Origin: Clostridia bacterium
GTDB taxonomy: Bacteria; Bacillota; Clostridia; Christensenellales; Borkfalkiaceae
Assembly: GCA_021204625.1 (NCBI GenBank)
Contig: JAJPZA010000184.1
Span: 1 to 63,133 of the forward strand
Reading direction: 5' to 3'
Length of the DNA: 63,133 bases
Shown here: piece by piece, positions 1-63,133 of the stretch
How the letters are laid out: every line of letters starts with the position of its first letter
Numbering within the stretch: the stretch's first letter is position 1
Position numbers and translations under genes: made by a program
Notes under the pieces: generated by a model
Seen by the model: only the letters and a program-made list of their open reading frames with translations
Database searches by the model: none
What the model was told of the DNA's origin: nothing

Positions 1-54
1 CCGTACGTACGGTGGTGTGGGAGGACGGCGGCTAATCACCGCCTCCTACCCGAT
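1..54 (+). mobile_element. 3' end of a group II intron (domain V 3' strand and domain VI)
   Basis: The first bases match the end of bacterial group II introns. The 3' strand of domain V (CGTACGG) is followed by a domain VI stem. In that stem GGG (19-21) pairs with CCC (49-51), AGGA with TCCT (44-47), and GGCGG (27-31) with CCGCC (39-43). A48 is left as the single bulged adenosine, the expected branch point 7 nt from the 3' end. The intron body and its reverse transcriptase lie outside the window. The 3' boundary at about position 54 is inferred from the family consensus. A multicopy intron would also explain a contig break here. Confidence 0.72.
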
Positions 55-94
55 CAGCATTTCAGCTCCGTATGGGCTCTCCGTGAGCAAAATC

Positions 95-121
95 AAAGCC
101 GGCCTGTAACGGGCCGGCTTT
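95..121 (-). terminator. Intrinsic terminator of the NYN gene
   Basis: A perfect 10-bp inverted repeat (95-104 with 112-121) has a 7-nt loop. Read leftward it ends in a T-containing tract. It lies just past the stop of the leftward NYN gene. Confidence 0.6.
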
Positions 122-168
122 GGCATTCATGTGAGAATATGCGCCGTTCACGGGCGTATTTTTGAGGG

Positions 169-867
169 CTATGCCTTGATGTGCTCCACGTAGTCGTTGG
201 CCACGTCGTATTCCGTGAAGAGGTCCGGATAGTCTGCCTTGAGGGTGGTGAGGAAGACGCGCAGCGATGCGCAGGGTTTCTTGTAGCTCTTCTTGACGTC
301 GAAGCCTGAAATCTTCTTCTTGCACTCCTGGGAGAGCTTGTTAAGCATCACGCGGCCGGTCTTCTTGCAGTTGGAGTCAAGGATGAGCTTCACTGTCATG
401 GCGAGGTCCTTGTCTGCATCCTCTTGCGAGATGACGTTCTTTTCCACAAAGCGGGAAGTGTCGTATGCGGCGAGCTGCTGGATGTTGTCCTTTGCGGTAT
501 AGAGGTTCACGGCCGTCTTGCCTTTGCCGCGGATCTCGGAGGCGAGGGGCATGTAATCCGAATCGTTGGACGCTATGATGTACACGTCTATCTCCGGAGA
601 ATTGAAGAGCTTCTCCATGGCCACTATCGTGAGCCCGATGTCCGCCGTGTTCTTCTTGGCGATTATAACCGGCAGATGGTGTATGACCATCGCATGCCTG
701 TATGCGGCCAGGGACCATTCGGTGTCCGCTCCCTTGAAGTTCGCGAACAGATGGGTCTCTTTAATCTTGCCGTACTCTTTGGCCGCCTCGTATATTGAAT
801 CCGCGAGTGCTCCGGAGATGTTGTCCCCGTCTATGAGCAGTATGGCGTTTTTCTTGTTGTCTGGCAT
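169..867 (-). CDS. NYN-domain (PIN-like) RNase-type protein with C-terminal OST-HTH-like region
   Basis: This 232-aa protein belongs to the NYN/LabA-like PIN-fold family of Mg2+-dependent ribonucleases. The acidic cluster is visible: D13-G-D15-N16 at the end of the first strand, D76 in the middle, and N101-D102-S-D104 in the motif typical of the fold. Residues about 145-232 are basic and helical. They contain a GFD...SLRVFL pattern that resembles an OST-HTH/LOTUS winged helix, as in MARF1-like proteins; that second assignment is tentative. The ATG at 867 has an AAGGA site about 10 nt upstream. It stands alone and convergently ends near the intron relic. RNA cleavage is inferred from family; the substrate is unknown. 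Confidence 0.85.
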   Translation of the reverse strand: MPDNKKNAILLIDGDNISGALADSIYEAAKEYGKIKETHLFANFKGADTEWSLAAYRHAMVIHHLPVIIAKKNTADIGLTIVAMEKLFNSPEIDVYIIASNDSDYMPLASEIRGKGKTAVNLYTAKDNIQQLAAYDTSRFVEKNVISQEDADKDLAMTVKLILDSNCKKTGRVMLNKLSQECKKKISGFDVKKSYKKPCASLRVFLTTLKADYPDLFTEYDVANDYVEHIKA

Positions 868-997
868 ATTGGGATGTCCTTAATTCTAGTGTGTTTCTGC
901 ATCTCACAGCAGCCCGTGTCATTTGCCATGGGTTGCTGGACTGCCCGCATGGAGCGGGTTCCGGATCCGTGCGGGAATATTATTTATGCAAGCGTGT

Positions 998-1030
998 TAA
1001 AAGGCACTTCGCCGTATGGCAAAGTGCCTT
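998..1030 (-). terminator. Intrinsic terminator of transketolase
   Basis: Nine-base arms at 1001-1009 and 1022-1030 form a perfect stem. On the minus strand it is followed by TTTTAAC, directly downstream of the tkt stop codon. Confidence 0.75.
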
Positions 1031-1044
1031 GGATTGCCGGAGGA

Positions 1045-3051
1045 TTACTTCTTCTTTTTGCCTGTCTGCTCCGGGGGAGCGACACGGGAGATGGACTTCC
1101 TGGCGCAGGCAACCACGTTGTCCACGGTGAATCCGAAGTGCTCGAAGCAGGTTGCAGCGGGAGCGGAGATGCCGAAGGTGTTCATTGCTATGATTTCGCC
1201 GTTGTCTCCGGCGTATTTGTACCAGGAATATACGGAACCGGCTTCCACGCACACGCGCGCCTTGACCTCTGCCGGGATGACGGTTTCCTTGTACTCGTCT
1301 GTCTGCTTTTCAAACTCTTCAAGGCAGGGCATGGAAACGACGCGGGCCTTGACGCCTTCTGCGGCAAGCTCAGCCTGGGCCTTCATGCAGAGCTCCACTT
1401 CGGAGCCTGTTCCGATGAGAAGGACGTCCGGCGTGCCCTCGCAGTCTGAAAGCACGTATCCGCCGAGGATGGCCTTCATGCCGGAGTTCTCATACTGCGG
1501 AAGATTCTGGCGGGTGAGGCAGATGGCGGTGGGGTTGGGCTCTGAAAGAGCGGACACGTATGCCGCCACGGTCTCTTCGCCGTCCGCAGGGCGGAACACC
1601 TTGAGGTTGGGAATGGCACGGAGAGAAATGAGCTGCTCCATGGGCTGGTGCGTGGGGCCGTCCTCGCCGACTCCTATGGAGTCATGCGTGAAGATGTAAA
1701 GCACGGGTATGTTCATAAGGGCGCTCATGCGGACGCCGCCCTTCATGTAGTCCGAGAATGTGAAGAATGTGGAGCAGCAGACCCTGAGGCCGCCGTGAAG
1801 GGTAATGCCGTTGCAGATGGCGGACATTGCGTGCTCGCGCACTCCGAAGTGGATGTTGCATCCCTCTCTGTGCTCCGGGCTGAAATACTCTTCTCCCTTG
1901 AGCTCCGTCCTGGTGGAGGAGGCGAGGTCCGCGGATCCGGACATGAGGTTGGGGATGCACTTGAAGAGGCCGTTCAAAACCTTGCTTCCTGTGTTTCTCG
2001 TTGCATCCGGCTTCGGGAAGCTGAACTTTTTGAACATGTCCGCATAATCCGGATAATAGCCTGCCATGTACTGCTTGTACAGAGCCGCAAGATCCGGATG
2101 CTCCTGCTCATATGCAGCAAAGAGCTCGTTCCATGCCGTTTCTGCGTCCAGCTTCTGCTCTGCGATGTCCCTGCAGTATTCCCTTACGTCTTCCGGAAGG
2201 GTGAAGGGCTCTTCCGTCCAGCCGAGGTTGTCCTTTGCCTGCTGGAGCCTCTCGGGCCCTAAGGGAGCACCGTGCACTTCGGCGGTGCCTGCGTTGGGGG
2301 CGCCGTATCCTATGGTTGTGTTGCAGATTATGATGGAGGGGCGGGTGAGGTCTGACTTTGCCCTGAGGATCGCTCTCTTCAGAACCGTGAGGTTTGTCGC
2401 ATCCGGAACACGGATTACCTGCCAGCCCATTGCTCCGAACCTTGCGGGGATGTCATCCTGGAAAGCGGGGGTCATGTCTCCTTCAATGGTAATGCCGTTG
2501 CGGTCATACAGGAGGATGAGCTTTCCGAGCTTCTGTACTCCCGCGAAGGAGCAGGCTTCGTATGAGATGCCCTCTTCGAGGCATCCGTCTCCGCACAGCA
2601 CGTACGTGAAGTGGTCCACGATATCGAAATCCGGGCGGTTGAAGATGGCGGCCAGATGCTCCTCAGCCACGGCGAAGCCTACGGCGTTGGCGATTCCCTG
2701 CCCCAGAGGGCCGGTGGACGTCTCCACGCCGGGAGTTATGTCCACTTCCGGATGTCCGGGAGTTCTGGAGTCCAGCTGCCTGAAGTTCATGAGGTCTTCT
2801 TTTGTGACGCCGAAACCGAACATGTGGAGCAGCGTGTACAGCATCATGGAGCCGTGCCCTGCCGAGAGCACAAACCTGTCCCTGTTGTCCCACTTGGGAT
2901 TCTTGTAGCTGAAGTTCAGGAAGTCTGAATAGACCTCGAAAGCGATGGGCGCCGCGCCCATGCAGATTCCGGGGTGTCCGGACTTTGCCTTGTCCACTCC
3001 TTCAGCCGAAATGATTCTGATTGCGTTCACGCACTTGTCTCTGACTGTCAT
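1045..3051 (-). CDS. tkt: Transketolase
   Basis: Transketolase moves two-carbon ketol units between sugar phosphates in the pentose phosphate pathway, using thiamine diphosphate and Mg2+. The 668-aa length matches the usual full-length enzyme. Visible motifs are SGHPG near residues 24-28, the ThDP-binding GDGCLEEG segment near 155, and the pyrimidine-domain segment HDSIGVGEDGPTHQP. A GTG 15 nt upstream is in frame. I chose the ATG at 3051 because a strong GAGGAGG site lies just before it. The gene is preceded by a 34-bp tandem repeat block and by the phosphohexomutase gene on the same strand. Confidence 0.97.
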   Translation of the reverse strand: MTVRDKCVNAIRIISAEGVDKAKSGHPGICMGAAPIAFEVYSDFLNFSYKNPKWDNRDRFVLSAGHGSMMLYTLLHMFGFGVTKEDLMNFRQLDSRTPGHPEVDITPGVETSTGPLGQGIANAVGFAVAEEHLAAIFNRPDFDIVDHFTYVLCGDGCLEEGISYEACSFAGVQKLGKLILLYDRNGITIEGDMTPAFQDDIPARFGAMGWQVIRVPDATNLTVLKRAILRAKSDLTRPSIIICNTTIGYGAPNAGTAEVHGAPLGPERLQQAKDNLGWTEEPFTLPEDVREYCRDIAEQKLDAETAWNELFAAYEQEHPDLAALYKQYMAGYYPDYADMFKKFSFPKPDATRNTGSKVLNGLFKCIPNLMSGSADLASSTRTELKGEEYFSPEHREGCNIHFGVREHAMSAICNGITLHGGLRVCCSTFFTFSDYMKGGVRMSALMNIPVLYIFTHDSIGVGEDGPTHQPMEQLISLRAIPNLKVFRPADGEETVAAYVSALSEPNPTAICLTRQNLPQYENSGMKAILGGYVLSDCEGTPDVLLIGTGSEVELCMKAQAELAAEGVKARVVSMPCLEEFEKQTDEYKETVIPAEVKARVCVEAGSVYSWYKYAGDNGEIIAMNTFGISAPAATCFEHFGFTVDNVVACARKSISRVAPPEQTGKKKK

Positions 3052-3113
3052 TGAAGTCCTCCTCACAGTTGAAATATTGTATCTCTTTCCGTTGTTGATT
3101 TTATTTCCAAAAT

Positions 3114-3240
3114 TATGCCTTTTCCGGCCCCAGGCCGTACATGCGGCTATGTCTTTCCCGGCCCCAGGCCGTACATGCGGCTATGCCTTTCCCGGCCCCA
3201 GGCCGTACATGCGGCTATGCCTTTTCCGGCCGTTCAGGCG
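3114..3240. repeat. 34-bp tandem repeat, three full copies plus a partial fourth
   Basis: Copies start at 3114, 3148 and 3182, and a diverging partial copy starts at 3216. Each unit contains GGCCCCAGGCC and a GCCG/CGGC inverted repeat around TACATG, so each can form small hairpins. The block fills most of the gap between pgm and tkt, which are transcribed leftward. A 12-nt core, GGCCGTACATGC, reappears upstream of pheS near 56644. Confidence 0.9.
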
Positions 3241-3267
3241 TCCATATCCGCCGTTTGCCTGCACGGC

Positions 3268-4797
3268 TTAAACGGATTCGTCCTCACTTCCTGCGAACTC
3301 TTCCAGCTTCGCGAGGTCCAGGGTGTCATATGCACGGAGGGCGTCCAGAAGGACCCTTGCCATCTTTTTGTTGCCGCCCTTCAAATCGCTCTCGAAGTTT
3401 ATGGGCATCACGGGGTCATGGACGCTGTTGCGGATCAAAAGCCATCCATCAATGCCTTCGCCGAAATTGTACCTCACGCCCTCATAGTTGACCTCTTCCT
3501 GCACGCCGCCCTCAAGGCCCCTTGACATGAGGTCCTGTATTATGCGCTGGCCTTCCGTGCGGAAGTTCACGCATTCCGGAACGAACGCTATGCGCACTTC
3601 ATCCTCCTCGGCAGGCTTCTTGAGGTCCTTTATAAGGTCCGCCAGGTGCAGACCCAGCTTGTTCATCTGGGATTTGCAGATAAGTATGCGGGTTATGACG
3701 TACGCGCCGTCATCCAGAAAATAGTTGTCCATGAATGCCGCATGCCCGGAAGTCTCAATGGCAAGGGGGGAATAGGTCCCGGCCGCATTGAGCTCCTTGC
3801 ACTTGTCTATGACGTTTCTGTATCCGCGCTTGTACCTTACATGCGTTCCGCCGTGGGCTTCTATGAACTCCGTAAGATGTGTGGATGTCACGGAGTCCGT
3901 GACAATCGCCCCGGGCCTGTTCTTCAAAAGAATTACGGAGAGGAGGGCGATGAGGGCATTGCGGTTTATCTCCATCCCGCTCTTGTCCACGCAGGCGGAG
4001 CGGTCCACGTCCGTGTCGAATATGATTCCAAGGTCCGCGCCCACTGCCACAACCTGCTTTGAAAGGCCGTCTATGGCCTTCTTGTCCTCAGGGTTGGGAA
4101 CGTGGTTGGGGAACATGCCGTCCGGGTCCAGATACATGCTGCCTTCGGTGTCCGCGCCGAGGGGCTTCAGTACCTTTTCCACGAAGAAGCCGCCGGCTCC
4201 GTTTCCGGCGTCCACGATGATTCTGCTGCCCTTCAAAGGCTCCTTGCCGCAGGAGTCTTCAACGCTCTTCACGAGCATTGCGGAGTACTGGTCCATGAAG
4301 GACCCTTCGTCATACATGCCCTCGTTGAGAGGGGCGGGGAAGCTGGGATGCTCGAAATCCTCGGACGCGAGGCGCACGATGTCATCTATTTCCGTGAACT
4401 CCAGGCCGCCCTCTTTTATGAAGAACTTGAGTCCGTTCCTGTCATACGGAAGGTGCGATGCCGTTATCATGATGGCCCCTTCGCAGCCCATGCTTCCGTC
4501 CTGCAGAAGCTGGAACATGGAGGGAGTGGAGGAAAGTCCCGTGTAGAGGACGTCCACGCCGGAGCCCAGAAGCGTGTCTGTTACTATCTCTTTAATGTGC
4601 GGCCCGCTTATTCTGGAATCGTTTCCCACGGCGATGCGGACCCTTGCCTTTCCAACCTTGTACCTGAGCCAGATCCCGAACGCCCTGGTGATGTCATGGA
4701 TGGCTTCATCCGTGAGCGTCACATGTGACTGCCCCTCTACGGCGATTCCTCTTATGTCCGAACCGCTCTTAAGTCTTTTTAACTGGTCATAAAGCAT
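3268..4797 (-). CDS. Phosphoglucomutase/phosphomannomutase (alpha-D-phosphohexomutase)
   Basis: This 509-aa enzyme interconverts hexose 1- and 6-phosphates through a phosphoserine. The active-site serine is S114 in ITASHLPYDRNG. The metal loop is D261-T-D263-V-D265-R. The sugar-selectivity loop is ETSGHAAF at about 348-355. The C-terminal phosphate loop reads RNSVHDPVMP instead of the common RPSGTEP, as in a divergent clade of Firmicute phosphomannomutases. A gap of about 215 bp containing tandem repeats separates it from tkt, so co-transcription is possible but unproven. Substrate choice, glucose or mannose, cannot be decided from sequence. Confidence 0.92.
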   Translation of the reverse strand: MLYDQLKRLKSGSDIRGIAVEGQSHVTLTDEAIHDITRAFGIWLRYKVGKARVRIAVGNDSRISGPHIKEIVTDTLLGSGVDVLYTGLSSTPSMFQLLQDGSMGCEGAIMITASHLPYDRNGLKFFIKEGGLEFTEIDDIVRLASEDFEHPSFPAPLNEGMYDEGSFMDQYSAMLVKSVEDSCGKEPLKGSRIIVDAGNGAGGFFVEKVLKPLGADTEGSMYLDPDGMFPNHVPNPEDKKAIDGLSKQVVAVGADLGIIFDTDVDRSACVDKSGMEINRNALIALLSVILLKNRPGAIVTDSVTSTHLTEFIEAHGGTHVRYKRGYRNVIDKCKELNAAGTYSPLAIETSGHAAFMDNYFLDDGAYVITRILICKSQMNKLGLHLADLIKDLKKPAEEDEVRIAFVPECVNFRTEGQRIIQDLMSRGLEGGVQEEVNYEGVRYNFGEGIDGWLLIRNSVHDPVMPINFESDLKGGNKKMARVLLDALRAYDTLDLAKLEEFAGSEDESV

Positions 4798-4839
4798 AAT
4801 TTCCCGGCCACCTTCAAACCTTTAAAATTACTTGCCGAC

Positions 4840-4868
4840 ATTATACAATATCCAAGCCCGCTTTACAA
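4840..4868 (-). promoter_or_regulatory. Sigma-A-type promoter of the phosphohexomutase gene
   Basis: On the minus strand TTGTAA and TATAAT are separated by 17 bp. Transcription would start about 35 nt before the ATG at 4797. Confidence 0.7.
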
Positions 4869-5217
4869 GCGTTTGAAAGGTAAAAATCTTGCTAAATGCA
4901 TGGTGCTTTCCGTATGTTCTTACATCATTATACGCCCGTACCAGGGGCCCGAAACGGGCCTTTCGCACCTTGCAATATTTTAAACATATCTTGCGCAAAA
5001 CAAGCATATATCCCGTCCAGCGGCTTCATGCAGCCCTCATCCGTTTCTGCGCCGTATTCCGCCGCCAGTGCCCGCACACCGCCTGGTATGCGCAAAATAC
5101 CAGTTCAGCGCGCATTCTTCCGCAAGCTTTCCCCTGTGGGCTTCATTTTCCGTGCCGCAGGGCCCGCATGCGGCCCGTTTTGCGTGCTTTTGCACGCGTG
5201 CGGGCGCATAAAATAGT
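4869..5217. other. Intergenic spacer without a convincing gene
   Basis: About 350 bp lie between divergent promoters. Open frames exist, but they lack ribosome binding sites and recognisable products. One GC hairpin (GGCCCG/CGGGCC around 4947-4961) is present. I see nothing else. Confidence 0.5.
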
Positions 5218-5246
5218 TTGTGTTTTCCAATGCGGTATGCTATAAT
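5218..5246 (+). promoter_or_regulatory. Promoter of proS
   Basis: TTGTGT and TATAAT are separated by 17 bp. An AGGAG ribosome binding site follows at 5278-5282, ahead of the ATG at 5288. No T-box is seen here. Confidence 0.75.
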
Positions 5247-5287
5247 CCTGCCATAACAAAAGAAGACGCAGACATACAGGAGCGCAT

Positions 5288-6718
5288 ATGGCAAAGCAGC
5301 AGAATTTCGTGGAGCAGATAGCGGACATAGACAAGGACTTTCCCCAGTGGTACACGGACGTGGTGATAAAGACCGGGCTCGTGGATTACGGCCCCGTGAA
5401 GGGCACCATGGTCATAAAGCCGTACGGCTACGCCATCTGGGAGAACATCCAGGCGGAGCTGGACAGGAGGTTCAAGGCCACAGGACACCAGAACGCATAC
5501 TTCCCGCTTTTAATCCCCATGAGCTACTTCACAAAGGAAGCGGAGCATGTTGAGGGCTTCTCCCCGGAGCTTGCCGTAGTGACGCACGCCGGCGGAGAGG
5601 AGCTCGCGGAGCCGCTTGTCATACGCCCCACGTCCGAGACCATAATAGGCACCATGTATTCCAAGTGGCTGCAGTCCTATCGCGACCTGCCCATTCTCAT
5701 GAACCAGTGGTGCAACGTGATGCGCTGGGAAAAGACCACCCGTCCGTTCCTCCGCACGTCCGAGTTCCTCTGGCAGGAAGGCCACACCGCCCATGCCACG
5801 GAGGAGGAGGCCGAGGCTGAGACGATGCGCATGCTCGGCGTGTACAGAGAGGTCTGCGAGGACTGTCTCGCAATGCCGGTCATCACGGGACGCAAGACGG
5901 ACAAGGAGAAGTTCGCGGGAGCCGAGGCCACATACGGCATGGAGGCCATGATGAAGGACGGCAAGAGCCTGCAGGCCGGAACGTCCCATTACCTCGGGCA
6001 GAATTTCGCCAGGGCGTTTGACATAAAGTATCTGGACGCGGACGGCGTGCAGAAATATGCATACACAACAAGCTGGGGAGTTTCCACCCGTCTTATAGGC
6101 GGAATAATAATGACCCACGGAGACGAGAGAGGCCTAGTGCTTCCTCCTGTCGTGGCTCCCGTCCAGGCTGTAATAGTTCCCATCGCGGCCCGCAAAGGCG
6201 GCGTAATGGAAGTCTGCAAAGAGATAGAGGCGAAGCTCACAGCCAAGGGCATCCGCGTGAAACTGGACGATACGGACAACAGCACAGGCTGGAAGTTCAA
6301 CGAGTGGGAGATGAAGGGCGTTCCCCTTCGCATAGAGCTGGGCCCCAGGGATATAGAAGAGGGCAAGGCCCTGTTCTTCCGCAGGGACAAGCTCACAAAG
6401 GAGCCGGTGGCCCTGGAGGGCATAGAGGACGAGGCGGAGGCCGCTCTTTCCGCTATCCAGAAGGACATGCTGGAGGCCGCCCGCGAGCGCCGCGAGGCCC
6501 GCACAACCTGGGCGGACACAATGGAAGACCTTCAAAGGGATCTGGACGCCGGAAACTTCGTGAAAGCCGGCTGGTGCGGATGCCGCAAGTGCGAGGATGC
6601 CGTGAAGGAAAAGCTGCAGGCCACAATCCGCATAATACTGGATGACGAAACCGCGGACAAGTGCATAGTCTGCGGAGAGAAGGCAGAGAAGGCCGTAATC
6701 ATAGCAAGAGCATACTGA
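5288..6718 (+). CDS. proS: Prolyl-tRNA synthetase, archaeal/eukaryote-like (short) type
   Basis: This class II synthetase charges tRNA-Pro. At 476 aa it lacks the long editing insertion of the bacterial type and matches the ProRS form shared by archaea, mycoplasmas and some Clostridia. Class II signatures include IRPTSETIIG around 112-121 and the motif 2 region RTSEFLWQEGHTAH around 155-168. The C-terminal domain carries the cysteines of the zinc-binding extension (CGCRKC and CIVCG). Its promoter and AGGAG site are clear. A GC hairpin follows, then the carbonic anhydrase gene on the same strand. Confidence 0.96.
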   Translation: MAKQQNFVEQIADIDKDFPQWYTDVVIKTGLVDYGPVKGTMVIKPYGYAIWENIQAELDRRFKATGHQNAYFPLLIPMSYFTKEAEHVEGFSPELAVVTHAGGEELAEPLVIRPTSETIIGTMYSKWLQSYRDLPILMNQWCNVMRWEKTTRPFLRTSEFLWQEGHTAHATEEEAEAETMRMLGVYREVCEDCLAMPVITGRKTDKEKFAGAEATYGMEAMMKDGKSLQAGTSHYLGQNFARAFDIKYLDADGVQKYAYTTSWGVSTRLIGGIIMTHGDERGLVLPPVVAPVQAVIVPIAARKGGVMEVCKEIEAKLTAKGIRVKLDDTDNSTGWKFNEWEMKGVPLRIELGPRDIEEGKALFFRRDKLTKEPVALEGIEDEAEAALSAIQKDMLEAARERREARTTWADTMEDLQRDLDAGNFVKAGWCGCRKCEDAVKEKLQATIRIILDDETADKCIVCGEKAEKAVIIARAY

Positions 6719-6725
6719 TGCATAC

Positions 6726-6758
6726 GCCGGCCCCAAAGAGCCGGCATATCATTTATTT
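6726..6758 (+). terminator. Possible weak terminator after proS
   Basis: GCCGGC arms (6726-6731 and 6740-6745) are followed by an AT-rich stretch with only short T runs. Read-through into the carbonic anhydrase gene is likely. Confidence 0.4.
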
Positions 6759-6785
6759 ACATATAAACAACCGGGGAAAAATATC

Positions 6786-7319
6786 ATGAACAAAGCAGCT
6801 GAAGAATCCTTGGAGCGCCTCAAAGAGGGCAACAGAAAATACCTCATGGCGCCCATCAACACGGGAGACATCTCTCCCGCGCGCAGGCAGGCCCTGCTTG
6901 CAGGCCAGCATCCGTACGCCACAATACTCACGTGCTCAGACTCCAGAGTGGTGCCGGAAAGCATCTTTTCCGCAGACCTCGGGGACCTGTTCGTGGTCCG
7001 CGTGGCAGGAAACGTTGTCGGGGACAACGTGCTCGGCAGCATAGAGTACGCAAGCTCCCATCTCAAGACGCCTCTCACCGTAGTCCTGGGGCACACCGGC
7101 TGCGGAGCCGTAGGAGCTGCCATCCAGGGCGCCGCACACGGCTTCATAAAGGCCCTCACGAGCGAAATCCAGGCCGCCATAGGAGACGAGAAGGACGAGT
7201 ACAAGGCCAGCTGCCTCAACGTGGCGCGGAGCGTGCGCAAGATCCAGAGCAATCTTCCCCGCGTGGACGTCATTGGCGCCATATACCACCTGGAGGACGG
7301 GTCCGTGGAGTTCCTTTGA
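6786..7319 (+). CDS. Beta-class carbonic anhydrase
   Basis: This 177-aa enzyme interconverts CO2 and bicarbonate. The zinc ligands C50, D52, H103 and C106 and the partner R54 are all present in the motifs TCSDSR and LGHTGCGAV, as in the beta family. The length is typical of the short bacterial form. No signal peptide is seen, so it should be cytoplasmic. A GGGGAA site precedes the ATG. It follows proS by 67 bp and ends at a bidirectional terminator shared with metK. Confidence 0.94.
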   Translation: MNKAAEESLERLKEGNRKYLMAPINTGDISPARRQALLAGQHPYATILTCSDSRVVPESIFSADLGDLFVVRVAGNVVGDNVLGSIEYASSHLKTPLTVVLGHTGCGAVGAAIQGAAHGFIKALTSEIQAAIGDEKDEYKASCLNVARSVRKIQSNLPRVDVIGAIYHLEDGSVEFL

Positions 7320-7367
7320 TCCGGCGGTGTTTCCGGCATACTGCCGGGCGATTCAATCAAATCTGCA

Positions 7368-7398
7368 AAAAAAGCGGACGGCTTTGCCGTCCGTTTTG
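7368..7398. terminator. Bidirectional intrinsic terminator between carbonic anhydrase and metK
   Basis: A perfect 8-bp stem (7375-7382 with 7386-7393) and a TTT loop are flanked by a run of A on the left and TTTT on the right. It can stop both converging transcripts. Confidence 0.85.
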
Positions 7399-7440
7399 CT
7401 TGGCTGTTTTTTCTGTTCAAGGCCTTCCGAGGCCCTGGAA

Positions 7441-8577
7441 TCACAGGTACTTCTTTAGGCCTTCGGCCTTGTCTGTCTGTTCCCAGGGAAGGTCCGGCTT
7501 GCCGAAGTGTCCGTATACGGCCGTCTGGAGGAAGATGGGCCTCCTGAGCCCAAGTGTCTCTATAATGGCCCCGGGGCGGAGGTCAAACTCCTTCCGGATT
7601 ATGTCCGCTATCCTGTCATCATGGATTTTGCCGGTGCCGAAGGTGTCCACGTAGACGGACACAGGCTGCGCCACGCCGATGGCGTACGCAATCTGGATTT
7701 CAATCTCATCGCATATTCCTGCGGCCACGAGGTTCTTGCATATGTAGCGGGCCATGTATGCCGCGGAGCGGTCCACCTTGGTGGCGTCCTTTCCGGAGAA
7801 GGCTCCGCCGCCGTGAGGGCACCTGCCGCCGTACGTGTCCACTATGATTTTGCGGCCGGTCAGGCCGGAGTCTCCCTCAGGCCCGCCTATTTCAAAGATG
7901 CCGGTGGGGTTGATGAAATACTTTGTATTCTCATCCAGCATGTCGGCCGGGATTACGGACTGGATGAGCTTTTTCATGTCCTCATGGATCTGGTCCTGGC
8001 TCACGCCACGGGCGTGCTGCGTTGAGAGGACCACGGTGTCTATGCGCGCCGCGCGCTTGCCGTCATACTCTACCGTGACCTGCGTCTTTCCGTCCGGACG
8101 GAGATACGGGATATCCCCGTGCCTTCTGGCTGCCGCAAGACTGTGGGATATCTCATGTGCCATTGTGATGGGAAGCGGCATAAGGGTCTTCGTCTCATTG
8201 CATGCGTAGCCGAACATCATGCCCTGGTCTCCGGCTCCGATGTCCTCAAAGTCCGCGCGGTCCACGCCCTGCGCAATGTCCGGGCTCTGGTCATGGATTG
8301 TGTCCGTTATAATCTGGCACTTGTCATATGCGAAGCTGCCTTCAGTGTAGCCGATTTTTTTGATCATCCGGCGGGCTATGGCCTCATAGTCCACGCGGGC
8401 CTTTGTAGTGACCTCGCCCATTATCATGAGCTTGTTGTACGCGGCGCAGCACTCCACGGCGCATCTCGCATCCGGGTCCTGCTTTAAAATCTCGTCCAGG
8501 ATGGCGTCTGAAATCTGGTCGCAGACCTTGTCCGGATGGCCTTCCGTAACGCTCTCGCTTGTGAAAAACTTCTTCAT
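7441..8577 (-). CDS. metK: S-adenosylmethionine synthetase
   Basis: MetK makes SAM from methionine and ATP. The 378-aa protein starts [17 protein letters not shown], and the ATP-binding [12 protein letters not shown] segment lies near residues 115-126. An in-frame upstream extension exists. The ATG at 8577 was preferred because it gives the family N-terminus and has an AAAGGA site 6 nt upstream. Expression is controlled by the SAM-I riboswitch in its leader, which gives product feedback. metA and metY of the same pathway lie elsewhere in this window without such a leader. Confidence 0.98.
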
Positions 8578-8636
8578 TCCTGTTCCTTTCGCGGCCGCCT
8601 GCCGCATATAAATCATTGCAACTCAAAGCTCAGTAT

Positions 8637-8778
8637 AGAAAAACGCCCTTCCCGTGCAGGAGGGGCGCATGCATCCGAAGGAATCATATTACCCATAGTT
8701 CACGGCGTTAGCACCTTCCCATTTCTGGCAGGTTGCTGTGTGGTCATCGAGCCGGTCTCTCGCACACTCTATATAGGT
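8637..8778 (-). ncRNA. SAM-I (S-box) riboswitch with terminator expression platform
   Basis: On the minus strand P1 is ACCTAT/ATGGGT (8773-8778 with 8691-8696). It encloses the conserved S-box elements AGAG, GATGA, GCAACCTGCC and AAGGTGCTAA in the right order. Downstream a 10-bp stem with one mismatch (8643-8652 with 8659-8668) is followed by a T tract, which makes an intrinsic terminator. Binding of SAM should favour termination before metK. Family assignment rests on these conserved blocks; no covariance search was run. Confidence 0.93.
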
Positions 8779-8796
8779 CTCTGAAGTTGTGATGAA

Positions 8797-8826
8797 AGTA
8801 TACCATCCGAGGGGCTTGGATGTCAA
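8797..8826 (-). promoter_or_regulatory. Promoter of the metK leader
   Basis: On the minus strand TTGACA and TATACT are 18 bp apart. Initiation would fall about 10-15 nt before the riboswitch P1 stem. Confidence 0.75.
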
Positions 8827-8871
8827 TCCATTCAGACCCCGCAAATCCTTTTCCGTGCATCTTGCATTGCC

Positions 8872-8900
8872 TTGCATTGCCAAAGCGTTTTTGGTACAAT
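8872..8900 (+). promoter_or_regulatory. Promoter of the 80-aa gene
   Basis: TTGCAT and TACAAT are separated by 17 bp. The start codon lies about 35 nt past the predicted initiation point. Confidence 0.65.
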
Positions 8901-8940
8901 ATCCGTGCCGGGACAGATTCCGGCAAAGGGGAGATTCATT

Positions 8941-9183
8941 ATGGTACAGTATGAGACCTGCATAATAGACGGTTATACGGAAGGAATTGTAAACAAGAAA
9001 ATCAAGACCAACGCCGCCCTTGCAACCGAGATAAAGTCCGCATGCACCAGTTATGCAAACAGCGGATGGATCCTCAAGTCCATGTCTTCCACGCCAATGC
9101 CGGATTATTACGGCATATGCAAGGTTATCCTCATATTCGAGCGCGGAACGTATGACATGTCCCAGCTTTCTGCTACAAACTGA
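8941..9183 (+). CDS. Small protein of unknown function (DUF4177-like shape)
   Basis: This 80-aa protein is not recognised with certainty. Its size, the NxxLATEIKSACTSYANSGWILKSM pattern split over two helices and strands, and the late hydrophobic strand ICKVILIFER recall DUF4177-type single-domain proteins. That is only a resemblance. There is no signal peptide, membrane segment or cysteine cluster. The ATG at 8941 is chosen because GGGGAG precedes it; an in-frame upstream Met falls inside the promoter. It has its own promoter and terminator, so it is monocistronic. Confidence 0.7.
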   Translation: MVQYETCIIDGYTEGIVNKKIKTNAALATEIKSACTSYANSGWILKSMSSTPMPDYYGICKVILIFERGTYDMSQLSATN

Positions 9184-9186
9184 AAA

Positions 9187-9217
9187 AAGCCCCGGTCTTA
9201 AGCGGCCGGGCGTTTTT
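9187..9217 (+). terminator. Intrinsic terminator after the 80-aa gene
   Basis: A GCCCCGG/CCGGGC stem with one bulge is preceded by A's and followed by TTTTT. Confidence 0.75.
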
Positions 9218-9244
9218 ACAGGGGATTTTCATGCCCGCAGGAAT

Positions 9245-9273
9245 TTGCATTTGGCGGCAGGAGGGCATATAAT
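9245..9273 (+). promoter_or_regulatory. Promoter giving a leaderless radical SAM mRNA
   Basis: TTGCAT and a perfect TATAAT are 17 bp apart. The expected +1, seven positions past the -10, is 9280, exactly the A of the start codon. The only purine-rich stretch, AGGAGGG, sits about 15 nt upstream of the ATG and upstream of the -10, so it would not be transcribed. Confidence 0.7.
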
Positions 9274-9279
9274 AGAGCC

Positions 9280-10131
9280 ATGAAATGTTACCAGTGCCCG
9301 CTGGGCTGCGGAGCGGACAGGCCGGAGAAGGCCGGGGCCTGCTCCGTGAGCACAATCAAAATCGCCAAGTTCGGCCTTCATCATTATGAAGAGCCTCCCA
9401 TATCATTTTCCACAGGCTCCGGAGCGGTGTTCTTCTGCGGATGCCCTTTGAAGTGCGTCTTCTGCCAGAACTTCGACCTCTCCCGCAATTTGCGCGGAAA
9501 AGAGATTACCGTCGAGGAGCTGGCGGACATTTTCCGAAGGCTGGAGGAGATGGGGGCGGACAACATAAACCTTGTGAGCGCCACGCAGTACCTTTCGGAC
9601 ATAGAGGCGGCCTTAAAGATTTACAGGCCAAATATTCCCATTGTTTGGAACACGTCCGGATACGAGACGCTGGAGACGCTGGAGAGGGCGAACGAGTTCG
9701 TGGACATATGGCTTCCGGACTTCAAGTTCATGGACCCCAAGCTTGCCAAGCGCTATACCGGCAAGGAGAATTATCCGGAATTCGCGGCTCCTGCCATCCG
9801 CTGCATGGCGAAAAAGCCCCTCGTCATGCGGGAGGACGGGAAGATGCTTTCCGGCTGTATAATACGTCATCTCATTCTGCCGCTGGCCGCATATGACTCC
9901 ATTAGAATAGTACGCTTCGTGGCCTCCCTGGAGAGCGAGGCGTACCTTTCCGTCATGAGCCAGTACACGCCGTTCGGGGACATAGAGAAGTTCCCGGAGC
10001 TTAAGCGCAGGATTACGAAGAGGGAGTATAATATGGTAAAGGAGGCTGCCATTGAGAGCGGCATGGAACGGCTGTTCCTGCAGGATTTCTCATCCGCTTC
10101 AGAGTCCTACATCCCGGACTGGGACTTTTAA
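9280..10131 (+). CDS. Radical SAM protein, pyruvate-formate-lyase-activase-like
   Basis: This 283-aa protein has the radical SAM cluster motif C55-x3-C59-x2-C62 (CPLKCVFC). It also has an N-terminal cysteine cluster C3, C6, C10 and C21 that could bind a second metal centre. It matches the short PflA-related group often annotated as a putative pyruvate formate-lyase activating enzyme; the glycyl-radical partner is not in this window. The start is fixed by the N-terminal cysteines. The promoter places +1 at the ATG, so translation is probably leaderless. It converges on a nitroreductase gene at a shared terminator. Confidence 0.88.
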   Translation: MKCYQCPLGCGADRPEKAGACSVSTIKIAKFGLHHYEEPPISFSTGSGAVFFCGCPLKCVFCQNFDLSRNLRGKEITVEELADIFRRLEEMGADNINLVSATQYLSDIEAALKIYRPNIPIVWNTSGYETLETLERANEFVDIWLPDFKFMDPKLAKRYTGKENYPEFAAPAIRCMAKKPLVMREDGKMLSGCIIRHLILPLAAYDSIRIVRFVASLESEAYLSVMSQYTPFGDIEKFPELKRRITKREYNMVKEAAIESGMERLFLQDFSSASESYIPDWDF

Positions 10132-10201
10132 AGGTTAATGCCAAGTCTGCACTGTCAGGCGAAACGCTAAAATTGTACAGCCATAAAACAGCCATAAAAC
10201 A

Positions 10202-10231
10202 GAAGGCGCGTCCCGCACGGGATGCGCCTTC
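10202..10231. terminator. Bidirectional hairpin between radical SAM and nitroreductase genes
   Basis: A long near-perfect inverted repeat lies between two converging genes (arms GAAGGCGC / GCGCCTTC plus TCCC/GGGA). The T tract is weak on both sides. Confidence 0.6.
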
Positions 10232-10270
10232 CGCTTTAGAAGATCTTATAAGAATATGAACACTCGGTGT

Positions 10271-10792
10271 TTATTTTACTATTGTGATGTAGCCTGCCTT
10301 TCTGGGAGCGGCTTCGGGAGCGGGTCCTGCGGGATATCCGAGGATGACGTGGCCTATGCCCTCATAGTCCCCTTTGATTCCCCACTCTTTGAGGAGGGCT
10401 TTGCCTTCGGGGCTGTCGAACTCTTCCTTGGCCCTGTGGATCCAGCACGCGCCGATTCCGAGGCTCGCGGCGGCATTGAGAATGTTGCCGATCACGAGGG
10501 AGCCGTCATACACGTGCGTGGGCCAGCTCCTTTCCGCAAGGACTATGATAAGGGTGGTGGCGCCGTAGAAAGGGTCCATGGATGTGCCCATGATTTCGGC
10601 GTTCATTTTGGAGAGCTTCTTTATGAGCTTCTGGTTCTGCGTGGCAACAATGATGGGGGCCTGGTGGCCTCTGCCTGTGGGTGCGTACAATCCGGCCTGG
10701 AGGATGGCATTGAGCTCATCCTCTGAGATGAGGCGGCCGTCAAAAGAGCGGCAGCTTCTTCTGTCCAGCATGTTCTGTATGGCTTCGTTCAT
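10271..10792 (-). CDS. Nitroreductase family protein (copy 1)
   Basis: This 173-aa FMN-dependent nitroreductase-fold protein begins MNEAIQNMLDRRSCRSFD, the typical RRSxRxF flavin-phosphate-binding start. It continues with the GLYAPTGRGHQAP segment and ends with the GHVILGYPAG motif. Such enzymes reduce nitro or quinone substrates with NAD(P)H; the substrate is unknown. The ATG at 10792 was chosen over an upstream in-frame Met because AGGAG precedes it and because the paralogue at 11561-12088 begins identically. The two copies are closely similar along their length and flank a toxin-antitoxin pair. Confidence 0.92.
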   Translation of the reverse strand: MNEAIQNMLDRRSCRSFDGRLISEDELNAILQAGLYAPTGRGHQAPIIVATQNQKLIKKLSKMNAEIMGTSMDPFYGATTLIIVLAERSWPTHVYDGSLVIGNILNAAASLGIGACWIHRAKEEFDSPEGKALLKEWGIKGDYEGIGHVILGYPAGPAPEAAPRKAGYITIVK

Positions 10793-10856
10793 GGCATGTC
10801 TCCTGTTTCTGTGCAAATATTATACACCGCTTGAAGATCGGTTTGTATGGCAAAAT

Positions 10857-11132
10857 TTAAGCTCTTGTCTTCAGTTTGTTATATTCTGCCGGGAGCCCCT
10901 GCGTTATGGCCAGCAGTACCGGGCCGAAATCCTCAAAGCAGCATATAAGACGGCAGTTGCCTGTCCTGTACTGCCAGATTGTTTTTTCCTCGTTGAGAGG
11001 CTTGCCTGAATCTTTGGCCTGCTTGCCGTGGACCACGTTCTTCATGAACCAGAAGAGCAGTATGCGCCTGGTGTACTTGTCCATGCCCTTGAGGGTGTCC
11101 AGAGCGCGCTGCGAGACGCGGGGAGCTGTCAT
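10857..11132 (-). CDS. RelE/ParE-superfamily toxin
   Basis: This 91-aa basic protein has the RelE-like core order. A helical N-terminus (TLKGMDKYTRRILLFWF) is followed by strands containing IWQYRTGNCRLICCFED. RelE toxins usually cleave mRNA in the ribosomal A site. The start overlaps the antitoxin stop by 4 bp (ATGA), which indicates translational coupling. Its target and activity are inferred from family and from the neighbouring antitoxin. The pair lies between two nitroreductase paralogues. Confidence 0.85.
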   Translation of the reverse strand: MTAPRVSQRALDTLKGMDKYTRRILLFWFMKNVVHGKQAKDSGKPLNEEKTIWQYRTGNCRLICCFEDFGPVLLAITQGLPAEYNKLKTRA

Positions 11133-11347
11133 AATCCGAAAATCTCCTTTATCTCTTCCATGGAGTACGTCCTCTGGTCCTTGAGATACTCCTCATATGC
11201 GTCCGCGCCCGCGGAGACATCGTATTCATCCTCTATCTTCTCAAAAAGAGCCTGCTTGAAGGCGTCTCCCATGGAGACGGAGTGGAGGTTCGCGTAGCTC
11301 TCCGCAAGAGCCCTTTCATCTTCTGTAAGCCGTATGGAAAAAATCAT
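11129..11347 (-). CDS. RelB/RHH-type antitoxin
   Basis: This 72-aa acidic protein starts MIFSIRLTEDERALAESYA, a ribbon-helix-helix pattern (strand followed by two helices) as in RelB/DUF6290 antitoxins. The C-terminal half (YEEYLKDQRTYSMEEIKEIFG) should wrap the toxin. The ATG at 11347 has a GGGAGG site; an upstream in-frame Met lies within the promoter. The gene overlaps the toxin by 4 bp. Two direct repeats in its promoter are likely operator half-sites, so autorepression is inferred. Confidence 0.85.
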   Translation of the reverse strand: MIFSIRLTEDERALAESYANLHSVSMGDAFKQALFEKIEDEYDVSAGADAYEEYLKDQRTYSMEEIKEIFGL

Positions 11348-11385
11348 TGCAGCCTCCCGGATCCCGGATTTTTTGTACGGCAATA

Positions 11386-11414
11386 TTGTAATACTTTGTA
11401 ATACAAATGTCAAC
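11386..11414 (-). promoter_or_regulatory. Promoter and direct-repeat operator of the RelBE-like pair
   Basis: On the minus strand TTGACA and TACAAT are separated by 17 bp. Two identical 9-bp repeats, TTGTAATAC on the plus strand at 11387-11395 and 11397-11405, are 10 bp apart and fill the spacer. One-turn spacing inside the promoter fits binding by a ribbon-helix-helix antitoxin. Confidence 0.75.
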
Positions 11415-11560
11415 TGAATCGGGCAATTTTAGTGCAGATGGCTGCATAGCGTGGGGCAGCATGGCATACAGCATGGCATGGCGGAATGCGCCGTTCCGGG
11501 CAAAGGAAAAGGCGCGCTTTGCAGCGCGTCTTTACGGGAGACTGTGCACTTGTATGACAA

Positions 11561-12088
11561 TCAGCGCACGTATGTGACGTAGTTTGCTTTTCTGGGGATT
11601 GCAGGCTTCTCCGGGGTGAGGGCGTAGCCGAGCACGCAGTGGCCCACGCCTCTGTATTCTCCCTTGATGCCCCATTCCTTGAGGAGAGCCTTGCCTTCGT
11701 CGCTGTCGAACTCTTCCTTTGCCCTGTGGACCCAGCAGGAGCCTATGCCAAGGCTGTGGGCTGCGTTCATGAGGTTGCCCATGATGAGGGCTCCGTCCTC
11801 AACGGCTGAAATCCACCCTTTTTCCGCAAGCACCACGATGACTGTGGTTGCGCCGTAGAAGGGGTCCCTTGCAGGGTTGCCAATGATGTTGGCGTTCATC
11901 TGCGAGAGCTTCTTTATGGTCTCGGGCTTCTGCACGACAACCATGATGGGGGACTGGTGCCCGCCGCCCGTGGGGGCGTACATTCCGGCCTGGAGTATGA
12001 GCTCAAGGTCCTCGTCGGATATCACGCGGCTGGGGTCAAAATTGCGGCAGCTTCTGCGTGTGAGCATGTTCTGTATGGCTTCGTTCAT
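11561..12088 (-). CDS. Nitroreductase family protein (copy 2)
   Basis: This 175-aa paralogue of the 10271-10792 gene shares nearly every block: MNEAIQNML.RRSCR, MYAPTGGGHQSP, the WVHRAKEEFDSDEGKALLKEWGIKG segment split by single changes, and the GHCVLGYAL ending. It is an FMN-dependent oxidoreductase by family. AAGGAG precedes the ATG. The two copies look like a tandem duplication, with the toxin-antitoxin pair either inserted between them or trapped during the duplication. Substrate specificity is unknown. Confidence 0.92.
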   Translation of the reverse strand: MNEAIQNMLTRRSCRNFDPSRVISDEDLELILQAGMYAPTGGGHQSPIMVVVQKPETIKKLSQMNANIIGNPARDPFYGATTVIVVLAEKGWISAVEDGALIMGNLMNAAHSLGIGSCWVHRAKEEFDSDEGKALLKEWGIKGEYRGVGHCVLGYALTPEKPAIPRKANYVTYVR

Positions 12089-12111
12089 TGCTGAATCTCC
12101 TTTTTAATAAG

Positions 12112-12150
12112 AAAGCGCAAGGTGTTGCCTGCCTTGAGCCGCTTTTGGTT
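12112..12150 (-). terminator. Probable terminator after the LysR gene
   Basis: AAAGCG-CAAGG pairs with CCTTG-CGCTTT across a short bulge. Read leftward it follows the LysR gene and is followed by a T-rich stretch. Confidence 0.45.
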
Positions 12151-12224
12151 ATTATAGCAGGATTGCATGCTTTTTTAAAGCCCTGCCGGCAAAATCCCAC
12201 ATAAAGGGACATATTGTCGTACAG

Positions 12225-13085
12225 TCATTTGTGCTCTTCGTAGAACTTTACCATGGCGTCCAGGAAGGTCTTTACAACGGGCTTTGTTATCTCTTTTCTG
12301 GTGTGGATGCCGTAATCTATGGAATACCCTTCAAGGGGTATCTGGACCAGGACGGAGTTGAGGTATTTTTCATCGCCGAAGGTCAGGAGGATGTTGTCGG
12401 ACGGGATGAGGTTCATGTAGATGATGTCCTTGTTCAAGAGGGTCTCCTCGTACATGAGCTTGTTGGCCTGCATGTCTTTGGTAAGCTCCGGGGTGAGGCT
12501 CTTAAAGATGGGAACGGGAGGGACTATGAGATGGTAGTCCTTGAGGTCCCGGATGGAGATTGTGCTTCTGGAGGCAAGGGGATGGGAGCCGCTCATTATG
12601 CACTGCACGGGCATGGAGCGCAGGGGATAGTATTCGGAGAATTCCGGGAAGCCTATGTAGTCGCAGATGAGAAGGTCCACATTCTTGTACGAGGTCTCGT
12701 TCATGTCCACAAGGGTCACGGAGATGTCCGGATGGTCCTTGAAAAACCTGTTGAGGAACTCGGGGTAGAGGTAGTCCGTAATCTTCATGTGGCGGAAGCC
12801 TATGTAGACGGCTTTGGACGTGTCCGTGTTTATGTTCCTCGTCTCGAAGATTATGTCGTTGAGCCCGTTGGTGAGCTTTGAGACCTTTTCATAGAAGTAT
12901 TTGCCGGCGGGAGTCAGTGTCATGCCCTTGGGGGAGCGGATGAAAAGGCGTACGCCCACGTCCTGCTCAAGGGTGTCCATCTGCTGCTTCAAGGCGGAGA
13001 CGGACAAAAAAAGAAGGTCCGCGGCCTTGGTTATGCTGCGGCATTCGGCCACCCGGATGAATGATTTCAGCTGCTGGAAGTCCAT
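12225..13085 (-). CDS. LysR-family transcriptional regulator
   Basis: This 286-aa LysR-type regulator begins MDFQQLKSFIRVAECRS. Its N-terminal winged HTH spans about residues 1-60 (AADLLFLSVSALKQQMDTLE is the recognition region), and a periplasmic-binding-like effector domain spans about 90-286. The ATG at 13085 has GGAGG 6 nt upstream and gives the standard family N-terminus, so the longer frame is rejected. It is transcribed divergently from the SDR/NTF2-like pair, the usual arrangement for a LysR regulator and its target operon. The effector is unknown. Confidence 0.93.
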   Translation of the reverse strand: MDFQQLKSFIRVAECRSITKAADLLFLSVSALKQQMDTLEQDVGVRLFIRSPKGMTLTPAGKYFYEKVSKLTNGLNDIIFETRNINTDTSKAVYIGFRHMKITDYLYPEFLNRFFKDHPDISVTLVDMNETSYKNVDLLICDYIGFPEFSEYYPLRSMPVQCIMSGSHPLASRSTISIRDLKDYHLIVPPVPIFKSLTPELTKDMQANKLMYEETLLNKDIIYMNLIPSDNILLTFGDEKYLNSVLVQIPLEGYSIDYGIHTRKEITKPVVKTFLDAMVKFYEEHK

Positions 13086-13284
13086 GCAAAACCTCCGTTC
13101 TGCGCGCCCTGGGCGGCGTGCAGACCGCACATATGCGTGCGTTTTTACCGTATGCTATATTACCATATTTCTCATTCTGTTTCAAGGGCTTTTGTGATAA
13201 TATATGCGCAGATTTGATAGACACCCTGCGGCTTTTGCGAACATTGTCCGGAGATGGAAGGCCGCGGGGCAAGGAGGAAGCTTA
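13086..13284. promoter_or_regulatory. Divergent regulatory region between LysR gene and SDR operon
   Basis: This 199-bp AT-richer spacer contains a rightward extended -10 candidate (TGTGATAAT, 13193-13201) and leftward AT-rich -10-like sequences around 13155-13170. LysR-box half-sites (T-N11-A type) can be drawn but are not unique, so I do not place one. Confidence 0.4.
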
Positions 13285-14067
13285 ATGGGCATTTATGCTG
13301 TGACAGGCGGCTCCAGCGGAATCGGAGCCAAGACAGTGGAGCTGCTTAAGGCACAGGGCAACACCGTGTATGACATTGACATCAAGAACGCCGACATATT
13401 CGGCGACCTCTCTTCCGCCGAAGGAAGGAGAAACGTGATAGACGCGCTTCATGAGAAGTGCCAGGACGGCCTGGACGGGCTTGTATGCTGCGCAGGAGTC
13501 TCCAACTCCTGCGGAAACCTCAAGCTCATTCTTTCCCTCAACTATTTCGGAGTGGTTGCGCTTGCGAACGGCGTCTTCGACCTTCTCAAGAAGAAGAGGG
13601 GCGCATGCGTCGTGATTTCATCCAACACAATCTCCTCCGGCGCAGCGCGCATGGACGTCGTAGATTTCCTCAACAACCATGAGGATGAGAACAGATCCCG
13701 CAAGCTTGTCGAGAACCTTGACCCTCTCCGCGACGGCCATTCAATCTACGTGGCCACAAAGTACGCCCTGGTGCGCTGGATGCGCCGTGTGTCCGCGCAG
13801 TGGGCTGCGGAAGGCGTCCGCATCAATGCAGTGGCTCCCGGAAACGTGGCAACTCCAATGACGTCCAGAATGACTGCCCAGGAGTGGGACGCCACAATGG
13901 CTCTTCCCATCCCGACGATGTACGGGAAGGAAGCTCTCATGGATCCCGCGGACATTGCAGAGGCTATCATATTCCTCGTATCCTCCAAGGGCCATGGCGT
14001 GAACGGCGTCTGCCTCTTTGCGGACGGCGGCACAGATGCCCTTCTCAACTCCGAGAAGGTATACTGA
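13285..14067 (+). CDS. Short-chain dehydrogenase, 3-alpha-hydroxysteroid-dehydrogenase-like
   Basis: This classical SDR of 260 aa has the Rossmann motif TGGSSGIG at residues 7-14, S112/S113 before the active site, and the catalytic pair Y155-x3-K159. The unusually short beta2 region, giving IDIKNADIFGDLSSAEGR, and the overall order resemble Comamonas 3-alpha-HSD and carveol-type dehydrogenases. This suggests a steroid, bile acid or terpenoid alcohol as substrate, but only by analogy. AAGGAGG precedes the ATG at 13285; the longer frame is rejected. It is followed 15 bp later by an NTF2-like protein on the same transcript. Confidence 0.88.
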   Translation: MGIYAVTGGSSGIGAKTVELLKAQGNTVYDIDIKNADIFGDLSSAEGRRNVIDALHEKCQDGLDGLVCCAGVSNSCGNLKLILSLNYFGVVALANGVFDLLKKKRGACVVISSNTISSGAARMDVVDFLNNHEDENRSRKLVENLDPLRDGHSIYVATKYALVRWMRRVSAQWAAEGVRINAVAPGNVATPMTSRMTAQEWDATMALPIPTMYGKEALMDPADIAEAIIFLVSSKGHGVNGVCLFADGGTDALLNSEKVY

Positions 14068-14082
14068 TTGAGGAGGCGAATC

Positions 14083-14424
14083 ATGGCTGAAGAAAGAATT
14101 ATAGAGAGATATTTAAGCGAGATAATGGAGAATGACTACAGGGGGCTTGCCGAGTGCTTCTCCGAAACATGCCACTATGTTGACACCTGCCCGGGAACCA
14201 TTTCCGGCGTCAACTATCATCTCTACGGCACAAAGGCCCTTGAGATGTTCTTCCACAACAAGTTCACTTTCCAGCGCATATCCATCTCCGACTATGTCAT
14301 AGAGGATGACCGCCACGTGAACTTCTTCGTGTCCACCCGCGGATACTACATCTTTGCCCGCGCGACCATCGAGCGTTTCAGCCCCGACGGCCTCATCGAC
14401 GTCCTCACCGTCCGCGCCGGCTGA
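14083..14424 (+). CDS. NTF2-like / SnoaL-like (ketosteroid-isomerase fold) protein
   Basis: This 113-aa protein shows the cone-fold order of NTF2-like proteins: N-terminal helices (IIERYLSEIMENDY) followed by long strands ending in ATIERFSPDGLIDVLTV. Members include ketosteroid isomerase and SnoaL cyclases. The coupling to a 3-alpha-HSD-like SDR makes a small ketone- or steroid-transforming operon plausible. GAGGAGG precedes the ATG at 14083. Catalytic residues cannot be assigned by eye. Confidence 0.7.
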   Translation: MAEERIIERYLSEIMENDYRGLAECFSETCHYVDTCPGTISGVNYHLYGTKALEMFFHNKFTFQRISISDYVIEDDRHVNFFVSTRGYYIFARATIERFSPDGLIDVLTVRAG

Positions 14425-14449
14425 TTCATCCATCCACCCGAACATCCTT

Positions 14450-14549
14450 CCGGCATATGCCATGTGTGCCGGTCTTCCGAATATGATGACACGTACACCC
14501 TGTTGGTGTACAGAATCTTGTGCCTGGGCTCCCCTAATACGGGAGCCTT
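14450..14549 (+). terminator. Three consecutive hairpins after the SDR operon
   Basis: CCGGCA/TGCCGG (14450-14455 with 14467-14472), GTACACC/GGTGTAC (14493-14499 with 14505-14511) and GGCTCCC/GGGAGCC (14527-14533 with 14541-14547) occur in a row. Only the third is followed by pyrimidines. They probably end the SDR transcript. Confidence 0.5.
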
Positions 14550-14631
14550 CTCCTTGGGTGAAATCTTTTTGGGATTAATTGAATATTGACGGCGGCAGAC
14601 TTTGATGGTAATCTGATTGCAGGAGGATGAT

Positions 14632-14982
14632 ATGCATATAGCAGACGGAATAGCGTACGGAGATGAGCCGGAGGAAATAGAAATCGTATCGGCACGAGTA
14701 TTGTCGTATCATATATTGATACTTACTTTTTCCAATGGTGAAACTCGATTTTTTGACGGCACTCTTTTAGACGGCCCTGTATTTGAGCCTCTTAAAGACA
14801 GAAAGATTTTTGAGGACTTTTCCATAAATTACGGGGTTATTACGTGGGCTAACGGCACAATAGACTGTTCTCCGGAATTCATGTATGATCACAGTTATGA
14901 ATATACGCCGCCTGCCGGCATAAAGAACGCTGCATCCGCAGGCAATGCAGAACAGATACAAATGCAGGATATAAAGAGATAA
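14632..14982 (+). CDS. DUF2442-domain protein
   Basis: This 116-aa protein has the DUF2442 pattern: a strand-rich start (IEIVSARVLSYHILILTFSNG), then the FDGTLL, FEPLKD and FEDFSI blocks, and WANGTIDCSPEFMYD near the end. DUF2442 genes often sit beside DUF4160 genes as candidate toxin-antitoxin partners, but no partner is present here. The C-terminal tail after residue 95 is polar. AGGAGG precedes the ATG at 14632. Base composition is more AT-rich than its neighbours, which may indicate acquisition. Confidence 0.8.
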   Translation: MHIADGIAYGDEPEEIEIVSARVLSYHILILTFSNGETRFFDGTLLDGPVFEPLKDRKIFEDFSINYGVITWANGTIDCSPEFMYDHSYEYTPPAGIKNAASAGNAEQIQMQDIKR

Positions 14983-15052
14983 AATATTTGCCGCCATCTT
15001 GGATCAGATGTGAGCGAATAAACACATAAAGCTATAAACGGCAGATAACAAG

Positions 15053-15083
15053 TGCCAGCATGATATGGAATGCTGGCATTTTT
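15053..15083 (+). terminator. Intrinsic terminator after the DUF2442 gene
   Basis: A perfect 9-bp stem (15053-15061 with 15070-15078) is followed directly by TTTTT. Confidence 0.9.
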
Positions 15084-15139
15084 GCTGCCGCAGAGACATA
15101 GCATGGCCCTCATTAGATTCTGTGAGGGCGCAAGTCTCC

Positions 15140-15168
15140 TTTACAAACTTTCTTCAAGCCGTTATAAT
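15140..15168 (+). promoter_or_regulatory. Promoter giving a near-leaderless ABC-F mRNA
   Basis: TTTACA and TATAAT are separated by 17 bp. The predicted +1 is about 15175, five nt before the ATG at 15180, and no Shine-Dalgarno is present. Confidence 0.7.
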
Positions 15169-15179
15169 AGGCGTATATC

Positions 15180-17087
15180 ATGCTCACAGACCTCAAGGGA
15201 GTATCCTTCGCATATACGGAGAACCAGATACTCCAGGACATCAGCTTCACAGTTATGGAGGAAGAGCGCATCGGGCTCATTGGCCCCAACGGCGTAGGCA
15301 AGACAACCCTCTTAAGGCTCATATCCGGCGAACTCTCGCCGGACACGGGTACTGTCGCCCTTAAAAGCGGCATGCGTCTCGGCGTGCTCCAGCAGACCGG
15401 AGGATACGAGAGCGGCAGGACTGTCATAGACGAGATGCGCGAGGTCTTCCGCCAGGACTTTAATGCCGTCTCCAAGCTTGAGGCCCTCTCGCAAAAGCTT
15501 GCTGCGGTCCATGATGAGGGCAGCAAGGAGTACATGGACATCTCATCCGAGATGGAGCGGCTGAACAGATACATAGCCTCCAGGGATTCATACAACGTGG
15601 AAGTGCGCATCCGCACCGTCCTGAACGGCATGTCCTTTGCCGGGATGTATGACCAGGTCATAGACTCCATGTCCGGAGGGGAGAAGACAAGGCTCAAACT
15701 TGCCCGGCTCCTTCTGGAAAGCCCGGACCTTCTCATTCTGGATGAGCCCACAAACCACCTGGACATATCCTCAATGTTCTGGCTTGAAGACTATCTCAAG
15801 ACCTTCAAGGGGGCCGTGCTGGTAGTCTCCCATGACCGGTATTTTCTGGACGCCACATGCTCAAAGATTGCGGAGATAGAGAACTGCCGCCTTTCCGTAT
15901 TTCCCGGCAACTATACCAAATACAAAGAGCTCAAGGCCGCCAAAACGGAGCGGCTCATAAAGGAGTATGAGGCCAAGGTGGAGGAGCTCAAAAAGCTCCA
16001 GGATTACGTGGACCGCAACATTGTGAGGGCCACTACGGCCAAGTCCGCGCAGTCCAGGGTGAAGCAGATAGAAAAGCTGGGCCCGGCCGTAAAGCCGTAC
16101 ATTCCTCCGGATCCTCCCAAATACTCATTCAAGGCGGATTACAAATCATACGATAAGGTCCTCGAGGTCTCAAACCTGGACCTTTGGATCGGCGGCAAAA
16201 AGCTCATATCCGGGGCCCAATTCGACATCAACCGCGGAGACCGCTTCGCCATCGTGGGCAACAACGGAACGGGGAAGACAACTCTCATAAAGGCCATTTT
16301 AGCCGGCGAGAACCAGGCCATCCTTCGCGGCAGGAACGTCCAGATGGCCCTCTATGACCAGGAAGGCTTAAATCTCAACAAGCAGGAGCAGGTAATATAC
16401 GAGCTGTGGGGAAGGCATATGGGCCTCACTCAGACCGAGATCCGCAAGCTCCTTGCCCGCGGCGGGCTGTTTGAAGAGGACATGTTCAAAAAGGTAGGGG
16501 AGCTGTCCGGCGGCGAAAGCGCAAAACTTGGCCTCTGCGTCCTGGAATGCGAAGGGGCCAACACGCTGCTTCTGGATGAGCCCACAAACCACCTGGACCT
16601 GGATGCCCGCGAGAGCTTAGAGAAAGCTCTCAAGGCCTTTGACGGCACCGTCATTTTCGTGTCCCATGACCGCTATTTCCTGTCCGCCCTCGCCACCCGC
16701 GTGGCGGAGATAGAGGAAGGAAAGCTTACTGTATACAACACGGATTACGCACACTATCTGGAGCAGAAAAAGCTTGTCCCGCAGGAAGCCCCGGCCCCTG
16801 CGCAGACATCCTCTTCATCCAAATCCTCTGCAGACGCATCCAAACCCGCGGGAGGATCATACCGCTCCAAGGAAGAAAGAGCCCAGGAAGCCAGAACCAA
16901 AGCGAAGATAAAGGACATAGAGCAGCGCATAACAGCCCTGGAGCAGGAAGAAGCCAGGCTCAACGAAAGGCTTGCAGACCCTGCCGTCCTTGCGGATTAC
17001 AAGGAAGTGAACAGGATAACCGCCCGCATAAGCGAGATACACGAGCTCGTTGAGGCCCTGTATGAAGAGTACGGGGAGATAGCATAG
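15180..17087 (+). CDS. ABC-F family ATPase (ribosome-associated)
   Basis: This 635-aa soluble protein has two ABC cassettes and no membrane domain. Cassette 1 has GPNGVGKTT (about 39-47), MSGGEKTRL and LLILDEPTNHLD. Cassette 2 has GNNGTGKTT (about 361-369), LSGGESAKL and LLLDEPTNHLD. The linker between them is charged and helical (AAKTERLIKEYEAKVEELK). The C-terminal about 90 residues form a coiled coil after a low-complexity S/P-rich link. ABC-F proteins act on the ribosomal E site in translation control or antibiotic protection; which role applies cannot be told. The first cassette begins within a few residues of the chosen start, so no shorter start is possible, although the mRNA seems nearly leaderless. 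Confidence 0.95.
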   Translation: MLTDLKGVSFAYTENQILQDISFTVMEEERIGLIGPNGVGKTTLLRLISGELSPDTGTVALKSGMRLGVLQQTGGYESGRTVIDEMREVFRQDFNAVSKLEALSQKLAAVHDEGSKEYMDISSEMERLNRYIASRDSYNVEVRIRTVLNGMSFAGMYDQVIDSMSGGEKTRLKLARLLLESPDLLILDEPTNHLDISSMFWLEDYLKTFKGAVLVVSHDRYFLDATCSKIAEIENCRLSVFPGNYTKYKELKAAKTERLIKEYEAKVEELKKLQDYVDRNIVRATTAKSAQSRVKQIEKLGPAVKPYIPPDPPKYSFKADYKSYDKVLEVSNLDLWIGGKKLISGAQFDINRGDRFAIVGNNGTGKTTLIKAILAGENQAILRGRNVQMALYDQEGLNLNKQEQVIYELWGRHMGLTQTEIRKLLARGGLFEEDMFKKVGELSGGESAKLGLCVLECEGANTLLLDEPTNHLDLDARESLEKALKAFDGTVIFVSHDRYFLSALATRVAEIEEGKLTVYNTDYAHYLEQKKLVPQEAPAPAQTSSSSKSSADASKPAGGSYRSKEERAQEARTKAKIKDIEQRITALEQEEARLNERLADPAVLADYKEVNRITARISEIHELVEALYEEYGEIA

Positions 17088-17109
17088 AGAATGCGCCAAG
17101 GGAGAGCAT

Positions 17110-18489
17110 ATGAGCTTCTGGAACAAGAAAGGCCAGACTTCTCCGGAGGAGCCGGCAGAATCCCAGCCCTCTGCGCAGCCTGCGGAAACGGAACAGCCGG
17201 CCAAGGAAAGGCACGGCTGGCACCGGCATTCCCATGAAAAACCGGCGGAAGAAGAGCAGCCGGTCCAGGCTCCCGCACCGGAGCCTGCGAAACCGGAACA
17301 GCCGGACAGGGAAAAGCACGGCTGGCGCCGGCATTCCCACGCGGAACAGACGGCGGCGGAACAGACCGCGCAAGCTCCGGTCCCCGAACCAGAGCAGGCA
17401 AAAGAAAAGCACGGATGGCATTCGCATCCGGCCCATGCAGAGCATGCGGAGCATGCAGCGGATGACGCTGAGGAAGATTCCACGCAGGAAACCAGGGAGA
17501 TACGCCACACCATAAACGCAGAGGAAACCTTCACTCTTGCAAAGGATGTCTATGATATCCGGAATGTCATAAAGAGGGTGTACTCCAACAGGGCTGTCAT
17601 CGCCCGGCGTCTGAATATCATAACCCTCACGGCCAGCGCAGTCTTCACGGTGCTGTACGCAATTTTCGTGATTTTCGGCGGAATCCTCGGAAAGCTCACG
17701 GAAGGGCTCAAGATATACGCCTATATCATATTTGCCGTATATGCGGCCGTCGTCATAGCTATACTGGCCGTAGCCCTCAGCTCTAGGGGAGCCAGAACCA
17801 GGACGGTGAAGAGAATCTCCAAGGCCATGAAGTACTTAAGGCTCATCCTGCGGCTTCTGTCCCTTGCGGTCTCCATAACGGCCATAGCTTTCGCAACTTC
17901 AGACAACTACTCCGCAGCCCGGGAAGCGTGGGACATCGTGGTCCTGGTGCTGTCCATAATAATCCTTATAATCCAGATAATCCCGCTGCTTTTCGGCGGA
18001 GCCTTAAGGCTTTGCCGCTGGCTAATGTCTCCGGTGAAGGCCAAGTACCGCTTCAATGCGGTTGCCCTGGAATGGTACGACCTCGTCTCCACGGACCGCT
18101 CTCCCAGAACCGGCGTTAAAAGGGTTCCAAAGAAATTCCTGCAGGATGTGAGCCGGATTATAGATGACACCCTTATCCCGGCCCTTGGCAGGAAGTACAT
18201 GGATTCCATAAAGCCCACCGCGCTGTACACCATAGCGGCCTCCGCTCCGGACGGGGACAGGCCGGTTGTGGAGGGCATCTTAAAGAGCATCTTCGGCTAT
18301 GCCGCAGAGTTCGGCTATGTGGCGGAAGACCCCTGCCGGGATCTTGGATTTGAAGGAAGCATAGAGGAGGAGATACGCAAGCACAAGACCCTCAAGGAGC
18401 GGCTGTTCGGCGTTGGCGAGAAGGTTGGCAAAAAGGCCTTGGACAAGTTCATAAACTCCTCCACGGAAGAGAAGGACAAGAAGAAATGA
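17110..18489 (+). CDS. Unknown membrane protein with His-rich Pro/Glu N-terminal repeats
   Basis: This 459-aa protein is not recognised. Residues 1-125 are a low-complexity P/E/A/Q region holding three spaced copies of a K-x-K/R-H-G-W-x-x-H-x-H motif (HGW at 35, 70 and 101), then a run of AEHAEHA. Four hydrophobic segments follow, at about 168-195, 202-225, 240-262 and 272-300. A soluble C-terminal domain of about 150 residues ends in a lysine-rich tail. The histidine clusters suggest metal binding at the cytoplasmic or outer face; that is inference. The gene follows ABC-F by 22 bp with a GGGAGAG site, so the two are probably one operon. Confidence 0.75.
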   Translation: MSFWNKKGQTSPEEPAESQPSAQPAETEQPAKERHGWHRHSHEKPAEEEQPVQAPAPEPAKPEQPDREKHGWRRHSHAEQTAAEQTAQAPVPEPEQAKEKHGWHSHPAHAEHAEHAADDAEEDSTQETREIRHTINAEETFTLAKDVYDIRNVIKRVYSNRAVIARRLNIITLTASAVFTVLYAIFVIFGGILGKLTEGLKIYAYIIFAVYAAVVIAILAVALSSRGARTRTVKRISKAMKYLRLILRLLSLAVSITAIAFATSDNYSAAREAWDIVVLVLSIIILIIQIIPLLFGGALRLCRWLMSPVKAKYRFNAVALEWYDLVSTDRSPRTGVKRVPKKFLQDVSRIIDDTLIPALGRKYMDSIKPTALYTIAASAPDGDRPVVEGILKSIFGYAAEFGYVAEDPCRDLGFEGSIEEEIRKHKTLKERLFGVGEKVGKKALDKFINSSTEEKDKKK

Positions 18490-18493
18490 CACA

Positions 18494-18522
18494 CGGACGG
18501 ACAGACCCCTGCCCGTCTTTTC
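18494..18522 (+). terminator. Intrinsic terminator of the ABC-F operon
   Basis: GACGG pairs with CCGTC across a 12-nt loop and is followed by TTTTC, just after the stop codon. Confidence 0.6.
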
Positions 18523-18696
18523 ATGTTCCGGCAGCACGGCAAAAAATGATTATTTGGCGCATATCCTGCGGACAATTCTGTTTGGACCGTTAAGAAACAA
18601 ATGTTTCTACTCCGGCCCGTTCATATCACCACAGGGCAGGCAAAACGGCCTTGGAACGCGCTATATGATGCCCCGTGCGTCCTTTTCCGTACAGAA

Positions 18697-18724
18697 GAAA
18701 AGGGAAGGAGCATGTCCTTCCCTG
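18697..18724 (-). terminator. Intrinsic terminator of glyS
   Basis: A perfect GGGAAGGA/TCCTTCCC stem, read leftward, is followed by TTTTCTTCT. It lies about 50 bp past the glyS stop. Confidence 0.8.
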
Positions 18725-18772
18725 TGATAATTATCATGTGATAATAATTGAGCTTGCCGTTGTCTGCGGGCG

Positions 18773-20176
18773 TCAGAACTCAATCTTCTTTGCGATGTAG
18801 GCTTCAAGCTCATCTATGGGGAGACGGATCTGGTCCATGGTGTCGCGGTCACGGATTGTGACGGTGTTGTCGCTAAGCGTGTCATAATCTATCGTGATGC
18901 ACATGGGGGTGCCTATCTCATCCTGACGGCGGTAACGCTTTCCTATGGACCCTGTTACGTCATAGGTTACGGAGAACTTCTTCGCAAGCATCCTGTACAC
19001 TTCGTCCGCCTTGTCGGAGAGGTTTTTCTGGAGAGGCAGGATGGCTGCCTTGTAGGGAGCAAGGAAAGGATGAAGGTGCATTACCACTCGGGTGTCGTTC
19101 TTCTCTGCGTTCACGACCTCTTCATCATACGCGTCCGTAATCACCGCGAGGAACAGGCGCTCAACGCCGAGAGACGGCTCTATTACATAGGGTATGTATC
19201 TCTCATTCGTTACGGGGTCCAGGTAATCCATGCTCTCGCCGGATGTGTTCTGGTGCTGGGTGAGGTCATAGTCCGTCCTGTCCGCGATGCCCCAGAGCTC
19301 GCCCCAGCCGAAGGCGTAATAATACTCGAAGTCCGTTGTGGCCTTGGAATAGAAGCAGAGCTCTTCCTTGTCATGGTCGCGGAGCTTTAAATTCTCTTCC
19401 TTGATGCCTAGGTCCAGAAGGAACTGTTTGCAGAAATCCTTCCAGTATGCGAACCATTCGAGGTCTGTTCCGGGTTTGCAGAAGAACTCAAGCTCCATCT
19501 GCTCGAACTCGCGCACGCGGAAGATGAAGTTGCCTGGCGTGATCTCGTTTCTGAAGGACTTGCCTATCTGTCCGATGCCGAAAGGCACTTTCATTCTGGA
19601 GGAGCGCTGTACGTTCTTGAAGTTGACGAATATGCCCTGTGCGGTCTCGGGACGGAGGTATACGGTGTTCACCGTGTCCTCTGTGACGCCCTGGAAGGTC
19701 TTGAACATGAGGTTGAACTTGCGGATGGGAGTGAAGTCGCTCTTTCCGCAAACGGGGCAGACTATCTTGTGTTCAAATACGAATTTCTCAAGCTCGTCAT
19801 TGCTCATGCCCTCAACCTTGAGTTCCATTCCGTGCTTCTTCGCATAGTCCTCAACGAGGTTGTCCGCTCTGTGCCTGGCCTTGCAGGACTTGCAGTCCAT
19901 AAGGGGGTCTGAGAATCCGCCTATGTGTCCGGACGCCTGCCACGTCTTCGTGTTCATGAGGATGGCGCAGTCCAGCCCCGTGTTGTATGTGTTTTCCTGT
20001 ACGAACTTCTTCCACCAGGCTCTCTTTATGTTGTTTTTGAGCTCCACGCCCAGGGGGCCGAAATCCCATGTGTTCGCCAGGCCTCCGTATATCTCGCTGC
20101 CGGGATAAATGAAGCCCCTTGTCTTGCAAAGCGCGACAAGCTTGTCCATGGTGACCGCTCTTTTATCTTTTGCCAT
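18773..20176 (-). CDS. glyS: Glycyl-tRNA synthetase, homodimeric type
   Basis: This class II synthetase charges tRNA-Gly. At 467 aa with a single chain it is the dimeric (alpha2) type, not the GlyQ/GlyS tetramer. It opens with a [21 protein letters not shown] start and carries cysteine pairs ([21 protein letters not shown]) in the zinc-like insertion. Class II motif 2 is at [13 protein letters not shown], and the motif 3 region is [18 protein letters not shown] precedes the ATG. Its promoter is a clean TTGACA-17-TAAAAT without a glycine T-box. Confidence 0.97.
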
Positions 20177-20220
20177 GATATGACCTCTGTACTAAAGTCT
20201 CCGTCTTAAACAGTATCTAA

Positions 20221-20249
20221 ATTTTATGAAAAAACAAGTGGGATGTCAA
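20221..20249 (-). promoter_or_regulatory. Promoter of glyS
   Basis: On the minus strand TTGACA and TAAAAT are separated by 17 bp. The leader of about 38 nt is too short for a T-box. Confidence 0.75.
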
Positions 20250-20280
20250 GCGATAGACCCCCCATGACGCATTGTTTGGA

Positions 20281-20309
20281 TTGACAAGCCCCGGTTAGTC
20301 TGCTAGAAT
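20281..20309 (+). promoter_or_regulatory. Strong orphan promoter
   Basis: A consensus TTGACA is separated by 17 bp from TAGAAT, firing rightward into a region with no annotated gene for 300 bp. Predicted +1 is about 20316. Confidence 0.75.
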
Positions 20310-20315
20310 CCAAGC

Positions 20316-20402
20316 ATAAGGATGCGGCATGGCATTTGCCATGCAGTGATACGATGTACATTACTGTTCAGTGAAAGGGGAGGCCATATGCATCCTTTTT
20401 TT
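20316..20402 (+). ncRNA. Candidate structured small RNA with terminator-like end
   Basis: The predicted transcript starts at the orphan promoter. GGATGC (20320-20325) pairs with GCATCC (20390-20395), followed by seven T's. Inside are a GCATGGC/GCCATGC hairpin with an ATTT loop (20328-20341) and an AGTGAT/ATTACT stem (20345-20365). A second partner, GCCAT at 20383-20387, can displace the first hairpin, so two folds compete. I do not recognise a known family (SRP RNA, 6S, tmRNA and T-box signatures are absent). It overlaps the start of a 25-codon ORF, so it may instead be that ORF's leader. Confidence 0.55.
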
Positions 20403-20465
20403 GTTGCCGTTTTTTATGTATCCGTCAGCAGTTTGCGCCCTCCGGGCCCAAGCTTTGCCAGCTGA
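20388..20465 (+). CDS. Possible 25-aa hydrophobic peptide
   Basis: An ATG at 20388 follows an unusually strong AAAGGGGAGG site with a 4-nt spacer. The frame encodes a short peptide beginning MHPFFVAVFYVSVSSLRPP, then a stop. The hydrophobic N-terminal half followed by a basic/proline part is reminiscent of small membrane peptides or type I toxins. The start codon region is paired with the 5' end of the transcript in the predicted fold, which would block translation in the full-length RNA. Nothing proves that it is translated, and the T run inside codons 3-5 could be a terminator instead. Confidence 0.35.
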   Translation: MHPFFVAVFYVSVSSLRPPGPSFAS

Positions 20466-20570
20466 AAAGCCTATGCCGGTCTGCCCGGGAAAGGTGTAAA
20501 ACTAATTTAACAGGGTCCAAAAAAGACCCTTCCAAGACCAAAAAACTGCGAGATATTATCCTGTAATCCG

Positions 20571-20599
20571 TTGAAAATCCTGCACATGTATGCTATCAT
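20571..20599 (+). promoter_or_regulatory. Promoter of the restriction-modification gene
   Basis: TTGAAA and TATCAT are separated by 17 bp. The 16-nt string AATCCGTTGAAAATCC around the -35 recurs exactly at 24530-24545, upstream of fhs. Confidence 0.7.
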
Positions 20600-20622
20600 T
20601 GAACGCAGGAATGGTGGAAGAC

Positions 20623-23448
20623 ATGACTGATACAGAGCAGAAAACGGCGGCTAAAGCGTTTGCGGAAAGATGGAAAGGACACGGATATGAGAAGGGGGAG
20701 AGCCAGACTTTCTGGATAGAGCTCCTTACCCAGGTCTTTGGCGTGGAGAATGCCTCAGATGTTATAAAATTCGAGCAGGAAGTTCATTTGGACAACACCA
20801 GCTTCATAGATGCCAGGATTCCGTCCACGCGGGTCATGATAGAGCAGAAGAGCATCACCAAGGATCTCAACAAGGCCATAAAGCAGTCAGACGGATCCAT
20901 GCTTACTCCATTCCAGCAGGCAAAGCGTTATATCAGTGAACTCCCGGTAAGCGAACATCCGCTTTGGGTCATTACCTGCAACTTTAAAGAGTTTTACATC
21001 TATAACATGGACAACCCGAAGGGTGAGCCGGAAAAGATTCTCCTTCAGGACCTTCCCATTGAGTACTACAGGCTGCAGTTCATAATTGATACCAAGAGCG
21101 AGCATATCGCAAAGGAGACAGAAGTCTCCATAGCGGCCGGCGATATCGTTGGCCTTCTCTATGACGCCTTTGCAAAGCAGTACAAGGATATGAATAACGA
21201 GCACACGCAGCACAGTCTCAATGTCCTCTGCGTCCGTCTCGTATTCTGCCTCTATGCCGAGGATGCGGACATCTTCGGCAAGCGGGACATGTTCCATGAT
21301 TACATGGCTGCTTTCAAGACCTTCCAGATGCGCAAGGCCCTTATAGACCTGTTCAAGATTCTGGACACGAAGGAAGAGGACAGAGATCCCTACCTTGCAG
21401 ACGACAACCCGGATCTTGCTGCGTTCCCGTATGTCAACGGAGGCATGTTCTCAGACGAGGATATAGAGGTTCCGCCCTTTACGGATGAAATCCGCAACCT
21501 TCTTCTGAACAAGGCAAGTCTTGAGTTTGACTGGTCCGTCATTAGTCCCACTATATTCGGGGCTGTATTCGAGAGTACCTTGAATCCCGAGACCCGCCGT
21601 TCCGGAGGCATGCATTACACAAGCATTGAGAACATCCATAAGGTTATAGACCCTCTGTTCCTCAATGACCTTCAAAAGGAGTTCGACACAATAAACGCCA
21701 GCCCCGTATACAAGACCAAGGTCCGCAGGCTTGAAGACTTCCAGACCAAGCTCTCCATGCTTTACTTCCTGGACCCCGCCTGCGGCAGCGGCAATTTCCT
21801 CACAGAGACTTTCCTTTCCCTGAGGCGTCTTGAGAACAAGGCCATAAGCATCATCCTTCATGACCAGATAAAGTACGCAGAAAAGGGATACTCGCCTATT
21901 AAAGTGAACCTGGACCAGTTCTACGGCATAGAGATCAATGACTTCGCCGTGACCGTCGCAAAGACCGCTCTCTGGATAGCCGAGGCCCAGATGAAGAAGG
22001 AGACCGAGGAACTCCTGTACATGCATCTGGATTTCCTGCCGTTGAAGTCCAATACGAACATCATAGAGGGCAATGCGGTGCTTATGGACTGGGAGGATGT
22101 TGTTTCGAAGTCTAAGCTTACATATATCATGGGCAATCCGCCGTTTGTAGGGGCCCGCCTCATGAGCCAGGAACAAAAGAATGAGCTCAACAAGGTGTTC
22201 TATGGATGGAAGAATGCAGGCAACCTAGATTATGTTTCATGCTGGTACAAGAAGGCTGTAGACTACATGGAGGGAACGGAAATCCGTTCTGCGTTAGTGT
22301 CTACAAACTCTATCACGCAAGGGGAAAGTGTCAGTATATTATGGAAGCCACTTGTTGAGAGTGGCGTTCATATTGATTTTGCTCATCGCACATTCCGCTG
22401 GGACAGTGAGGCCAACATTAAAGCTCATGTCCACTGTGTGATTGTCGGATTTAGTATAGCACCATATAACAGTGACAGAATCATCTACACAGGCGATAGA
22501 CCGCAGAAAGCTCATAATATTAATGGATATCTCATAGATGCAGACAACGTTTTTGTTGAGAGTAGAAAGAGTCCCATCAGTCCTGTTCCATGCATGGTAT
22601 TTGGCAGCATGGCTAATGATGGTGGATGGCTTTGCAACTATTCTCCGAAAAAAAAAGATGCTATAGTCAAGGCATATCCACAAGCAGAGAAATTCATTAG
22701 AAGAATTTATGGAGCCGAGGAGTTCATTAATAACAAAGAGAGATACTGTATCTGGCTAAAAGGTGCTTCCCCTTCCGAATGGAATAAGATCAAGCCAATC
22801 TATGATGCTGTTCAAAATGTACACGAATATAGACTTGCTAGCAAGAGAGATGCAACAAGAAAGTTAGCCGATAAAGCAATGCTTTTTGGTGAGGTAAGAC
22901 AACCTGAAACAGGTTACTATTTGCTTGTGCCTAGGGTATCATCTGAAAAGAGAAGGTATGTGCCTATTGGCTTTATGCACAGTGACATTATCTGTTCTGA
23001 CTCAAATCAAATGGTCCCTAATGCTACATTATATCATTTTGGAGTCCTAACATCCAATGTTCATATGGCTTGGATGCGTGCAGTATGCGGCAGACTCGAA
23101 ATGAGGTACAGGTATTCAAATGAAGTAGTGTACAATAACTTCCCTTGGCCCAATCCTACACCGGCACAGAGAGCCAAGATAGAACAGACGGCACAGGCAA
23201 TTCTGGATGCAAGGAACCTGTATCCGGACAGCAGCCTGGCAGATCTATATGATGAACTTACAATGCCTATAGAACTCCGTAATGCTCACAGGCAGAATGA
23301 CAGGGCCGTTATGGAGGCATACGGATTCTCTGTTAAGGATATGACAGAGTCCTCCTGTGTGGCAGAGCTTTTCAAGCTGTATGAGAGCATCACTTCCAGG
23401 ATGGAAGCAGAGGCAAAAGCCGGCAAGTCTAAGAAGTCCAAGAAGTAG
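20623..23448 (+). CDS. Single-chain type IIG/IIL (MmeI-like) restriction-modification enzyme
   Basis: This 941-aa protein combines endonuclease, N6-adenine methyltransferase and specificity functions in one chain. The N-terminal nuclease shows D63...E74-x-K76, a PD-(D/E)xK-type site. The helical linker runs to about 340. Methyltransferase motif I is DPACGSGNF (384-392) and motif IV is NPPF (505-508). The target-recognition region, about residues 555-845, is followed by a C-terminal helical tail ending in lysines. Upstream in-frame Mets fall in or next to the -10, so the ATG at 20623, with GGTGG before it, is preferred. The recognition region is clearly more AT-rich than both flanks, suggesting exchange of specificity. 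The recognised site cannot be predicted by eye. Confidence 0.92.
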   Translation: MTDTEQKTAAKAFAERWKGHGYEKGESQTFWIELLTQVFGVENASDVIKFEQEVHLDNTSFIDARIPSTRVMIEQKSITKDLNKAIKQSDGSMLTPFQQAKRYISELPVSEHPLWVITCNFKEFYIYNMDNPKGEPEKILLQDLPIEYYRLQFIIDTKSEHIAKETEVSIAAGDIVGLLYDAFAKQYKDMNNEHTQHSLNVLCVRLVFCLYAEDADIFGKRDMFHDYMAAFKTFQMRKALIDLFKILDTKEEDRDPYLADDNPDLAAFPYVNGGMFSDEDIEVPPFTDEIRNLLLNKASLEFDWSVISPTIFGAVFESTLNPETRRSGGMHYTSIENIHKVIDPLFLNDLQKEFDTINASPVYKTKVRRLEDFQTKLSMLYFLDPACGSGNFLTETFLSLRRLENKAISIILHDQIKYAEKGYSPIKVNLDQFYGIEINDFAVTVAKTALWIAEAQMKKETEELLYMHLDFLPLKSNTNIIEGNAVLMDWEDVVSKSKLTYIMGNPPFVGARLMSQEQKNELNKVFYGWKNAGNLDYVSCWYKKAVDYMEGTEIRSALVSTNSITQGESVSILWKPLVESGVHIDFAHRTFRWDSEANIKAHVHCVIVGFSIAPYNSDRIIYTGDRPQKAHNINGYLIDADNVFVESRKSPISPVPCMVFGSMANDGGWLCNYSPKKKDAIVKAYPQAEKFIRRIYGAEEFINNKERYCIWLKGASPSEWNKIKPIYDAVQNVHEYRLASKRDATRKLADKAMLFGEVRQPETGYYLLVPRVSSEKRRYVPIGFMHSDIICSDSNQMVPNATLYHFGVLTSNVHMAWMRAVCGRLEMRYRYSNEVVYNNFPWPNPTPAQRAKIEQTAQAILDARNLYPDSSLADLYDELTMPIELRNAHRQNDRAVMEAYGFSVKDMTESSCVAELFKLYESITSRMEAEAKAGKSKKSKK

Positions 23449-23499
23449 TTTCAAGAAGACGGATCATATAGATTTCCCCTGACATATCATTAAAAAACA

Positions 23500-23524
23500 T
23501 TTCCACGCATTGCGTGGAAATTTT
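23500..23524 (+). terminator. Intrinsic terminator of the restriction-modification gene
   Basis: A perfect 9-bp stem (23500-23508 with 23512-23520), a three-base loop and TTTT. Confidence 0.85.
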
Positions 23525-23577
23525 CAAAACAGGCAGAAATTTCGAGGTCACATAATTACGCACGGAGAGGCCAGCGC

Positions 23578-24486
23578 ATGAGCAAAAAAAGACATTATGA
23601 CATCCTGCCGGATTTCAGGCACTACACCTGGATTCATCTGCCGATGAACCGCTTTGTCCTAAGACTGGCGGCGGCTTTCATGCCAATGATTCAGCCCTGG
23701 CACAAACTGTACAGGAAGGAGCTCACTCGCAAGATGATTAAATTCAACGGCTTCAAGGCGAAGCTCATTCAGCCGGCCTCGGATGATTCACCCAAGGCTG
23801 TCATGCTGTACATCCACGGAGGAGGCTTTGCTCTCAAGGCGGCCGCATATCACAAGGAGCTTGCGCAGCATTACGCAGCCCGGACAGGCTGTACGGTGCT
23901 TTTTCCGGATTACAGCCTCACTCCCGGGAACAGGTATCCCGTGCAGCTGGATGAATGTATAAGCGCATATATGTGGCTTTCAACGCAGTATCCGGAGACA
24001 AAAATCATAGTGGGAGGAGACAGCGCCGGAGGGTGCATTGCGGCGGCTATGACCCTTGCCTGCAAAAGGGACGGTCTGCGGATTCCGGATGCTCTCATGC
24101 TGGTGTATCCGGTCCTGGACGCACGGATGCAGACGGAGTCCATGAAGGAGTACACGGACACCCCCATGTGGAACAGCAGATGCAACAGGAAGATGTGGGA
24201 GTATTACGCAGATTCGGAGCAGTATGAAGACCCGTATGTTTCGCCTGCCTGTGCGGATGATCTCACGTTTTTTCCCAGGACATATGTGGAGACAACGCAG
24301 TATGACTGCCTTCATGACGAGGGTATCATATTTGCGCAGAGGCTGCAGGAGCAGGGTGTGGCTGTGGAGGTCAATGAGACCAAAGGCACCATGCACGGAT
24401 ATGACATAGCGCAGAAGAGCCCGTACGTGAAAGAGCAGGTGGAAAGGAGAATAGCCTTTCTTGCATCCGTCATTGAAGGGGCATGA
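23578..24486 (+). CDS. Alpha/beta hydrolase, HSL (family IV) esterase
   Basis: This 302-aa cytoplasmic esterase/lipase of the hormone-sensitive-lipase family has the oxyanion motif HGGG at 80-83. The nucleophile is S149 in GGDSAGG. The likely acid is D243 (QYDCLHDEG), and the catalytic histidine is H273 (MHGYD). It should hydrolyse short acyl esters. GAGAGG precedes the ATG at 23578. It is separated from the restriction gene by a terminator and is probably monocistronic. The natural substrate is unknown. Confidence 0.92.
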   Translation: MSKKRHYDILPDFRHYTWIHLPMNRFVLRLAAAFMPMIQPWHKLYRKELTRKMIKFNGFKAKLIQPASDDSPKAVMLYIHGGGFALKAAAYHKELAQHYAARTGCTVLFPDYSLTPGNRYPVQLDECISAYMWLSTQYPETKIIVGGDSAGGCIAAAMTLACKRDGLRIPDALMLVYPVLDARMQTESMKEYTDTPMWNSRCNRKMWEYYADSEQYEDPYVSPACADDLTFFPRTYVETTQYDCLHDEGIIFAQRLQEQGVAVEVNETKGTMHGYDIAQKSPYVKEQVERRIAFLASVIEGA

Positions 24487-24534
24487 CCTTTGCACGCGTG
24501 CGCGACAAAATTTTCGCCAACTTGCCTCAATCCG

Positions 24535-24563
24535 TTGAAAATCCCCTTCGGATATGGTATCAT
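24535..24563 (+). promoter_or_regulatory. Promoter at the start of the fhs upstream region
   Basis: TTGAAA and TATCAT are separated by 17 bp, with the same -35 context as the restriction-modification promoter. +1 would be about 24570, 250 nt ahead of fhs. Confidence 0.65.
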
Positions 24564-24569
24564 AGCTTC

Positions 24570-24735
24570 GTGATTTGCAAAGGGCGTATTGCGCCCTGCC
24601 GGCAGAGCGGCAGGGATTATGCGTTTTGGCCATGCGGGACATGGCCCGGACAGTGCGGGAAGTGCAATACGGGCTGGGGAAGCCGGGAAAACGGCAAGAA
24701 AATATTGCTTGTATGCGCATTTTGTTGGTTAAAGA
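24570..24735 (+). ncRNA. Candidate structured leader or small RNA upstream of fhs
   Basis: Downstream of the promoter there is a nested hairpin (GCGTA/TATGC enclosing CCCTGCC/GGCAGGG, 24583-24624). A perfect GGCCATG/CATGGCC hairpin follows (24628-24646). A GCAATA/TATTGC pairing (24664-24669 with 24705-24711) encloses a further GC hairpin. No frame with a ribosome binding site explains the region. I cannot match it to a known riboswitch, including the tetrahydrofolate class. It may be an independent RNA, because fhs has its own promoter just downstream. Confidence 0.45.
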
Positions 24736-24736
24736 G

Positions 24737-24767
24737 TTGTACTTTTTTGGGTTGCATATGATATAAT
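24737..24767 (+). promoter_or_regulatory. Second, extended -10 promoter of fhs
   Basis: A TGATATAAT extended -10 (24759-24767) has a poorly spaced TTGTAC 19 bp upstream. Start is about 46 nt before the fhs ATG. Confidence 0.55.
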
Positions 24768-24819
24768 CAAATGCAAGTAATATAATTACGCGTGCAGGCG
24801 GAAGCAGAGAAGGGCAGAA

Positions 24820-26481
24820 ATGTTATCAGATATAGAAATCGCGGAAAGCTGCAGGATGCAGGACATAAGAGAGATAGGCGCAAAGCTCGGCCTTTCAGAG
24901 GATGATCTGGAGCTGTACGGAAAGTACAAGGCGAAGATCAATCTCAAGGACGTGAATCCAAAGTCCAGGCTGGTGCTGGTCACGGCCATCAACCCCACGG
25001 CAAGCGGGGAGGGCAAGACAACTGTCTCAATTGGCCTTGCAGACGGCATGAGCAGGCTGGGAGTGAAAGTGTGCCTGGCTTTAAGGGAGCCTTCCTTGGG
25101 GCCCGTGTTCGGAGTCAAGGGCGGAGCAGCCGGAGGCGGATATGCACAGGTCGTTCCCATGGCGGACATCAACCTGCATTTCACCGGAGATCTGCATGCC
25201 ATAACTTCCGCAAACAATCTGCTGTGCGCAATGATAGACAACCATCTCCTCAGGGGAAATGCCCTGGATATTCAGGAAGTGTATTTCAGAAGATGCATGG
25301 ATATGAATGACAGGGCCTTGAGGGAGTTTGAGATAAAGGGCAAAGCCGGGAACATGAAAGGCTGCGCGGACTACACGAGGACGGACGGGTTTGAGATCAC
25401 GGCAGCCTCAGAGGTCATGGCAATCCTCTGCCTTGCAACGGATCTCGGAGACCTCAAGAAGAGGCTCGGAAACATCGTTGTGGGCGTGAACTCCAGGGGA
25501 GAGTATGTGAGGGCCAAAGACCTTCATGCGGAAGGCGCAATGGCAACCCTTTTGAAGGACGCCATAAAGCCCAACCTTGTGCAGACCCTGGAAGGAACGC
25601 CAGCCATCGTGCACGGCGGCCCGTTCGCCAACATCGCCCATGGATGCAATTCCGTAAGGGCCACATACACGGCCATGACCCTGGCGGATTATACAATCAC
25701 GGAGGCAGGATTCGGCGCGGATCTCGGGGCGGAGAAATTCCTGGACACCAAGTGCCGCATAGCCGGCATCCAGCCGGACTGCGTCGTAATAGTTGCAACC
25801 GTTAAAGCCCTCAAGCTTCACGGCGGGGCGGCTAAAGCAGATCTTTCTGCGGAAAATCTGGAGGCCCTCAGAGCCGGAATCCCCAACCTTCTCAAGCATA
25901 TAGAGAATATGAGGGACGTGTACAAAAAGCCGGTCATTGTGGCAATGAACAGGTTCGCAACAGACACCCCCGCAGAGATCCGGACGGTGCTGGACGCCTG
26001 CACCCAGGCGGGCGCGGAGGCCATCTTCACGGACGTCTTCTTGAAGGGCGGCGAAGGCGGCACGGAGCTGGCTAAAGCCGTTCTTAAGGCCTGCGAGGAA
26101 AAGAGCGAGCTCTGCTTCTCATATGACCTGGACGAGCCGTACAGGCAGAAGATAGAGGACATCGTAACGAAGATATACGGCGGAGACGGCGTGGATTATG
26201 AGCCGGCCGCAGAGGAGAAGATAGCAAATCTGGAGGCCCAGGGAATAAAAGGGCTGCCGGTAATTATTGCCAAGACGCAATACTCGCTCTCGGATGACCC
26301 CAAGAAATATGCGAGGCCCACAGGCTTCAGAGTGCATGTGAGGGATATCATATACAAGGGCGGCGCAGGATTTATTGTGGCTGTGGCGGGAGACATAATG
26401 CTCATGCCGGGCCTTCCCAAAGTTCCCTGCGCGGAGCATATAGACATCTCGGAGGACGGCGTAATTACAGGCCTTTCCTAA
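24820..26481 (+). CDS. fhs: Formate-tetrahydrofolate ligase
   Basis: This 553-aa enzyme makes 10-formyl-THF from formate, THF and ATP. It feeds one-carbon units to purine and methionine synthesis, and to the Wood-Ljungdahl route where present. The P-loop is TASGEGKTT at residues 60-68, a slight variant of the usual TPAGEGKTT. The REPSLGPVFGVKGGAAGGGYAQV stretch and FTGDLHAITSANNL block are diagnostic. The length is standard. It lies 120 bp before glnS on the same strand. The sequence immediately upstream has only a moderate ribosome site (AGAAGGG). Confidence 0.97.
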   Translation: MLSDIEIAESCRMQDIREIGAKLGLSEDDLELYGKYKAKINLKDVNPKSRLVLVTAINPTASGEGKTTVSIGLADGMSRLGVKVCLALREPSLGPVFGVKGGAAGGGYAQVVPMADINLHFTGDLHAITSANNLLCAMIDNHLLRGNALDIQEVYFRRCMDMNDRALREFEIKGKAGNMKGCADYTRTDGFEITAASEVMAILCLATDLGDLKKRLGNIVVGVNSRGEYVRAKDLHAEGAMATLLKDAIKPNLVQTLEGTPAIVHGGPFANIAHGCNSVRATYTAMTLADYTITEAGFGADLGAEKFLDTKCRIAGIQPDCVVIVATVKALKLHGGAAKADLSAENLEALRAGIPNLLKHIENMRDVYKKPVIVAMNRFATDTPAEIRTVLDACTQAGAEAIFTDVFLKGGEGGTELAKAVLKACEEKSELCFSYDLDEPYRQKIEDIVTKIYGGDGVDYEPAAEEKIANLEAQGIKGLPVIIAKTQYSLSDDPKKYARPTGFRVHVRDIIYKGGAGFIVAVAGDIMLMPGLPKVPCAEHIDISEDGVITGLS

Positions 26482-26601
26482 GGTATATTCCGCATCTTGC
26501 GGCATGAACGCACAGCCGCGGAAGAATTGAAGAATAGAAGATACGAAGAATGCGGGCCCCTCGCAAGGGCTCATGCACAGGCCGGACGGGCAGAAGAGAA
26601 T

Positions 26602-28269
26602 ATGGCAGAAGAGACCGAAGAAAAGAAGGAATATGAGCTCCCGGAGCCCACGAACTTCATAGAGCAGTTCATAAACGAGGACATAAAGACCGGGAAGTAC
26701 GAGGCCAGGGGAAACAAGATAATGGTGCGCTTCCCGCCGGAGCCGAACGGGTACCTGCACATAGGGCACATAAAGGCCATGTGCATAAACTTCGGGGTGA
26801 AGGAGAGGTACCACGGGGAGCTCAATCTGAGGATGGATGACACCAACCCCGCGAAAGAGGACTATGAGTACGTGAAGAGCATCGTGGAGGCAATCCACTG
26901 GATGGGCTTCGAGTATGACAGGCTGGTGTTTGCCTCGGACTATTATGACCAGCTGTACGAGATAGCTGAAAAGTACATAAAGGACGGGAACGCATACGTG
27001 TGCGAGCTCTCGCCGGAAGAGATAACGGCCACCCGCGGCACGCTTACGGAGCCGGGCACACCGTCCCCGTACAGGGACAGGCCCATAGAAGAAAATCTCC
27101 GGCTCTTCCGTGAGATGAAGGCCGGAAAGTATCCGGACGGGGCCATGGTTCTGAGAGCGAAGATAGACATGTCCTCGCCCAACATAAACATGAGGGACCC
27201 CATAATATACAGGATAGCCCATGTGGAGCATTACAGGACAGGCAACAAGTGGTGCATATATCCCATGTACGACTTCGCCCATCCCTTATCCGACGCCATA
27301 GAGGGAATAACCCATTCCCTGTGCTCGCTGGAGTTTGAAAACCACAGGCCCCTGTATGACTGGGTAATAGAAAAAGCCGGCTTTGCCCAGCCCGTTCCCA
27401 GGCAGATAGAGTTCGCAAGGCTCAACATAACCAACACTCTCATGTCCAAGCGCTACCTCAAAAAGCTCGTGGACGAGGGATACGTGAGAGGATGGGACGA
27501 TCCCAGGATGCCTACCATAATGGGCCTTCGCGAGAGGGGCGTGCCTCCCGAGGCGCTCAAGAAATTCTGCCAGGACGTGGGAGTCGCTAAAGTTTACTCC
27601 GTGGTTAACATAGCGCAGCTGGACAGCTGCATCCGCGACAATCTCAACGAGAACGCGGAGCGTGCCATGGCGGTCATAAACCCGCTGAAGCTTACGATAA
27701 CCAACTACACGGGAGAGGAAGAGCTGGATTTTGAGCGCAATCCTGTGAAGAACACGGGCACGAGAAAGATAAAGTTCACGGGCAGCGTGTACATAGAGAG
27801 AGACGATTTCGCTCTCGTTCCTCCTCCCAAATACAAGAGGCTTGTGAAAGGCGGCACGGTGCGCCTCAAGGGCGCGTACATAGTCCGCTGCGACGAAGTC
27901 ATCTGCGGAGAGGACGGAGAGGTCAAAGAGCTTCTCTGCACATACTTCCCGGAAACCAGATCCGGTTCCAGCGCGCCTTCGGCCGTAAAGGCAAAAGGCG
28001 TCATACAGTGGGTGGACGCGAAATACGGCAAGGACGCCGAATTCCGCAAGTACCAGCCCCTGCTGCTGGATGAGCAGTATCCGGACCAGGATTACGGCGA
28101 GAGGCTCAATCCGGACAGCGAGAAAGATTATTACGGCAAGGCGGAGCCGTTCTTAGCTGAGACGGAAGGATCATTCCAGCTCATGCGAGAGGGGTATTTC
28201 AAGCACAAGGCAGGCGACCCGCTTGTCCTGACCGAGATAGTTACCCTGAAGGACAGCTTCAACAAGTAA
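26602..28269 (+). CDS. glnS: Glutaminyl-tRNA synthetase
   Basis: This class I synthetase attaches glutamine to tRNA-Gln. The 555-aa length equals the standard GlnRS. The HIGH box is at 53-56 inside FPPEPNGYLHIGH, whose NG before YLHIGH separates GlnRS from GluRS. The KMSKS-equivalent is LMSKR near 270. An in-frame upstream extension is open, but the ATG at 26602 gives the expected N-terminus. The ribosome site is weak (AGAAGAG). GlnRS is not universal in Firmicutes, many of which use GatCAB, so its presence is a useful taxonomic clue. Confidence 0.95.
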   Translation: MAEETEEKKEYELPEPTNFIEQFINEDIKTGKYEARGNKIMVRFPPEPNGYLHIGHIKAMCINFGVKERYHGELNLRMDDTNPAKEDYEYVKSIVEAIHWMGFEYDRLVFASDYYDQLYEIAEKYIKDGNAYVCELSPEEITATRGTLTEPGTPSPYRDRPIEENLRLFREMKAGKYPDGAMVLRAKIDMSSPNINMRDPIIYRIAHVEHYRTGNKWCIYPMYDFAHPLSDAIEGITHSLCSLEFENHRPLYDWVIEKAGFAQPVPRQIEFARLNITNTLMSKRYLKKLVDEGYVRGWDDPRMPTIMGLRERGVPPEALKKFCQDVGVAKVYSVVNIAQLDSCIRDNLNENAERAMAVINPLKLTITNYTGEEELDFERNPVKNTGTRKIKFTGSVYIERDDFALVPPPKYKRLVKGGTVRLKGAYIVRCDEVICGEDGEVKELLCTYFPETRSGSSAPSAVKAKGVIQWVDAKYGKDAEFRKYQPLLLDEQYPDQDYGERLNPDSEKDYYGKAEPFLAETEGSFQLMREGYFKHKAGDPLVLTEIVTLKDSFNK

Positions 28270-28307
28270 GCCCCGTATCCATATACGTACAGGGCTTTGA
28301 ACGGGGG

Positions 28308-28403
28308 AGCCCGCAGGCTGAATGCGGGCGGATGACCCGCGCAGCGGGCAGAGAAAAGGCCCTCATAAGAGGGCGGGGGAAGCCCGGAAAGCGGGCATAT
28401 AGT
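28308..28403. other. Series of four short GC hairpins
   Basis: GCCCGC/GCGGGC, CCCGC/GCGGG, GCCCTC/GAGGGC and GCCCG/CGGGC follow each other at about 22-bp intervals, with purine-rich linkers and no T tracts. They occupy most of the 177-bp gap between glnS and the next gene. No coding frame explains them. Confidence 0.6.
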
Positions 28404-28446
28404 ACGGACGCAAACATACAGACCAGCATATGATAATGGGGTGCGT

Positions 28447-29646
28447 ATGACAGATTATATAGGCTTAATAGTGCTCATCGTATTGTGCGTAATAGCGCTC
28501 GTGGGATTCTTTATCGGCTTAGGCAAAGGCTTCATGGCTATAAGCTCCTGGGCCAATGAGTACGTCATCGGAACGTTTGGCGCCTTACTGATTGGAGTGT
28601 ATGCGGGGGATATTCTTGCAGAGACGGCAACATGGCTTTCCGCGCTCATAGTTATTGGCGCGGGCATAGTCATCATGCTTGTTTTTATGATTATTTCGGC
28701 GGCGTTCCGCAAGGGCTTTGCCAGAGGAGTGGCGGGCCACAGGCGCAAGCTGGGATACCTGCAGATGACAGACCTGGAAGAGAGCGACAAGGACATCATG
28801 GACGCCCTTGCCCGCAAGGATTACAGGACGTACAAGAAAAAGTGGCGCTCGCGCAGGAAGATGTCCAAGCAGCACCGCGGCGGATGGGGAGTCGTGGACA
28901 GGATTTTCGGAGCCATAACGGGCGCCGTCAAATATTTCGTCGTGGCAGCCCTCATCGTGGTTTCCTGTCTTCTCATCCTGGACATCACCCAGATCACCGT
29001 GAACGGCGAGGCAATCACACAGGCATATCTCGGGTCCATCTTCAACTCGAGCGTCTGGGAGTACATCCAGCCGTACATCCTGGACTTCATCCTCATGGGA
29101 ACCATCTTCGCATGCATCCGCAGGGGATACAAGGGCGGCCTGTTCTCCGGCCTGTGGACGATACTCGCAATCGCTCTGGTCATTCTCGGATTCTACGTAT
29201 CCTACGTGATAGTCTTCAAGAGCGGCACGTTTGACGGCACGACAGAGTCCTTTGCCAGCAGCGTCCTGGCGGGATACCTCGGAGAGGGAGACACGTCCAA
29301 TCTGATAGCCGGCATAATCCTCACGGCATTCCTGGGCATAATCTTCGCGATAATCATAATCCTTCTGGCCATCTTCATTCCGAAGGCCATAGAGGCCGCG
29401 CGTGAAACCAAGGTGTTCCACCTTGTGGACGGAGTTTTCGGTGCAATCGTTGTCACCGTGATAGTCCTTGCCGTGCTTCTGTTCGTATTCGGCCTCCTGT
29501 ACACGCTCAACGATCTCGACCCTCTGCCGGGAATCTTCAGCAAGATCGGCTCATACTTCGAGGGCGGCGTGTCCAAGTACTTCTACTCGATGAACTTCCT
29601 CAACGACTTCGGCTGGATACCCAACCTATCACAGTATTTCGGCTGA
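28447..29646 (+). CDS. Integral membrane protein with two CvpA-like halves
   Basis: This 399-aa protein has about eight hydrophobic segments. The first half begins IGLIVLIVLCVIALVGFF and contains GLGKGFMAI. The second half contains RRGYKGGLFSGLWTILAIAL. Both fit the TM-G-x-x-R/K-G-F pattern of CvpA-type proteins, so an internal duplication is possible. A basic cytoplasmic loop of about 50 residues (KKWRSRRKMSKQHRGG) lies between TM3 and TM4. The assignment is tentative. A GTG six nt upstream is in frame; the ATG at 28447 is equally plausible. A clear terminator follows. Confidence 0.65.
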   Translation: MTDYIGLIVLIVLCVIALVGFFIGLGKGFMAISSWANEYVIGTFGALLIGVYAGDILAETATWLSALIVIGAGIVIMLVFMIISAAFRKGFARGVAGHRRKLGYLQMTDLEESDKDIMDALARKDYRTYKKKWRSRRKMSKQHRGGWGVVDRIFGAITGAVKYFVVAALIVVSCLLILDITQITVNGEAITQAYLGSIFNSSVWEYIQPYILDFILMGTIFACIRRGYKGGLFSGLWTILAIALVILGFYVSYVIVFKSGTFDGTTESFASSVLAGYLGEGDTSNLIAGIILTAFLGIIFAIIIILLAIFIPKAIEAARETKVFHLVDGVFGAIVVTVIVLAVLLFVFGLLYTLNDLDPLPGIFSKIGSYFEGGVSKYFYSMNFLNDFGWIPNLSQYFG

Positions 29647-29673
29647 CGCCGGCAAACAATCACCAGATCTTTG

Positions 29674-29701
29674 CGGACAGGCCTAATGGCCTGTCCGTTT
29701 T
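29674..29701 (+). terminator. Intrinsic terminator after the membrane protein
   Basis: A perfect 10-bp stem with a TAAT loop (29674-29683 with 29688-29697), followed by TTTT. Confidence 0.9.
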
Positions 29702-29801
29702 GCAAAAAAACGCATGGATTGCATCATATGCCCGCGCATATGAGCGGACAAGCGATACGCGCAAAGGGCTTTGGGACCCGGCTGCGCATAAGGAGAATTG
29801 A

Positions 29802-30710
29802 ATGGCAAAACAGTATTCCGGCGTCTCAACGCTCCGCAAAGGAGATGCGTCGGATGAAATCACGGAGGGCTGCCTTATTCTGGAGGGAGGCGCCTTCAGA
29901 GGCCTGTACACGTCCGGAGCACTGGATGCTTTCATGGAAGAGGACCTCAACATGAGCTGCTCTGTGGGAATTTCCGCAGGGTCTCTCAACGGCATGAACT
30001 ACATTTCCGGGCAGATAGGCCGCTCCGGAAGGATGAACCTGCAGTACCGCCATGACGGCCGCTACTGCGGTTTCAGGGCTCTTGTGCAGAACAAGGGAGT
30101 CATAGGCTTCAAGTTCATATACGGCACAATGCCTAACGTGGAGGACTTCAACGGGGAGCGCTTCTATTCCCGCCCCATGAAGTTTTACGCCCAGATGGCA
30201 AGCCTTGAGACGGGCGGGGCGGAATACGTGGAGAAGAACTCCGGAACGGACATATGGCAGGCCGTAAGGGCATCATCCTCAATGCCGTACGTATCCAAAA
30301 AGGTTATAGTGGACGGCAAGCCCTATCTGGACGGCGGATGCGCGTGCAAGGTGCCTGTGGACTGGGGCAAAGAGCACGGCTATGACAAGACCGTAATAAT
30401 ACGCACCCGCGAGCGCGGCTGGCGCTATCCCGTAAAGGACAAGCCCTCAAAGATGCCGTACCGTTTCTACCGCAAATATCCAGAATTCGCGGAATCCCTT
30501 GCAACCACGGAAGTACGGCACAACGAGGCCTGCGCCCGCATGGAGCAGATGCATGACAACGGCGAAATCTTTGTCCTGTGGCCTTCGGAGCACGTCACCG
30601 TCTCCCGACTGGAAAAGGACATGGAAAAGCTGGGAGCCCTGTACTGGCTGGGCTACAATGACGCCAAAGCGGCCATCCCTGCCATAAAGGAATTCCTGGG
30701 AGCGAAGTAA
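29802..30710 (+). CDS. Patatin-like phospholipase
   Basis: This 302-aa patatin-fold acyl hydrolase has a Ser-Asp dyad: S58 in GISAG and D177 in the DGG motif (YLDGGCA). The oxyanion loop GGAFRG is at 29-34. Length and order fit the small bacterial RssA/YjjU-like group. It lacks a signal peptide, so it acts inside the cell, probably on lysophospholipids or acyl esters. AAGGAG precedes the ATG. It is separated from both neighbours by a terminator and a promoter. Confidence 0.93.
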   Translation: MAKQYSGVSTLRKGDASDEITEGCLILEGGAFRGLYTSGALDAFMEEDLNMSCSVGISAGSLNGMNYISGQIGRSGRMNLQYRHDGRYCGFRALVQNKGVIGFKFIYGTMPNVEDFNGERFYSRPMKFYAQMASLETGGAEYVEKNSGTDIWQAVRASSSMPYVSKKVIVDGKPYLDGGCACKVPVDWGKEHGYDKTVIIRTRERGWRYPVKDKPSKMPYRFYRKYPEFAESLATTEVRHNEACARMEQMHDNGEIFVLWPSEHVTVSRLEKDMEKLGALYWLGYNDAKAAIPAIKEFLGAK

Positions 30711-30819
30711 TCCGCCCGCACATATCGCTCTCCCAAAGACTCGAGGGGAGAACGGAAAAGCAGCAAAAATCCGCCGGCAGCGGCAAAGCGCAAAAGATTG
30801 CAAACATGGGCCGGGGGTA

Positions 30820-30848
30820 TGGACAAATCCCCCGTGCGGCATTAAAAT
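30820..30848 (+). promoter_or_regulatory. Promoter of rplI
   Basis: TGGACA and TAAAAT are separated by 17 bp. A perfect 18-bp palindrome (30863-30880, GGCCCCGCGGGGCC core) follows in the leader, immediately before the ribosome binding site. It could modulate translation initiation of this ribosomal protein. Confidence 0.6.
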
Positions 30849-30896
30849 ATACAAGCAGCAGACAGGCCCCGCGGGGCCTGCGAGAAGGAGACACAC

Positions 30897-31343
30897 ATGA
30901 AGGTTATATTATTGCAGGATGTGAAGGGCCAGGGAAAGAAGGGAGACGTGCTGGACGTGAATGACGGCTTTGCGCGCAACTACCTTGTGAAGAAGGGATA
31001 CGCAGAAGTGGCAACGGCAGCCAAGCTCAATGACATGAAGATGAAGAAGGAGTCCAATGATTTCCACAAGGCAGAGGAATTGGCTGCCACAAAAGCTTTG
31101 GCGGCTGAGATAAAGGGGAAGACGTTTGAAGTAAAGATCCGTGCCGGCCTAAAGGGCAAGGTGTACGGCGCCGTAACCGCACAGAACATAGCGGACGCCC
31201 TTTCTGCCGCCGGGTATGACATAGACAAGAAGAAGATAGTCTTGGACCAGCCCATAAAGCTTATCGGAGACTATCCCATCGACATCAAGTTCATGGAAGG
31301 CGTCCAGACCAAGATCATCATAAGCGTGGTGGCTGCTGAGTAA
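30897..31343 (+). CDS. rplI: 50S ribosomal protein bL9
   Basis: This is a 148-aa standard-length bL9. The N-terminal domain carries the signature [22 protein letters not shown], spanning about residues 8-29. It is followed by a long alpha helix and a C-terminal domain with [15 protein letters not shown]. It binds 23S rRNA at the base of the L1 stalk. AGAAGGAG precedes the ATG. In many Firmicutes it sits next to gdpP and dnaB; here it is alone, bounded by its own promoter and terminator. Confidence 0.97.
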
Positions 31344-31403
31344 CAGCCCAAAAGTGCGGGCATACGGCCCATATGCCGCAGTCAATTTTATCGTGCAACA
31401 AAA

Positions 31404-31431
31404 AAGGGAGTCCGTTCAAGGCTCCCTTTTG
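31404..31431. terminator. Intrinsic terminator of rplI
   Basis: AAGGGAG pairs with CTCCCTT across an 11-nt loop. It is flanked by A's on the left and TTTT on the right. Confidence 0.75.
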
Positions 31432-31454
31432 AACAGTCAACTTTTATGCGAAAC

Positions 31455-31785
31455 AGCCCCGGCACATGACCAGTGGAGGCCGTCAGCTCCAATCTTGGAT
31501 ATAGCCCCGGGTCTTTTGGGGACCATCAACTCCAATCTTGGATATAGCCCCGGGTCTTTTGGGGCCGTCAACTCAAATTTTGGATATAACCCCGGACCTT
31601 TTGGGGCCGTCAACTCCGATCTTGAATATAGCTCCGGGTCTTTTGGGACCGTCAGCTCCAATCATGGATATAGCCCAGTCTCAAGAGCCGTCAGCTCAAT
31701 TGCATGAAACAGCCCCAGCATTATGCATGTCGGGGCCGTCAACTCATTATTTGGATATAGCCCCGGACCTTTTGGGGCTGTCAGT
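31455..31785. repeat. 42-bp imperfect tandem repeats with terminator-like hairpins
   Basis: About six to seven units share a CCGTCAACTCCAATC..GGATATAGCCCC..TTTTGGGG pattern with a period of 42 bp (one junction 43). Each unit contains an AGCCCC/GGGGCC-type stem around GGTCTTTT. The last lies against the stop codon of the leftward DUF2207 gene. One-base length changes break reading frames, so it is not coding. It separates two converging genes and looks like a reiterated bidirectional terminator. Confidence 0.85.
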
Positions 31786-33690
31786 TTATTCCGTGCCCTC
31801 GTGGGCTTTTTCGCGCTCCTCTTTCTCATGCTCTTCCTCGCGGGGAGCAGGACGGGATGTGAGGGCTATGTGCAGCTCGTCCGTGGCTTTGCGGAGCATG
31901 GCGTCTATCTCTGCAGGAGAGAGGTCCTTTGCGTTCTCAGGCATTATGACCCAGTCTGCAGGAGGAAGGGGCATGTCCTGGTTCTTGTCCTCCCAGTACT
32001 GGGCAAGGCCTATGACCCTTGCGTACGGCATTATCTTGTAGTACATCTGGGGGTCGTCATTGTACCAGCTCTGCATGTCCTCTTTGGTGGCGGACATAAT
32101 GGCGTTGTGCAGCTTGCCCATTTCGTCCATCTCGCTGTCATACTTCCTGCTTCTGCGGATAAGCAGCGGCGCCAGGATGAAGAGTATGCAGAAAGCCTCG
32201 GAGATTACTTCCTTGCTTAAGTTTCCCACAATGTATGAAGGGATGAGGAAGACGTATGCGAGGACGGTGAGGACGCACATCACAAGCACGGCGGCGACCA
32301 TCACAATCTTCATGGTTCTGGAGGATTTCTCCCTGTTGTACATGAGCGTCTCCATGATGGCGTATATGATGAGCGCCGGGATTATGACAATGAAGCTCAT
32401 GTAGTAGTTTACGTTGCTGGCCACTCTTGTCTGCGCCACAAGAAGCGGCGCTATGCCCATGATCACGATGCCTATGATCGTTATGATCAGCGAGACTATT
32501 ATTGAAACGGTGTCGTACAGACCTCTGGTGTGTTCGTTCAGATGCTCCGCCGCGGCGTCCGCAAGGACGTAGTACTTGTTCTTTATGGAGCTGAGCTTCA
32601 CGCGCTTTCCTTCCTTGAAGAGGTTGTAGAAGAGGTATTTCTCGTATTCCTCGGAGCCTTCCGGAAGCAGATGGGCCACGCGTACAAGAGTGGGGTCGCT
32701 TGGATCTGTGAGGTCCATCTTGAGATACCCTCTGTTCGCCCAGTACACAACGAGAGACGAGATGTCTTCCCTGCCCACACGGTTGTCCGCAAGCTTTCCC
32801 ATGCGCATGGGGTTCATGTCCTTCATGGCGTCGAAGCCCTTTTCCTTGGTCCTGCGCTTTCCGCGGAATACCGTGAACTTCAGAATGAGGACTATAACAA
32901 TGAGCCCTGCCGCGGCGACCGCAAACCAAAGGGGAGAGCGGTCCCTGTACTTCCTGAGGGAACCGGCTGTGAAGGTCATGGTTATGCGCAGCTCAGAGCC
33001 TTCCTCGTACTCCCAGCCGTCCAGATTTGCGGATATTACGGTGCGGCCTTCCGCGTTTGTGCTCTGCGTCCATTCAAGCCCTTCGCCCAGCTCCTCACCT
33101 GACTCCGCGGTCAAAATGCCAGTGACATCCTCGTTGTAATTGTCCGGCAGAATGCAGGTTATGGAGCCTGTTGTCCAATGAGACACGAACTCCTGCTTCT
33201 TCTCGAATGCGAGAAAGGTAAGGGTGTAGTCATCATCCGCCCTGGTTATGCAGTAGTCGTATGTGAGCTTGTACGTGTGGGGCGTGAATTTCGCCGACTC
33301 GCCGCCTATCTCGACAGAGAAGTCATGATATCTTGTGGAGGCTATGCTGAACTCGACTTCCTCCTCAATCTCCTCGCCGTTTGAATCGGTCGCAATCTCA
33401 ACGGCCTCAAGGTTGCGGACCATCTCGCCGTTCGAGATCTCAAGAAGCCTTTCAAACGCTGAGTCTCCGTGGAAGTCAATGGTTATGATTTCCGTAGCGC
33501 TTACGCATCTGTCCGAAGAGATGTCATATGTTATGTCATATGACGTCACCATGGTCTCGGACTCGCCCGAATGCGCATCCTCTCCTCCGGAAGAGGAGCA
33601 TCCTGCCAGAAAGACAAGCATAAAGACAGCCGCAAGGGCAATGAAAGCCAATGCGGCCAGTATGCGTGCTCTGCCTTTTAATTTTCTCAT
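31786..33690 (-). CDS. DUF2207-domain membrane protein
   Basis: This 634-aa protein has an N-terminal hydrophobic segment ending LVFLAGC, a good lipobox, so the mature protein may be a lipoprotein. An extracellular strand-rich domain of about 200 residues follows (YDITYDISSDRCVSATEIITIDF). Then come a TM near 250-270, a cytoplasmic stretch with ISSLVVYWANRGYLKMD, two or three TMs at 405-510, and a charged C-terminus. This order is the DUF2207 family (YciQ-like). Function is unknown. GGGGAG lies 4 nt before the ATG at 33690, preferred over the ATG one codon upstream. Confidence 0.85.
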   Translation of the reverse strand: MRKLKGRARILAALAFIALAAVFMLVFLAGCSSSGGEDAHSGESETMVTSYDITYDISSDRCVSATEIITIDFHGDSAFERLLEISNGEMVRNLEAVEIATDSNGEEIEEEVEFSIASTRYHDFSVEIGGESAKFTPHTYKLTYDYCITRADDDYTLTFLAFEKKQEFVSHWTTGSITCILPDNYNEDVTGILTAESGEELGEGLEWTQSTNAEGRTVISANLDGWEYEEGSELRITMTFTAGSLRKYRDRSPLWFAVAAAGLIVIVLILKFTVFRGKRRTKEKGFDAMKDMNPMRMGKLADNRVGREDISSLVVYWANRGYLKMDLTDPSDPTLVRVAHLLPEGSEEYEKYLFYNLFKEGKRVKLSSIKNKYYVLADAAAEHLNEHTRGLYDTVSIIVSLIITIIGIVIMGIAPLLVAQTRVASNVNYYMSFIVIIPALIIYAIMETLMYNREKSSRTMKIVMVAAVLVMCVLTVLAYVFLIPSYIVGNLSKEVISEAFCILFILAPLLIRRSRKYDSEMDEMGKLHNAIMSATKEDMQSWYNDDPQMYYKIMPYARVIGLAQYWEDKNQDMPLPPADWVIMPENAKDLSPAEIDAMLRKATDELHIALTSRPAPREEEHEKEEREKAHEGTE

Positions 33691-33774
33691 CATTCTCCCC
33701 GGTGCCGCCCCGTGCGGCATGCAACAGACATTTTCCCAAACAGGCTGTAAAAGCCGCCGTATGGCGGCATAAGC

Positions 33775-34266
33775 TCAGAATCTCTTTATTTCGTTCAGGG
33801 CATTCTTCAAGAAAGCCTGCGCGAAAGAATCCTTCTGCACGGCGGCCTGTGCCTCGTCAAAGGTCATCCACTGAGCGTCGGAAAGCTCTTTCTCGTCAAT
33901 CACCAGATTGCCGTCCTCGGCCATCACAAGATAGTTGAGGAGCAGGAGATTCTTGTCCTCGTTGTACTTGGACATCATGTATTTGAACTTCACAACGTCC
34001 AGTCTGGTCTCTTCCTTGAACTCTCTCGTTACGGTCTTCTCCGGAACCTCGCCCTTCTTCACATGGCCTGCGAAAAGAATATAATCCTCATGGCCGACAT
34101 GGCGCGCCATGAGAATCTTGTCCTTCGCCCTGTTTGTGACAACGAGGGAGACGGAAACACCGTACTGCGGATGACGGAACTCCCCGCATTTTTTGCAGTA
34201 TGGAACCAGCCCTTCCCCCGGGGCGTATACGAGAGAAAGTTTCTCTCCGCATTCTGTACAGTACAT
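33775..34266 (-). CDS. NUDIX hydrolase with N-terminal zinc ribbon
   Basis: This 163-aa protein begins with a four-cysteine ribbon (C3, C6, C24 and C27), as in NADH pyrophosphatase NudC. The NUDIX box follows: G67-x5-E73-x7-R81-E-x2-E84-E85. The short length lacks the N-terminal domain of full NudC, so the substrate (NAD(H), ADP-ribose or another nucleoside diphosphate) is open. GGAGG precedes the ATG at 34266; the longer frame is rejected. It has its own promoter. Confidence 0.9.
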   Translation of the reverse strand: MYCTECGEKLSLVYAPGEGLVPYCKKCGEFRHPQYGVSVSLVVTNRAKDKILMARHVGHEDYILFAGHVKKGEVPEKTVTREFKEETRLDVVKFKYMMSKYNEDKNLLLLNYLVMAEDGNLVIDEKELSDAQWMTFDEAQAAVQKDSFAQAFLKNALNEIKRF

Positions 34267-34355
34267 CGTATCCTCCAAAGGCGCCCGCCCAGCCGCTTCG
34301 CATGCTCTCAATCCTTTCCGCGGGCCGTATCTTCGTTCTTTCTATTTATCTTAAC

Positions 34356-34384
34356 AGTATATACTTGCATATTTGCGATTTCAA
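34356..34384 (-). promoter_or_regulatory. Promoter of the NUDIX gene
   Basis: On the minus strand TTGAAA and TATACT are separated by 17 bp, about 85 nt before the ATG. Confidence 0.7.
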
Positions 34385-34653
34385 TAGCATTGAGAATTTT
34401 TTTGCCAAAACTTCGCAAACAGCCTGCAATTTGCCGCATCCGGCCGGCTTAAACCGTTTCCATTACAATGGAACCTGTTCTAAGTACATATCCCCTTCAG
34501 GGCGGCTTAGTTGCGGACACATCGCAAGGATCATTCGGCAGGTCAGTTTTAGCATTCTTAATGAAAGCATGTGGTCAAAATGAATTCCTTCTTATGACAT
34601 AATTTAAATATAATAAAGTACGAAACTTTCACAAAAAAATCATAAAAAATGGC
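34385..34653. other. AT-rich spacer before the Phd/RelE pair
   Basis: No gene is seen. A GTTTCCATT/AATGGAAC hairpin lies near 34457-34475. The AT content rises steeply after about 34560, consistent with the edge of an acquired segment. Confidence 0.5.
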
Positions 34654-34654
34654 T

Positions 34655-34685
34655 TTAAATTAGAACATTATTATGTTATTATAAT
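34655..34685 (+). promoter_or_regulatory. Promoter with palindromic operator of the Phd/RelE pair
   Basis: A perfect TATAAT (34680-34685) lies 19 bp after a weak TTAAAT. Between them AACAT-TATT-ATGTT (34664-34677) is a perfect 14-bp palindrome, well placed for antitoxin autorepression. Confidence 0.6.
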
Positions 34686-34713
34686 GCAGTATTAAAGTGC
34701 AAGGAGATGCGAT

Positions 34714-34965
34714 ATGGCACAGATTATACCTATGAAGGATCTGAGAGATACAAACAAGATATGTGAGATGTGCAAGAATACCAGCGAGCCTATATTCATT
34801 ACTAAAAATGGATATGGTGAGCTTGTTATTATGAGTATGCAGACTTATGATGCAATAACAGAGATACATGACAAGATTTTGCTTGGACAGCAGCAAATCA
34901 AGGAGGGCAAGTATGTTGATGGTCCATCCTTTATGGAGGCACTGAAAAAGGAGTATGTCAAGTAA
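34714..34965 (+). CDS. Phd/YefM-family antitoxin
   Basis: This 83-aa protein opens MAQIIPMKDLRDTNKICEM, the Phd/YefM N-terminal DNA-binding fold, with ITKNGYGELVIMSMQTYD as the conserved strand-helix. The C-terminal tail (EGKYVDGPSFMEALKKEY) should contact the toxin. AAGGAG precedes the ATG. It overlaps the toxin gene by 11 bp. The pair is clearly more AT-rich than its neighbours, which suggests horizontal acquisition. Confidence 0.9.
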   Translation: MAQIIPMKDLRDTNKICEMCKNTSEPIFITKNGYGELVIMSMQTYDAITEIHDKILLGQQQIKEGKYVDGPSFMEALKKEYVK

Positions 34966-35293
34966 GTATTCTTATGTAATTTCTGAGCAGGCTGAGGATG
35001 AAATACAGTGCAGTTGTTTTTACCTCGTTAATATCGTAGGCAATCAGATTGCAGTAAACGAACTGTATTCACAGTTGTATAGTTCATTAGACTTGATCTG
35101 TGAGTACCCTTATATGTATCCGGATTGCCGTATCTACAATATACAGGATGAACTGATACGTCATGCAAATGTCGGTTCATATGTTTTGGTTTATCAAATA
35201 GAAGACGCCAAATCTCTAATAGATGTTCTGCATTTTTTTGGTAAAAATCAGAATATTGCTAAACTTATGGAGAAAAACAGTTATCTCAATTAA
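34955..35293 (+). CDS. RelE/ParE-family toxin
   Basis: This 112-aa protein starts KYSYVISEQAEDEIQ, the strand-helix start of RelE/ParE toxins. It ends with VGSYVLVYQIEDAKSLIDVLHFFGKNQN, the conserved R/Y-V-x-Y...V..V.H pattern. It overlaps its antitoxin by 11 bp, a coupled arrangement that keeps antitoxin synthesis ahead of toxin. RelE-type mRNA cleavage or ParE-type gyrase inhibition cannot be told apart by eye. Codon use is AT-rich, like the antitoxin. Confidence 0.88.
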   Translation: MSSKYSYVISEQAEDEIQCSCFYLVNIVGNQIAVNELYSQLYSSLDLICEYPYMYPDCRIYNIQDELIRHANVGSYVLVYQIEDAKSLIDVLHFFGKNQNIAKLMEKNSYLN

Positions 35294-35339
35294 GAGATAA
35301 TCAGGTTTTACAGTACAAAAGGGGCATTTGTCAAAAGTA

Positions 35340-35369
35340 TTGACATATACGCCCCCTTTGGTCTATAAT
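35340..35369 (+). promoter_or_regulatory. Promoter inside a large inverted repeat
   Basis: Consensus TTGACA and TATAAT are separated by 18 bp. The -35 forms part of an inverted repeat (AAAGGGG...TGTCAA / TTGACA...CCCCTTT, 35319-35359). Predicted +1 is about 35376. Confidence 0.75.
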
Positions 35370-35378
35370 GAGTTTAAG

Positions 35379-35412
35379 AAATCGCACCGGGCGCGCGGTT
35401 GGCGATTTTTTT
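35379..35412 (+). terminator. Promoter-proximal terminator/attenuator before the UDP-sugar pyrophosphorylase
   Basis: AAATCGC (35379-35385) pairs with GCGATTT (35402-35408), with an inner ACC/GGT, followed by TTTT. It begins only about 3 nt after the predicted +1, so most transcripts would be about 36 nt unless antiterminated. It would also catch read-through from the toxin-antitoxin pair. Confidence 0.75.
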
Positions 35413-35537
35413 ATATTGAGAGCAAAAAAAAAGAGCAGAACCCGCTCGTTTATGAAAGTTTACGAAAGCAGATCCGTAGGAAGATCAATGGGGGAAGGGT
35501 TCATTGCAATTACAGCCTTGAAGGCAAAGGAAGGCAT

Positions 35538-36755
35538 ATGGAATATTGCGATGCGCAGAGGCTGCTTGAAGAGCACGGGCAGGAACAGCTTCTGCAGTAT
35601 TATGATGAACTTGATGAGGCGGAAAAAAAGCAGCTGCTTGCGGACATAGCGAAGATCAACTTCAATATCGTTGAGAGCAAAAGCCCGCATGAAACGAAGA
35701 TAAGAGGGCACATATGCCCTGTTGAAGCCGTTTCAATGGATGTCATTGCCAAAAGGAGGGACGAGTTCTACGAGGCCGGCAAAAAGGCCATAGTGGAAGG
35801 CAAAGTGGCCGCAGTGCTGCTTGCTGGCGGTCAGGGTTCCAGGCTCGGTTTCCACAAGCCCAAGGGCATGTACAACATGGGCCTGACCAAAAATCTCTCA
35901 ATCTTTGAGCTCCAGTTCAGGAATATCCTCAAAGTGGCGCATGAGACGGCGTATTTCCATATCTTTATCATGACCTCCCGCCAGAACCATGATGAGACGG
36001 TGGAGTATTTCAGGTCCGTGAACTTCTTCGGCTACCCGGAGGAGAAGATACATTTTTACATCCAGGACGTCTCCCCTGCGTGCGGTTATGACTACAAGGT
36101 ATTCCTGGACACCAAGTGCCACGTGGCCCTCTCTCCCAACGGAAACGGAGGATGGTACTCATCCCTTATCCGAAACGGCCTGGGGGATGTGGTCCACGGA
36201 AACGGCATAGAGTGGATCAACGTTTACGCCGTGGACAACGTGCTGCAGAAAATCTGCGACCCCGTCTTCATAGGGGCCACCATACTCAAGGGCGTAAAGT
36301 GCGGGGCGAAAGTTGTCAAAAAGGCGTACGCCGGCGAGAAGGTTGGCGTCCTCTGCCTGGAGAATGACAAGCCCGCCATCATCGAGTATTACGAGATGCC
36401 GGAAAACCTCAAGAGCCTCACGGACGAAAACGGCGAGCTCGTGTACAGGTGGGGCGTCATCCTCAATTACCTCTTTGACGTTGAAATCCTGGATGACACC
36501 ATCCGGGCGAGACTTCCGTACCATGCCGCGGAAAAGGCAATAGCCCATATGGAAAACGGGGAAAGGGTCACTCCTTCCAAGCCCTGCGGGTACAAGTTCG
36601 AGACTCTTGTAGTGGACATGGTAAAGCGCATGGGCTCATGCCTCGCGTACGAAGTGGACAGGGAGAAGGAGTTCGCTCCCGTCAAGAACGCAACGGGCCT
36701 GGACAGCGTGGAGTCCGCAAGGGAGCTTCTCATAAAGAACGGCGTGGAGCTGTAA
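35538..36755 (+). CDS. UDP-sugar pyrophosphorylase (UDPGP family)
   Basis: This 405-aa nucleotidyltransferase of the eukaryote-like UDPGP/UAP1 family makes UDP-hexose or UDP-N-acetylhexosamine from UTP and a sugar 1-phosphate. The nucleotide loop is LAGGQGSRLGFHKPKG at 95-110. LSPNGNGGWYSSL and GIEWINVYAVDN match the substrate-binding blocks of UAP-type enzymes. The ATG at 35538 is chosen over a longer frame because of AAGGAAGG and because the extension runs through the terminator hairpin. Sugar specificity is unknown. The 125-nt leader after the terminator is otherwise unexplained. Confidence 0.9.
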   Translation: MEYCDAQRLLEEHGQEQLLQYYDELDEAEKKQLLADIAKINFNIVESKSPHETKIRGHICPVEAVSMDVIAKRRDEFYEAGKKAIVEGKVAAVLLAGGQGSRLGFHKPKGMYNMGLTKNLSIFELQFRNILKVAHETAYFHIFIMTSRQNHDETVEYFRSVNFFGYPEEKIHFYIQDVSPACGYDYKVFLDTKCHVALSPNGNGGWYSSLIRNGLGDVVHGNGIEWINVYAVDNVLQKICDPVFIGATILKGVKCGAKVVKKAYAGEKVGVLCLENDKPAIIEYYEMPENLKSLTDENGELVYRWGVILNYLFDVEILDDTIRARLPYHAAEKAIAHMENGERVTPSKPCGYKFETLVVDMVKRMGSCLAYEVDREKEFAPVKNATGLDSVESARELLIKNGVEL

Positions 36756-36818
36756 TTCAAAAGGGCCTTCAACTGCTCATAACCCGCTTGAAACCCAGTT
36801 TGAAAATTGTGAAAACGA

Positions 36819-36860
36819 GGTTATTCTTATGCGAAATTTCGGCTAAGAATAGCCTTTTTA
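36819..36860 (+). terminator. Intrinsic terminator of the pyrophosphorylase gene
   Basis: An 11-bp stem (36819-36829 with 36844-36854, one G-U) is followed by TTTTTATTT. Confidence 0.9.
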
Positions 36861-36861
36861 T

Positions 36862-36890
36862 TTGCCACTCATTCATTTGGGTGTTAAAAT
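36862..36890 (+). promoter_or_regulatory. Promoter of the HtrA-like cluster
   Basis: TTGCCA and TAAAAT are separated by 17 bp, directly downstream of the preceding terminator. No terminator is evident between the three protease-like genes that follow. Confidence 0.65.
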
Positions 36891-36956
36891 CAAGATGATA
36901 AAAAAGGCCGTCTGCTGGGAGGCCCGCATGAGAGAGAGGAAGATACAGAGGTTGAT

Positions 36957-38567
36957 ATGAAAAGTCTTGCCAAGAAGATGCTTATAGTAGCCGTTGCGGC
37001 GGTCTGTGCCGCCGCCCTGTGTTTTGGCGCATGCTCCGCCAGCAAAGATGATCCTAATAACGAACCGGCATTTGATGACAACGGAGAAACCACAGACCCG
37101 GTCGATACGGGCACAACCCCAGACCAGGACGATACAGGCTTTGTAACAGACCTGGGCAATACCGGCGCGGATGGCACGGACAGCGGCAATGGAACAGACA
37201 CAGATGCCGCAGCATCATCCGGTTCCGGGACCGTCATAAGCAACACCGTCGTCAATAATTATTACACCATGACGGACGAGCAGTTCCAGCAGTATCTGAA
37301 CAGCATCAGCTCAAACGGATCCGGCGGCAGTTCTGCCATAGAGGCTGCCAGCGCGAGGTCTGTGTTCAGCAGCGTGTCAGTGCTTTCCTTCCTGAATTAT
37401 CGGTCAACAAGCTCATCGGGATACGGTTTTAACAGAAGGCAGACATACGTTTTCAGCGACAATGCATATGCCGGCTCCGGTGTTATAGTGGATTTGGACA
37501 AGGACAGCGGGGATGCATATGTGCTCACAAATTGCCATGTGGTATATGATGACACGGCTGTGACCCCTGTTTCGGACAGAGTGTATTTGTATCTGTACGG
37601 ACAGGACATCGAAGACAAGAACTACAGCATAACAACCGTCTCAACGACATACACATACGAGGGAACGGATTATTCATACACAAAATGCGTTACGACAGGC
37701 GATGATGATTACTGCATAGAGGCTACGGTAGTGGCGGCATCTGTCCAGTATGACCTGGCTCTTCTGAAAGTTTCGGGGAGCGAAGTGCTCAAAAACAGCA
37801 GCGCCATTGCGGCCGCATTCGCAGAGGATGATGAAGTGTACGCCGGCCAGTCCGTGTACATTGTGGGCAATCCGCTGGGAGACGGTACAACAGTCACAAC
37901 AGGCGTAGTATCGCAGGAGAGCGTGGAAAACAACCTTTATGTCAACAGCACCACATCCACTCTGTACCGTGAAATAAAGACAGATGCGGCCGTCAACGAG
38001 GGTAACTCTGGCGGAGCCATGTACAACTCCAGCGGCGAAATCATAGGCATCATACATTCCAAGATGGAATCAACCAGCGTGGACAACAATGCCTTCGCTT
38101 TGGCGGGCAGCTATGTAAAGAGAGTGTATGAGCTCATGAAGGATTCTTCAGACGGCACACAGATAACGGATGCAGGCATCTCAAGGGCATACCTTGAAGG
38201 CGGCTACTCAGTGGACGCTTCAACATATTACGGTTACACCACGCAGAACGCCATATCCACAGGCTATGAGATTACATACTCATATGCATACTTGGATGAA
38301 ACCGGTTCCGTTCCCAGAGCCAGAGTCATTGATGAAGTGGCGGTCACAACAACCTCATACGGCCTTGAAGTAGGTGACATCATAACCCATCTTACCATAA
38401 CGGACACAGAAGGCAATAAAGTGGAGGACCTGGACATAACCCGCAAGTTCCTTTTGGACGATGCCCTCATCTCATACAGGAACGGATATACAGTGACGCT
38501 GACATATTCCAGAAACGGGGAGACCGGTACTGCGAATGTCAGCTGCGAGTGGGTATCGCAGATGTGA
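36957..38567 (+). CDS. S1C (HtrA/DegP-like) serine protease lipoprotein, copy 1
   Basis: This 536-aa protein has a signal peptide ending CFGAC (lipobox), then an acidic T/D/G-rich linker to about residue 90. A conserved VVNNYYTMTDEQF segment precedes the trypsin-like domain. The triad is complete: H194 (TNCHVV), D266 (YDLALL) and S351 (GNSGG). A C-terminal PDZ-like domain spans about 450-536 (GLEVGDIITHL). It is probably anchored outside the membrane for protein quality control. It is the first of three tandem paralogues. Confidence 0.9.
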   Translation: MKSLAKKMLIVAVAAVCAAALCFGACSASKDDPNNEPAFDDNGETTDPVDTGTTPDQDDTGFVTDLGNTGADGTDSGNGTDTDAAASSGSGTVISNTVVNNYYTMTDEQFQQYLNSISSNGSGGSSAIEAASARSVFSSVSVLSFLNYRSTSSSGYGFNRRQTYVFSDNAYAGSGVIVDLDKDSGDAYVLTNCHVVYDDTAVTPVSDRVYLYLYGQDIEDKNYSITTVSTTYTYEGTDYSYTKCVTTGDDDYCIEATVVAASVQYDLALLKVSGSEVLKNSSAIAAAFAEDDEVYAGQSVYIVGNPLGDGTTVTTGVVSQESVENNLYVNSTTSTLYREIKTDAAVNEGNSGGAMYNSSGEIIGIIHSKMESTSVDNNAFALAGSYVKRVYELMKDSSDGTQITDAGISRAYLEGGYSVDASTYYGYTTQNAISTGYEITYSYAYLDETGSVPRARVIDEVAVTTTSYGLEVGDIITHLTITDTEGNKVEDLDITRKFLLDDALISYRNGYTVTLTYSRNGETGTANVSCEWVSQM

Positions 38568-38724
38568 TTTCTTAAGGCTTCTCCTGCAGTGCATTATTTA
38601 TACAGCGTAAAATGATGCCCGGACAAGTGCCTGGCAGGGGATGATTAGAACAATAACCGGCACAGGCCGGGATAACCGGCACAGGCTGGTCGGCAAAAAC
38701 CATATTCAAACGGCTGAGGATGAA

Positions 38725-40140
38725 ATGAAGAAGGCTGTGATTGCCGCGGCGTGCATTGCATGCGCGGCGGCGATAACTTTATGCGGATGCGCGAGAAAAG
38801 CGACTGTGGAGAATGACTATGGCACCTTCACGGATGACCAGTATTCTGCTATTATGGACTATCTGGAGAAGAATGATGCCAGTGACGCCCGGCAGATTGC
38901 CGCGGCCAGCGCAAGCTCGGTCCTCAGCAGCGTGTCCATATATTCCGTGCAGACATACAGGGAAACAAGCATGTCCGGCAGTTTCATGCGCCCTTCATAT
39001 TCATACACGTATATAGATTACCTGTCATACGGGTCCGGCGTAATCGTGGATCTGGACAAGGAAAACGGGGACGCGTACATCCTCACGTGCTGCCATCTCA
39101 TCTATGATGACTCCATGACAAGCACCATATCCCAAAGAGTGTACATGTATCTGTACGGGCAGGATATTGAGGGGGTCAACTTCACAATAGATGAAGAGGA
39201 AGAGGACGGAACCGAAGACGGCGCAACATACTCCGGCAGCGCATATTACAAGTACGTTTTCACGGATGATGATTACTGCCGTATGGAGGGCACTGTTGTG
39301 GCGGCTTCCACAACATACGATCTGGCCCTCATAAAGGTCACGGGAAGCGATGTCATTAAAAAGAGCGGAGCCGTTGCCGCGGATTTCGCGGAAGACGATG
39401 AAGTGTACATAGGCCGCTCCGTGTACGCCGTGGGCAATTCCCTGGGCGAGGGCACGGCCGTGACAACCGGATCCATTTCCAAGGACAGCTATGAGATTAC
39501 GTACAGCGTGAAAACGGGAAGCTCCAATACATACAGGGTCATCCAGACGGATGCGGCCGTGAACAGCGGGAACGGAGGCGGAGCCCTGTACAACCTTGAT
39601 GGCGAGATCATAGGCATTGTCAACGACAAGGACGCAAGCGGAACGGACAACATCGGATATGCCCTGGCAGGCAGCAATGTGAAGAGAATCTGCCAGCTTA
39701 TGCTGGACACTGCTTCGGACAGCGCCATAACCCGTTCGGGCATCTCAAGGGGCTACCTCAAGACCTCAACATCTTCCGGCGGGCGTCCGGGATGGGAGTC
39801 ATCCACAAACTCCGGCAGCAATGCGGGATATGAAGTCACAAACACGTCATCCGTATACGATGAAGACCTGCAAGCTGCAAGAATCAAGGAAGTGGTGTCA
39901 GCGAACACTGCCGCATACGGCCTGCAGGACGGGGACATCATAACCCATCTCCTCATGACGGACGCAGACGGCAACACTGTAGAGGATCTGGACATAACCA
40001 GGAAGTATCTTCTGGATGACGCCCTAATTTCATACAGGAGCGGATATACCGTGACGCTCACATACATCCGGACCGCTGAAGACGGTTCGCAGACAGAGGG
40101 CACGCAGAATGTGACCTGCCAGATGTCCGGAATAGATTAA
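38725..40140 (+). CDS. HtrA-like lipoprotein lacking the catalytic serine, copy 2
   Basis: This 471-aa paralogue has the signal peptide MKKAVIAAACIACAAAITLCGC with a good lipobox. The same domain order is kept. H124 (CCHL) and D199 (YDLALI) remain, but the nucleophile loop reads GNGGG, with glycine at residue 284 (codon GGA) where both neighbours have serine. It should therefore be proteolytically dead. The frame, the PDZ-like C-terminus and the codon pattern are intact, so it is not a decaying pseudogene. The ATG at 38725 gives a proper signal peptide; the longer frame does not. A role as peptide-binding or regulatory partner of its active siblings is inferred. Confidence 0.88.
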   Translation: MKKAVIAAACIACAAAITLCGCARKATVENDYGTFTDDQYSAIMDYLEKNDASDARQIAAASASSVLSSVSIYSVQTYRETSMSGSFMRPSYSYTYIDYLSYGSGVIVDLDKENGDAYILTCCHLIYDDSMTSTISQRVYMYLYGQDIEGVNFTIDEEEEDGTEDGATYSGSAYYKYVFTDDDYCRMEGTVVAASTTYDLALIKVTGSDVIKKSGAVAADFAEDDEVYIGRSVYAVGNSLGEGTAVTTGSISKDSYEITYSVKTGSSNTYRVIQTDAAVNSGNGGGALYNLDGEIIGIVNDKDASGTDNIGYALAGSNVKRICQLMLDTASDSAITRSGISRGYLKTSTSSGGRPGWESSTNSGSNAGYEVTNTSSVYDEDLQAARIKEVVSANTAAYGLQDGDIITHLLMTDADGNTVEDLDITRKYLLDDALISYRSGYTVTLTYIRTAEDGSQTEGTQNVTCQMSGID

Positions 40141-40241
40141 AGCTCATAAATCGGCACAATCCGGGCCTGCCGGCAGGCGGCCCTTGAAAGCCCCGTATCC
40201 CGGGACGTATGCATATAACAGGCATTAGGCCAGAGGGTATC

Positions 40242-41618
40242 ATGAAAAAGGCTGTAATCGCCGTGGCGGCAGTCGCCTGCGCGGCGGCAATAACATTGTG
40301 CGGCTGCGCCAGTAAAGTGACGGTGGTCAACAATTACAATACGATGACGGATGAGCAGTTCGCCACATTCATGAGTCAGATGGAGGAGAGCGGCGCCAGC
40401 GTGGAGTCCATGATAGACGTGTCCAGCTCGCGCGCCGTCATGAGCAACGTGTCCATCCTTTCCATTATGCTGGACCAGGAGCGCGGGAGCAGCACGTATT
40501 ACGAGGACGTGGCGTATTACGGCTCCGGCGTCATAGTGGACCTGGACAAGGAAAACGGGGACGCATACGTTATAACAAACTGCCACGTGGTGTATGACGA
40601 CACCGCCTTTCAGCCTGTCGCCCACAGCATATACCTGTATCTTTACGGACAGGACATAGAAGGAACCAACTACAATCTCTACTCTAAGAGAGCCAGCCTT
40701 TACAACAGCACATACTATGAATACGTGGTCCAGGATGATGACGATTACCGCATAGAGGCCAGCGTTGTGGGCCTTTCCGCGCAGTATGACATAGCCCTTC
40801 TCAAAGTCACCGGAAGCGAGGTCCTCAAGAACAGCGACGCAAGGGCTGCGGTTTTTTCAGACGATGACGAGGTGTATGCCGGAGAGTCCGCGTATGCGGT
40901 AGGCAACCCTCTCGGCGAAGGCACCACAGTGACCACAGGCGTCGTGTCCCAGGATTCCGTAATAAATCAGCTCAACATAAAGAGCACCACGTATGACCTC
41001 TACAGGGAAATAAAGACGGACGCCGCCGTGAACGGCGGAAACTCCGGCGGCGGATTCTACAACGCAAGGGGAGAGCTCATAGGCATCATAAATTCCAAGC
41101 TCGAGGACGAGAGCGTGGACAACAGCGCGTACGCCCTGGCCGGAAGCTATGTCAAGAGGCTGTACAAGTACATGATGTATCTCAACCCCAATGACACCGC
41201 CCTCACAGACCTCAGCTTCTCCAGGCCCTATCTGTACTACAGCGAGACCAAGGAATATTCCAGCTACTACGGCGCGTACATCCAGGAGGAGCAGGATACC
41301 GGCTACGAGACCTCATATTCATATTCCGCCCTGGACACCAGCGGAACCACTCCGCGCGCCAGAATCATTGAGACCGTTTCCGTGACCAGCACATCCTACG
41401 GCCTCTCGAAGGGAGACGTCATAACGCATCTCACTATAAAGGACGCGGGCGGCAATGCCGTAGAGGACATGGACATAACCCGCAAGTACATGCTTGACGA
41501 CGCCCTTCTTTCATACCGTGACGGATACACCGTGACCCTCACATACATCCGCGGAGACAACGACCCTGCGGAAAAGGACGTTACCAGCCACATCAAGACC
41601 TACAACGTGGAGCCCTGA
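40242..41618 (+). CDS. S1C (HtrA/DegP-like) serine protease lipoprotein, copy 3
   Basis: This 458-aa paralogue starts with MKKAVIAVAAVACAAAITLCGC, very similar to copy 2. TVVNNYNTMTDEQF resembles copy 1. The triad H115 (TNCHVV), D183 (YDIALL) and S268 (GNSGG) is complete. A PDZ-like end contains GLSKGDVITHL. It lies 101 bp after copy 2 and before a strong terminator. It is probably membrane-anchored and acts on misfolded or exported proteins. Copies 2 and 3 share the signal-peptide region, suggesting that they are the more recent duplicates. Confidence 0.9.
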   Translation: MKKAVIAVAAVACAAAITLCGCASKVTVVNNYNTMTDEQFATFMSQMEESGASVESMIDVSSSRAVMSNVSILSIMLDQERGSSTYYEDVAYYGSGVIVDLDKENGDAYVITNCHVVYDDTAFQPVAHSIYLYLYGQDIEGTNYNLYSKRASLYNSTYYEYVVQDDDDYRIEASVVGLSAQYDIALLKVTGSEVLKNSDARAAVFSDDDEVYAGESAYAVGNPLGEGTTVTTGVVSQDSVINQLNIKSTTYDLYREIKTDAAVNGGNSGGGFYNARGELIGIINSKLEDESVDNSAYALAGSYVKRLYKYMMYLNPNDTALTDLSFSRPYLYYSETKEYSSYYGAYIQEEQDTGYETSYSYSALDTSGTTPRARIIETVSVTSTSYGLSKGDVITHLTIKDAGGNAVEDMDITRKYMLDDALLSYRDGYTVTLTYIRGDNDPAEKDVTSHIKTYNVEP

Positions 41619-41654
41619 TAACAGCTTGCACACTGCAATCAAACAGCATGCAAC

Positions 41655-41686
41655 AAAAGCCATCCGCTAAACGGGTGGCTTTTTTG
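41655..41686. terminator. Terminator between HtrA cluster and metA
   Basis: A 9-bp stem (41658-41666 with 41672-41680) has A's to the left and six T's to the right. It can serve both converging genes. Confidence 0.85.
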
Positions 41687-41721
41687 AACAGGTGCATGGA
41701 TATGCTGGTTTTGAGCCGGCT

Positions 41722-42654
41722 TCAGTCTATCGTCTTTTCGCCGTTGTAGAGATCGTAAGGCGTTACCTGGTATACGTAATAGTTGAGCCAGTTCATGTAG
41801 AAAAGATTGGCCGTGGAGGTCCAGTTCATCTTCACTTCGGTGCAGCTGGAGTCTATGAAGTAGTTGGCGGGAGGCTTTATTGGAAGCCCTTTGGCAAGGT
41901 CCCGCTCGTACTCGTTCTTCAGGGTGTAGCGGTCATATTCCATATGGCCGGTTACGAAGACCTGGCTGTTGTCCAGGCTCTTTATTATGGACGCCCCGGC
42001 GCGCTTGGAATAGGCCAGGATTTTAAGTTCCGGAACGTTTTCTATGTCTTTTGCGTACACAAGCGTGTGGCGGGAGTGGGGCATATGGAACTCGTCCGAA
42101 ATGCCGCGCATCAAGGGCTCCGGCTTTTCCGTGTGGACTCTCTGGTGGGCGAAGACGCCGAAGCACTTCTCTTTCAGTGGGTGCTTCTGGATTCCGTAGA
42201 AGTAGTGGAGAGCCGCCTGCGCTCCCCAGCAGATGAAGAGGGTTGAGGTCACATTGGTCCTTGTCCAGTCCAGGATTTCGCACAGCTCCTTCCAGTACGC
42301 CACGTCCTCGAACTCCATGTTCTCCACAGGAGCTCCGGTTATAATCATGCCGTCGTACTTGAGGTTCTTCACTTCGTCCCAGTACTTGTAGAACTGGTCC
42401 ATGTGGGACTTGTCCGTATGGGTGGAAGTGTATGAGGATGTCTTGACAAGGGTGATGTTCACCTGCAGGGAGGAGTTGGACAAAAGGCGCATGAGCTGCG
42501 TTTCCGTGTCCACTTTCGTGGGCATGAGATTGAGGATGGCTATCTCAATGGGACGGATCTGCTGCGTGTACGCCCTGTGGACGTCCATTACGAATATTCT
42601 TTCTCCCGTCAGGATGTTGTATGCGGGAAGTTCCTTATCAATGACAATGGGCAA
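41722..42654 (-). CDS. metA: Homoserine O-acetyltransferase (MetA family)
   Basis: MetA-family enzymes acylate homoserine, the committed step of methionine synthesis. The 310-aa protein has the nucleophile C142 (LFICWGAQA) and the H237-x-E239 pair (TGHMEYD). Residue 111 is Glu (TGAPVE). In this family that position separates acetyl-CoA users (Glu) from succinyl-CoA users (Gly, as in E. coli), so acetyl transfer is predicted. The start is a TTG at 42654, supported by GAGAGG 6 nt upstream and the family N-terminus MPIVI. It lies downstream of metY, whose product uses O-acetylhomoserine. Confidence 0.93.
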   Translation of the reverse strand: MPIVIDKELPAYNILTGERIFVMDVHRAYTQQIRPIEIAILNLMPTKVDTETQLMRLLSNSSLQVNITLVKTSSYTSTHTDKSHMDQFYKYWDEVKNLKYDGMIITGAPVENMEFEDVAYWKELCEILDWTRTNVTSTLFICWGAQAALHYFYGIQKHPLKEKCFGVFAHQRVHTEKPEPLMRGISDEFHMPHSRHTLVYAKDIENVPELKILAYSKRAGASIIKSLDNSQVFVTGHMEYDRYTLKNEYERDLAKGLPIKPPANYFIDSSCTEVKMNWTSTANLFYMNWLNYYVYQVTPYDLYNGEKTID

Positions 42655-42688
42655 AACGGGCCTCTCTTTTCAAATAAAACAAAAATGT

Positions 42689-42716
42689 AAAAGCCGGAAC
42701 AGTGTTCCGGCTTTTG
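42689..42716 (-). terminator. Terminator-like hairpin between metY and metA
   Basis: A near-perfect AAAGCCGGAACA/TGTTCCGGCTTT palindrome is followed, read leftward, by T-rich sequence. Other small GC hairpins lie at 42721-42765. It probably lowers or separates metA expression from metY. Confidence 0.65.
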
Positions 42717-42771
42717 TGCGCCGGCATTAAAGTCTTGCCGGCCGCTTTATGCGGCGGCTTCGGCAGGCTGT

Positions 42772-44052
42772 TTAGATCTTTGCAAGAGCCTGGTCCAGGT
42801 CTGCGATGATGTCTTCCGGAGACTCGATGCCCACGGAAAGGCGGATGAGGTTGTGGGATACGCCCGCCTCTTTGAGACCCTCTTCGGAAAGCTGCCTGTG
42901 CGTTGTGGTGGCGGGATGAAGAACGCATGTGCGGACGTCCGCCACATGGGTCTCCTGGGTTATGAGATTCATGGACTCCATGAGATGCCAGCACTCCTTG
43001 TCTCCGCCCTTGATGCCGAAGGCCATCATGCCGCCCTGTCCCTTGGGCATGTACTTCATAGCCAAGGCATGATACTTGTCCGTCTCAAGGGAGGGATGCT
43101 GCACGAACTCAATCTTCGGATGCTTGGAAAGGAACTCTGCGACCGCTTTTGCATTGGAGCTGTGGCGCTCCATGCGGAGTGCGAGGGTGTCGCAGCCTAT
43201 CCATGACAGGAATCCGTTCTGCGGGCTCATTATGGCCCCCAGGTCTCTTATCATCTGCCCGCGGCACTTTGTGCCGAAGGGCACGGGAAGATCCGCGTAT
43301 ACAAGGCCGTGGTAGCTCTCGTCCGGCTCGTTGAAGGACTTGTACCTCATGTTGCCCTTGTAATTGAAGTTGCCAATCTCCACGATGCAGCCGCCGAGGG
43401 CGCATGCGTGGCCGTCCAGATATTTGGTGGAGGCGTGCACGATGATGTTTGCGCCCCAGTCGCCGGGACGGCAGAGAACGGGGGTGGCAAGAGTGTTGTC
43501 TATTGCGAACAGCACGCCGTATTTCTTTGCAATGCGGGCAATCTTCTCAAGGTCCAGGACGATGATTGCGGGGTTTGCGATTGTCTCCGTGAAGATCATC
43601 TTGGTCCTGTCGTCTATGAGCTTTTCAATCTCTTCCTCCGGAGCGTCCGGGTCAAAGAGGCGGACCTCAATGCCGAGCTTGGGCAGGGTAACCGTGAAGA
43701 GGTTGAACGTGCCGCCGTACAGGGCGGATGAAGACACCACATTGTCTCCCGCTTCGCAGACGGTGAGGATGGCAAGGGACGTGGCGCTCATTCCGGACGC
43801 CGTGCCTATCGCGCAGATGCCGCCCTCAAGGGCCGCAACCTTTCCTTCGAAAGCCGTCACTGTAGGGTTGGAGAGACGGGAGTAGAAGTATCCGCTGCTC
43901 TTCAGGTCAAAGCAGTCCGTCATATCCTGCGAAGATGCGTAATACCATGTCGTGGACTGGTAAATGGGGGGAACGCGGCTCTCTCCGTTTTTCGGATCCC
44001 AGCCGGCCTGCACGCACAGTGTGTCAAGATTGTACTTGCTGATGTCTTTCAT
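42772..44052 (-). CDS. metY: O-acetylhomoserine sulfhydrylase
   Basis: This 426-aa PLP enzyme of the Cys/Met metabolism family makes homocysteine from O-acetylhomoserine and sulfide. The Schiff-base lysine is K210 in HASTKYLDGHA, the PLP ring aspartate is D185 (AIDNTLATP), and the phosphate-binding region includes GTASGMSA at about 83-90. Length and the N-terminal TLCVQAGWDP fit the sulfhydrylase subgroup. AGGAG precedes the ATG. With metA it forms the direct sulfhydrylation route. No S-box was seen upstream. Confidence 0.95.
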   Translation of the reverse strand: MKDISKYNLDTLCVQAGWDPKNGESRVPPIYQSTTWYYASSQDMTDCFDLKSSGYFYSRLSNPTVTAFEGKVAALEGGICAIGTASGMSATSLAILTVCEAGDNVVSSSALYGGTFNLFTVTLPKLGIEVRLFDPDAPEEEIEKLIDDRTKMIFTETIANPAIIVLDLEKIARIAKKYGVLFAIDNTLATPVLCRPGDWGANIIVHASTKYLDGHACALGGCIVEIGNFNYKGNMRYKSFNEPDESYHGLVYADLPVPFGTKCRGQMIRDLGAIMSPQNGFLSWIGCDTLALRMERHSSNAKAVAEFLSKHPKIEFVQHPSLETDKYHALAMKYMPKGQGGMMAFGIKGGDKECWHLMESMNLITQETHVADVRTCVLHPATTTHRQLSEEGLKEAGVSHNLIRLSVGIESPEDIIADLDQALAKI

Positions 44053-44192
44053 ATCAAGCTCCTGTTGTGTTCATTTATATACAGGCTCCTGCGGAGCCCT
44101 GGGTTCTGTTTATGAGATGCGGAATAAAATAAAAGATGCGGTGTCTTCCGAAAAGCACCCTTTTATGGCATTTGTTTAGCCATATGCGGGGG

Positions 44193-44657
44193 CTATTTGT
44201 CGTACTCCTTGAGAGCGCGCTCCAGGGCGCGCTTCTGGTCCTTTTCCGCAATTGAGCGCTTCTTGTCATAGAGTTGCTTGCCTTTGCAGAGGGCCACTTC
44301 CACTTTCACGAGGCTTCCCACCCAGTACAGGGAGAGTGGGATGAGCGTGTAGCCTTTCTCATTGACCTTGCCGGCTATCTTGGCTATCTCCGCCTTGTGC
44401 ATGAGAAGCTTTCTGTCCCTTTTGGCATCCTTGGGCGAAAAGGCTCCGGCCTTGTCATACACCTTGATGTGCACGTTCTTCATGTACATCTCGCCGCCGG
44501 CTATAAGGCAGAAGCTGTCCTTCAGGTTGCATCCGCTTGTGCGGAGAGACTTTACCTCAGAGCCGGCCAGAACCACCCCGGCCTCATATTTTTCTATTAC
44601 GAAGTACTCATGCAATGCGTACTTGTTGTATGCTATCTGTTTGTTCTGCTTGTTCAT
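44193..44657 (-). CDS. smpB: SsrA-binding protein
   Basis: SmpB binds tmRNA and delivers it to stalled ribosomes for trans-translation. The 154-aa protein has the core ALHEYFVIEKYEAG, LAGSEVKSLR and the C-terminal KDQKRALERALKEY tail. The ATG at 44657 has a GGAAGA site, and the longer frame is rejected. It is downstream of rnr, a widely conserved pairing, because RNase R degrades the faulty mRNA during trans-translation. The tmRNA gene itself is not in this window. Confidence 0.97.
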   Translation of the reverse strand: MNKQNKQIAYNKYALHEYFVIEKYEAGVVLAGSEVKSLRTSGCNLKDSFCLIAGGEMYMKNVHIKVYDKAGAFSPKDAKRDRKLLMHKAEIAKIAGKVNEKGYTLIPLSLYWVGSLVKVEVALCKGKQLYDKKRSIAEKDQKRALERALKEYDK

Positions 44658-44775
44658 CTGTCTTCCAGCATTATAGCACATATATGCGCTGATTAAAAGA
44701 GTTTTTGCTCTGTTTGGAAAAAATTTGCGCCGGGAGCGGCACCGGCGCTTTGGCGGCGTGTTCTGGAGCGGGGAG

Positions 44776-46851
44776 TCAGGTGATTTCCCTGAAGAAGATT
44801 CTGCGGGTGACAGCGTCCGTGTCCGCGACTTCTATGCGTATCTTCTGGCCCAAAGTATAGCTTTTGAGCCTTCCGGAGAGGGTGAACTTTTCCGGGATGC
44901 ATTCATATTCACCGTCCAGGGACTCTATGGGGATGAGCCCTTCAACGGTGTTGTCCAACACGGCATATATGCCCTGCTTTGAGACGCCGGATATGACGGC
45001 GTCATACTGCTGGCCCACCTTGTCCTGTATGTATGCCACCTTGTACAGGGTATCCACGGCCCTTTCGGCCTCGTCCGCGTTGCGCTCCTTTGCGGAGCAG
45101 TCTATTCCCGCCTGATGGGCGTCATTCCTGAGCTTTTCCAGGTCCTTGGATGAATTGTGCAGGATGGCTTTCACTGCCCTGTGCACGAAGAGGTCCGGGT
45201 ATCTGCGGATGGGGGAGGTGAAGTGGCAGTACAAGGGAGAGGCCAGGCCGAAGTGGCCCAAGTTCTCTTCGCAGTATCTGGCCTTCTGCATTGTGCGGAG
45301 CATTACCTGGTTTATTGTTGCAAACTGCGGAAGGTTCCTGGACTCCTCCAGAATGCGGGCGAAATCCAGCGGCTTTATATCATCCTGCTTAAGCCTAATG
45401 CGGACGCCCAGGCCCTGCACGAAATCTATGAATGTTGCGACCTTTTCGTCATCCGGCCGCTCATGCACCCTGTACAGGCACGGGGCCTGCCTCTTTGCAA
45501 GATATTCCGCTACGGATTCGTTGGCGGCTATCATGAATTCCTCTATGATCCTGTGCGAGATGGTGTCCTTGTCCTCATGCTCCACAGGGGGTATCTGGAT
45601 GTTGTCATCCCCGTCCATATAGATATGGGGTTCGTCTATCTCCAGGTTTATCTTTCCTTCCCTGGCCCGCTTTGCCTCCATCTTGAGGCACAGCTCCTTC
45701 ATGAGCTGCACCGTCTCATAAAGGTCCGGGTATTTGGACGTGTCTCCTTCAAGGAGGGCCGAGATCTCCGGGTACGTGGTCTTGTGCGCGGAGCGTATTA
45801 TGCCCTCATACAGTTTGGCAGAAAGCTTCTTCGCATCGGAGTCAAACGTCATGACGCAGGAGAGGGTGTACCTGTCCTCATTCTCGTTCAAAGAGCAGCA
45901 TCCGTTGGAGAGGGGAACGGGGAGCATGGGCAGGACCTTGTCCGGAAAATACACGCTCGTGCCCCTGTCATATGCCTCTTTGTCCAGATGGGAGCCGGCC
46001 TTCACGTATCCGGAAACGTCCGCGATATGCACTCCCAGAATATACCTGTCCCCGTCTTTCACAAGGGATACGGCGTCGTCCATGTCTCTCGTGTCCTCGC
46101 CGTCTATCGTGAACACGAGGTCCCCTCTGAAATCCTGCCTGCCGGCAGGCGTTATCTCTCTTGCGCAGACCTCGTCCGCCTCTTTAAGGACCTGGTCCGG
46201 AAAAACTTCCGAAAGCCCGAAGGCTATTATGGTGGCTGTCTCCTCGGTGTCGAAGTAGAGGGACTCGCCTATGATTTCCGTAATCCTTGCCTCCGGAGCC
46301 CTGCCGGGAGTGAAGTCCGTGATGTAAGCCACGACCTTGTCTCCGTCATTGGCACCAAGGCTTGCCTTTCTGGGAACGAATACTTCCGGGTGCCTGGGAT
46401 TGTCCGGGCGCACGTACAGCTTGCCCTGTTCCCTGCGCACGTTTCCCACAACCCTCTGCAGACCTCTTTCCAGTATCTGCGTGATGAGAGCCGTATCGTC
46501 GTCTATGTCCGGGACGGGAACAGCCGACACCAGATCCCCGTCATATGCTCCGTTCATGTACCTTTTGGGCACCATCATGTCCGGGCCGCCGTCATCCCTC
46601 TTGATGAACCCGAACCCTTTTGCAGACGCCTGCAGGATGCCCGTGAAAGTCCCGTCTTCATCCAAAGCGCAGTACGTCTTTCTCTGTGTCTGCACAATCT
46701 TTCCTTCCTGCACAAGCTCATCCAATGCGAAGCGCACTTTTCTTTCCGCCTGCGGCTTCATGTGCAGGGCGCGCGTTATGGCTGTAAGATCCATGCCCGC
46801 GAACTCGCCGGATTTCAGCCTTTTCAAAATCTCCCTCTTAAGCTCTGTCAT
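44776..46851 (-). CDS. rnr: Ribonuclease R
   Basis: This 691-aa 3'-5' exoribonuclease of the RNB family has an N-terminal winged helix (about 1-65) and cold-shock domains with GFGFIKR. The catalytic acidic cluster lies in TIDGEDTRDMDDAVSL near 258-273. The RNB block is followed by a C-terminal S1 domain (about 605-685: GQQYDAVISGVSKQGIYAVL). It degrades structured RNA and works with SmpB/tmRNA. AGAGAG precedes the ATG. The order secG-rnr-smpB is the classical Firmicute arrangement. Confidence 0.97.
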   Translation of the reverse strand: MTELKREILKRLKSGEFAGMDLTAITRALHMKPQAERKVRFALDELVQEGKIVQTQRKTYCALDEDGTFTGILQASAKGFGFIKRDDGGPDMMVPKRYMNGAYDGDLVSAVPVPDIDDDTALITQILERGLQRVVGNVRREQGKLYVRPDNPRHPEVFVPRKASLGANDGDKVVAYITDFTPGRAPEARITEIIGESLYFDTEETATIIAFGLSEVFPDQVLKEADEVCAREITPAGRQDFRGDLVFTIDGEDTRDMDDAVSLVKDGDRYILGVHIADVSGYVKAGSHLDKEAYDRGTSVYFPDKVLPMLPVPLSNGCCSLNENEDRYTLSCVMTFDSDAKKLSAKLYEGIIRSAHKTTYPEISALLEGDTSKYPDLYETVQLMKELCLKMEAKRAREGKINLEIDEPHIYMDGDDNIQIPPVEHEDKDTISHRIIEEFMIAANESVAEYLAKRQAPCLYRVHERPDDEKVATFIDFVQGLGVRIRLKQDDIKPLDFARILEESRNLPQFATINQVMLRTMQKARYCEENLGHFGLASPLYCHFTSPIRRYPDLFVHRAVKAILHNSSKDLEKLRNDAHQAGIDCSAKERNADEAERAVDTLYKVAYIQDKVGQQYDAVISGVSKQGIYAVLDNTVEGLIPIESLDGEYECIPEKFTLSGRLKSYTLGQKIRIEVADTDAVTRRIFFREIT

Positions 46852-47002
46852 ATCTCTCTTTCGACTCCTTAATAGTGTGATGCGGGACTGGCATTGTCCC
46901 CTGTACGCAAACTCTTATCCGTGTCTTTCCTGATCCGTATTTTCTGATCCCGTTCCCATCCCGCAAAGGAGGGGAGGGCCTTTTTTCAGCGGGCAAAATT
47001 AA

Positions 47003-47034
47003 AGGCGGCTGTTTTAGCCGCCCTGATATTCTTT
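47003..47034 (-). terminator. Terminator-like hairpin between secG and rnr
   Basis: GGCGGCT/AGCCGCC (47004-47010 with 47016-47022), read leftward, is followed by TTTAATTTT. It lies inside the conserved cluster, so it may set a secG:rnr ratio rather than end the operon. Confidence 0.65.
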
Positions 47035-47035
47035 C

Positions 47036-47335
47036 TTATGGAGCAATCAGCTGCACAACATATACAACTATCGCAAGCACTGCCATGACGGCAAGAGCTA
47101 TCCAGGTCCATTTTTTAAGCTTGCTCTCCATGGATGTTCCTCTGTTTTTGCCGAAGTAGGTATCGCTGGCTGTTGTGACGCCAGTGATGCCGTCCGAATT
47201 GCTCTTCTGGCACATTATCATAATGATGCAGAGAACCGCAAGCAAGAATATTATAATAAGGCATGCTATAACTACTACCCAGTAAAGGACGTATACGCCT
47301 TCTGACATACCAGCTGCAAGTAAAGCTGAAAGCAT
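47036..47335 (-). CDS. secG: Preprotein translocase subunit SecG
   Basis: This 99-aa protein has two hydrophobic segments (about 16-42 and 76-96) joined by a polar loop with NSDGITG and YFGKNRGTSMESKLKKWT. That loop is the SecG signature. SecG assists SecYE in protein export. The ATG at 47335 is preceded by GAGGT; a longer frame is rejected because it overlaps the promoter. Confidence 0.93.
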   Translation of the reverse strand: MLSALLAAGMSEGVYVLYWVVVIACLIIIFLLAVLCIIMIMCQKSNSDGITGVTTASDTYFGKNRGTSMESKLKKWTWIALAVMAVLAIVVYVVQLIAP

Positions 47336-47366
47336 TTTCACTACCTCTTGATTTACGTACCAAACA

Positions 47367-47395
47367 AGTATAGCAAACAAATTCTCTTTACGCAA
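47367..47395 (-). promoter_or_regulatory. Promoter of secG-rnr-smpB
   Basis: On the minus strand TTGCGT and TATACT are separated by 17 bp, about 25 nt before the secG start. Confidence 0.7.
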
Positions 47396-47484
47396 TTAAA
47401 AACGCTTCAGTTTTCAAGGAAAATTTCATCGTTTTTGTGAAATCTTGCGGATTTCATCGCACAGAGGGACTGCCTGCAATAGAA

Positions 47485-48888
47485 CTACTTGTCCAATATA
47501 ACCCAGGTGCCGTTTTTCCGGGCTCCGTTCCTTGCAATGTAATTGCCGTCTTTTAATCTTTTGACAAGCATTTGCACTTTTGTTCTTGATATCTGCAACA
47601 GTTTTGCAAGATCCTCCTGTGTGATATTGGGATAACGCCTTATCGCATCAAGGGCAGAACGTTCGTCTTTGCTCAATGAATCAGTACTATTTGCTTCACT
47701 TTGTTCATATGTTGATTCGGGTTCTAAAGCGGAATAGTTCAAATTCCATAATGTGACCATAAAAGTTGACTGAGTGGACTTGAATTCAGGGGCAAGCTCA
47801 GGCCTGTAATTGGCTGCATTGAGATAGGCTTCTCTTATCTTGTTCAATCCGCTGCCCCTGCGCTCCATGTACCCTAAGCGGCTGAATATGTCAGCCAGAA
47901 CCGGATTGCGTCTGGTGGAGGCAATATCAGATATATCACGATCCTGGACACTTGTTCCGTCCGGCATGCCGCCAGGTGATGTTATTGTCATTCTGTTGTC
48001 ATACATGTCGATATGCACTTCGCTGCCATATATCAGATAGTCGCGGTGAACAAGTGCGTTGACCAGACTCTCAAGAAAACTGCGTTCACAATACTCCGGG
48101 TATTCTATTCTTGATGTGCCGGTTTTCTTCCACATCTTTTTCATATTGCGTTTGATAAAAGACAGCCCCTCGTTCAGCAGGATAAGCAGGCTTCCGGAAT
48201 ATTCCCCATCGTCCAGCGCTTCCATACGGCCTCCGGATCTGTCATTGCCGTCCCATCTCGTGCAGAACAGCCTTGAACAGCGGATTGGACAGTCATCTGC
48301 CAATAAAGCTCCGGCATTGGTAAGAAATCCGTTGGCATCGCAAATCCCGAAAGACACCATGTTATTATCGGTCATGCTTTTGCCCATCCAGGAATTATAT
48401 CTCTCACGAAGTTTGCTGAAAGAATAGTCTTTATAACGATATGCAGACATCTGTGCGTCATAAGACAAATTGTTGCCTTGTAAAACCAGGCGCCGGAGAG
48501 TGATGTCATCTGCAACAATGCTGTTATTGCCTGCTCTGACATAAGCTTCCATTCTGCCGTCTGCAAAATAAAAATAGGGCGGATCATATCCTTTTAAGGT
48601 ATGAACAACAAGGAGATCTTTTCCATTCTCCGTTTTGCAGGATGTCATTATGAATTGCGGCAGAGGGCGGATGCGCTCCGTTATTTTATCACTTATGAAT
48701 TCAGAGTCGTCCTGAATATTTTTCAAACCCACATCGTTATTATTGTCGTCTACCCCAAAAAGAAGGTCTCCGCCTTCTGTATTGGCATATGCACAAACGC
48801 TTTTAAGCCAGTCTTTAACTTTTTTTCTTTCTACAGCTGCTTTCCTGTCGAACTGTGTGCCTTCTGCGACAAAACGTGATATATCCAT
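47485..48888 (-). CDS. AlbA_2 (Schlafen-like) DNA-binding regulator with GHKL-like and winged-HTH domains
   Basis: This 467-aa protein has an AlbA_2 domain at about 5-125 (FDRKAAVERKKVKDWLKSVCAYANTEGG split by the nucleotide-loop region LLFGVDD). A C-terminal ATPase-like region follows at about 270-380, with ALVHRDYLIYG and GSGLNKIREAY. A winged helix is at about 405-465 (ITQEDLAKLLQISRTKVQMLVKRL). This order is common in putative transcriptional regulators linked to mobile or defence islands. AGAGAG precedes the ATG. The gene is AT-richer than the core genes nearby and sits beside an 11-bp repeat array that could be its binding region. Confidence 0.87.
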   Translation of the reverse strand: MDISRFVAEGTQFDRKAAVERKKVKDWLKSVCAYANTEGGDLLFGVDDNNNDVGLKNIQDDSEFISDKITERIRPLPQFIMTSCKTENGKDLLVVHTLKGYDPPYFYFADGRMEAYVRAGNNSIVADDITLRRLVLQGNNLSYDAQMSAYRYKDYSFSKLRERYNSWMGKSMTDNNMVSFGICDANGFLTNAGALLADDCPIRCSRLFCTRWDGNDRSGGRMEALDDGEYSGSLLILLNEGLSFIKRNMKKMWKKTGTSRIEYPEYCERSFLESLVNALVHRDYLIYGSEVHIDMYDNRMTITSPGGMPDGTSVQDRDISDIASTRRNPVLADIFSRLGYMERRGSGLNKIREAYLNAANYRPELAPEFKSTQSTFMVTLWNLNYSALEPESTYEQSEANSTDSLSKDERSALDAIRRYPNITQEDLAKLLQISRTKVQMLVKRLKDGNYIARNGARKNGTWVILDK

Positions 48889-49080
48889 AATCTCTCTCTA
48901 AACGCTGGTGAAATCGTCCGGTTGCTTCAGTATAGCATATAAAGTAAATGGATGCAAGAACATTATGGGAAAATCTTTAAAAATTTAAAGCTTTAAATTT
49001 ATTACTCAATAGAAGGTTTGCACAGCAGTGAGTTATATGTAAATGTGATAAATATGCCATATATATGCTCATTTATTCTA
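48889..49080. other. AT-rich upstream region of the AlbA_2 gene
   Basis: No gene is seen. The leftward promoter of the AlbA_2 gene should lie here, but several AT-rich -10-like strings prevent a single choice. Confidence 0.4.
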
Positions 49081-49097
49081 TTTATTATACGATTTGC

Positions 49098-49231
49098 AAA
49101 GCTCATTTAAAGCTCAATTAGAGCTCAATTAAAGCTCAATTAAAGCTCATTTAAAGCTCATTTAAAGCTCATTTAAAGCTCAATTAAAGCTCATTTAAAG
49201 CTCAATTAAACTTATTTAAACCGCCATTTAA
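49098..49231. repeat. 11-bp direct-repeat (iteron-like) array
   Basis: Ten units of GCTCAWTTAAA begin at 49101, 49112, 49123, 49134, 49145, 49156, 49167, 49178, 49189 and 49200 without spacing errors. Degenerate TTATTTAAA and CCGCCATTTAAA units follow. The period is close to one helical turn, and A/T runs are in phase, so DNA curvature is expected. It lies between the AlbA_2 gene and the MutT-GNAT gene. Confidence 0.95.
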
Positions 49232-49289
49232 ACCGCCATCATGGATTGGCTTGGTTTTAAAAATATAAGAATATGTGCCAGGATAATGA

Positions 49290-49395
49290 AATTTAACCCG
49301 CCATTTAACCCGCAAATAACTCGCCAACCCGCTTATATTTATGACATACAAAGCTCATTTAAAGCTCAAATAAAACGCCATTAAAGCTCAATGTC
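49290..49395. repeat. Dispersed copies of the 11-bp repeat and its CCGCC variant
   Basis: Further AAAGCTC units occur at about 49350-49371 and 49384-49391, and ATTTAACCCGCC variants at 49290-49325. They look like decayed members of the main array. Confidence 0.75.
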
Positions 49396-49555
49396 AGCTT
49401 CAGTCAACTCTTGTGTGCTTCATTACACACGGGAACACCGATTTATGGGCCGTAAATAATGCTGTGGGTGTGAATTATGACCCGCAGGGGGCAAAGGCAG
49501 GCGGATATGTTTAAAACAGTGTCAGAACTGATATTTGGGCGGAGATTCGTATGCG

Positions 49556-49584
49556 TTGACTTATCCCCCGCCGGGTTGTATAAT
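49556..49584 (+). promoter_or_regulatory. Promoter giving a leaderless MutT-GNAT mRNA
   Basis: TTGACT and TATAAT are separated by 17 bp. The predicted +1 (49591) is adjacent to the ATG at 49592, and there is no ribosome binding site. Confidence 0.72.
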
Positions 49585-49591
49585 GAGTGGT

Positions 49592-50467
49592 ATGAGACCG
49601 GAGATAGATGTCGTTGGAGCGGCCATAGTAAAAGAGGGCAAGGTGCTTGCCTTCAGAAGGTCGTACGGCATAGACAGCGTTATACACAAGTACGAGTTCG
49701 TTGGCGGCAAGGTCAAGGAAGACGAGACGGAACCGGAGGCGCTCAAGAGGGAGTGCATGGAAGAGCTGGAGGCGGAGATTGCCGTGGGGGACAAGCTTGC
49801 CACGGTGGTTCATGATTATCCGGAGTACACCGTGAATCTCTCAATATACCTTTGCAGAATGGTCTCGGACTTTGTAATGCTGGAGCATGAGGCGTACAGC
49901 TGGCTGGACTGCAGGGAGCTCAATGAAGAGGGCTGGGCCCCGGCGGACGCAGATGTTCTGGACGCGCTCAAAAAGGGCGTTGTGAAGTTCCGCCCGGCGG
50001 AGACTGACGAGGACCTGGATGCGGTTTATGACCTTGCGTCCAGAGTCATGCATGCGACTTTTGACGGCATTTCGGCGGTCGGGGAAGTGAATTACATGCT
50101 TTCCACAACGCTTACGAGGGATGCCATCCGCGCCAACGAGAGGGACAAGGGATATAAGTATGAGCTTATAGAGCTCAACGGAGAGCATGCGGGGTTTTTC
50201 GCATACTGCCCTGGAGAGTCCTTTGAGCTGGAATACAAGGGCTCCACGTATCTTTCCAAACTGTATCTGCTGCCGTTCGCAACGGGCAGAGGGATTGCGA
50301 GGAAGGTGTTCAACTCTCTTCCCAGGCCTTTGATTCTGGACGTGAAGAAAGACAATTACACGGCCATAGCGGTGTATGAGCACTGCGGCTTTGAAAAGAT
50401 TGCGGTATACAAGAAAGACATTGGCGGCGGATACGGCAAGGACGGGTTCGTAATGGAGCTTAAGTGA
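49592..50467 (+). CDS. MutT (NUDIX)-GNAT fusion protein
   Basis: This 291-aa two-domain protein has an N-terminal NUDIX domain resembling 8-oxo-dGTP diphosphatase: G39-x5-E45-x7-R53-E-x2-E57-E58 in GGKVKEDETEPEALKRE. Residues about 130-291 form a GNAT acetyltransferase with the acetyl-CoA loop ATGRGIARKVFN and the late DNYTAIAVYEHCGF block. Sanitation of oxidised nucleotides plus acetylation of an unknown amine is inferred. The ATG at 49592 is chosen because the -10 overlaps earlier in-frame Mets and +1 falls on it. It is 10 bp before thyA, so it is likely co-transcribed with nucleotide genes thyA and folA. Confidence 0.9.
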   Translation: MRPEIDVVGAAIVKEGKVLAFRRSYGIDSVIHKYEFVGGKVKEDETEPEALKRECMEELEAEIAVGDKLATVVHDYPEYTVNLSIYLCRMVSDFVMLEHEAYSWLDCRELNEEGWAPADADVLDALKKGVVKFRPAETDEDLDAVYDLASRVMHATFDGISAVGEVNYMLSTTLTRDAIRANERDKGYKYELIELNGEHAGFFAYCPGESFELEYKGSTYLSKLYLLPFATGRGIARKVFNSLPRPLILDVKKDNYTAIAVYEHCGFEKIAVYKKDIGGGYGKDGFVMELK

Positions 50468-50477
50468 GGAGCAGGGT

Positions 50478-51308
50478 ATGAGCAAGGCGGATGAGATATT
50501 TGTCAGCAACATGAAGGATATCATGGCAAACGGCGTCTGGGACACGGACAGGCCGGTAAGGCCCAGATGGGATGACGGCACTCCTGCGCACACGGTCAAA
50601 AAGTTCGGCATCGTCAACAGGTACAACCTGCAGGAAGAGTTCCCGGTGCTCACGATACGCCGCACTGCGTTCAAGTCCTGCATCCAGGAGCTTCTATGGA
50701 TATGGCAGGCAAAGAGCAACAACGTGCATGATTTGAAGCCGCATATCTGGGACCAGTGGGCGGATGAGACGGGATCCATCGGAAAGGCGTACGGATACCA
50801 GCTCGGGGTCAAGCACAAGTATGCCGAAGGGGAGTTCGACCAGGTGGACAGGGTCCTTTACGATCTTAAGAACAATCCTACGAGCCGCAGGATCCTCACC
50901 AACATCTACAACTTCGAGGATCTCCACGAGATGCACCTGTACCCCTGCGCATACTCCATGACCTTCAACGTCTCCGGCAACGTTCTGAACGCCATCCTGA
51001 ACCAGCGTTCCAATGACATGCTAACCGCAAACAACTGGAACGTTGCCCAGTATGCGATACTTCTCGTTATGATGGCGCAGGTCTCGGACCTCATCCCCGG
51101 CGAACTGGTGCATGTCATAGCGGACGCCCACATCTATGACCGTCATATTCCCATCGTGAAAGAGATCATAGAGATGCCGCAGTATCCGGCTCCGAAGCTC
51201 TGGGTGGACCCTTCCGTGAAGAACTTCTATGACTTCACTCCGGACTCATTCAAGCTCATAGATTACAGGTACAACGACAAGAAATACACCATTCCCGTAG
51301 CAGAATAG
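50478..51308 (+). CDS. thyA: Thymidylate synthase
   Basis: This 276-aa ThyA converts dUMP to dTMP using methylene-THF and releases DHF. The nucleophilic cysteine lies in HLYPCAYSM, where most family members have a PPCH-type context. NQRSNDMLTANNWN replaces the more common QRS-D-x-x-LG-x-P-F-N, and IADAHIYDRH is conserved. This is a somewhat divergent ThyA branch but complete. AGGAG precedes the ATG. DHF is recycled by the product of folA, 67 bp downstream. Confidence 0.95.
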   Translation: MSKADEIFVSNMKDIMANGVWDTDRPVRPRWDDGTPAHTVKKFGIVNRYNLQEEFPVLTIRRTAFKSCIQELLWIWQAKSNNVHDLKPHIWDQWADETGSIGKAYGYQLGVKHKYAEGEFDQVDRVLYDLKNNPTSRRILTNIYNFEDLHEMHLYPCAYSMTFNVSGNVLNAILNQRSNDMLTANNWNVAQYAILLVMMAQVSDLIPGELVHVIADAHIYDRHIPIVKEIIEMPQYPAPKLWVDPSVKNFYDFTPDSFKLIDYRYNDKKYTIPVAE

Positions 51309-51375
51309 CGCATAAGGCCAGGCCAAATTCAAAGGCCGCCAAAGCGCCTGTATATAAATTCATAAGGAAAAAGCA

Positions 51376-51876
51376 ATGAAAGCAATACTTCACGCGGACC
51401 TGAACTGGGGCATAGGAAAGAACAACGGCCTCATGTTCAGGCTCCCCGCAGACATGCAGTACTTCAAGAAGACCACAATAGGCAATGTGGTGGTAATGGG
51501 CAGCAACACTCTGCTCTCATTCCCGGGCGGAAAGCCCCTGAAGGACAGGACCAACATAGTGCTCTGGCCGGACGGCCCGGAGCGTGATGACTGCATCATA
51601 GTGCGCTCACTGGATGAGCTCTTCGCAGAGATTAAAAAGTACCCCCCGGACAAGGTTTTCGTGGTGGGAGGCCAGATGATGTACAGAACCCTTCTTCCGT
51701 ACTGCACCGAAGTCCTCGTGACCAGGGTCTACACCGAAGGGGAGCCGGACGCCTATTTTGAGAATCTGGACAAGAATGACAACTTCCGTCTCATCTCCCA
51801 GACTGCTCCGGAGGAGACCAACGGATACACCATCCGTTTCACCATCTACAAGAACATGGATGTAAAGGAATACTGA
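51376..51876 (+). CDS. folA: Dihydrofolate reductase
   Basis: This 166-aa DHFR reduces DHF to THF with NADPH. The N-terminal block is ILHADLNWGIGKNNGLMFRLPADMQYFK, spanning the usual Met20-type loop and substrate-binding acidic position (D26). VVMGSNTLLSFPGGKPL and VFVVGGQMMYRTLLP are the cofactor-binding segments. A Ser-Asn replaces the more common G-R/K-x-T-W after VMG. AAGGAAA precedes the ATG. It follows thyA on the same strand and is ended by an intrinsic terminator. Confidence 0.94.
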   Translation: MKAILHADLNWGIGKNNGLMFRLPADMQYFKKTTIGNVVVMGSNTLLSFPGGKPLKDRTNIVLWPDGPERDDCIIVRSLDELFAEIKKYPPDKVFVVGGQMMYRTLLPYCTEVLVTRVYTEGEPDAYFENLDKNDNFRLISQTAPEETNGYTIRFTIYKNMDVKEY

Positions 51877-51891
51877 TCCGACGAAAGCAAA

Positions 51892-51916
51892 AGCGGCCAT
51901 AGGCCGCTATGTTTTT
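51892..51916 (+). terminator. Terminator of the MutT-thyA-folA operon
   Basis: A perfect AGCGGCC/GGCCGCT stem with an ATA... loop is followed by ATGTTTTT. Confidence 0.8.
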
Positions 51917-51981
51917 GCCCTTTTGGCGGTATTTTTGACGCCGGGCTATACGCCATTCGGTTTGCCTGGCAAAAAATACAG

Positions 51982-52011
51982 TTGACATCCCCGGACGTTT
52001 TCTGATAAAAC
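51982..52011 (+). promoter_or_regulatory. Promoter upstream of the 46-aa ORF
   Basis: Consensus TTGACA is separated by 18 bp from TAAAAC. The leader (52018-52124) contains a TCAC-GAAA-GTGA tetraloop hairpin and a TGTCCC/GGGGACA-like inverted repeat. Confidence 0.5.
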
Positions 52012-52124
52012 ATAACCAACAGGGCTCTCCGCACCTCTCACGAAAGTGACGTGTCCCATGGGGAGACATATTTTAAATGCCGTAATATGCCGGGAATACA
52101 GATGAAAGAGGGTATGATACAGAC

Positions 52125-52265
52125 ATGGAAGAAACAATCATAGAACAACCCTGCGGCATCCCCGCGGATGCAACATATCCCACAAAGGAGCAGCTGGAGA
52201 AAGCATCCCGGGAGATTATGGAGAGCAACAGGGAAGCATATGAGAAACTGGGCAAAGAAGAGTAA
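52125..52265 (+). CDS. Small acidic protein of unknown function (46 aa)
   Basis: A short frame starts MEETIIEQPCGIPADATYP and continues as a charged helix (KEQLEKASREIMESNREAYE). Codon use matches the surrounding genes. It is not recognised, but the size and amphipathic helix resemble antitoxin tails or small regulatory proteins. The nearest purine-rich site, AGAGGG, is 12 nt away. A TATGAT box ends exactly seven positions before the ATG, so it might also be leaderless from that box. A terminator follows at once. Confidence 0.55.
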   Translation: MEETIIEQPCGIPADATYPTKEQLEKASREIMESNREAYEKLGKEE

Positions 52266-52308
52266 CAGCCCGGCCCCTGTGCGGGCAAACAGCTATGTCA
52301 GACACACA

Positions 52309-52338
52309 AAAAGCCACTCGCAAGAGTGGCTTGAATTT
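52309..52338. terminator. Terminator after the 46-aa ORF and the AlkZ-related gene
   Basis: AAGCCACT/AGTGGCTT (52311-52318 with 52325-52332) has A's on the left and a T-rich right side. It separates converging genes. Confidence 0.75.
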
Positions 52339-52362
52339 TGCATAAGTGACCTTCAACGGGCA

Positions 52363-53058
52363 TTACCAGCCGCATTTTCCAAGGACCTTTTCCAGGTCAG
52401 CCATGGGTGTGTCCGGGAAGCAGAAGGAGAGCTGGCAAAGGATATGACCGCCGGACTCTTCCGGCGAGGGGGTGTACACGCGGTCCGTGAAATCTGCTCC
52501 GTACAGCGCTTCGGGTGTGGAGTAGCGGGAGAGGCCCCAGCCGTACTCTTTGCCGTATTTGTCCGTCTCGTATTCAAAGCCGGCCGTAACAACGTAGCCC
52601 ATCATCTGCAGGCGGGTTACGGAAGCCTCAAATTTTCCTCTGTCCGCAATTCCTGCCATCATTCTCCAGTCCTTGGAGAGGACGGATGAGGATCTTGTGA
52701 GGGCGTCCTGCAGGATTTCATAAATCCGTTTGTCCTGGCAGCGAACCATGCCGGCGTCACAGCGGGAATCGAAGTCGTATCCGTTCCTGCGGTAGTTGGC
52801 AAGATGGCAGTACCATTTCTTTGAAACGAATCCGGCCTTGCCGCCGGGGAAGAATTTGCCGTACGCGCAGCCTGTCTTCTGTATTACAGGCCCTTTCCAT
52901 TCCCACGGCCCTTCCACGCCGTCTGCAAACCAAAGGTATGAAGGGGTGTGCTCCTCTGCGGAGAACCCGGGTATCCGGTTTGCGGAGAAAGGCAAAAAGC
53001 CGTATTCCGTTACAAGCTCTGCAAGGTCATCGCTAGAGTGTATGAACCAGTCTTTCAT
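52363..53058 (-). CDS. AlkZ-related protein
   Basis: This 231-aa protein resembles the Clostridial AlkZ-related group, by the blocks YGFLPF, GFSAEEHTP, WFADGVEGPWEWKGPVI, YGKFFPGGKAGFVS, LANYRRNGYDFD and TRLQMMGYVV. AlkZ proteins are HTH_42 DNA glycosylases that unhook crosslinks. This short relative shares the winged-helix part, but its activity is not established. AGGAG precedes the ATG at 53058. It lies 65 bp downstream of pheT on the same strand and may be read through from it. Confidence 0.75.
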   Translation of the reverse strand: MKDWFIHSSDDLAELVTEYGFLPFSANRIPGFSAEEHTPSYLWFADGVEGPWEWKGPVIQKTGCAYGKFFPGGKAGFVSKKWYCHLANYRRNGYDFDSRCDAGMVRCQDKRIYEILQDALTRSSSVLSKDWRMMAGIADRGKFEASVTRLQMMGYVVTAGFEYETDKYGKEYGWGLSRYSTPEALYGADFTDRVYTPSPEESGGHILCQLSFCFPDTPMADLEKVLGKCGW

Positions 53059-53123
53059 GATGCACTCCTGCATGGAATGAGAATAAAAACATGGCCGCAT
53101 TGGTGCGGCCATGAATTGGGTTA

Positions 53124-55538
53124 TCAGTATCTGAGGTCTATGTCCAGCTTCTGCTTGAGGCTTGAGAGGATGCGCTTTACCATCTTGTCAGCGTCATCGT
53201 CCAGAGCCTTGTCTGTGGGCGTGAAGGTTATGTTGAATGCCATGGACTTCTTGCCGGGGCCTACCTGGATGCCCTCGTAGAGGTCAAACATCTTCACGTC
53301 CGTGACGTACTTGCAGGCAGAACGGATTACGTCCTCAACCTGGGCGCAGGTCACGCTCCTGGCGCATATGAGGGCCAGGTCACGGGTGACGACAGGGAAC
53401 TTGGGCAGAGGCTTGTATATGAAGGGCTTTGCCATGTCCTTGAGAAGGGAGTAGTCCAGCTCGGCCAAGCCTATCTCGCGGTCTATCGTGAGCTCGTCCA
53501 TGATGGTGGGGGAGACCATTCCTATGAATCCCACAGGGGTGTCGCCGCAGTATATGTCCGCAGTCTTGCCGGGATGGGTGAAAGGCTTTTCGGCAGGGAC
53601 GTATGAGAACTTTACGTTCAGCGCGTCCGCTATGTCCTCGCAGATTCCCTTGAGCTCGAAGAAGCCGAAGTGCCCCCACTGGCAAAGGGCCAGATGGTCT
53701 CTCTCTTCCGGATAGTCTTTGATGGGAAGCTCTTTGGGAATGTACACGCGGGCAAGCTCGAAGACGCGCCCGTTCAAGTTTCCGCGGCGCAGGTTGCGCA
53801 CGGCCACATTCACCATTGAAGGAGCCATTGTTCTGCGCATTATGGAGAGGTCTTCGGATATGGGGTTAATGATGCGTATGGCCTGCCTTTCCGGGGCGTC
53901 CGCGGGATAGTGGAGCATGTCCAGATCCTTGGGGGAGTAGAAGGAGTATGTGGTAACCTCGTACAGGCCGTGGCCAACGAGGATTGTCTTCATGCGGTTC
54001 TTTGCCCTCTGCTCATCCGTGAAGCCGCCGTTCGTGATGGTGGCCGTGGGAAGGAAGGTTCCGGTGATGTGGTCATAGCCGTACAGGCGTATGACCTCTT
54101 CCGCAATGTCCGGCTCCAGGTCTATGTCCTCTCTGTAGCGGGGTACGGTCAATTTAAGGATATCTCCGTCTCTTTCCACCTTGAAGCACAGCCTTGTGAG
54201 GATGTCCTCCATGGCCTCCGCGGGGACATCAATGCCTAAGAGGGCGTTTATGTTGGAAATGCTTGCGGTCATGGTCTTGGGGTCAAGCTTTGAATAGGGT
54301 GTGGTGACGTCCACGCGCATGTCCGTGACGATTCCGCAGCCAAGCTGCTCCACCAAATGCAGGGAACGCTTGGAAGCCATCTCGGTTGTGTATTCATATA
54401 CGCCCTTTTCATACAGGGCGGATGAGTCTGAATGCTGTCCCAAAGACCTTGAGGTCTTGCGGATGTTGTCCCTTGCGAATTTGGCCGTCTCGAAGAGGAC
54501 CTCATTCGTTGTGGACTTTATCTCGGAATTGAGGCCGCCCATGATTCCCGCCAGGGCGCAGGGCTTTTCGCCGTCGCAGATTACGAGGTTGTCATGGCAG
54601 AGGGTAAACTCGTTTCCGTCCAGGGTCACGATTTTTTCGCCGTCTTTAGCCCGGCGGATGACTATCTCGCGGCCCTCTAAGGTGGAGAGGTCGAACGAGT
54701 GCATGGGCTGGCCAAGCTCCAGAAGGACGAAGTTTGTTATATCCACTATATTGGATATGGAGCGTATGCCGCAGAGGGCCAGGCGCCTTCTGATCCATGC
54801 GGGGGACTGTCCAATCTTTACATTTGCCACATAGTGCCCTATGTATCTGTTGCAAAGCTCCGGTGCCTCGTCTGTGATTTTAATCTTCTGCCAGTTGCCG
54901 CTGTGAGCGGTGTATGAGATGTCCGGATAACGGAGGGGCTTGTTGAGGGCGGCCGCGATTTCGCGGGCAATGCCGAAGATGCTCTGGCAGTCCGGGCGGT
55001 TGGCTGTTATGGAGATGTCAAATATTATGTCATCCAGGCCCACGATGGGCTTCACGTCCCCGCCGACGGGAGCGTCCGCGGGAAGCAGAAGCAGACCGTT
55101 GTATCCCGCGCCGGGATACAGGTCTTCATTGAGCCCAAGTTCCGTTCCGGAGCAGAGCATTCCGCAGGACTCATATCCGCGCAGCTTTCCGCGCTTTATG
55201 GTCTGCACGCCCTCTATTGTTGTGTGGTCTTTTGAAGTGGCGTATACCGTAGCCCCGACCAAGGCCGTGGGGGCCTTGATTCCTACGGCAACATTGTCCG
55301 CGCCGCAGCAGATCTGGAAAGTTCCGTGTGAGCCGCAGTCCACCTTGCAGACATGCAGATGGGTGCCTTCCACGGGCTCGCACTCTGTGACCTCTCCTAC
55401 AACGATTCCGGAGATGTCTTTTCCAAGGTCTATGACCTCTTCAACCTCGAAGCCGCAGCCGAACAGCTTTTCCGTCACGACGGAGACGGGAACGTCTATG
55501 TCCACATAATCTTTAAGCCAGCTTAATGGTGCTTTCAT
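53124..55538 (-). CDS. pheT: Phenylalanyl-tRNA synthetase beta subunit
   Basis: This 804-aa large subunit of the alpha2-beta2 enzyme has an N-terminal tRNA-binding OB domain (about 40-150: IVVGEVTECEPVEGTHLHVCKVD). The B3/B4 core includes the editing region, a B5 domain spans about 400-475, the catalytic-like domain follows, and the C-terminal anticodon-binding domain spans about 710-804 (PKFPVVTRDLALI). GGAGGT precedes the ATG. The stop of pheS is 15 bp upstream, so both are made from one T-box-controlled transcript. Confidence 0.97.
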   Translation of the reverse strand: MKAPLSWLKDYVDIDVPVSVVTEKLFGCGFEVEEVIDLGKDISGIVVGEVTECEPVEGTHLHVCKVDCGSHGTFQICCGADNVAVGIKAPTALVGATVYATSKDHTTIEGVQTIKRGKLRGYESCGMLCSGTELGLNEDLYPGAGYNGLLLLPADAPVGGDVKPIVGLDDIIFDISITANRPDCQSIFGIAREIAAALNKPLRYPDISYTAHSGNWQKIKITDEAPELCNRYIGHYVANVKIGQSPAWIRRRLALCGIRSISNIVDITNFVLLELGQPMHSFDLSTLEGREIVIRRAKDGEKIVTLDGNEFTLCHDNLVICDGEKPCALAGIMGGLNSEIKSTTNEVLFETAKFARDNIRKTSRSLGQHSDSSALYEKGVYEYTTEMASKRSLHLVEQLGCGIVTDMRVDVTTPYSKLDPKTMTASISNINALLGIDVPAEAMEDILTRLCFKVERDGDILKLTVPRYREDIDLEPDIAEEVIRLYGYDHITGTFLPTATITNGGFTDEQRAKNRMKTILVGHGLYEVTTYSFYSPKDLDMLHYPADAPERQAIRIINPISEDLSIMRRTMAPSMVNVAVRNLRRGNLNGRVFELARVYIPKELPIKDYPEERDHLALCQWGHFGFFELKGICEDIADALNVKFSYVPAEKPFTHPGKTADIYCGDTPVGFIGMVSPTIMDELTIDREIGLAELDYSLLKDMAKPFIYKPLPKFPVVTRDLALICARSVTCAQVEDVIRSACKYVTDVKMFDLYEGIQVGPGKKSMAFNITFTPTDKALDDDADKMVKRILSSLKQKLDIDLRY

Positions 55539-55553
55539 ATCCGTACCTCCATG

Positions 55554-56603
55554 TCAGCCCTTGAACTGCTTTGAGAAGCGGGTGTCGCCCTCAAAGAGAA
55601 GCTTCATGTTGTTGATGCCGTACTTGAGCATTGCAATCCTCTCTATGCCCATGCCGAACGCGAATCCTGTGTATTCATCCCCGATGCCGCAGCCTTCCAG
55701 CACATGCCTGTTTACCATTCCGGCTCCGAGGACTTCTATCCAGCCTGTGCCCTTGCACAGCCTGCATCCCTTGCCTCCGCATGCGAAGCAGCTTACGTCC
55801 ACTTCCACAGAGGGCTCCGTGAAGGGGAAGTATGAAGGACGAAGCCTCGTCTTGACTTCCGGACCGAACATCTTCCTCGCGAACTCATCCAGCATGCCCT
55901 TGAGGTCGCACAGGGTTATGCCCCTGTCCACGACAAGGCCTTCCATCTGCGAGAACATGGGAGAGTGGGTGGCGTCATCGTCACTCCTGTACACCTTTCC
56001 GGGAGAGAGGATCTTGATGGGAGGCTTCCTGTTCTCCATGACCCTTATCTGCCCGGCCGAGGTCTGCGTTCTCAAGAGGAGCTCGTCCGAGATGTAGAAG
56101 GTGTCCTGCATGTCCCTTGCGGGATGGTCTGCGGGAGTGTTGAGAGCGGTGAAGTTGTAATAATCGTTCTCAATCTCCGGGCCCTCGAACACTTCAAACC
56201 CCATGCCGGAGAATATGGAAACCAGGTCGTTTATGACCAGAGTGTTGGGATGGTATGCGCCCCAGGGAGCGGAGACGCCGGGCATTGTGACGTCCAGTTT
56301 CTCGGCCTCCAGTTTTTTCTGGAGCTCCTTGTTCTTAATAATCTCTTCCAGGGCCTTGAATCTTGTGTCCGTGCGTTCGCGGAGGGCGTTGAAAAGCTTG
56401 CCTACGGACGGCCTTTCCTCCGGCGGAATCTCCCTCATGGTCTTCATGAGGTTGGATATGAGCCCTGTCTTGCTCAAGAACCTGTTTCTGACGTCATTGA
56501 GGAGCTTTATGGACTCAATGCCCTTTACGGCTTCATCCACCTGCTTGTCTATGTCCTCAATGTTTTTGATGGTGTCCTGGGGGACCTCTGTCTTCTCATC
56601 CAT
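55554..56603 (-). CDS. pheS: Phenylalanyl-tRNA synthetase alpha subunit
   Basis: This 349-aa catalytic subunit has an N-terminal coiled coil at about 1-90 and class II motif 2 around [22 protein letters not shown]. The cysteine-containing [19 protein letters not shown] segment and the motif 3 [16 protein letters not shown] are also present. It forms Phe-AMP and transfers Phe to tRNA-Phe with PheT. AAAGGAG precedes the ATG. The upstream T-box leader ties its expression to uncharged tRNA-Phe. Confidence 0.98.
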
Positions 56604-56731
56604 ACGATGCTCTCCTTTGCCGCTGCCGCACCCCGGCCAAAAGGCCGTACATGCCGCAGTATGATGTGTTCACAGGCATTCACAGCCCCGTGTTCTCAAT
56701 CATCCTGACCCCGGAAAGGGGGCGGGGAAAC

Positions 56732-56989
56732 AAAAAATGCCCTGCTTAAGCCAATGTACTTAACACAGGGCGAAATTATCGCGGTACCACCTGATTTCAC
56801 AGCCGCCGGGGCGGCTGCCTCATTTGCTCGTTTACGCAGAGTCACGGGGCACATTACTAATCTCTTTTCACATGCCCGGCTCGCAGGTGAATAACTGATC
56901 CCGCCTTTTAGGAAACCTTGCAGCCCACGGAGCTTCCCTCTCTGTAAAAGACCATATGTATCAGTCTGTCCCGGTCATCGCCTTTGACA
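56732..56989 (-). ncRNA. T-box leader of pheST, specifier UUC (Phe)
   Basis: On the minus strand stem I contains CAGAGAGGGAAGCTCC...GGCTGCAAG in pieces, then a UUC trinucleotide followed by ACC (complement of 56889-56891), the expected Phe specifier position. The conserved AGGTGGTACCGCG element is at 56780-56792. A terminator (GCCCTG..CTTAAG / CTTAAC..CAGGGC, 56732-56772) ends in six T's. Uncharged tRNA-Phe should stabilise the antiterminator. Assignment is from conserved blocks; no covariance search was run. Confidence 0.94.
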
Positions 56990-56995
56990 GCCCAA

Positions 56996-57024
56996 ATTAT
57001 ATCCATGCGGGGAGAGGATGTCAA
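56996..57024 (-). promoter_or_regulatory. Promoter of the pheST T-box transcript
   Basis: Perfect TTGACA and TATAAT on the minus strand are separated by 17 bp; +1 is about 56989. Confidence 0.88.
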
Positions 57025-57099
57025 ATGTTTTGACCCCATATGACGGTGTATAAGACGGGTCTGCGGCTCTCTCGCAATAATATTAAGAGGCCCTTGGGC

Positions 57100-57128
57100 T
57101 TGACATATCCCCCGGATTTGTCTACCAT
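57100..57128 (+). promoter_or_regulatory. Promoter of the duplicated-domain gene
   Basis: TTGACA and TACCAT are separated by 17 bp. A good AAAGGAG site follows before the ATG at 57168. Confidence 0.75.
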
Positions 57129-57167
57129 GAAGATACAAGTTACGGGTTCGGCAAAGGAGTGATTTGT

Positions 57168-58253
57168 ATGGGACTTATTGCATGGCTTAAATCCCGCTTT
57201 AGAAAGGACAGGCCTGAAACGGAGACAGAGGAAGATGACGAAGACGCCTATTCCATTGAGCCCGGAACCAGGTACACCGTGAAGCTCAGCGAGTTTCTCA
57301 AGGTGTTTGACCTCAATGAAGTGAGTGTCATATACAGCAGGAATGAAGACGGCACTTATACGTTTGTCATAGGGTATGCCTTCAAGATTCCGTCTTCATA
57401 TGACAACCCCACAGAACAGGACCTCAAGGATACTGAGTACGGGGCGGCCTTCAGATTTGTATGCAATCCGGAAGTGATGGATGTCAATGAGATATACGGC
57501 ATGGACAATCTGGACGGGTATGTGCGGGATAATTTCCGCAGGCTGGACATAGGTCAGTTCATCTGGGGCAACGGCTACTACAAGACAATGCTGGCTGGCC
57601 TTTTGTGTTCTGAACACGGCGAGTTCATTGAGTTCAACGTTGACGGCGAGATATATTACGTGAGAGACTTTGACCTGGATGCGGTCTGCATACCGTCAAA
57701 AGAGTTCAAGGCAGTATACAGGAAAGTCTTCGAGACTTTTGACATGTGCTTTCCAAGACTGAGCATTGGCAAAGGCAAAATACGCATCAAGCTGAGTGAC
57801 CTTCTGACGATGTATAACTATAAGGATGACCTGCAGGTTGTATACAGAAAGAATCCAGACGGGACTTTCACATTCTATGCAGCCTATATCTGGAACATAC
57901 CAAAATCATATGTCAACCCTACAGAAGACGACCTCAAGTATTGCAGTGAAGGCATGATTGTTAAGACCACAGGTAACATTGATATAATGGATGTTGAAGA
58001 CATTCTGGGCATGGCTAACCTTACGGATTATGTACGCACCAACTTCAAGTGCCTGGACCTTGGCCAGTTTGTTAACAAGAACGGATTGTACCAGGTGCCG
58101 TTGATGGCTCTGAACTGCGAGGTTCGTGACGGCTTCATAAAAATGACTTCAGACACAGCGCATGCAGTGTATGTCAAAGACGGCGTGATTGACATTGAGG
58201 TCGTTTCCAAGGGGGAGTACAGCATTGTTTATGATGCTGCTTTTGTAGAATAA
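57168..58253 (+). CDS. Unknown protein made of two tandem ~140-aa repeats
   Basis: This 361-aa protein is not recognised. Residues about 40-172 and 206-342 are clear copies. Both contain a KLS-[ED]-[FL]-L start, [YV]-R-x-[EP]-DGT-[YF]-TF, IP-[SK]-SY-x-NPTE-x-DLK, MDV-[NE]-[ED]-I, a NL-[DT]-x-YVR-x-NF-[RK] segment, LD-[IL]-GQF and a final Y-V-[RK] strand. A short acidic linker follows an N-terminal amphipathic stretch (MGLIAWLKSRFRKD). There are no cysteine clusters or TM segments. It is monocistronic with its own promoter and terminator. A repeat that folds as a beta-rich module is inferred. Confidence 0.8.
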   Translation: MGLIAWLKSRFRKDRPETETEEDDEDAYSIEPGTRYTVKLSEFLKVFDLNEVSVIYSRNEDGTYTFVIGYAFKIPSSYDNPTEQDLKDTEYGAAFRFVCNPEVMDVNEIYGMDNLDGYVRDNFRRLDIGQFIWGNGYYKTMLAGLLCSEHGEFIEFNVDGEIYYVRDFDLDAVCIPSKEFKAVYRKVFETFDMCFPRLSIGKGKIRIKLSDLLTMYNYKDDLQVVYRKNPDGTFTFYAAYIWNIPKSYVNPTEDDLKYCSEGMIVKTTGNIDIMDVEDILGMANLTDYVRTNFKCLDLGQFVNKNGLYQVPLMALNCEVRDGFIKMTSDTAHAVYVKDGVIDIEVVSKGEYSIVYDAAFVE

Positions 58254-58299
58254 CATGCAACATGCGCACGACATCAACAAGAATTGCTTCATGTAATAA

Positions 58300-58326
58300 A
58301 AGGGCCGGCAGATATCTGCCGGCTCT
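58300..58326. terminator. Palindromic terminator between the duplicated-domain gene and fumarase beta
   Basis: A perfect 20-bp palindrome, GCCGGCAGATATCTGCCGGC (58304-58323), lies between converging genes. T tracts are short. Confidence 0.65.
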
Positions 58327-58358
58327 GAGTTTAGCCAGATGTTTTTTGCTTGTGGATG

Positions 58359-58877
58359 TCAGTAGATGCTGTTCCCCTCGGAGTCTATTGCCACGATGGC
58401 GGGGAAGTCTTCTACCTCAAGCCTGTACACGGCTTCGGAAAGAAGGTCCGGGAAGGCTATGCACTCGCTTTTATGGATGGCGTTTCCGTACAGGGCGCCC
58501 GCGCCGCCTATGGCTGCCAAGTACACGCACTTGTTGCGGGCAACGGCCTGCCGGACTTCTTCGGACATCTCGCCTTTGCCAATCATCCCGCCAAGGCCAA
58601 GATCAAGGAGCTGGGGAGCGTAAGAGTCCATGCGCGCGGAAGTGGTTGGGCCGCAGCTTCCGGAGGCCATGCCGGGCTTTGCGGGGCAGGGGCCTGCGTA
58701 ATATATGAAGGCGTCCTTCAAATCGAATGGCAGAGGCTGTCCGGAGTCTAAGAGCTCTTTGAGACGTTTGTGGGCGCAGTCACGGGCAGTCATTATGACG
58801 CCGGAGATCAAGAGGGAGTCGCCGGCTCTGAGATCCTTCAGGGTTTCCTTGGATGCAGGGAGTGTAATCTTTTTCAT
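58359..58877 (-). CDS. Class I fumarate hydratase beta subunit
   Basis: This 172-aa C-terminal-type subunit of the Fe-S fumarase/L-tartrate dehydratase family contains GDSLLISGVIMTARDCAHKRL near the start and YYAGPCPAKPGMASGSCGPTTS as the diagnostic block. With the alpha subunit it hydrates fumarate to malate (or acts on tartrate). AAGGAGG precedes the ATG at 58877; the longer frame overlaps the alpha gene and is rejected. It follows the alpha gene by 10 bp. Confidence 0.93.
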   Translation of the reverse strand: MKKITLPASKETLKDLRAGDSLLISGVIMTARDCAHKRLKELLDSGQPLPFDLKDAFIYYAGPCPAKPGMASGSCGPTTSARMDSYAPQLLDLGLGGMIGKGEMSEEVRQAVARNKCVYLAAIGGAGALYGNAIHKSECIAFPDLLSEAVYRLEVEDFPAIVAIDSEGNSIY

Positions 58878-58887
58878 GGGAGCCTCC

Positions 58888-59727
58888 TTACAGGACAGCC
58901 TTTTCGCAGCGCACGCAGTGGCACTGGATGTTGACGGCCACAGGAAGGCCTGCAATGTGGGTGGGGGCAATTTCGCAGTTCACGCCGATGGCTGAGACGT
59001 CTCCGTGGAATCCCTGGCATCCTATGCCGAGAGCGTTTATGCGCTCCAAAGCTTCGGTTTCAATGGCGGCCACGTCTTCTCTTTCGTTGTGAGTGCCGAT
59101 GTCTCTCGTTATGGCCTTTTTGGCAAGATAGGCGCAGGTGTCAAAGCTTCCGCCGATTCCGACGCCCACGAAGACAGGAGGGCAGGGCCGGGAGCCGGCC
59201 TCTTTTACGGTCTGCACTATGGCCGAAATAATGCCCTCTGTTCCCTGGGCGGGTTTTAACATGTACAGTCTGGACATGTTCTCGGAGCCGAAGCCCTTTG
59301 GAAGGTATGTTATGCGGACCTGGTCTCCCGGAACGATTTCCGTGTGGATTGCCGCAGGGGTGTTGTCACCCGTGTTCACGCGGGTGAGAGGGTCGCAGAC
59401 GGACTTTCTGAAATACCCGTCCTCGTACGCTCTGCGGACGGCGGAGTTCACGGCCTCTGAAAGGGGCTTGCCCTCAAGGTGCACGTCCTGGCCTATTTCA
59501 AGAATCACAATGGCCATGCCGCAGTCCTGGCATACGGGCATCTCCATTGCCTTGGCCACTTCGCTGTTTTCTATGAGCTTTCCTAGGGCGAAGGAGCATG
59601 CGGGGCTGGTCTCGGTTTCGTATGCTTTTTGCAGGGCGGCCTTGCATGATGCGGTTATGTTGACCCCAGCGTGGCGGGCCATTTCGTATATCTTATCTTC
59701 CAGAAGTTTCGTGTCTAAGGATCTCAT
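58888..59727 (-). CDS. Class I fumarate hydratase alpha subunit
   Basis: This 279-aa N-terminal-type subunit carries the 4Fe-4S ligands, visible as CQDCG near residue 66, KSVCDPLTR and GCQGFHGD. GIGGSFDTCAYLAKKA is the conserved glycine-rich block. The oxygen-sensitive cluster fits an anaerobic lifestyle. There is no Shine-Dalgarno before the ATG at 59727; a TTTACA-16-TATAAA promoter places +1 within about 2 nt of it, so the mRNA is probably leaderless. Fumarase or L-tartrate dehydratase activity cannot be separated by eye. Confidence 0.93.
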   Translation of the reverse strand: MRSLDTKLLEDKIYEMARHAGVNITASCKAALQKAYETETSPACSFALGKLIENSEVAKAMEMPVCQDCGMAIVILEIGQDVHLEGKPLSEAVNSAVRRAYEDGYFRKSVCDPLTRVNTGDNTPAAIHTEIVPGDQVRITYLPKGFGSENMSRLYMLKPAQGTEGIISAIVQTVKEAGSRPCPPVFVGVGIGGSFDTCAYLAKKAITRDIGTHNEREDVAAIETEALERINALGIGCQGFHGDVSAIGVNCEIAPTHIAGLPVAVNIQCHCVRCEKAVL

Positions 59728-59735
59728 GCCATTAT

Positions 59736-59763
59736 TTTATAATATTTTGCCGTGATTGTAAAA
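59736..59763 (-). promoter_or_regulatory. Leaderless promoter of the fumarase operon
   Basis: On the minus strand TTTACA (59758-59763) and TATAAA (59736-59741) are separated by 16 bp; +1 is about 59729, next to the ATG at 59727. Confidence 0.6.
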
Positions 59764-59769
59764 TAATAT

Positions 59770-59798
59770 TTTACTAAACGGACGGATTGGATTATAAT
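59770..59798 (+). promoter_or_regulatory. Leaderless promoter of the CPBP gene
   Basis: TTTACT and a perfect TATAAT are separated by 17 bp; +1 is about 59805, next to the ATG at 59806. Its -35 lies 7 bp from the -35 of the divergent fumarase promoter, so polymerases at the two would interfere. Confidence 0.68.
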
Positions 59799-59805
59799 TG
59801 AGAGC

Positions 59806-60747
59806 ATGAGCAGGAACGATAGCGCGCAGCAGCTTAACCAGCCTCTTGGGGCGAAGACGGGAGGGTTCTCTTACACGGCGGCGGCAGTGGCCTATGTCAT
59901 AGTTTCTTTCATAGCCTCCCTTATAATCTCCCTTTGCGGAGCCGAGTACGGCAGCGACGCATACATTTATATATCTTACATAGCGGCCCAGCTTGGGATA
60001 CTTCTTGCCGTCTTTGTGACCATGCGCTTTGACAACGTCCGTTTCAGGCAGGCATTCCCGGTCAAGTGCCATCCCAAGTATTTCATCATAGGGGCCCTCA
60101 TAATCTTCGGCCTCATGTTCTCGCTGAGCTGGGTGAACACCTGGTTCATTTCCCTCTTTGAGAACCTCGGATACGTTCCCCGCGAGAGCACGTCATATTA
60201 TCCCACTCTCTCCGGCGGGCTGATCGTTCCGGCGCTTCTGGTCATAGCCGTCCTTCCGGCCATATGCGAGGAGGCCCTGTTCCGCGGAGTGCTTTTCAAC
60301 TCCGTGAACAGGAGCATAGGAAGCATACCCGCAATCTTCATCGTGGGCTTCTGCTTCTCGCTTTTCCACGGCTCCCCGGAGCAGACAGTGTACCAGTTCA
60401 TCGCCGGATGCCTGTTCGCATTCATTGCCATGCGCTCCGGATCCATCCTGCCGTCCGTGATGATGCATTTCCTTAACAACGGGGTGATCATAATACTTGC
60501 GGCCTGCAACTGCTTTGACGCGGCCGGAGACCTCATCATCTCATCCACGGGCAACATAATCCTGATGGTAATAAGCGCGGCATGCCTTGTGGCCGGAGTC
60601 CTCTGGCTCTGCTTTGACAGGCACAAGAACAAGGTCAGGATCTATGAGGGCAGCAGCAAGGAGACCGCCAAGTTCTTCATATGGGGAGCAATAGGAATCG
60701 TAATAATGCTCGTCGTCTGGTTCTGCGTTCTCTTCGGAGTGGCATAA
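59806..60747 (+). CDS. CPBP-family intramembrane metalloprotease (CAAX/Rce1-like)
   Basis: This 313-aa protein has about seven or eight TM segments. The metalloprotease motifs are E155-E156-A-L-F-R160 (motif 1), F-x-L-F-H188-G (motif 2) and H221-F-L-N224-N (motif 3). Such enzymes process prenylated proteins or bacteriocin peptides, or act as immunity proteins; the bacterial substrate is unknown. It has no ribosome site but a promoter that starts at the ATG. rlmH follows 20 bp downstream, so it leads a CPBP-rlmH-tadA transcript. Confidence 0.92.
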   Translation: MSRNDSAQQLNQPLGAKTGGFSYTAAAVAYVIVSFIASLIISLCGAEYGSDAYIYISYIAAQLGILLAVFVTMRFDNVRFRQAFPVKCHPKYFIIGALIIFGLMFSLSWVNTWFISLFENLGYVPRESTSYYPTLSGGLIVPALLVIAVLPAICEEALFRGVLFNSVNRSIGSIPAIFIVGFCFSLFHGSPEQTVYQFIAGCLFAFIAMRSGSILPSVMMHFLNNGVIIILAACNCFDAAGDLIISSTGNIILMVISAACLVAGVLWLCFDRHKNKVRIYEGSSKETAKFFIWGAIGIVIMLVVWFCVLFGVA

Positions 60748-60767
60748 GGGATGGAAGGTAAAGAGCC

Positions 60768-61205
60768 GTGCAGAAGATTTACATAGTCTGTGTGGGCAAA
60801 ATAAAGGAAGAATTTTACCGCGAGGCGGTGCAGGAATACCTCAAGCGCCTAAGCAGGTTTGCCAAGGTTGAGACAGTTGAGATCCCGGAGAACAAGACCC
60901 TGGAAAGGGAAGGGGAGGGAATCCTCCGGGCCTGCAAAGGGCATGCAATAGCCCTCTGCATAGAGGGAAGGAAAGAGTCCAGCGAGTCCTTTGCGCAGCT
61001 CATAAAGAAGTCCTGCGACAAGGGAGAGGACATCACCTTCATAATAGGCTCGTCCTGCGGCCTTGCGGAAAGCGTGAAAGCAAAGGCGGATGACAGGATT
61101 TCATTCTCGGACATGACGTTCCCGCACCAGCTCATGCGCGTGATTTTAGCGGAGCAGATATACCGCGCCTTCATGATAATTTCCGGAGGGGAGTACCACA
61201 AGTAA
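60768..61205 (+). CDS. rlmH: 23S rRNA (pseudouridine-1915-N3)-methyltransferase
   Basis: This 145-aa SPOUT methyltransferase modifies pseudouridine 1915 in helix 69. It has IYIVCVGKIKEEFYREAVQEY at the start, FIIGSSCGL as the SAM-binding knot, and the family ending SGGEYHK. It is slightly shorter than the common 159 aa, with no obvious missing block. The start is a GTG at 60768 with GGAAGG upstream. It overlaps closely with tadA (1 bp gap). Confidence 0.95.
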   Translation: MQKIYIVCVGKIKEEFYREAVQEYLKRLSRFAKVETVEIPENKTLEREGEGILRACKGHAIALCIEGRKESSESFAQLIKKSCDKGEDITFIIGSSCGLAESVKAKADDRISFSDMTFPHQLMRVILAEQIYRAFMIISGGEYHK

Positions 61206-61206
61206 T

Positions 61207-61740
61207 ATGGAAGAGAAGTTCATGAAAGAGGCCATAAAGTGCGCGAAGGCTGCCCTGAAGGATGACGAAGTGCCCATAGGGGCCGTTGTGGTCCGGAACG
61301 GCCAGGTCATAGCCCGCGGCCGCAACCGCAGGGCAAAGAAGCAGATAGCCACAGCGCACGCCGAAGTGGAGGCCATAGAAAAGGCATGCAAAAAGCTGGG
61401 CTCGTGGCGCCTCCCGGACTGCGAGATGTATGTCACTCTGGAGCCCTGCCCCATGTGCCTCGGTGCGATGCTCAACGCCCGCATAAAAAAGGTATACTTC
61501 GGAGCCTTTGAAGACAAAGGCCGCTCCTTAACCGAGGCTATAACCTCGGCAAACGTCTTGAATCACCGCATGGAATATGAGGGCGGCGTAATGGAAGCGG
61601 AGTGCAAGGCCATCCTTTCCGGCTACTTCGAGGCCATGCGATGCCGCACCCACTGGAATTCCAAAGGTCTCACTCCGGAGTCCACAGCGGACCCATCACC
61701 GGACCACGCTCCGGAAACACCCAAAGAAGACAAAGCATAG
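61207..61740 (+). CDS. tadA: tRNA-specific adenosine deaminase
   Basis: This 177-aa deaminase converts A34 to inosine in tRNA-Arg(ACG). Zinc ligands and proton shuttle are H51-A-E53 and P80-C81-P-M-C84. The C-terminal extension after about 150 is proline-rich and not conserved. The ATG is 1 bp after the rlmH stop. The nearest purine-rich site lies about 15 nt upstream inside rlmH, so translational coupling is likely. A terminator follows. Confidence 0.95.
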   Translation: MEEKFMKEAIKCAKAALKDDEVPIGAVVVRNGQVIARGRNRRAKKQIATAHAEVEAIEKACKKLGSWRLPDCEMYVTLEPCPMCLGAMLNARIKKVYFGAFEDKGRSLTEAITSANVLNHRMEYEGGVMEAECKAILSGYFEAMRCRTHWNSKGLTPESTADPSPDHAPETPKEDKA

Positions 61741-61766
61741 CGGATATGCTCCAAACAAGTCCCAAG

Positions 61767-61815
61767 ACGGCTCCATACACTGCATGTCTTTCGCATGCGA
61801 GGCCGCCTTTTTAAA
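61767..61815 (+). terminator. Terminator of the CPBP-rlmH-tadA transcript
   Basis: A long imperfect stem (GACGGC-TC.../GA-GGCCGCC with inner GCATG/CATGC) is followed by TTTTT. Confidence 0.6.
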
Positions 61816-61923
61816 TGCCTTTCACGCCGGAGCAAACCCGGATATTGCCATCTATCATGCAGCCCCACGAGAGCATGATATCATCCCGCCAGCGGGATTC
61901 CGCACAGAAACAGGAGCCAGACC

Positions 61924-62772
61924 ATGACCAGAAGAAAATTTAACAGAATAATCCTTGCGGCCTGCGCCTGCGCCGTCCTTGCCTCTGCATGCGCCTTTTC
62001 CGGATGCTCTGAATCCATTGGGAAATATATGACGAAGTTCGCCCGGGCCGTGGATAACACCGGCTCGTATTCCAAATCATATGCCGTATACGGCACTGAG
62101 GAGATCCATTACACGGATGATACCATGATCCGCACCGAGACGGCGTCCGTCTCTGCATCGTACTCTCATAAATCCGGCGAGATTGCGTACATTTATGAAG
62201 ACACGGACTATTACGTGGACCCCACGGGAGAGCATAATCCGGTGACCTTCTCATCTGCCATGGATTATTACAAGCTCAAAGATTCAGCCTGCTCATACAC
62301 GGCATACCTTTATGACGGCAAGACTAAGGTCCGCACGGCAGAGGACGGGGATACCCTGGGTTTAATGGACGGCATGCGGAGCATGTCATATGTCAGAGCC
62401 TTTGCCGGCACGGGCAATCTGTACCAGGCGGAAGACCTTTTCTACTACATGCTAAGCTTCAACGGAGGCCCCGGAATCAGCCACAGGCTGGATGAATATG
62501 TCCTTGAAGTTTCAAAGGACAGCGGCGTGACCTCTTACGTCTTGGCATGCTCATATGCGGATGAAGGAACCGGGGAATATGACGACGTGTCCGTCTCGTA
62601 CTTCATTTCCGGCAGGCGCGTCTCCGGATACACGGTCTCGGAGGATTCTTCCTGGACGGAGGACGGTGTGGAGTATTCATACTCCCGCACAATGACTTAT
62701 GAGCTCTCGTATGAGTATGATTCGTCCCTTGCGGCCGGGGCCGTCCTGGATGATTACGAGCCCATGGCCTGA
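61924..62772 (+). CDS. Unknown lipoprotein
   Basis: This 282-aa exported protein is not recognised. It has a basic N-terminus, a hydrophobic stretch rich in Cys and Ala, and the lipobox AFSGC (mature Cys near 29). The mature part is rich in Tyr, Ser and Asp with alternating strand patterns (e.g. SVSASYSHKSGEIAYIYEDTDYY split by turns). It recalls LolA/LppX-like lipid-binding beta folds only in general shape. AGGAG precedes the ATG. It is monocistronic. Confidence 0.75.
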   Translation: MTRRKFNRIILAACACAVLASACAFSGCSESIGKYMTKFARAVDNTGSYSKSYAVYGTEEIHYTDDTMIRTETASVSASYSHKSGEIAYIYEDTDYYVDPTGEHNPVTFSSAMDYYKLKDSACSYTAYLYDGKTKVRTAEDGDTLGLMDGMRSMSYVRAFAGTGNLYQAEDLFYYMLSFNGGPGISHRLDEYVLEVSKDSGVTSYVLACSYADEGTGEYDDVSVSYFISGRRVSGYTVSEDSSWTEDGVEYSYSRTMTYELSYEYDSSLAAGAVLDDYEPMA

Positions 62773-62844
62773 AATATTTACTGCATGTGCTTCATTCACC
62801 ATTTCAATATACAGTAGATATTTTGAAGATATCGAAAACTGATG

Positions 62845-62873
62845 ACGGCTGTGTGCCTCGGCCGTTCTTTTTG
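62845..62873 (+). terminator. Intrinsic terminator after the lipoprotein gene
   Basis: ACGGC/GCCGT arms across an 11-nt loop are followed by TCTTTTT. Confidence 0.6.
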
Positions 62874-62930
62874 CAATGACTTTATTTGTCAATTTATCCG
62901 TCAAAATTTGGCTAAATTGTCTATAAAATC

Positions 62931-62960
62931 TTGACTGTATCGCTGTATATATTGTAAAAT
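62931..62960 (+). promoter_or_regulatory. Promoter reading out of the window
   Basis: TTGACT and TAAAAT are separated by 18 bp. The transcript would carry a GCAAGC/GCTTGC pairing, then a CCGGTTTCCCAC/GTGGGCCGG hairpin (63051-63077), before the window ends. Confidence 0.5.
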
Positions 62961-63097
62961 CAGTTTAGCAAGCGGCTATTGACGGAACAGAGTGCAGGAA
63001 ATGTTTAAAACCACGGCTTGCCTCAGATAATCCTGTGCCGGAAAGCCGGTTTCCCACCGAAAGGGGGAGTGGGCCGGTGTAAATTTAAAGTTTTTTC

Positions 63098-63117
63098 CAA
63101 GGGGGTACCCCCTTGGC
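63098..63117. repeat. Perfect 20-bp palindrome near the right edge
   Basis: CCAAGGGGGTACCCCCTTGG is its own reverse complement and is preceded by TTTTTT. It lies directly before an ATG (63119) opening a frame cut by the window end. It could be a terminator or the end of a mobile element. Confidence 0.7.
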
Positions 63118-63133
63118 ATGGACTACTTCGTAC

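Follow-up and report, generated by a model that had tools for sequence, protein, structure and literature searches.

A candidate small RNA gene between glyS and an MmeI-like restriction-modification gene in a Clostridia bacterium

In the 63,133-nucleotide stretch of DNA analysed here (the window), a gap of 413 bases separates glyS on the minus strand from an MmeI-like open reading frame on the plus strand, and a near-consensus promoter lies in this gap ahead of a stem and a run of T's. The question is what this promoter makes: a free small RNA, an attenuated leader of the restriction gene, the mRNA of a short toxin, or nothing of use. Our best explanation, held with moderate confidence, is a stand-alone small RNA gene, lineage-specific and self-terminating, with a non-coding product some 85 nt long, of an ordinary kind and with its function unproven; an MmeI leader and a chance arrangement are its main rivals. 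The features of the locus are collected in Table 1.

Table 1. Features of the locus in window coordinates.
Feature	Position	Strand	Remarks
Sigma-70-type promoter TTGACA-17-TAGAAT	20281..20309	plus	11/12, TG before -10; -35 TTGACA 20281-20286, 17-nt spacer, -10 TAGAAT 20304-20309
Predicted small RNA, ~85 nt	20318..20402	plus	both ends inferred; fold -30.1 kcal/mol, z -2.63
Closing stem P1, 5' arm (8-9 bp)	20318..20326	plus	
Closing stem P1, 3' arm	20389..20397	plus	covers bases 2 and 3 of ATG 20388
Hairpin P2, perfect 7 bp, loop ATTT	20327..20344	plus	-12.7 kcal/mol alone; early-folding alternative
Hairpin P3, 6 bp, 9-nt loop	20345..20365	plus	-1.9 kcal/mol alone; weak alternative
Seven-T run, terminator-like tail	20396..20402	plus	
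25-aa ORF	20388..20465	plus	GGGGAGG 20377-20383; judged not a gene
Glycyl-tRNA synthetase gene (glyS)	18773-20176	minus	
Divergent glyS promoter	20221..20249	minus	11/12; within part common to G025
MmeI-like bifunctional restriction-modification gene	20623..23448	plus	inferred start 20623; longest ORF from 20590
Separate MmeI-like gene promoter TTGAAA-17-TATCAT	20571..20599	plus	10/12
Block absent from G025 (candidate RNA gene and MmeI-like gene), roughly 3.3 kb	20258..23577 (outer limits)		right border between 23449 and 23577

The predicted RNA and its fold

The promoter named by an earlier sequence-only reading of this DNA is present, and so is the pairing of a 5' GGATGC (20320-20325) with a GCATCC (20390-20395) that lies over a start codon and before seven T's. 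The pairing can be extended to 9 pairs, in which case two of the seven T's fall within the stem. The most stable computed fold of 20316-20406 is a single long imperfect hairpin, and 3 of 200 shuffles were equally good. Two competing partners had also been proposed for the segment GCATGGC (20327-20333), namely GCCATGC (20338-20344) and GCCAT (20383-20387), and this is plausible by energy: a branched alternative that contains P2 reaches -24.8 kcal/mol against -30.1 kcal/mol for the long hairpin. When growing 5' fragments were folded, those between 30 and 75 nt showed P2 and those of 80 nt or more showed the long hairpin, so that energies and fragment folds together bear out the two partners. A simple terminator scan of 20100-20700 did not call a terminator at the 3' end of the RNA, because its loop limit is 8 nt.

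Under the preferred explanation, RNA polymerase would start near 20316-20318 and the 5' hairpin P2 would fold first. With the 3' end transcribed, the 8-9 bases at the start of the RNA could pair with 20389-20397 directly before the T run, and the RNA would refold into the long hairpin and the chain be released. The reading frame at 20388 would then lie mostly past the end of the RNA and stay untranslated, the overlap of its start codon with the stem being a by-product, and the RNA would not drive the MmeI-like gene, which appears to have a promoter of its own. The promoter match, the stem, the T run, the energies and the absence from the closest relative come from computation; transcription, termination and stability of the RNA are predictions from the sequence. 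Self-terminating intergenic small RNAs are a general bacterial kind; the predicted RNA resembles them in its own promoter, a length below 100 nt, a strong fold and an intrinsic-terminator-like T-run end, and differs in that it has no Rfam 15 family match, no relative found in the searches and no known target. Regulation by base-pairing in trans is the default guess for its role. If it is transcribed, the locus would add one to the lineage-specific small RNA genes, in this case within a block that also carries a restriction gene and is missing from the sister species. Only an action of the RNA on MmeI or on phage would give it broader interest, and the analysis gives no sign of either.

Chance, relatives and the surrounding block

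The layout was cast as a rule with three parts: a promoter that matches at 10/12 positions or better, a stem of 7 or more pairs that begins where the RNA is expected to start, and a T run 40-150 bases further along. Only one place on the two strands of the window fits, the RNA locus itself, and 20 first-order Markov sequences as long as the window contain none, which backs the earlier claim of a compact RNA that begins behind a promoter and folds from end to end ahead of a run of T's. With promoters of 9/12 allowed, the window has 3 such places; the fetched loci have 19 in 847,407 bases and the Markov sequences 5 in 946,995 bases. The layout is therefore uncommon, not unique. Six of the 19 places have promoters of at least 10/12, and three belong to L132 and L141, two loci included because of their resemblance to the RNA model. 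The fold by itself is only mildly unusual, as 64 of 2102 ninety-base windows matched or went below its z of -3.03 (top 3%). Counting further against a small RNA gene, the full stem of 8-9 bp leaves five T's after it, the 62-63 nt between its arms are long for a simple terminator, and the searches turned up no homologue for a covariation test of the pairing.

These points would also suit a locus that is neither RNA gene nor leader, but a combination that arose by chance or through decay in an inserted stretch of 350 nt not under selection. We regard this as unlikely: the mild fold, the similar layouts in other loci and the failure to find a homologue in the genomes searched agree with it, whereas the combination of an 11/12 promoter, end stem and T run in none of the 20 controls argues against it. 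For the small RNA gene we counted, besides this combination and the fold, the extended -10 of the promoter, the separate predicted promoter and start of the MmeI-like gene, the unexceptional reading frame at 20388 and the absence of the block from the sister species G025.

By sequence comparison, the RNA has no convincing relative in its own genome, in the genus, order and class genomes (sets that overlap), in Rfam, or in the phage, plasmid and viral collections. In line with the sequence-only reading, no known RNA family was recognised: Rfam 15 gave no family at gathering score, nor at E up to 5, over 20177-20589. Searches of phages and plasmids (blastn) found no convincing relative, and viral contigs contained three exact pieces of 23-24 bases only. 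In the source genome, the matches besides the RNA locus were weak (16-27 nt, E 0.14 and above). The DNA search of 101 relatives gave six genomes with a match at E<=0.01, the source genome included; four of the other five matches were 20-28 nt long and lay over the T-rich stretch, and the last, in G023, was 26 nt at 88% over 20312-20337 (E 0.009), in a genome without a model match at E<=1. A DNA search of 391 class genomes gave five with a match, again including the source genome, the other matches being 27-35 nt long.

A single-sequence RNA model (R1) was used for the genus, order and MmeI-locus searches. It matched 10 of the 93 genus genomes at E<=1 including the source genome (next best 0.012) and 17 of 396 order genomes at E<=0.05, likewise including the source genome. 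The next best order match was G206, with an E of 1.8e-5 that applies to a single genome while 396 were searched. Its P2 arms do not pair in the alignment, and inspection by eye shows a short simple terminator hairpin behind an ORF where the match ends, so it was judged unrelated. Four of the 16 other order matches (G206, G246, G319 and G473) share one genus, g77, from which the G206 and G473 loci were looked at. The weak matches that were aligned came from 13 loci, comprising nine of the 16 non-own order matches and four of the nine non-own genus matches. A role of P2 as an operator in the DNA was also considered: its exact palindrome is found at a single place in the genome, and with up to 3 mismatches 32 forward matches compare with 5 for the reversed pattern, which is a poor control because ATG/GCC-rich coding words are lost on reversal.

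Neither the stem nor the peptide frame is conserved in relatives, an outcome that the sequence-only reading had named as speaking against it, and the chief cause is that the relatives searched lack the stretch altogether. The glyS gene was found in 88 of 93 genus genomes, and the best 30 of these 88 loci, the source locus among them, were compared. The closest relative among these 30 is G025 (glyS 94%), where 208 bases lie between glyS and the start of an abhydrolase gene, as opposed to about 3400 in the window. The abhydrolase gene, which starts at 23578 in the window, is 81% identical between the two. DNA similarity to G025 runs from glyS to about 20257 (83% over 77 bases) and resumes just before the abhydrolase start; from this adjacency and these limits it follows that G025 lacks a block which here contains both the candidate RNA gene and the MmeI-like gene. 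In the other 28 glyS loci, no abhydrolase gene was found within the flank examined (mostly 1.5 kb, shorter in some). Since MmeI is patchy across the genus (5 of 93 genomes, including the source genome), we lean towards a gain of the block here over a loss in G025. A repeat search found no tandem or inverted repeats marking the borders of an insert.

Link to the MmeI-like gene

The ORF at 20590-23448 carries the Pfam MmeI N, hel, Mtase, TRD and C domains, and its start was placed at 20623 because the alignments with genus homologues begin at residue 9-12 of the longest ORF. The predicted RNA does lie upstream of this gene, as the sequence-only reading had pointed out when it spoke of a defence or addiction neighbourhood, but a conserved link between the two did not emerge. 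The MmeI homologue loci comprised 80 among the matches listed from 84,980 species genomes, 8 from viral contigs and 5 from the genus. Model R1 found no convincing RNA copy at the 80 listed loci (best E 0.08, inside an MmeI match), at the 8 viral loci (best E 0.8) or at the 5 genus loci. None of the 80 loci among the matches listed, 72 of which have at least 400 upstream bases, shows the layout on the MmeI strand in the 600 bases before the gene. The homologues are at most 66% identical in protein sequence, so that a loss of non-coding similarity is expected and the search for an upstream element is weak evidence.

These results bear on the possibility that the element is a cis-acting leader, in which the promoter at 20281 would give an attenuated transcript, the terminator stem would compete with the internal hairpins, and read-through would add to MmeI expression. 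The shared strand, a predicted gene start about 220 nt downstream of the RNA, two mutually exclusive folds and a scan of 20100-20700 without a terminator-like site other than the T run all fit a leader. However, the MmeI-like gene has its own predicted promoter at 20571, no convincing RNA relative accompanies its homologues, and no homologue with enough flank shows the layout upstream, and we consider a leader improbable, though still a serious competitor. An action of the RNA on the MmeI start was also considered and found to be without support: a crude duplex ranking, based on crude gene calls and leaving accessibility out of account, put the MmeI start 11th of 42 start regions and glyS 18th.

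Small RNAs associated with restriction genes are described for the EcoRI and Eco29kI systems (PMC3874152), where, in the passages cited, the EcoRI operon encodes an 88-nt Rna0. There the antisense RNAs arise from reverse promoters inside or against the restriction-modification genes, whereas the RNA predicted here lies upstream, on the sense strand and without overlap with MmeI.

The source genome contains a second MmeI-like fragment at a contig end (G000:C20:1-540, L013), 64% identical over 181 residues. The motif of the MmeI promoter recurs at 24529-24563 (77% identical over 35 nt) and, by eye, also before the abhydrolase gene in G025. A second promoter-like site, again TTGAAA-17-TATCAT, is followed by a G+C-rich structured stretch (24535-24740, plus strand; -64.9 kcal/mol, z -1.94; no Rfam match) upstream of a formate-tetrahydrofolate ligase gene. 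In the G025 counterpart of window 24600-24800 (L149, 821-1250), some nine 46-nt units that share the motif GTGAGTACACAATCT follow one another in tandem; the tandem scan of the window shows no array at 24600-24800.

The reading frame at the closing stem

The sequence-only reading had rated the Shine-Dalgarno site before the ATG at 20388 among the strongest in the window and had seen in the frame a hydrophobic peptide. The GGGGAGG ends 4 nt before the ATG, which opens 25 codons with a stop at 20463-20465. A GGAGG placed 3-10 nt before an ATG occurs at 32 places on both strands of the window, 13 of which open ORFs of less than 40 aa, so a Shine-Dalgarno site with a short ORF is not above chance here. 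By eye, the peptide is hydrophobic over about its first half, and the description does not hold for the C-terminal half. The searches found no convincing relatives of the peptide, and a functional peptide is not supported. Within the genus, 32 of 93 genomes gave a match at E<=1 including the source genome (best other 0.0996); at five of six inspected loci the match was one antisense frame of the same gene, which we take to be rpoB, and these matches were judged to be chance.

A type I toxin mRNA, in which end-to-end pairing hides the start of the 25-aa hydrophobic toxin, would explain why the Shine-Dalgarno site and start codon lie beside or within the closing stem, and 5'-3' long-distance interactions with metastable hairpins are described for the Helicobacter aapA mRNAs (PMC6733600). 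The aapA/IsoA systems share with the predicted RNA the pairing of the ends, early hairpins that are replaced in the final fold, and a Shine-Dalgarno site near the paired part; in the passages cited from that work, though, the paired ends enclose a whole ORF and the mRNA has an antisense partner. In the predicted RNA the T run lies within codons 3-5, so that the terminator-like end sits on the start codon and not after the ORF, and a complete toxin frame would exist only in a read-through RNA. Nor did the consensus scan of 20100-20700 detect a minus-strand promoter over the RNA for the antisense RNA whose search had been suggested, the only consensus-type one on that strand being that of glyS. 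Three points make a type I toxin very unlikely and the least probable of the readings: the T run would cut off the ORF, the scan gave no antisense promoter, and the searches gave the peptide no convincing relative. Scarcely more credible is a switch that would have arrived with the MmeI-like gene, in which a single stem would act as both terminator and start-codon lock: transcription would stop at 85 nt, or a persisting P2 would permit read-through, expose the Shine-Dalgarno site and start, and yield the 25-aa peptide.

Elsewhere in the window, the minus strand carries a SAM riboswitch at 8690-8779 (62.6 bits, exceeding the gathering score) and a match to a T-box leader at 56763-56987 (86.4 bits, E 2.4e-17), which narrowly misses the Rfam gathering score of 93. 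Of the 2102 ninety-base windows scanned for folding, 35281-35370 (z -9.6) and 42661-42750 (z -5.8) were among the most extreme, and both contain strong hairpins. Tandem arrays are found at 49098-49232 (11-nt unit, 12.3 copies) and 31478-31676 (42-nt unit, 4.7 copies).
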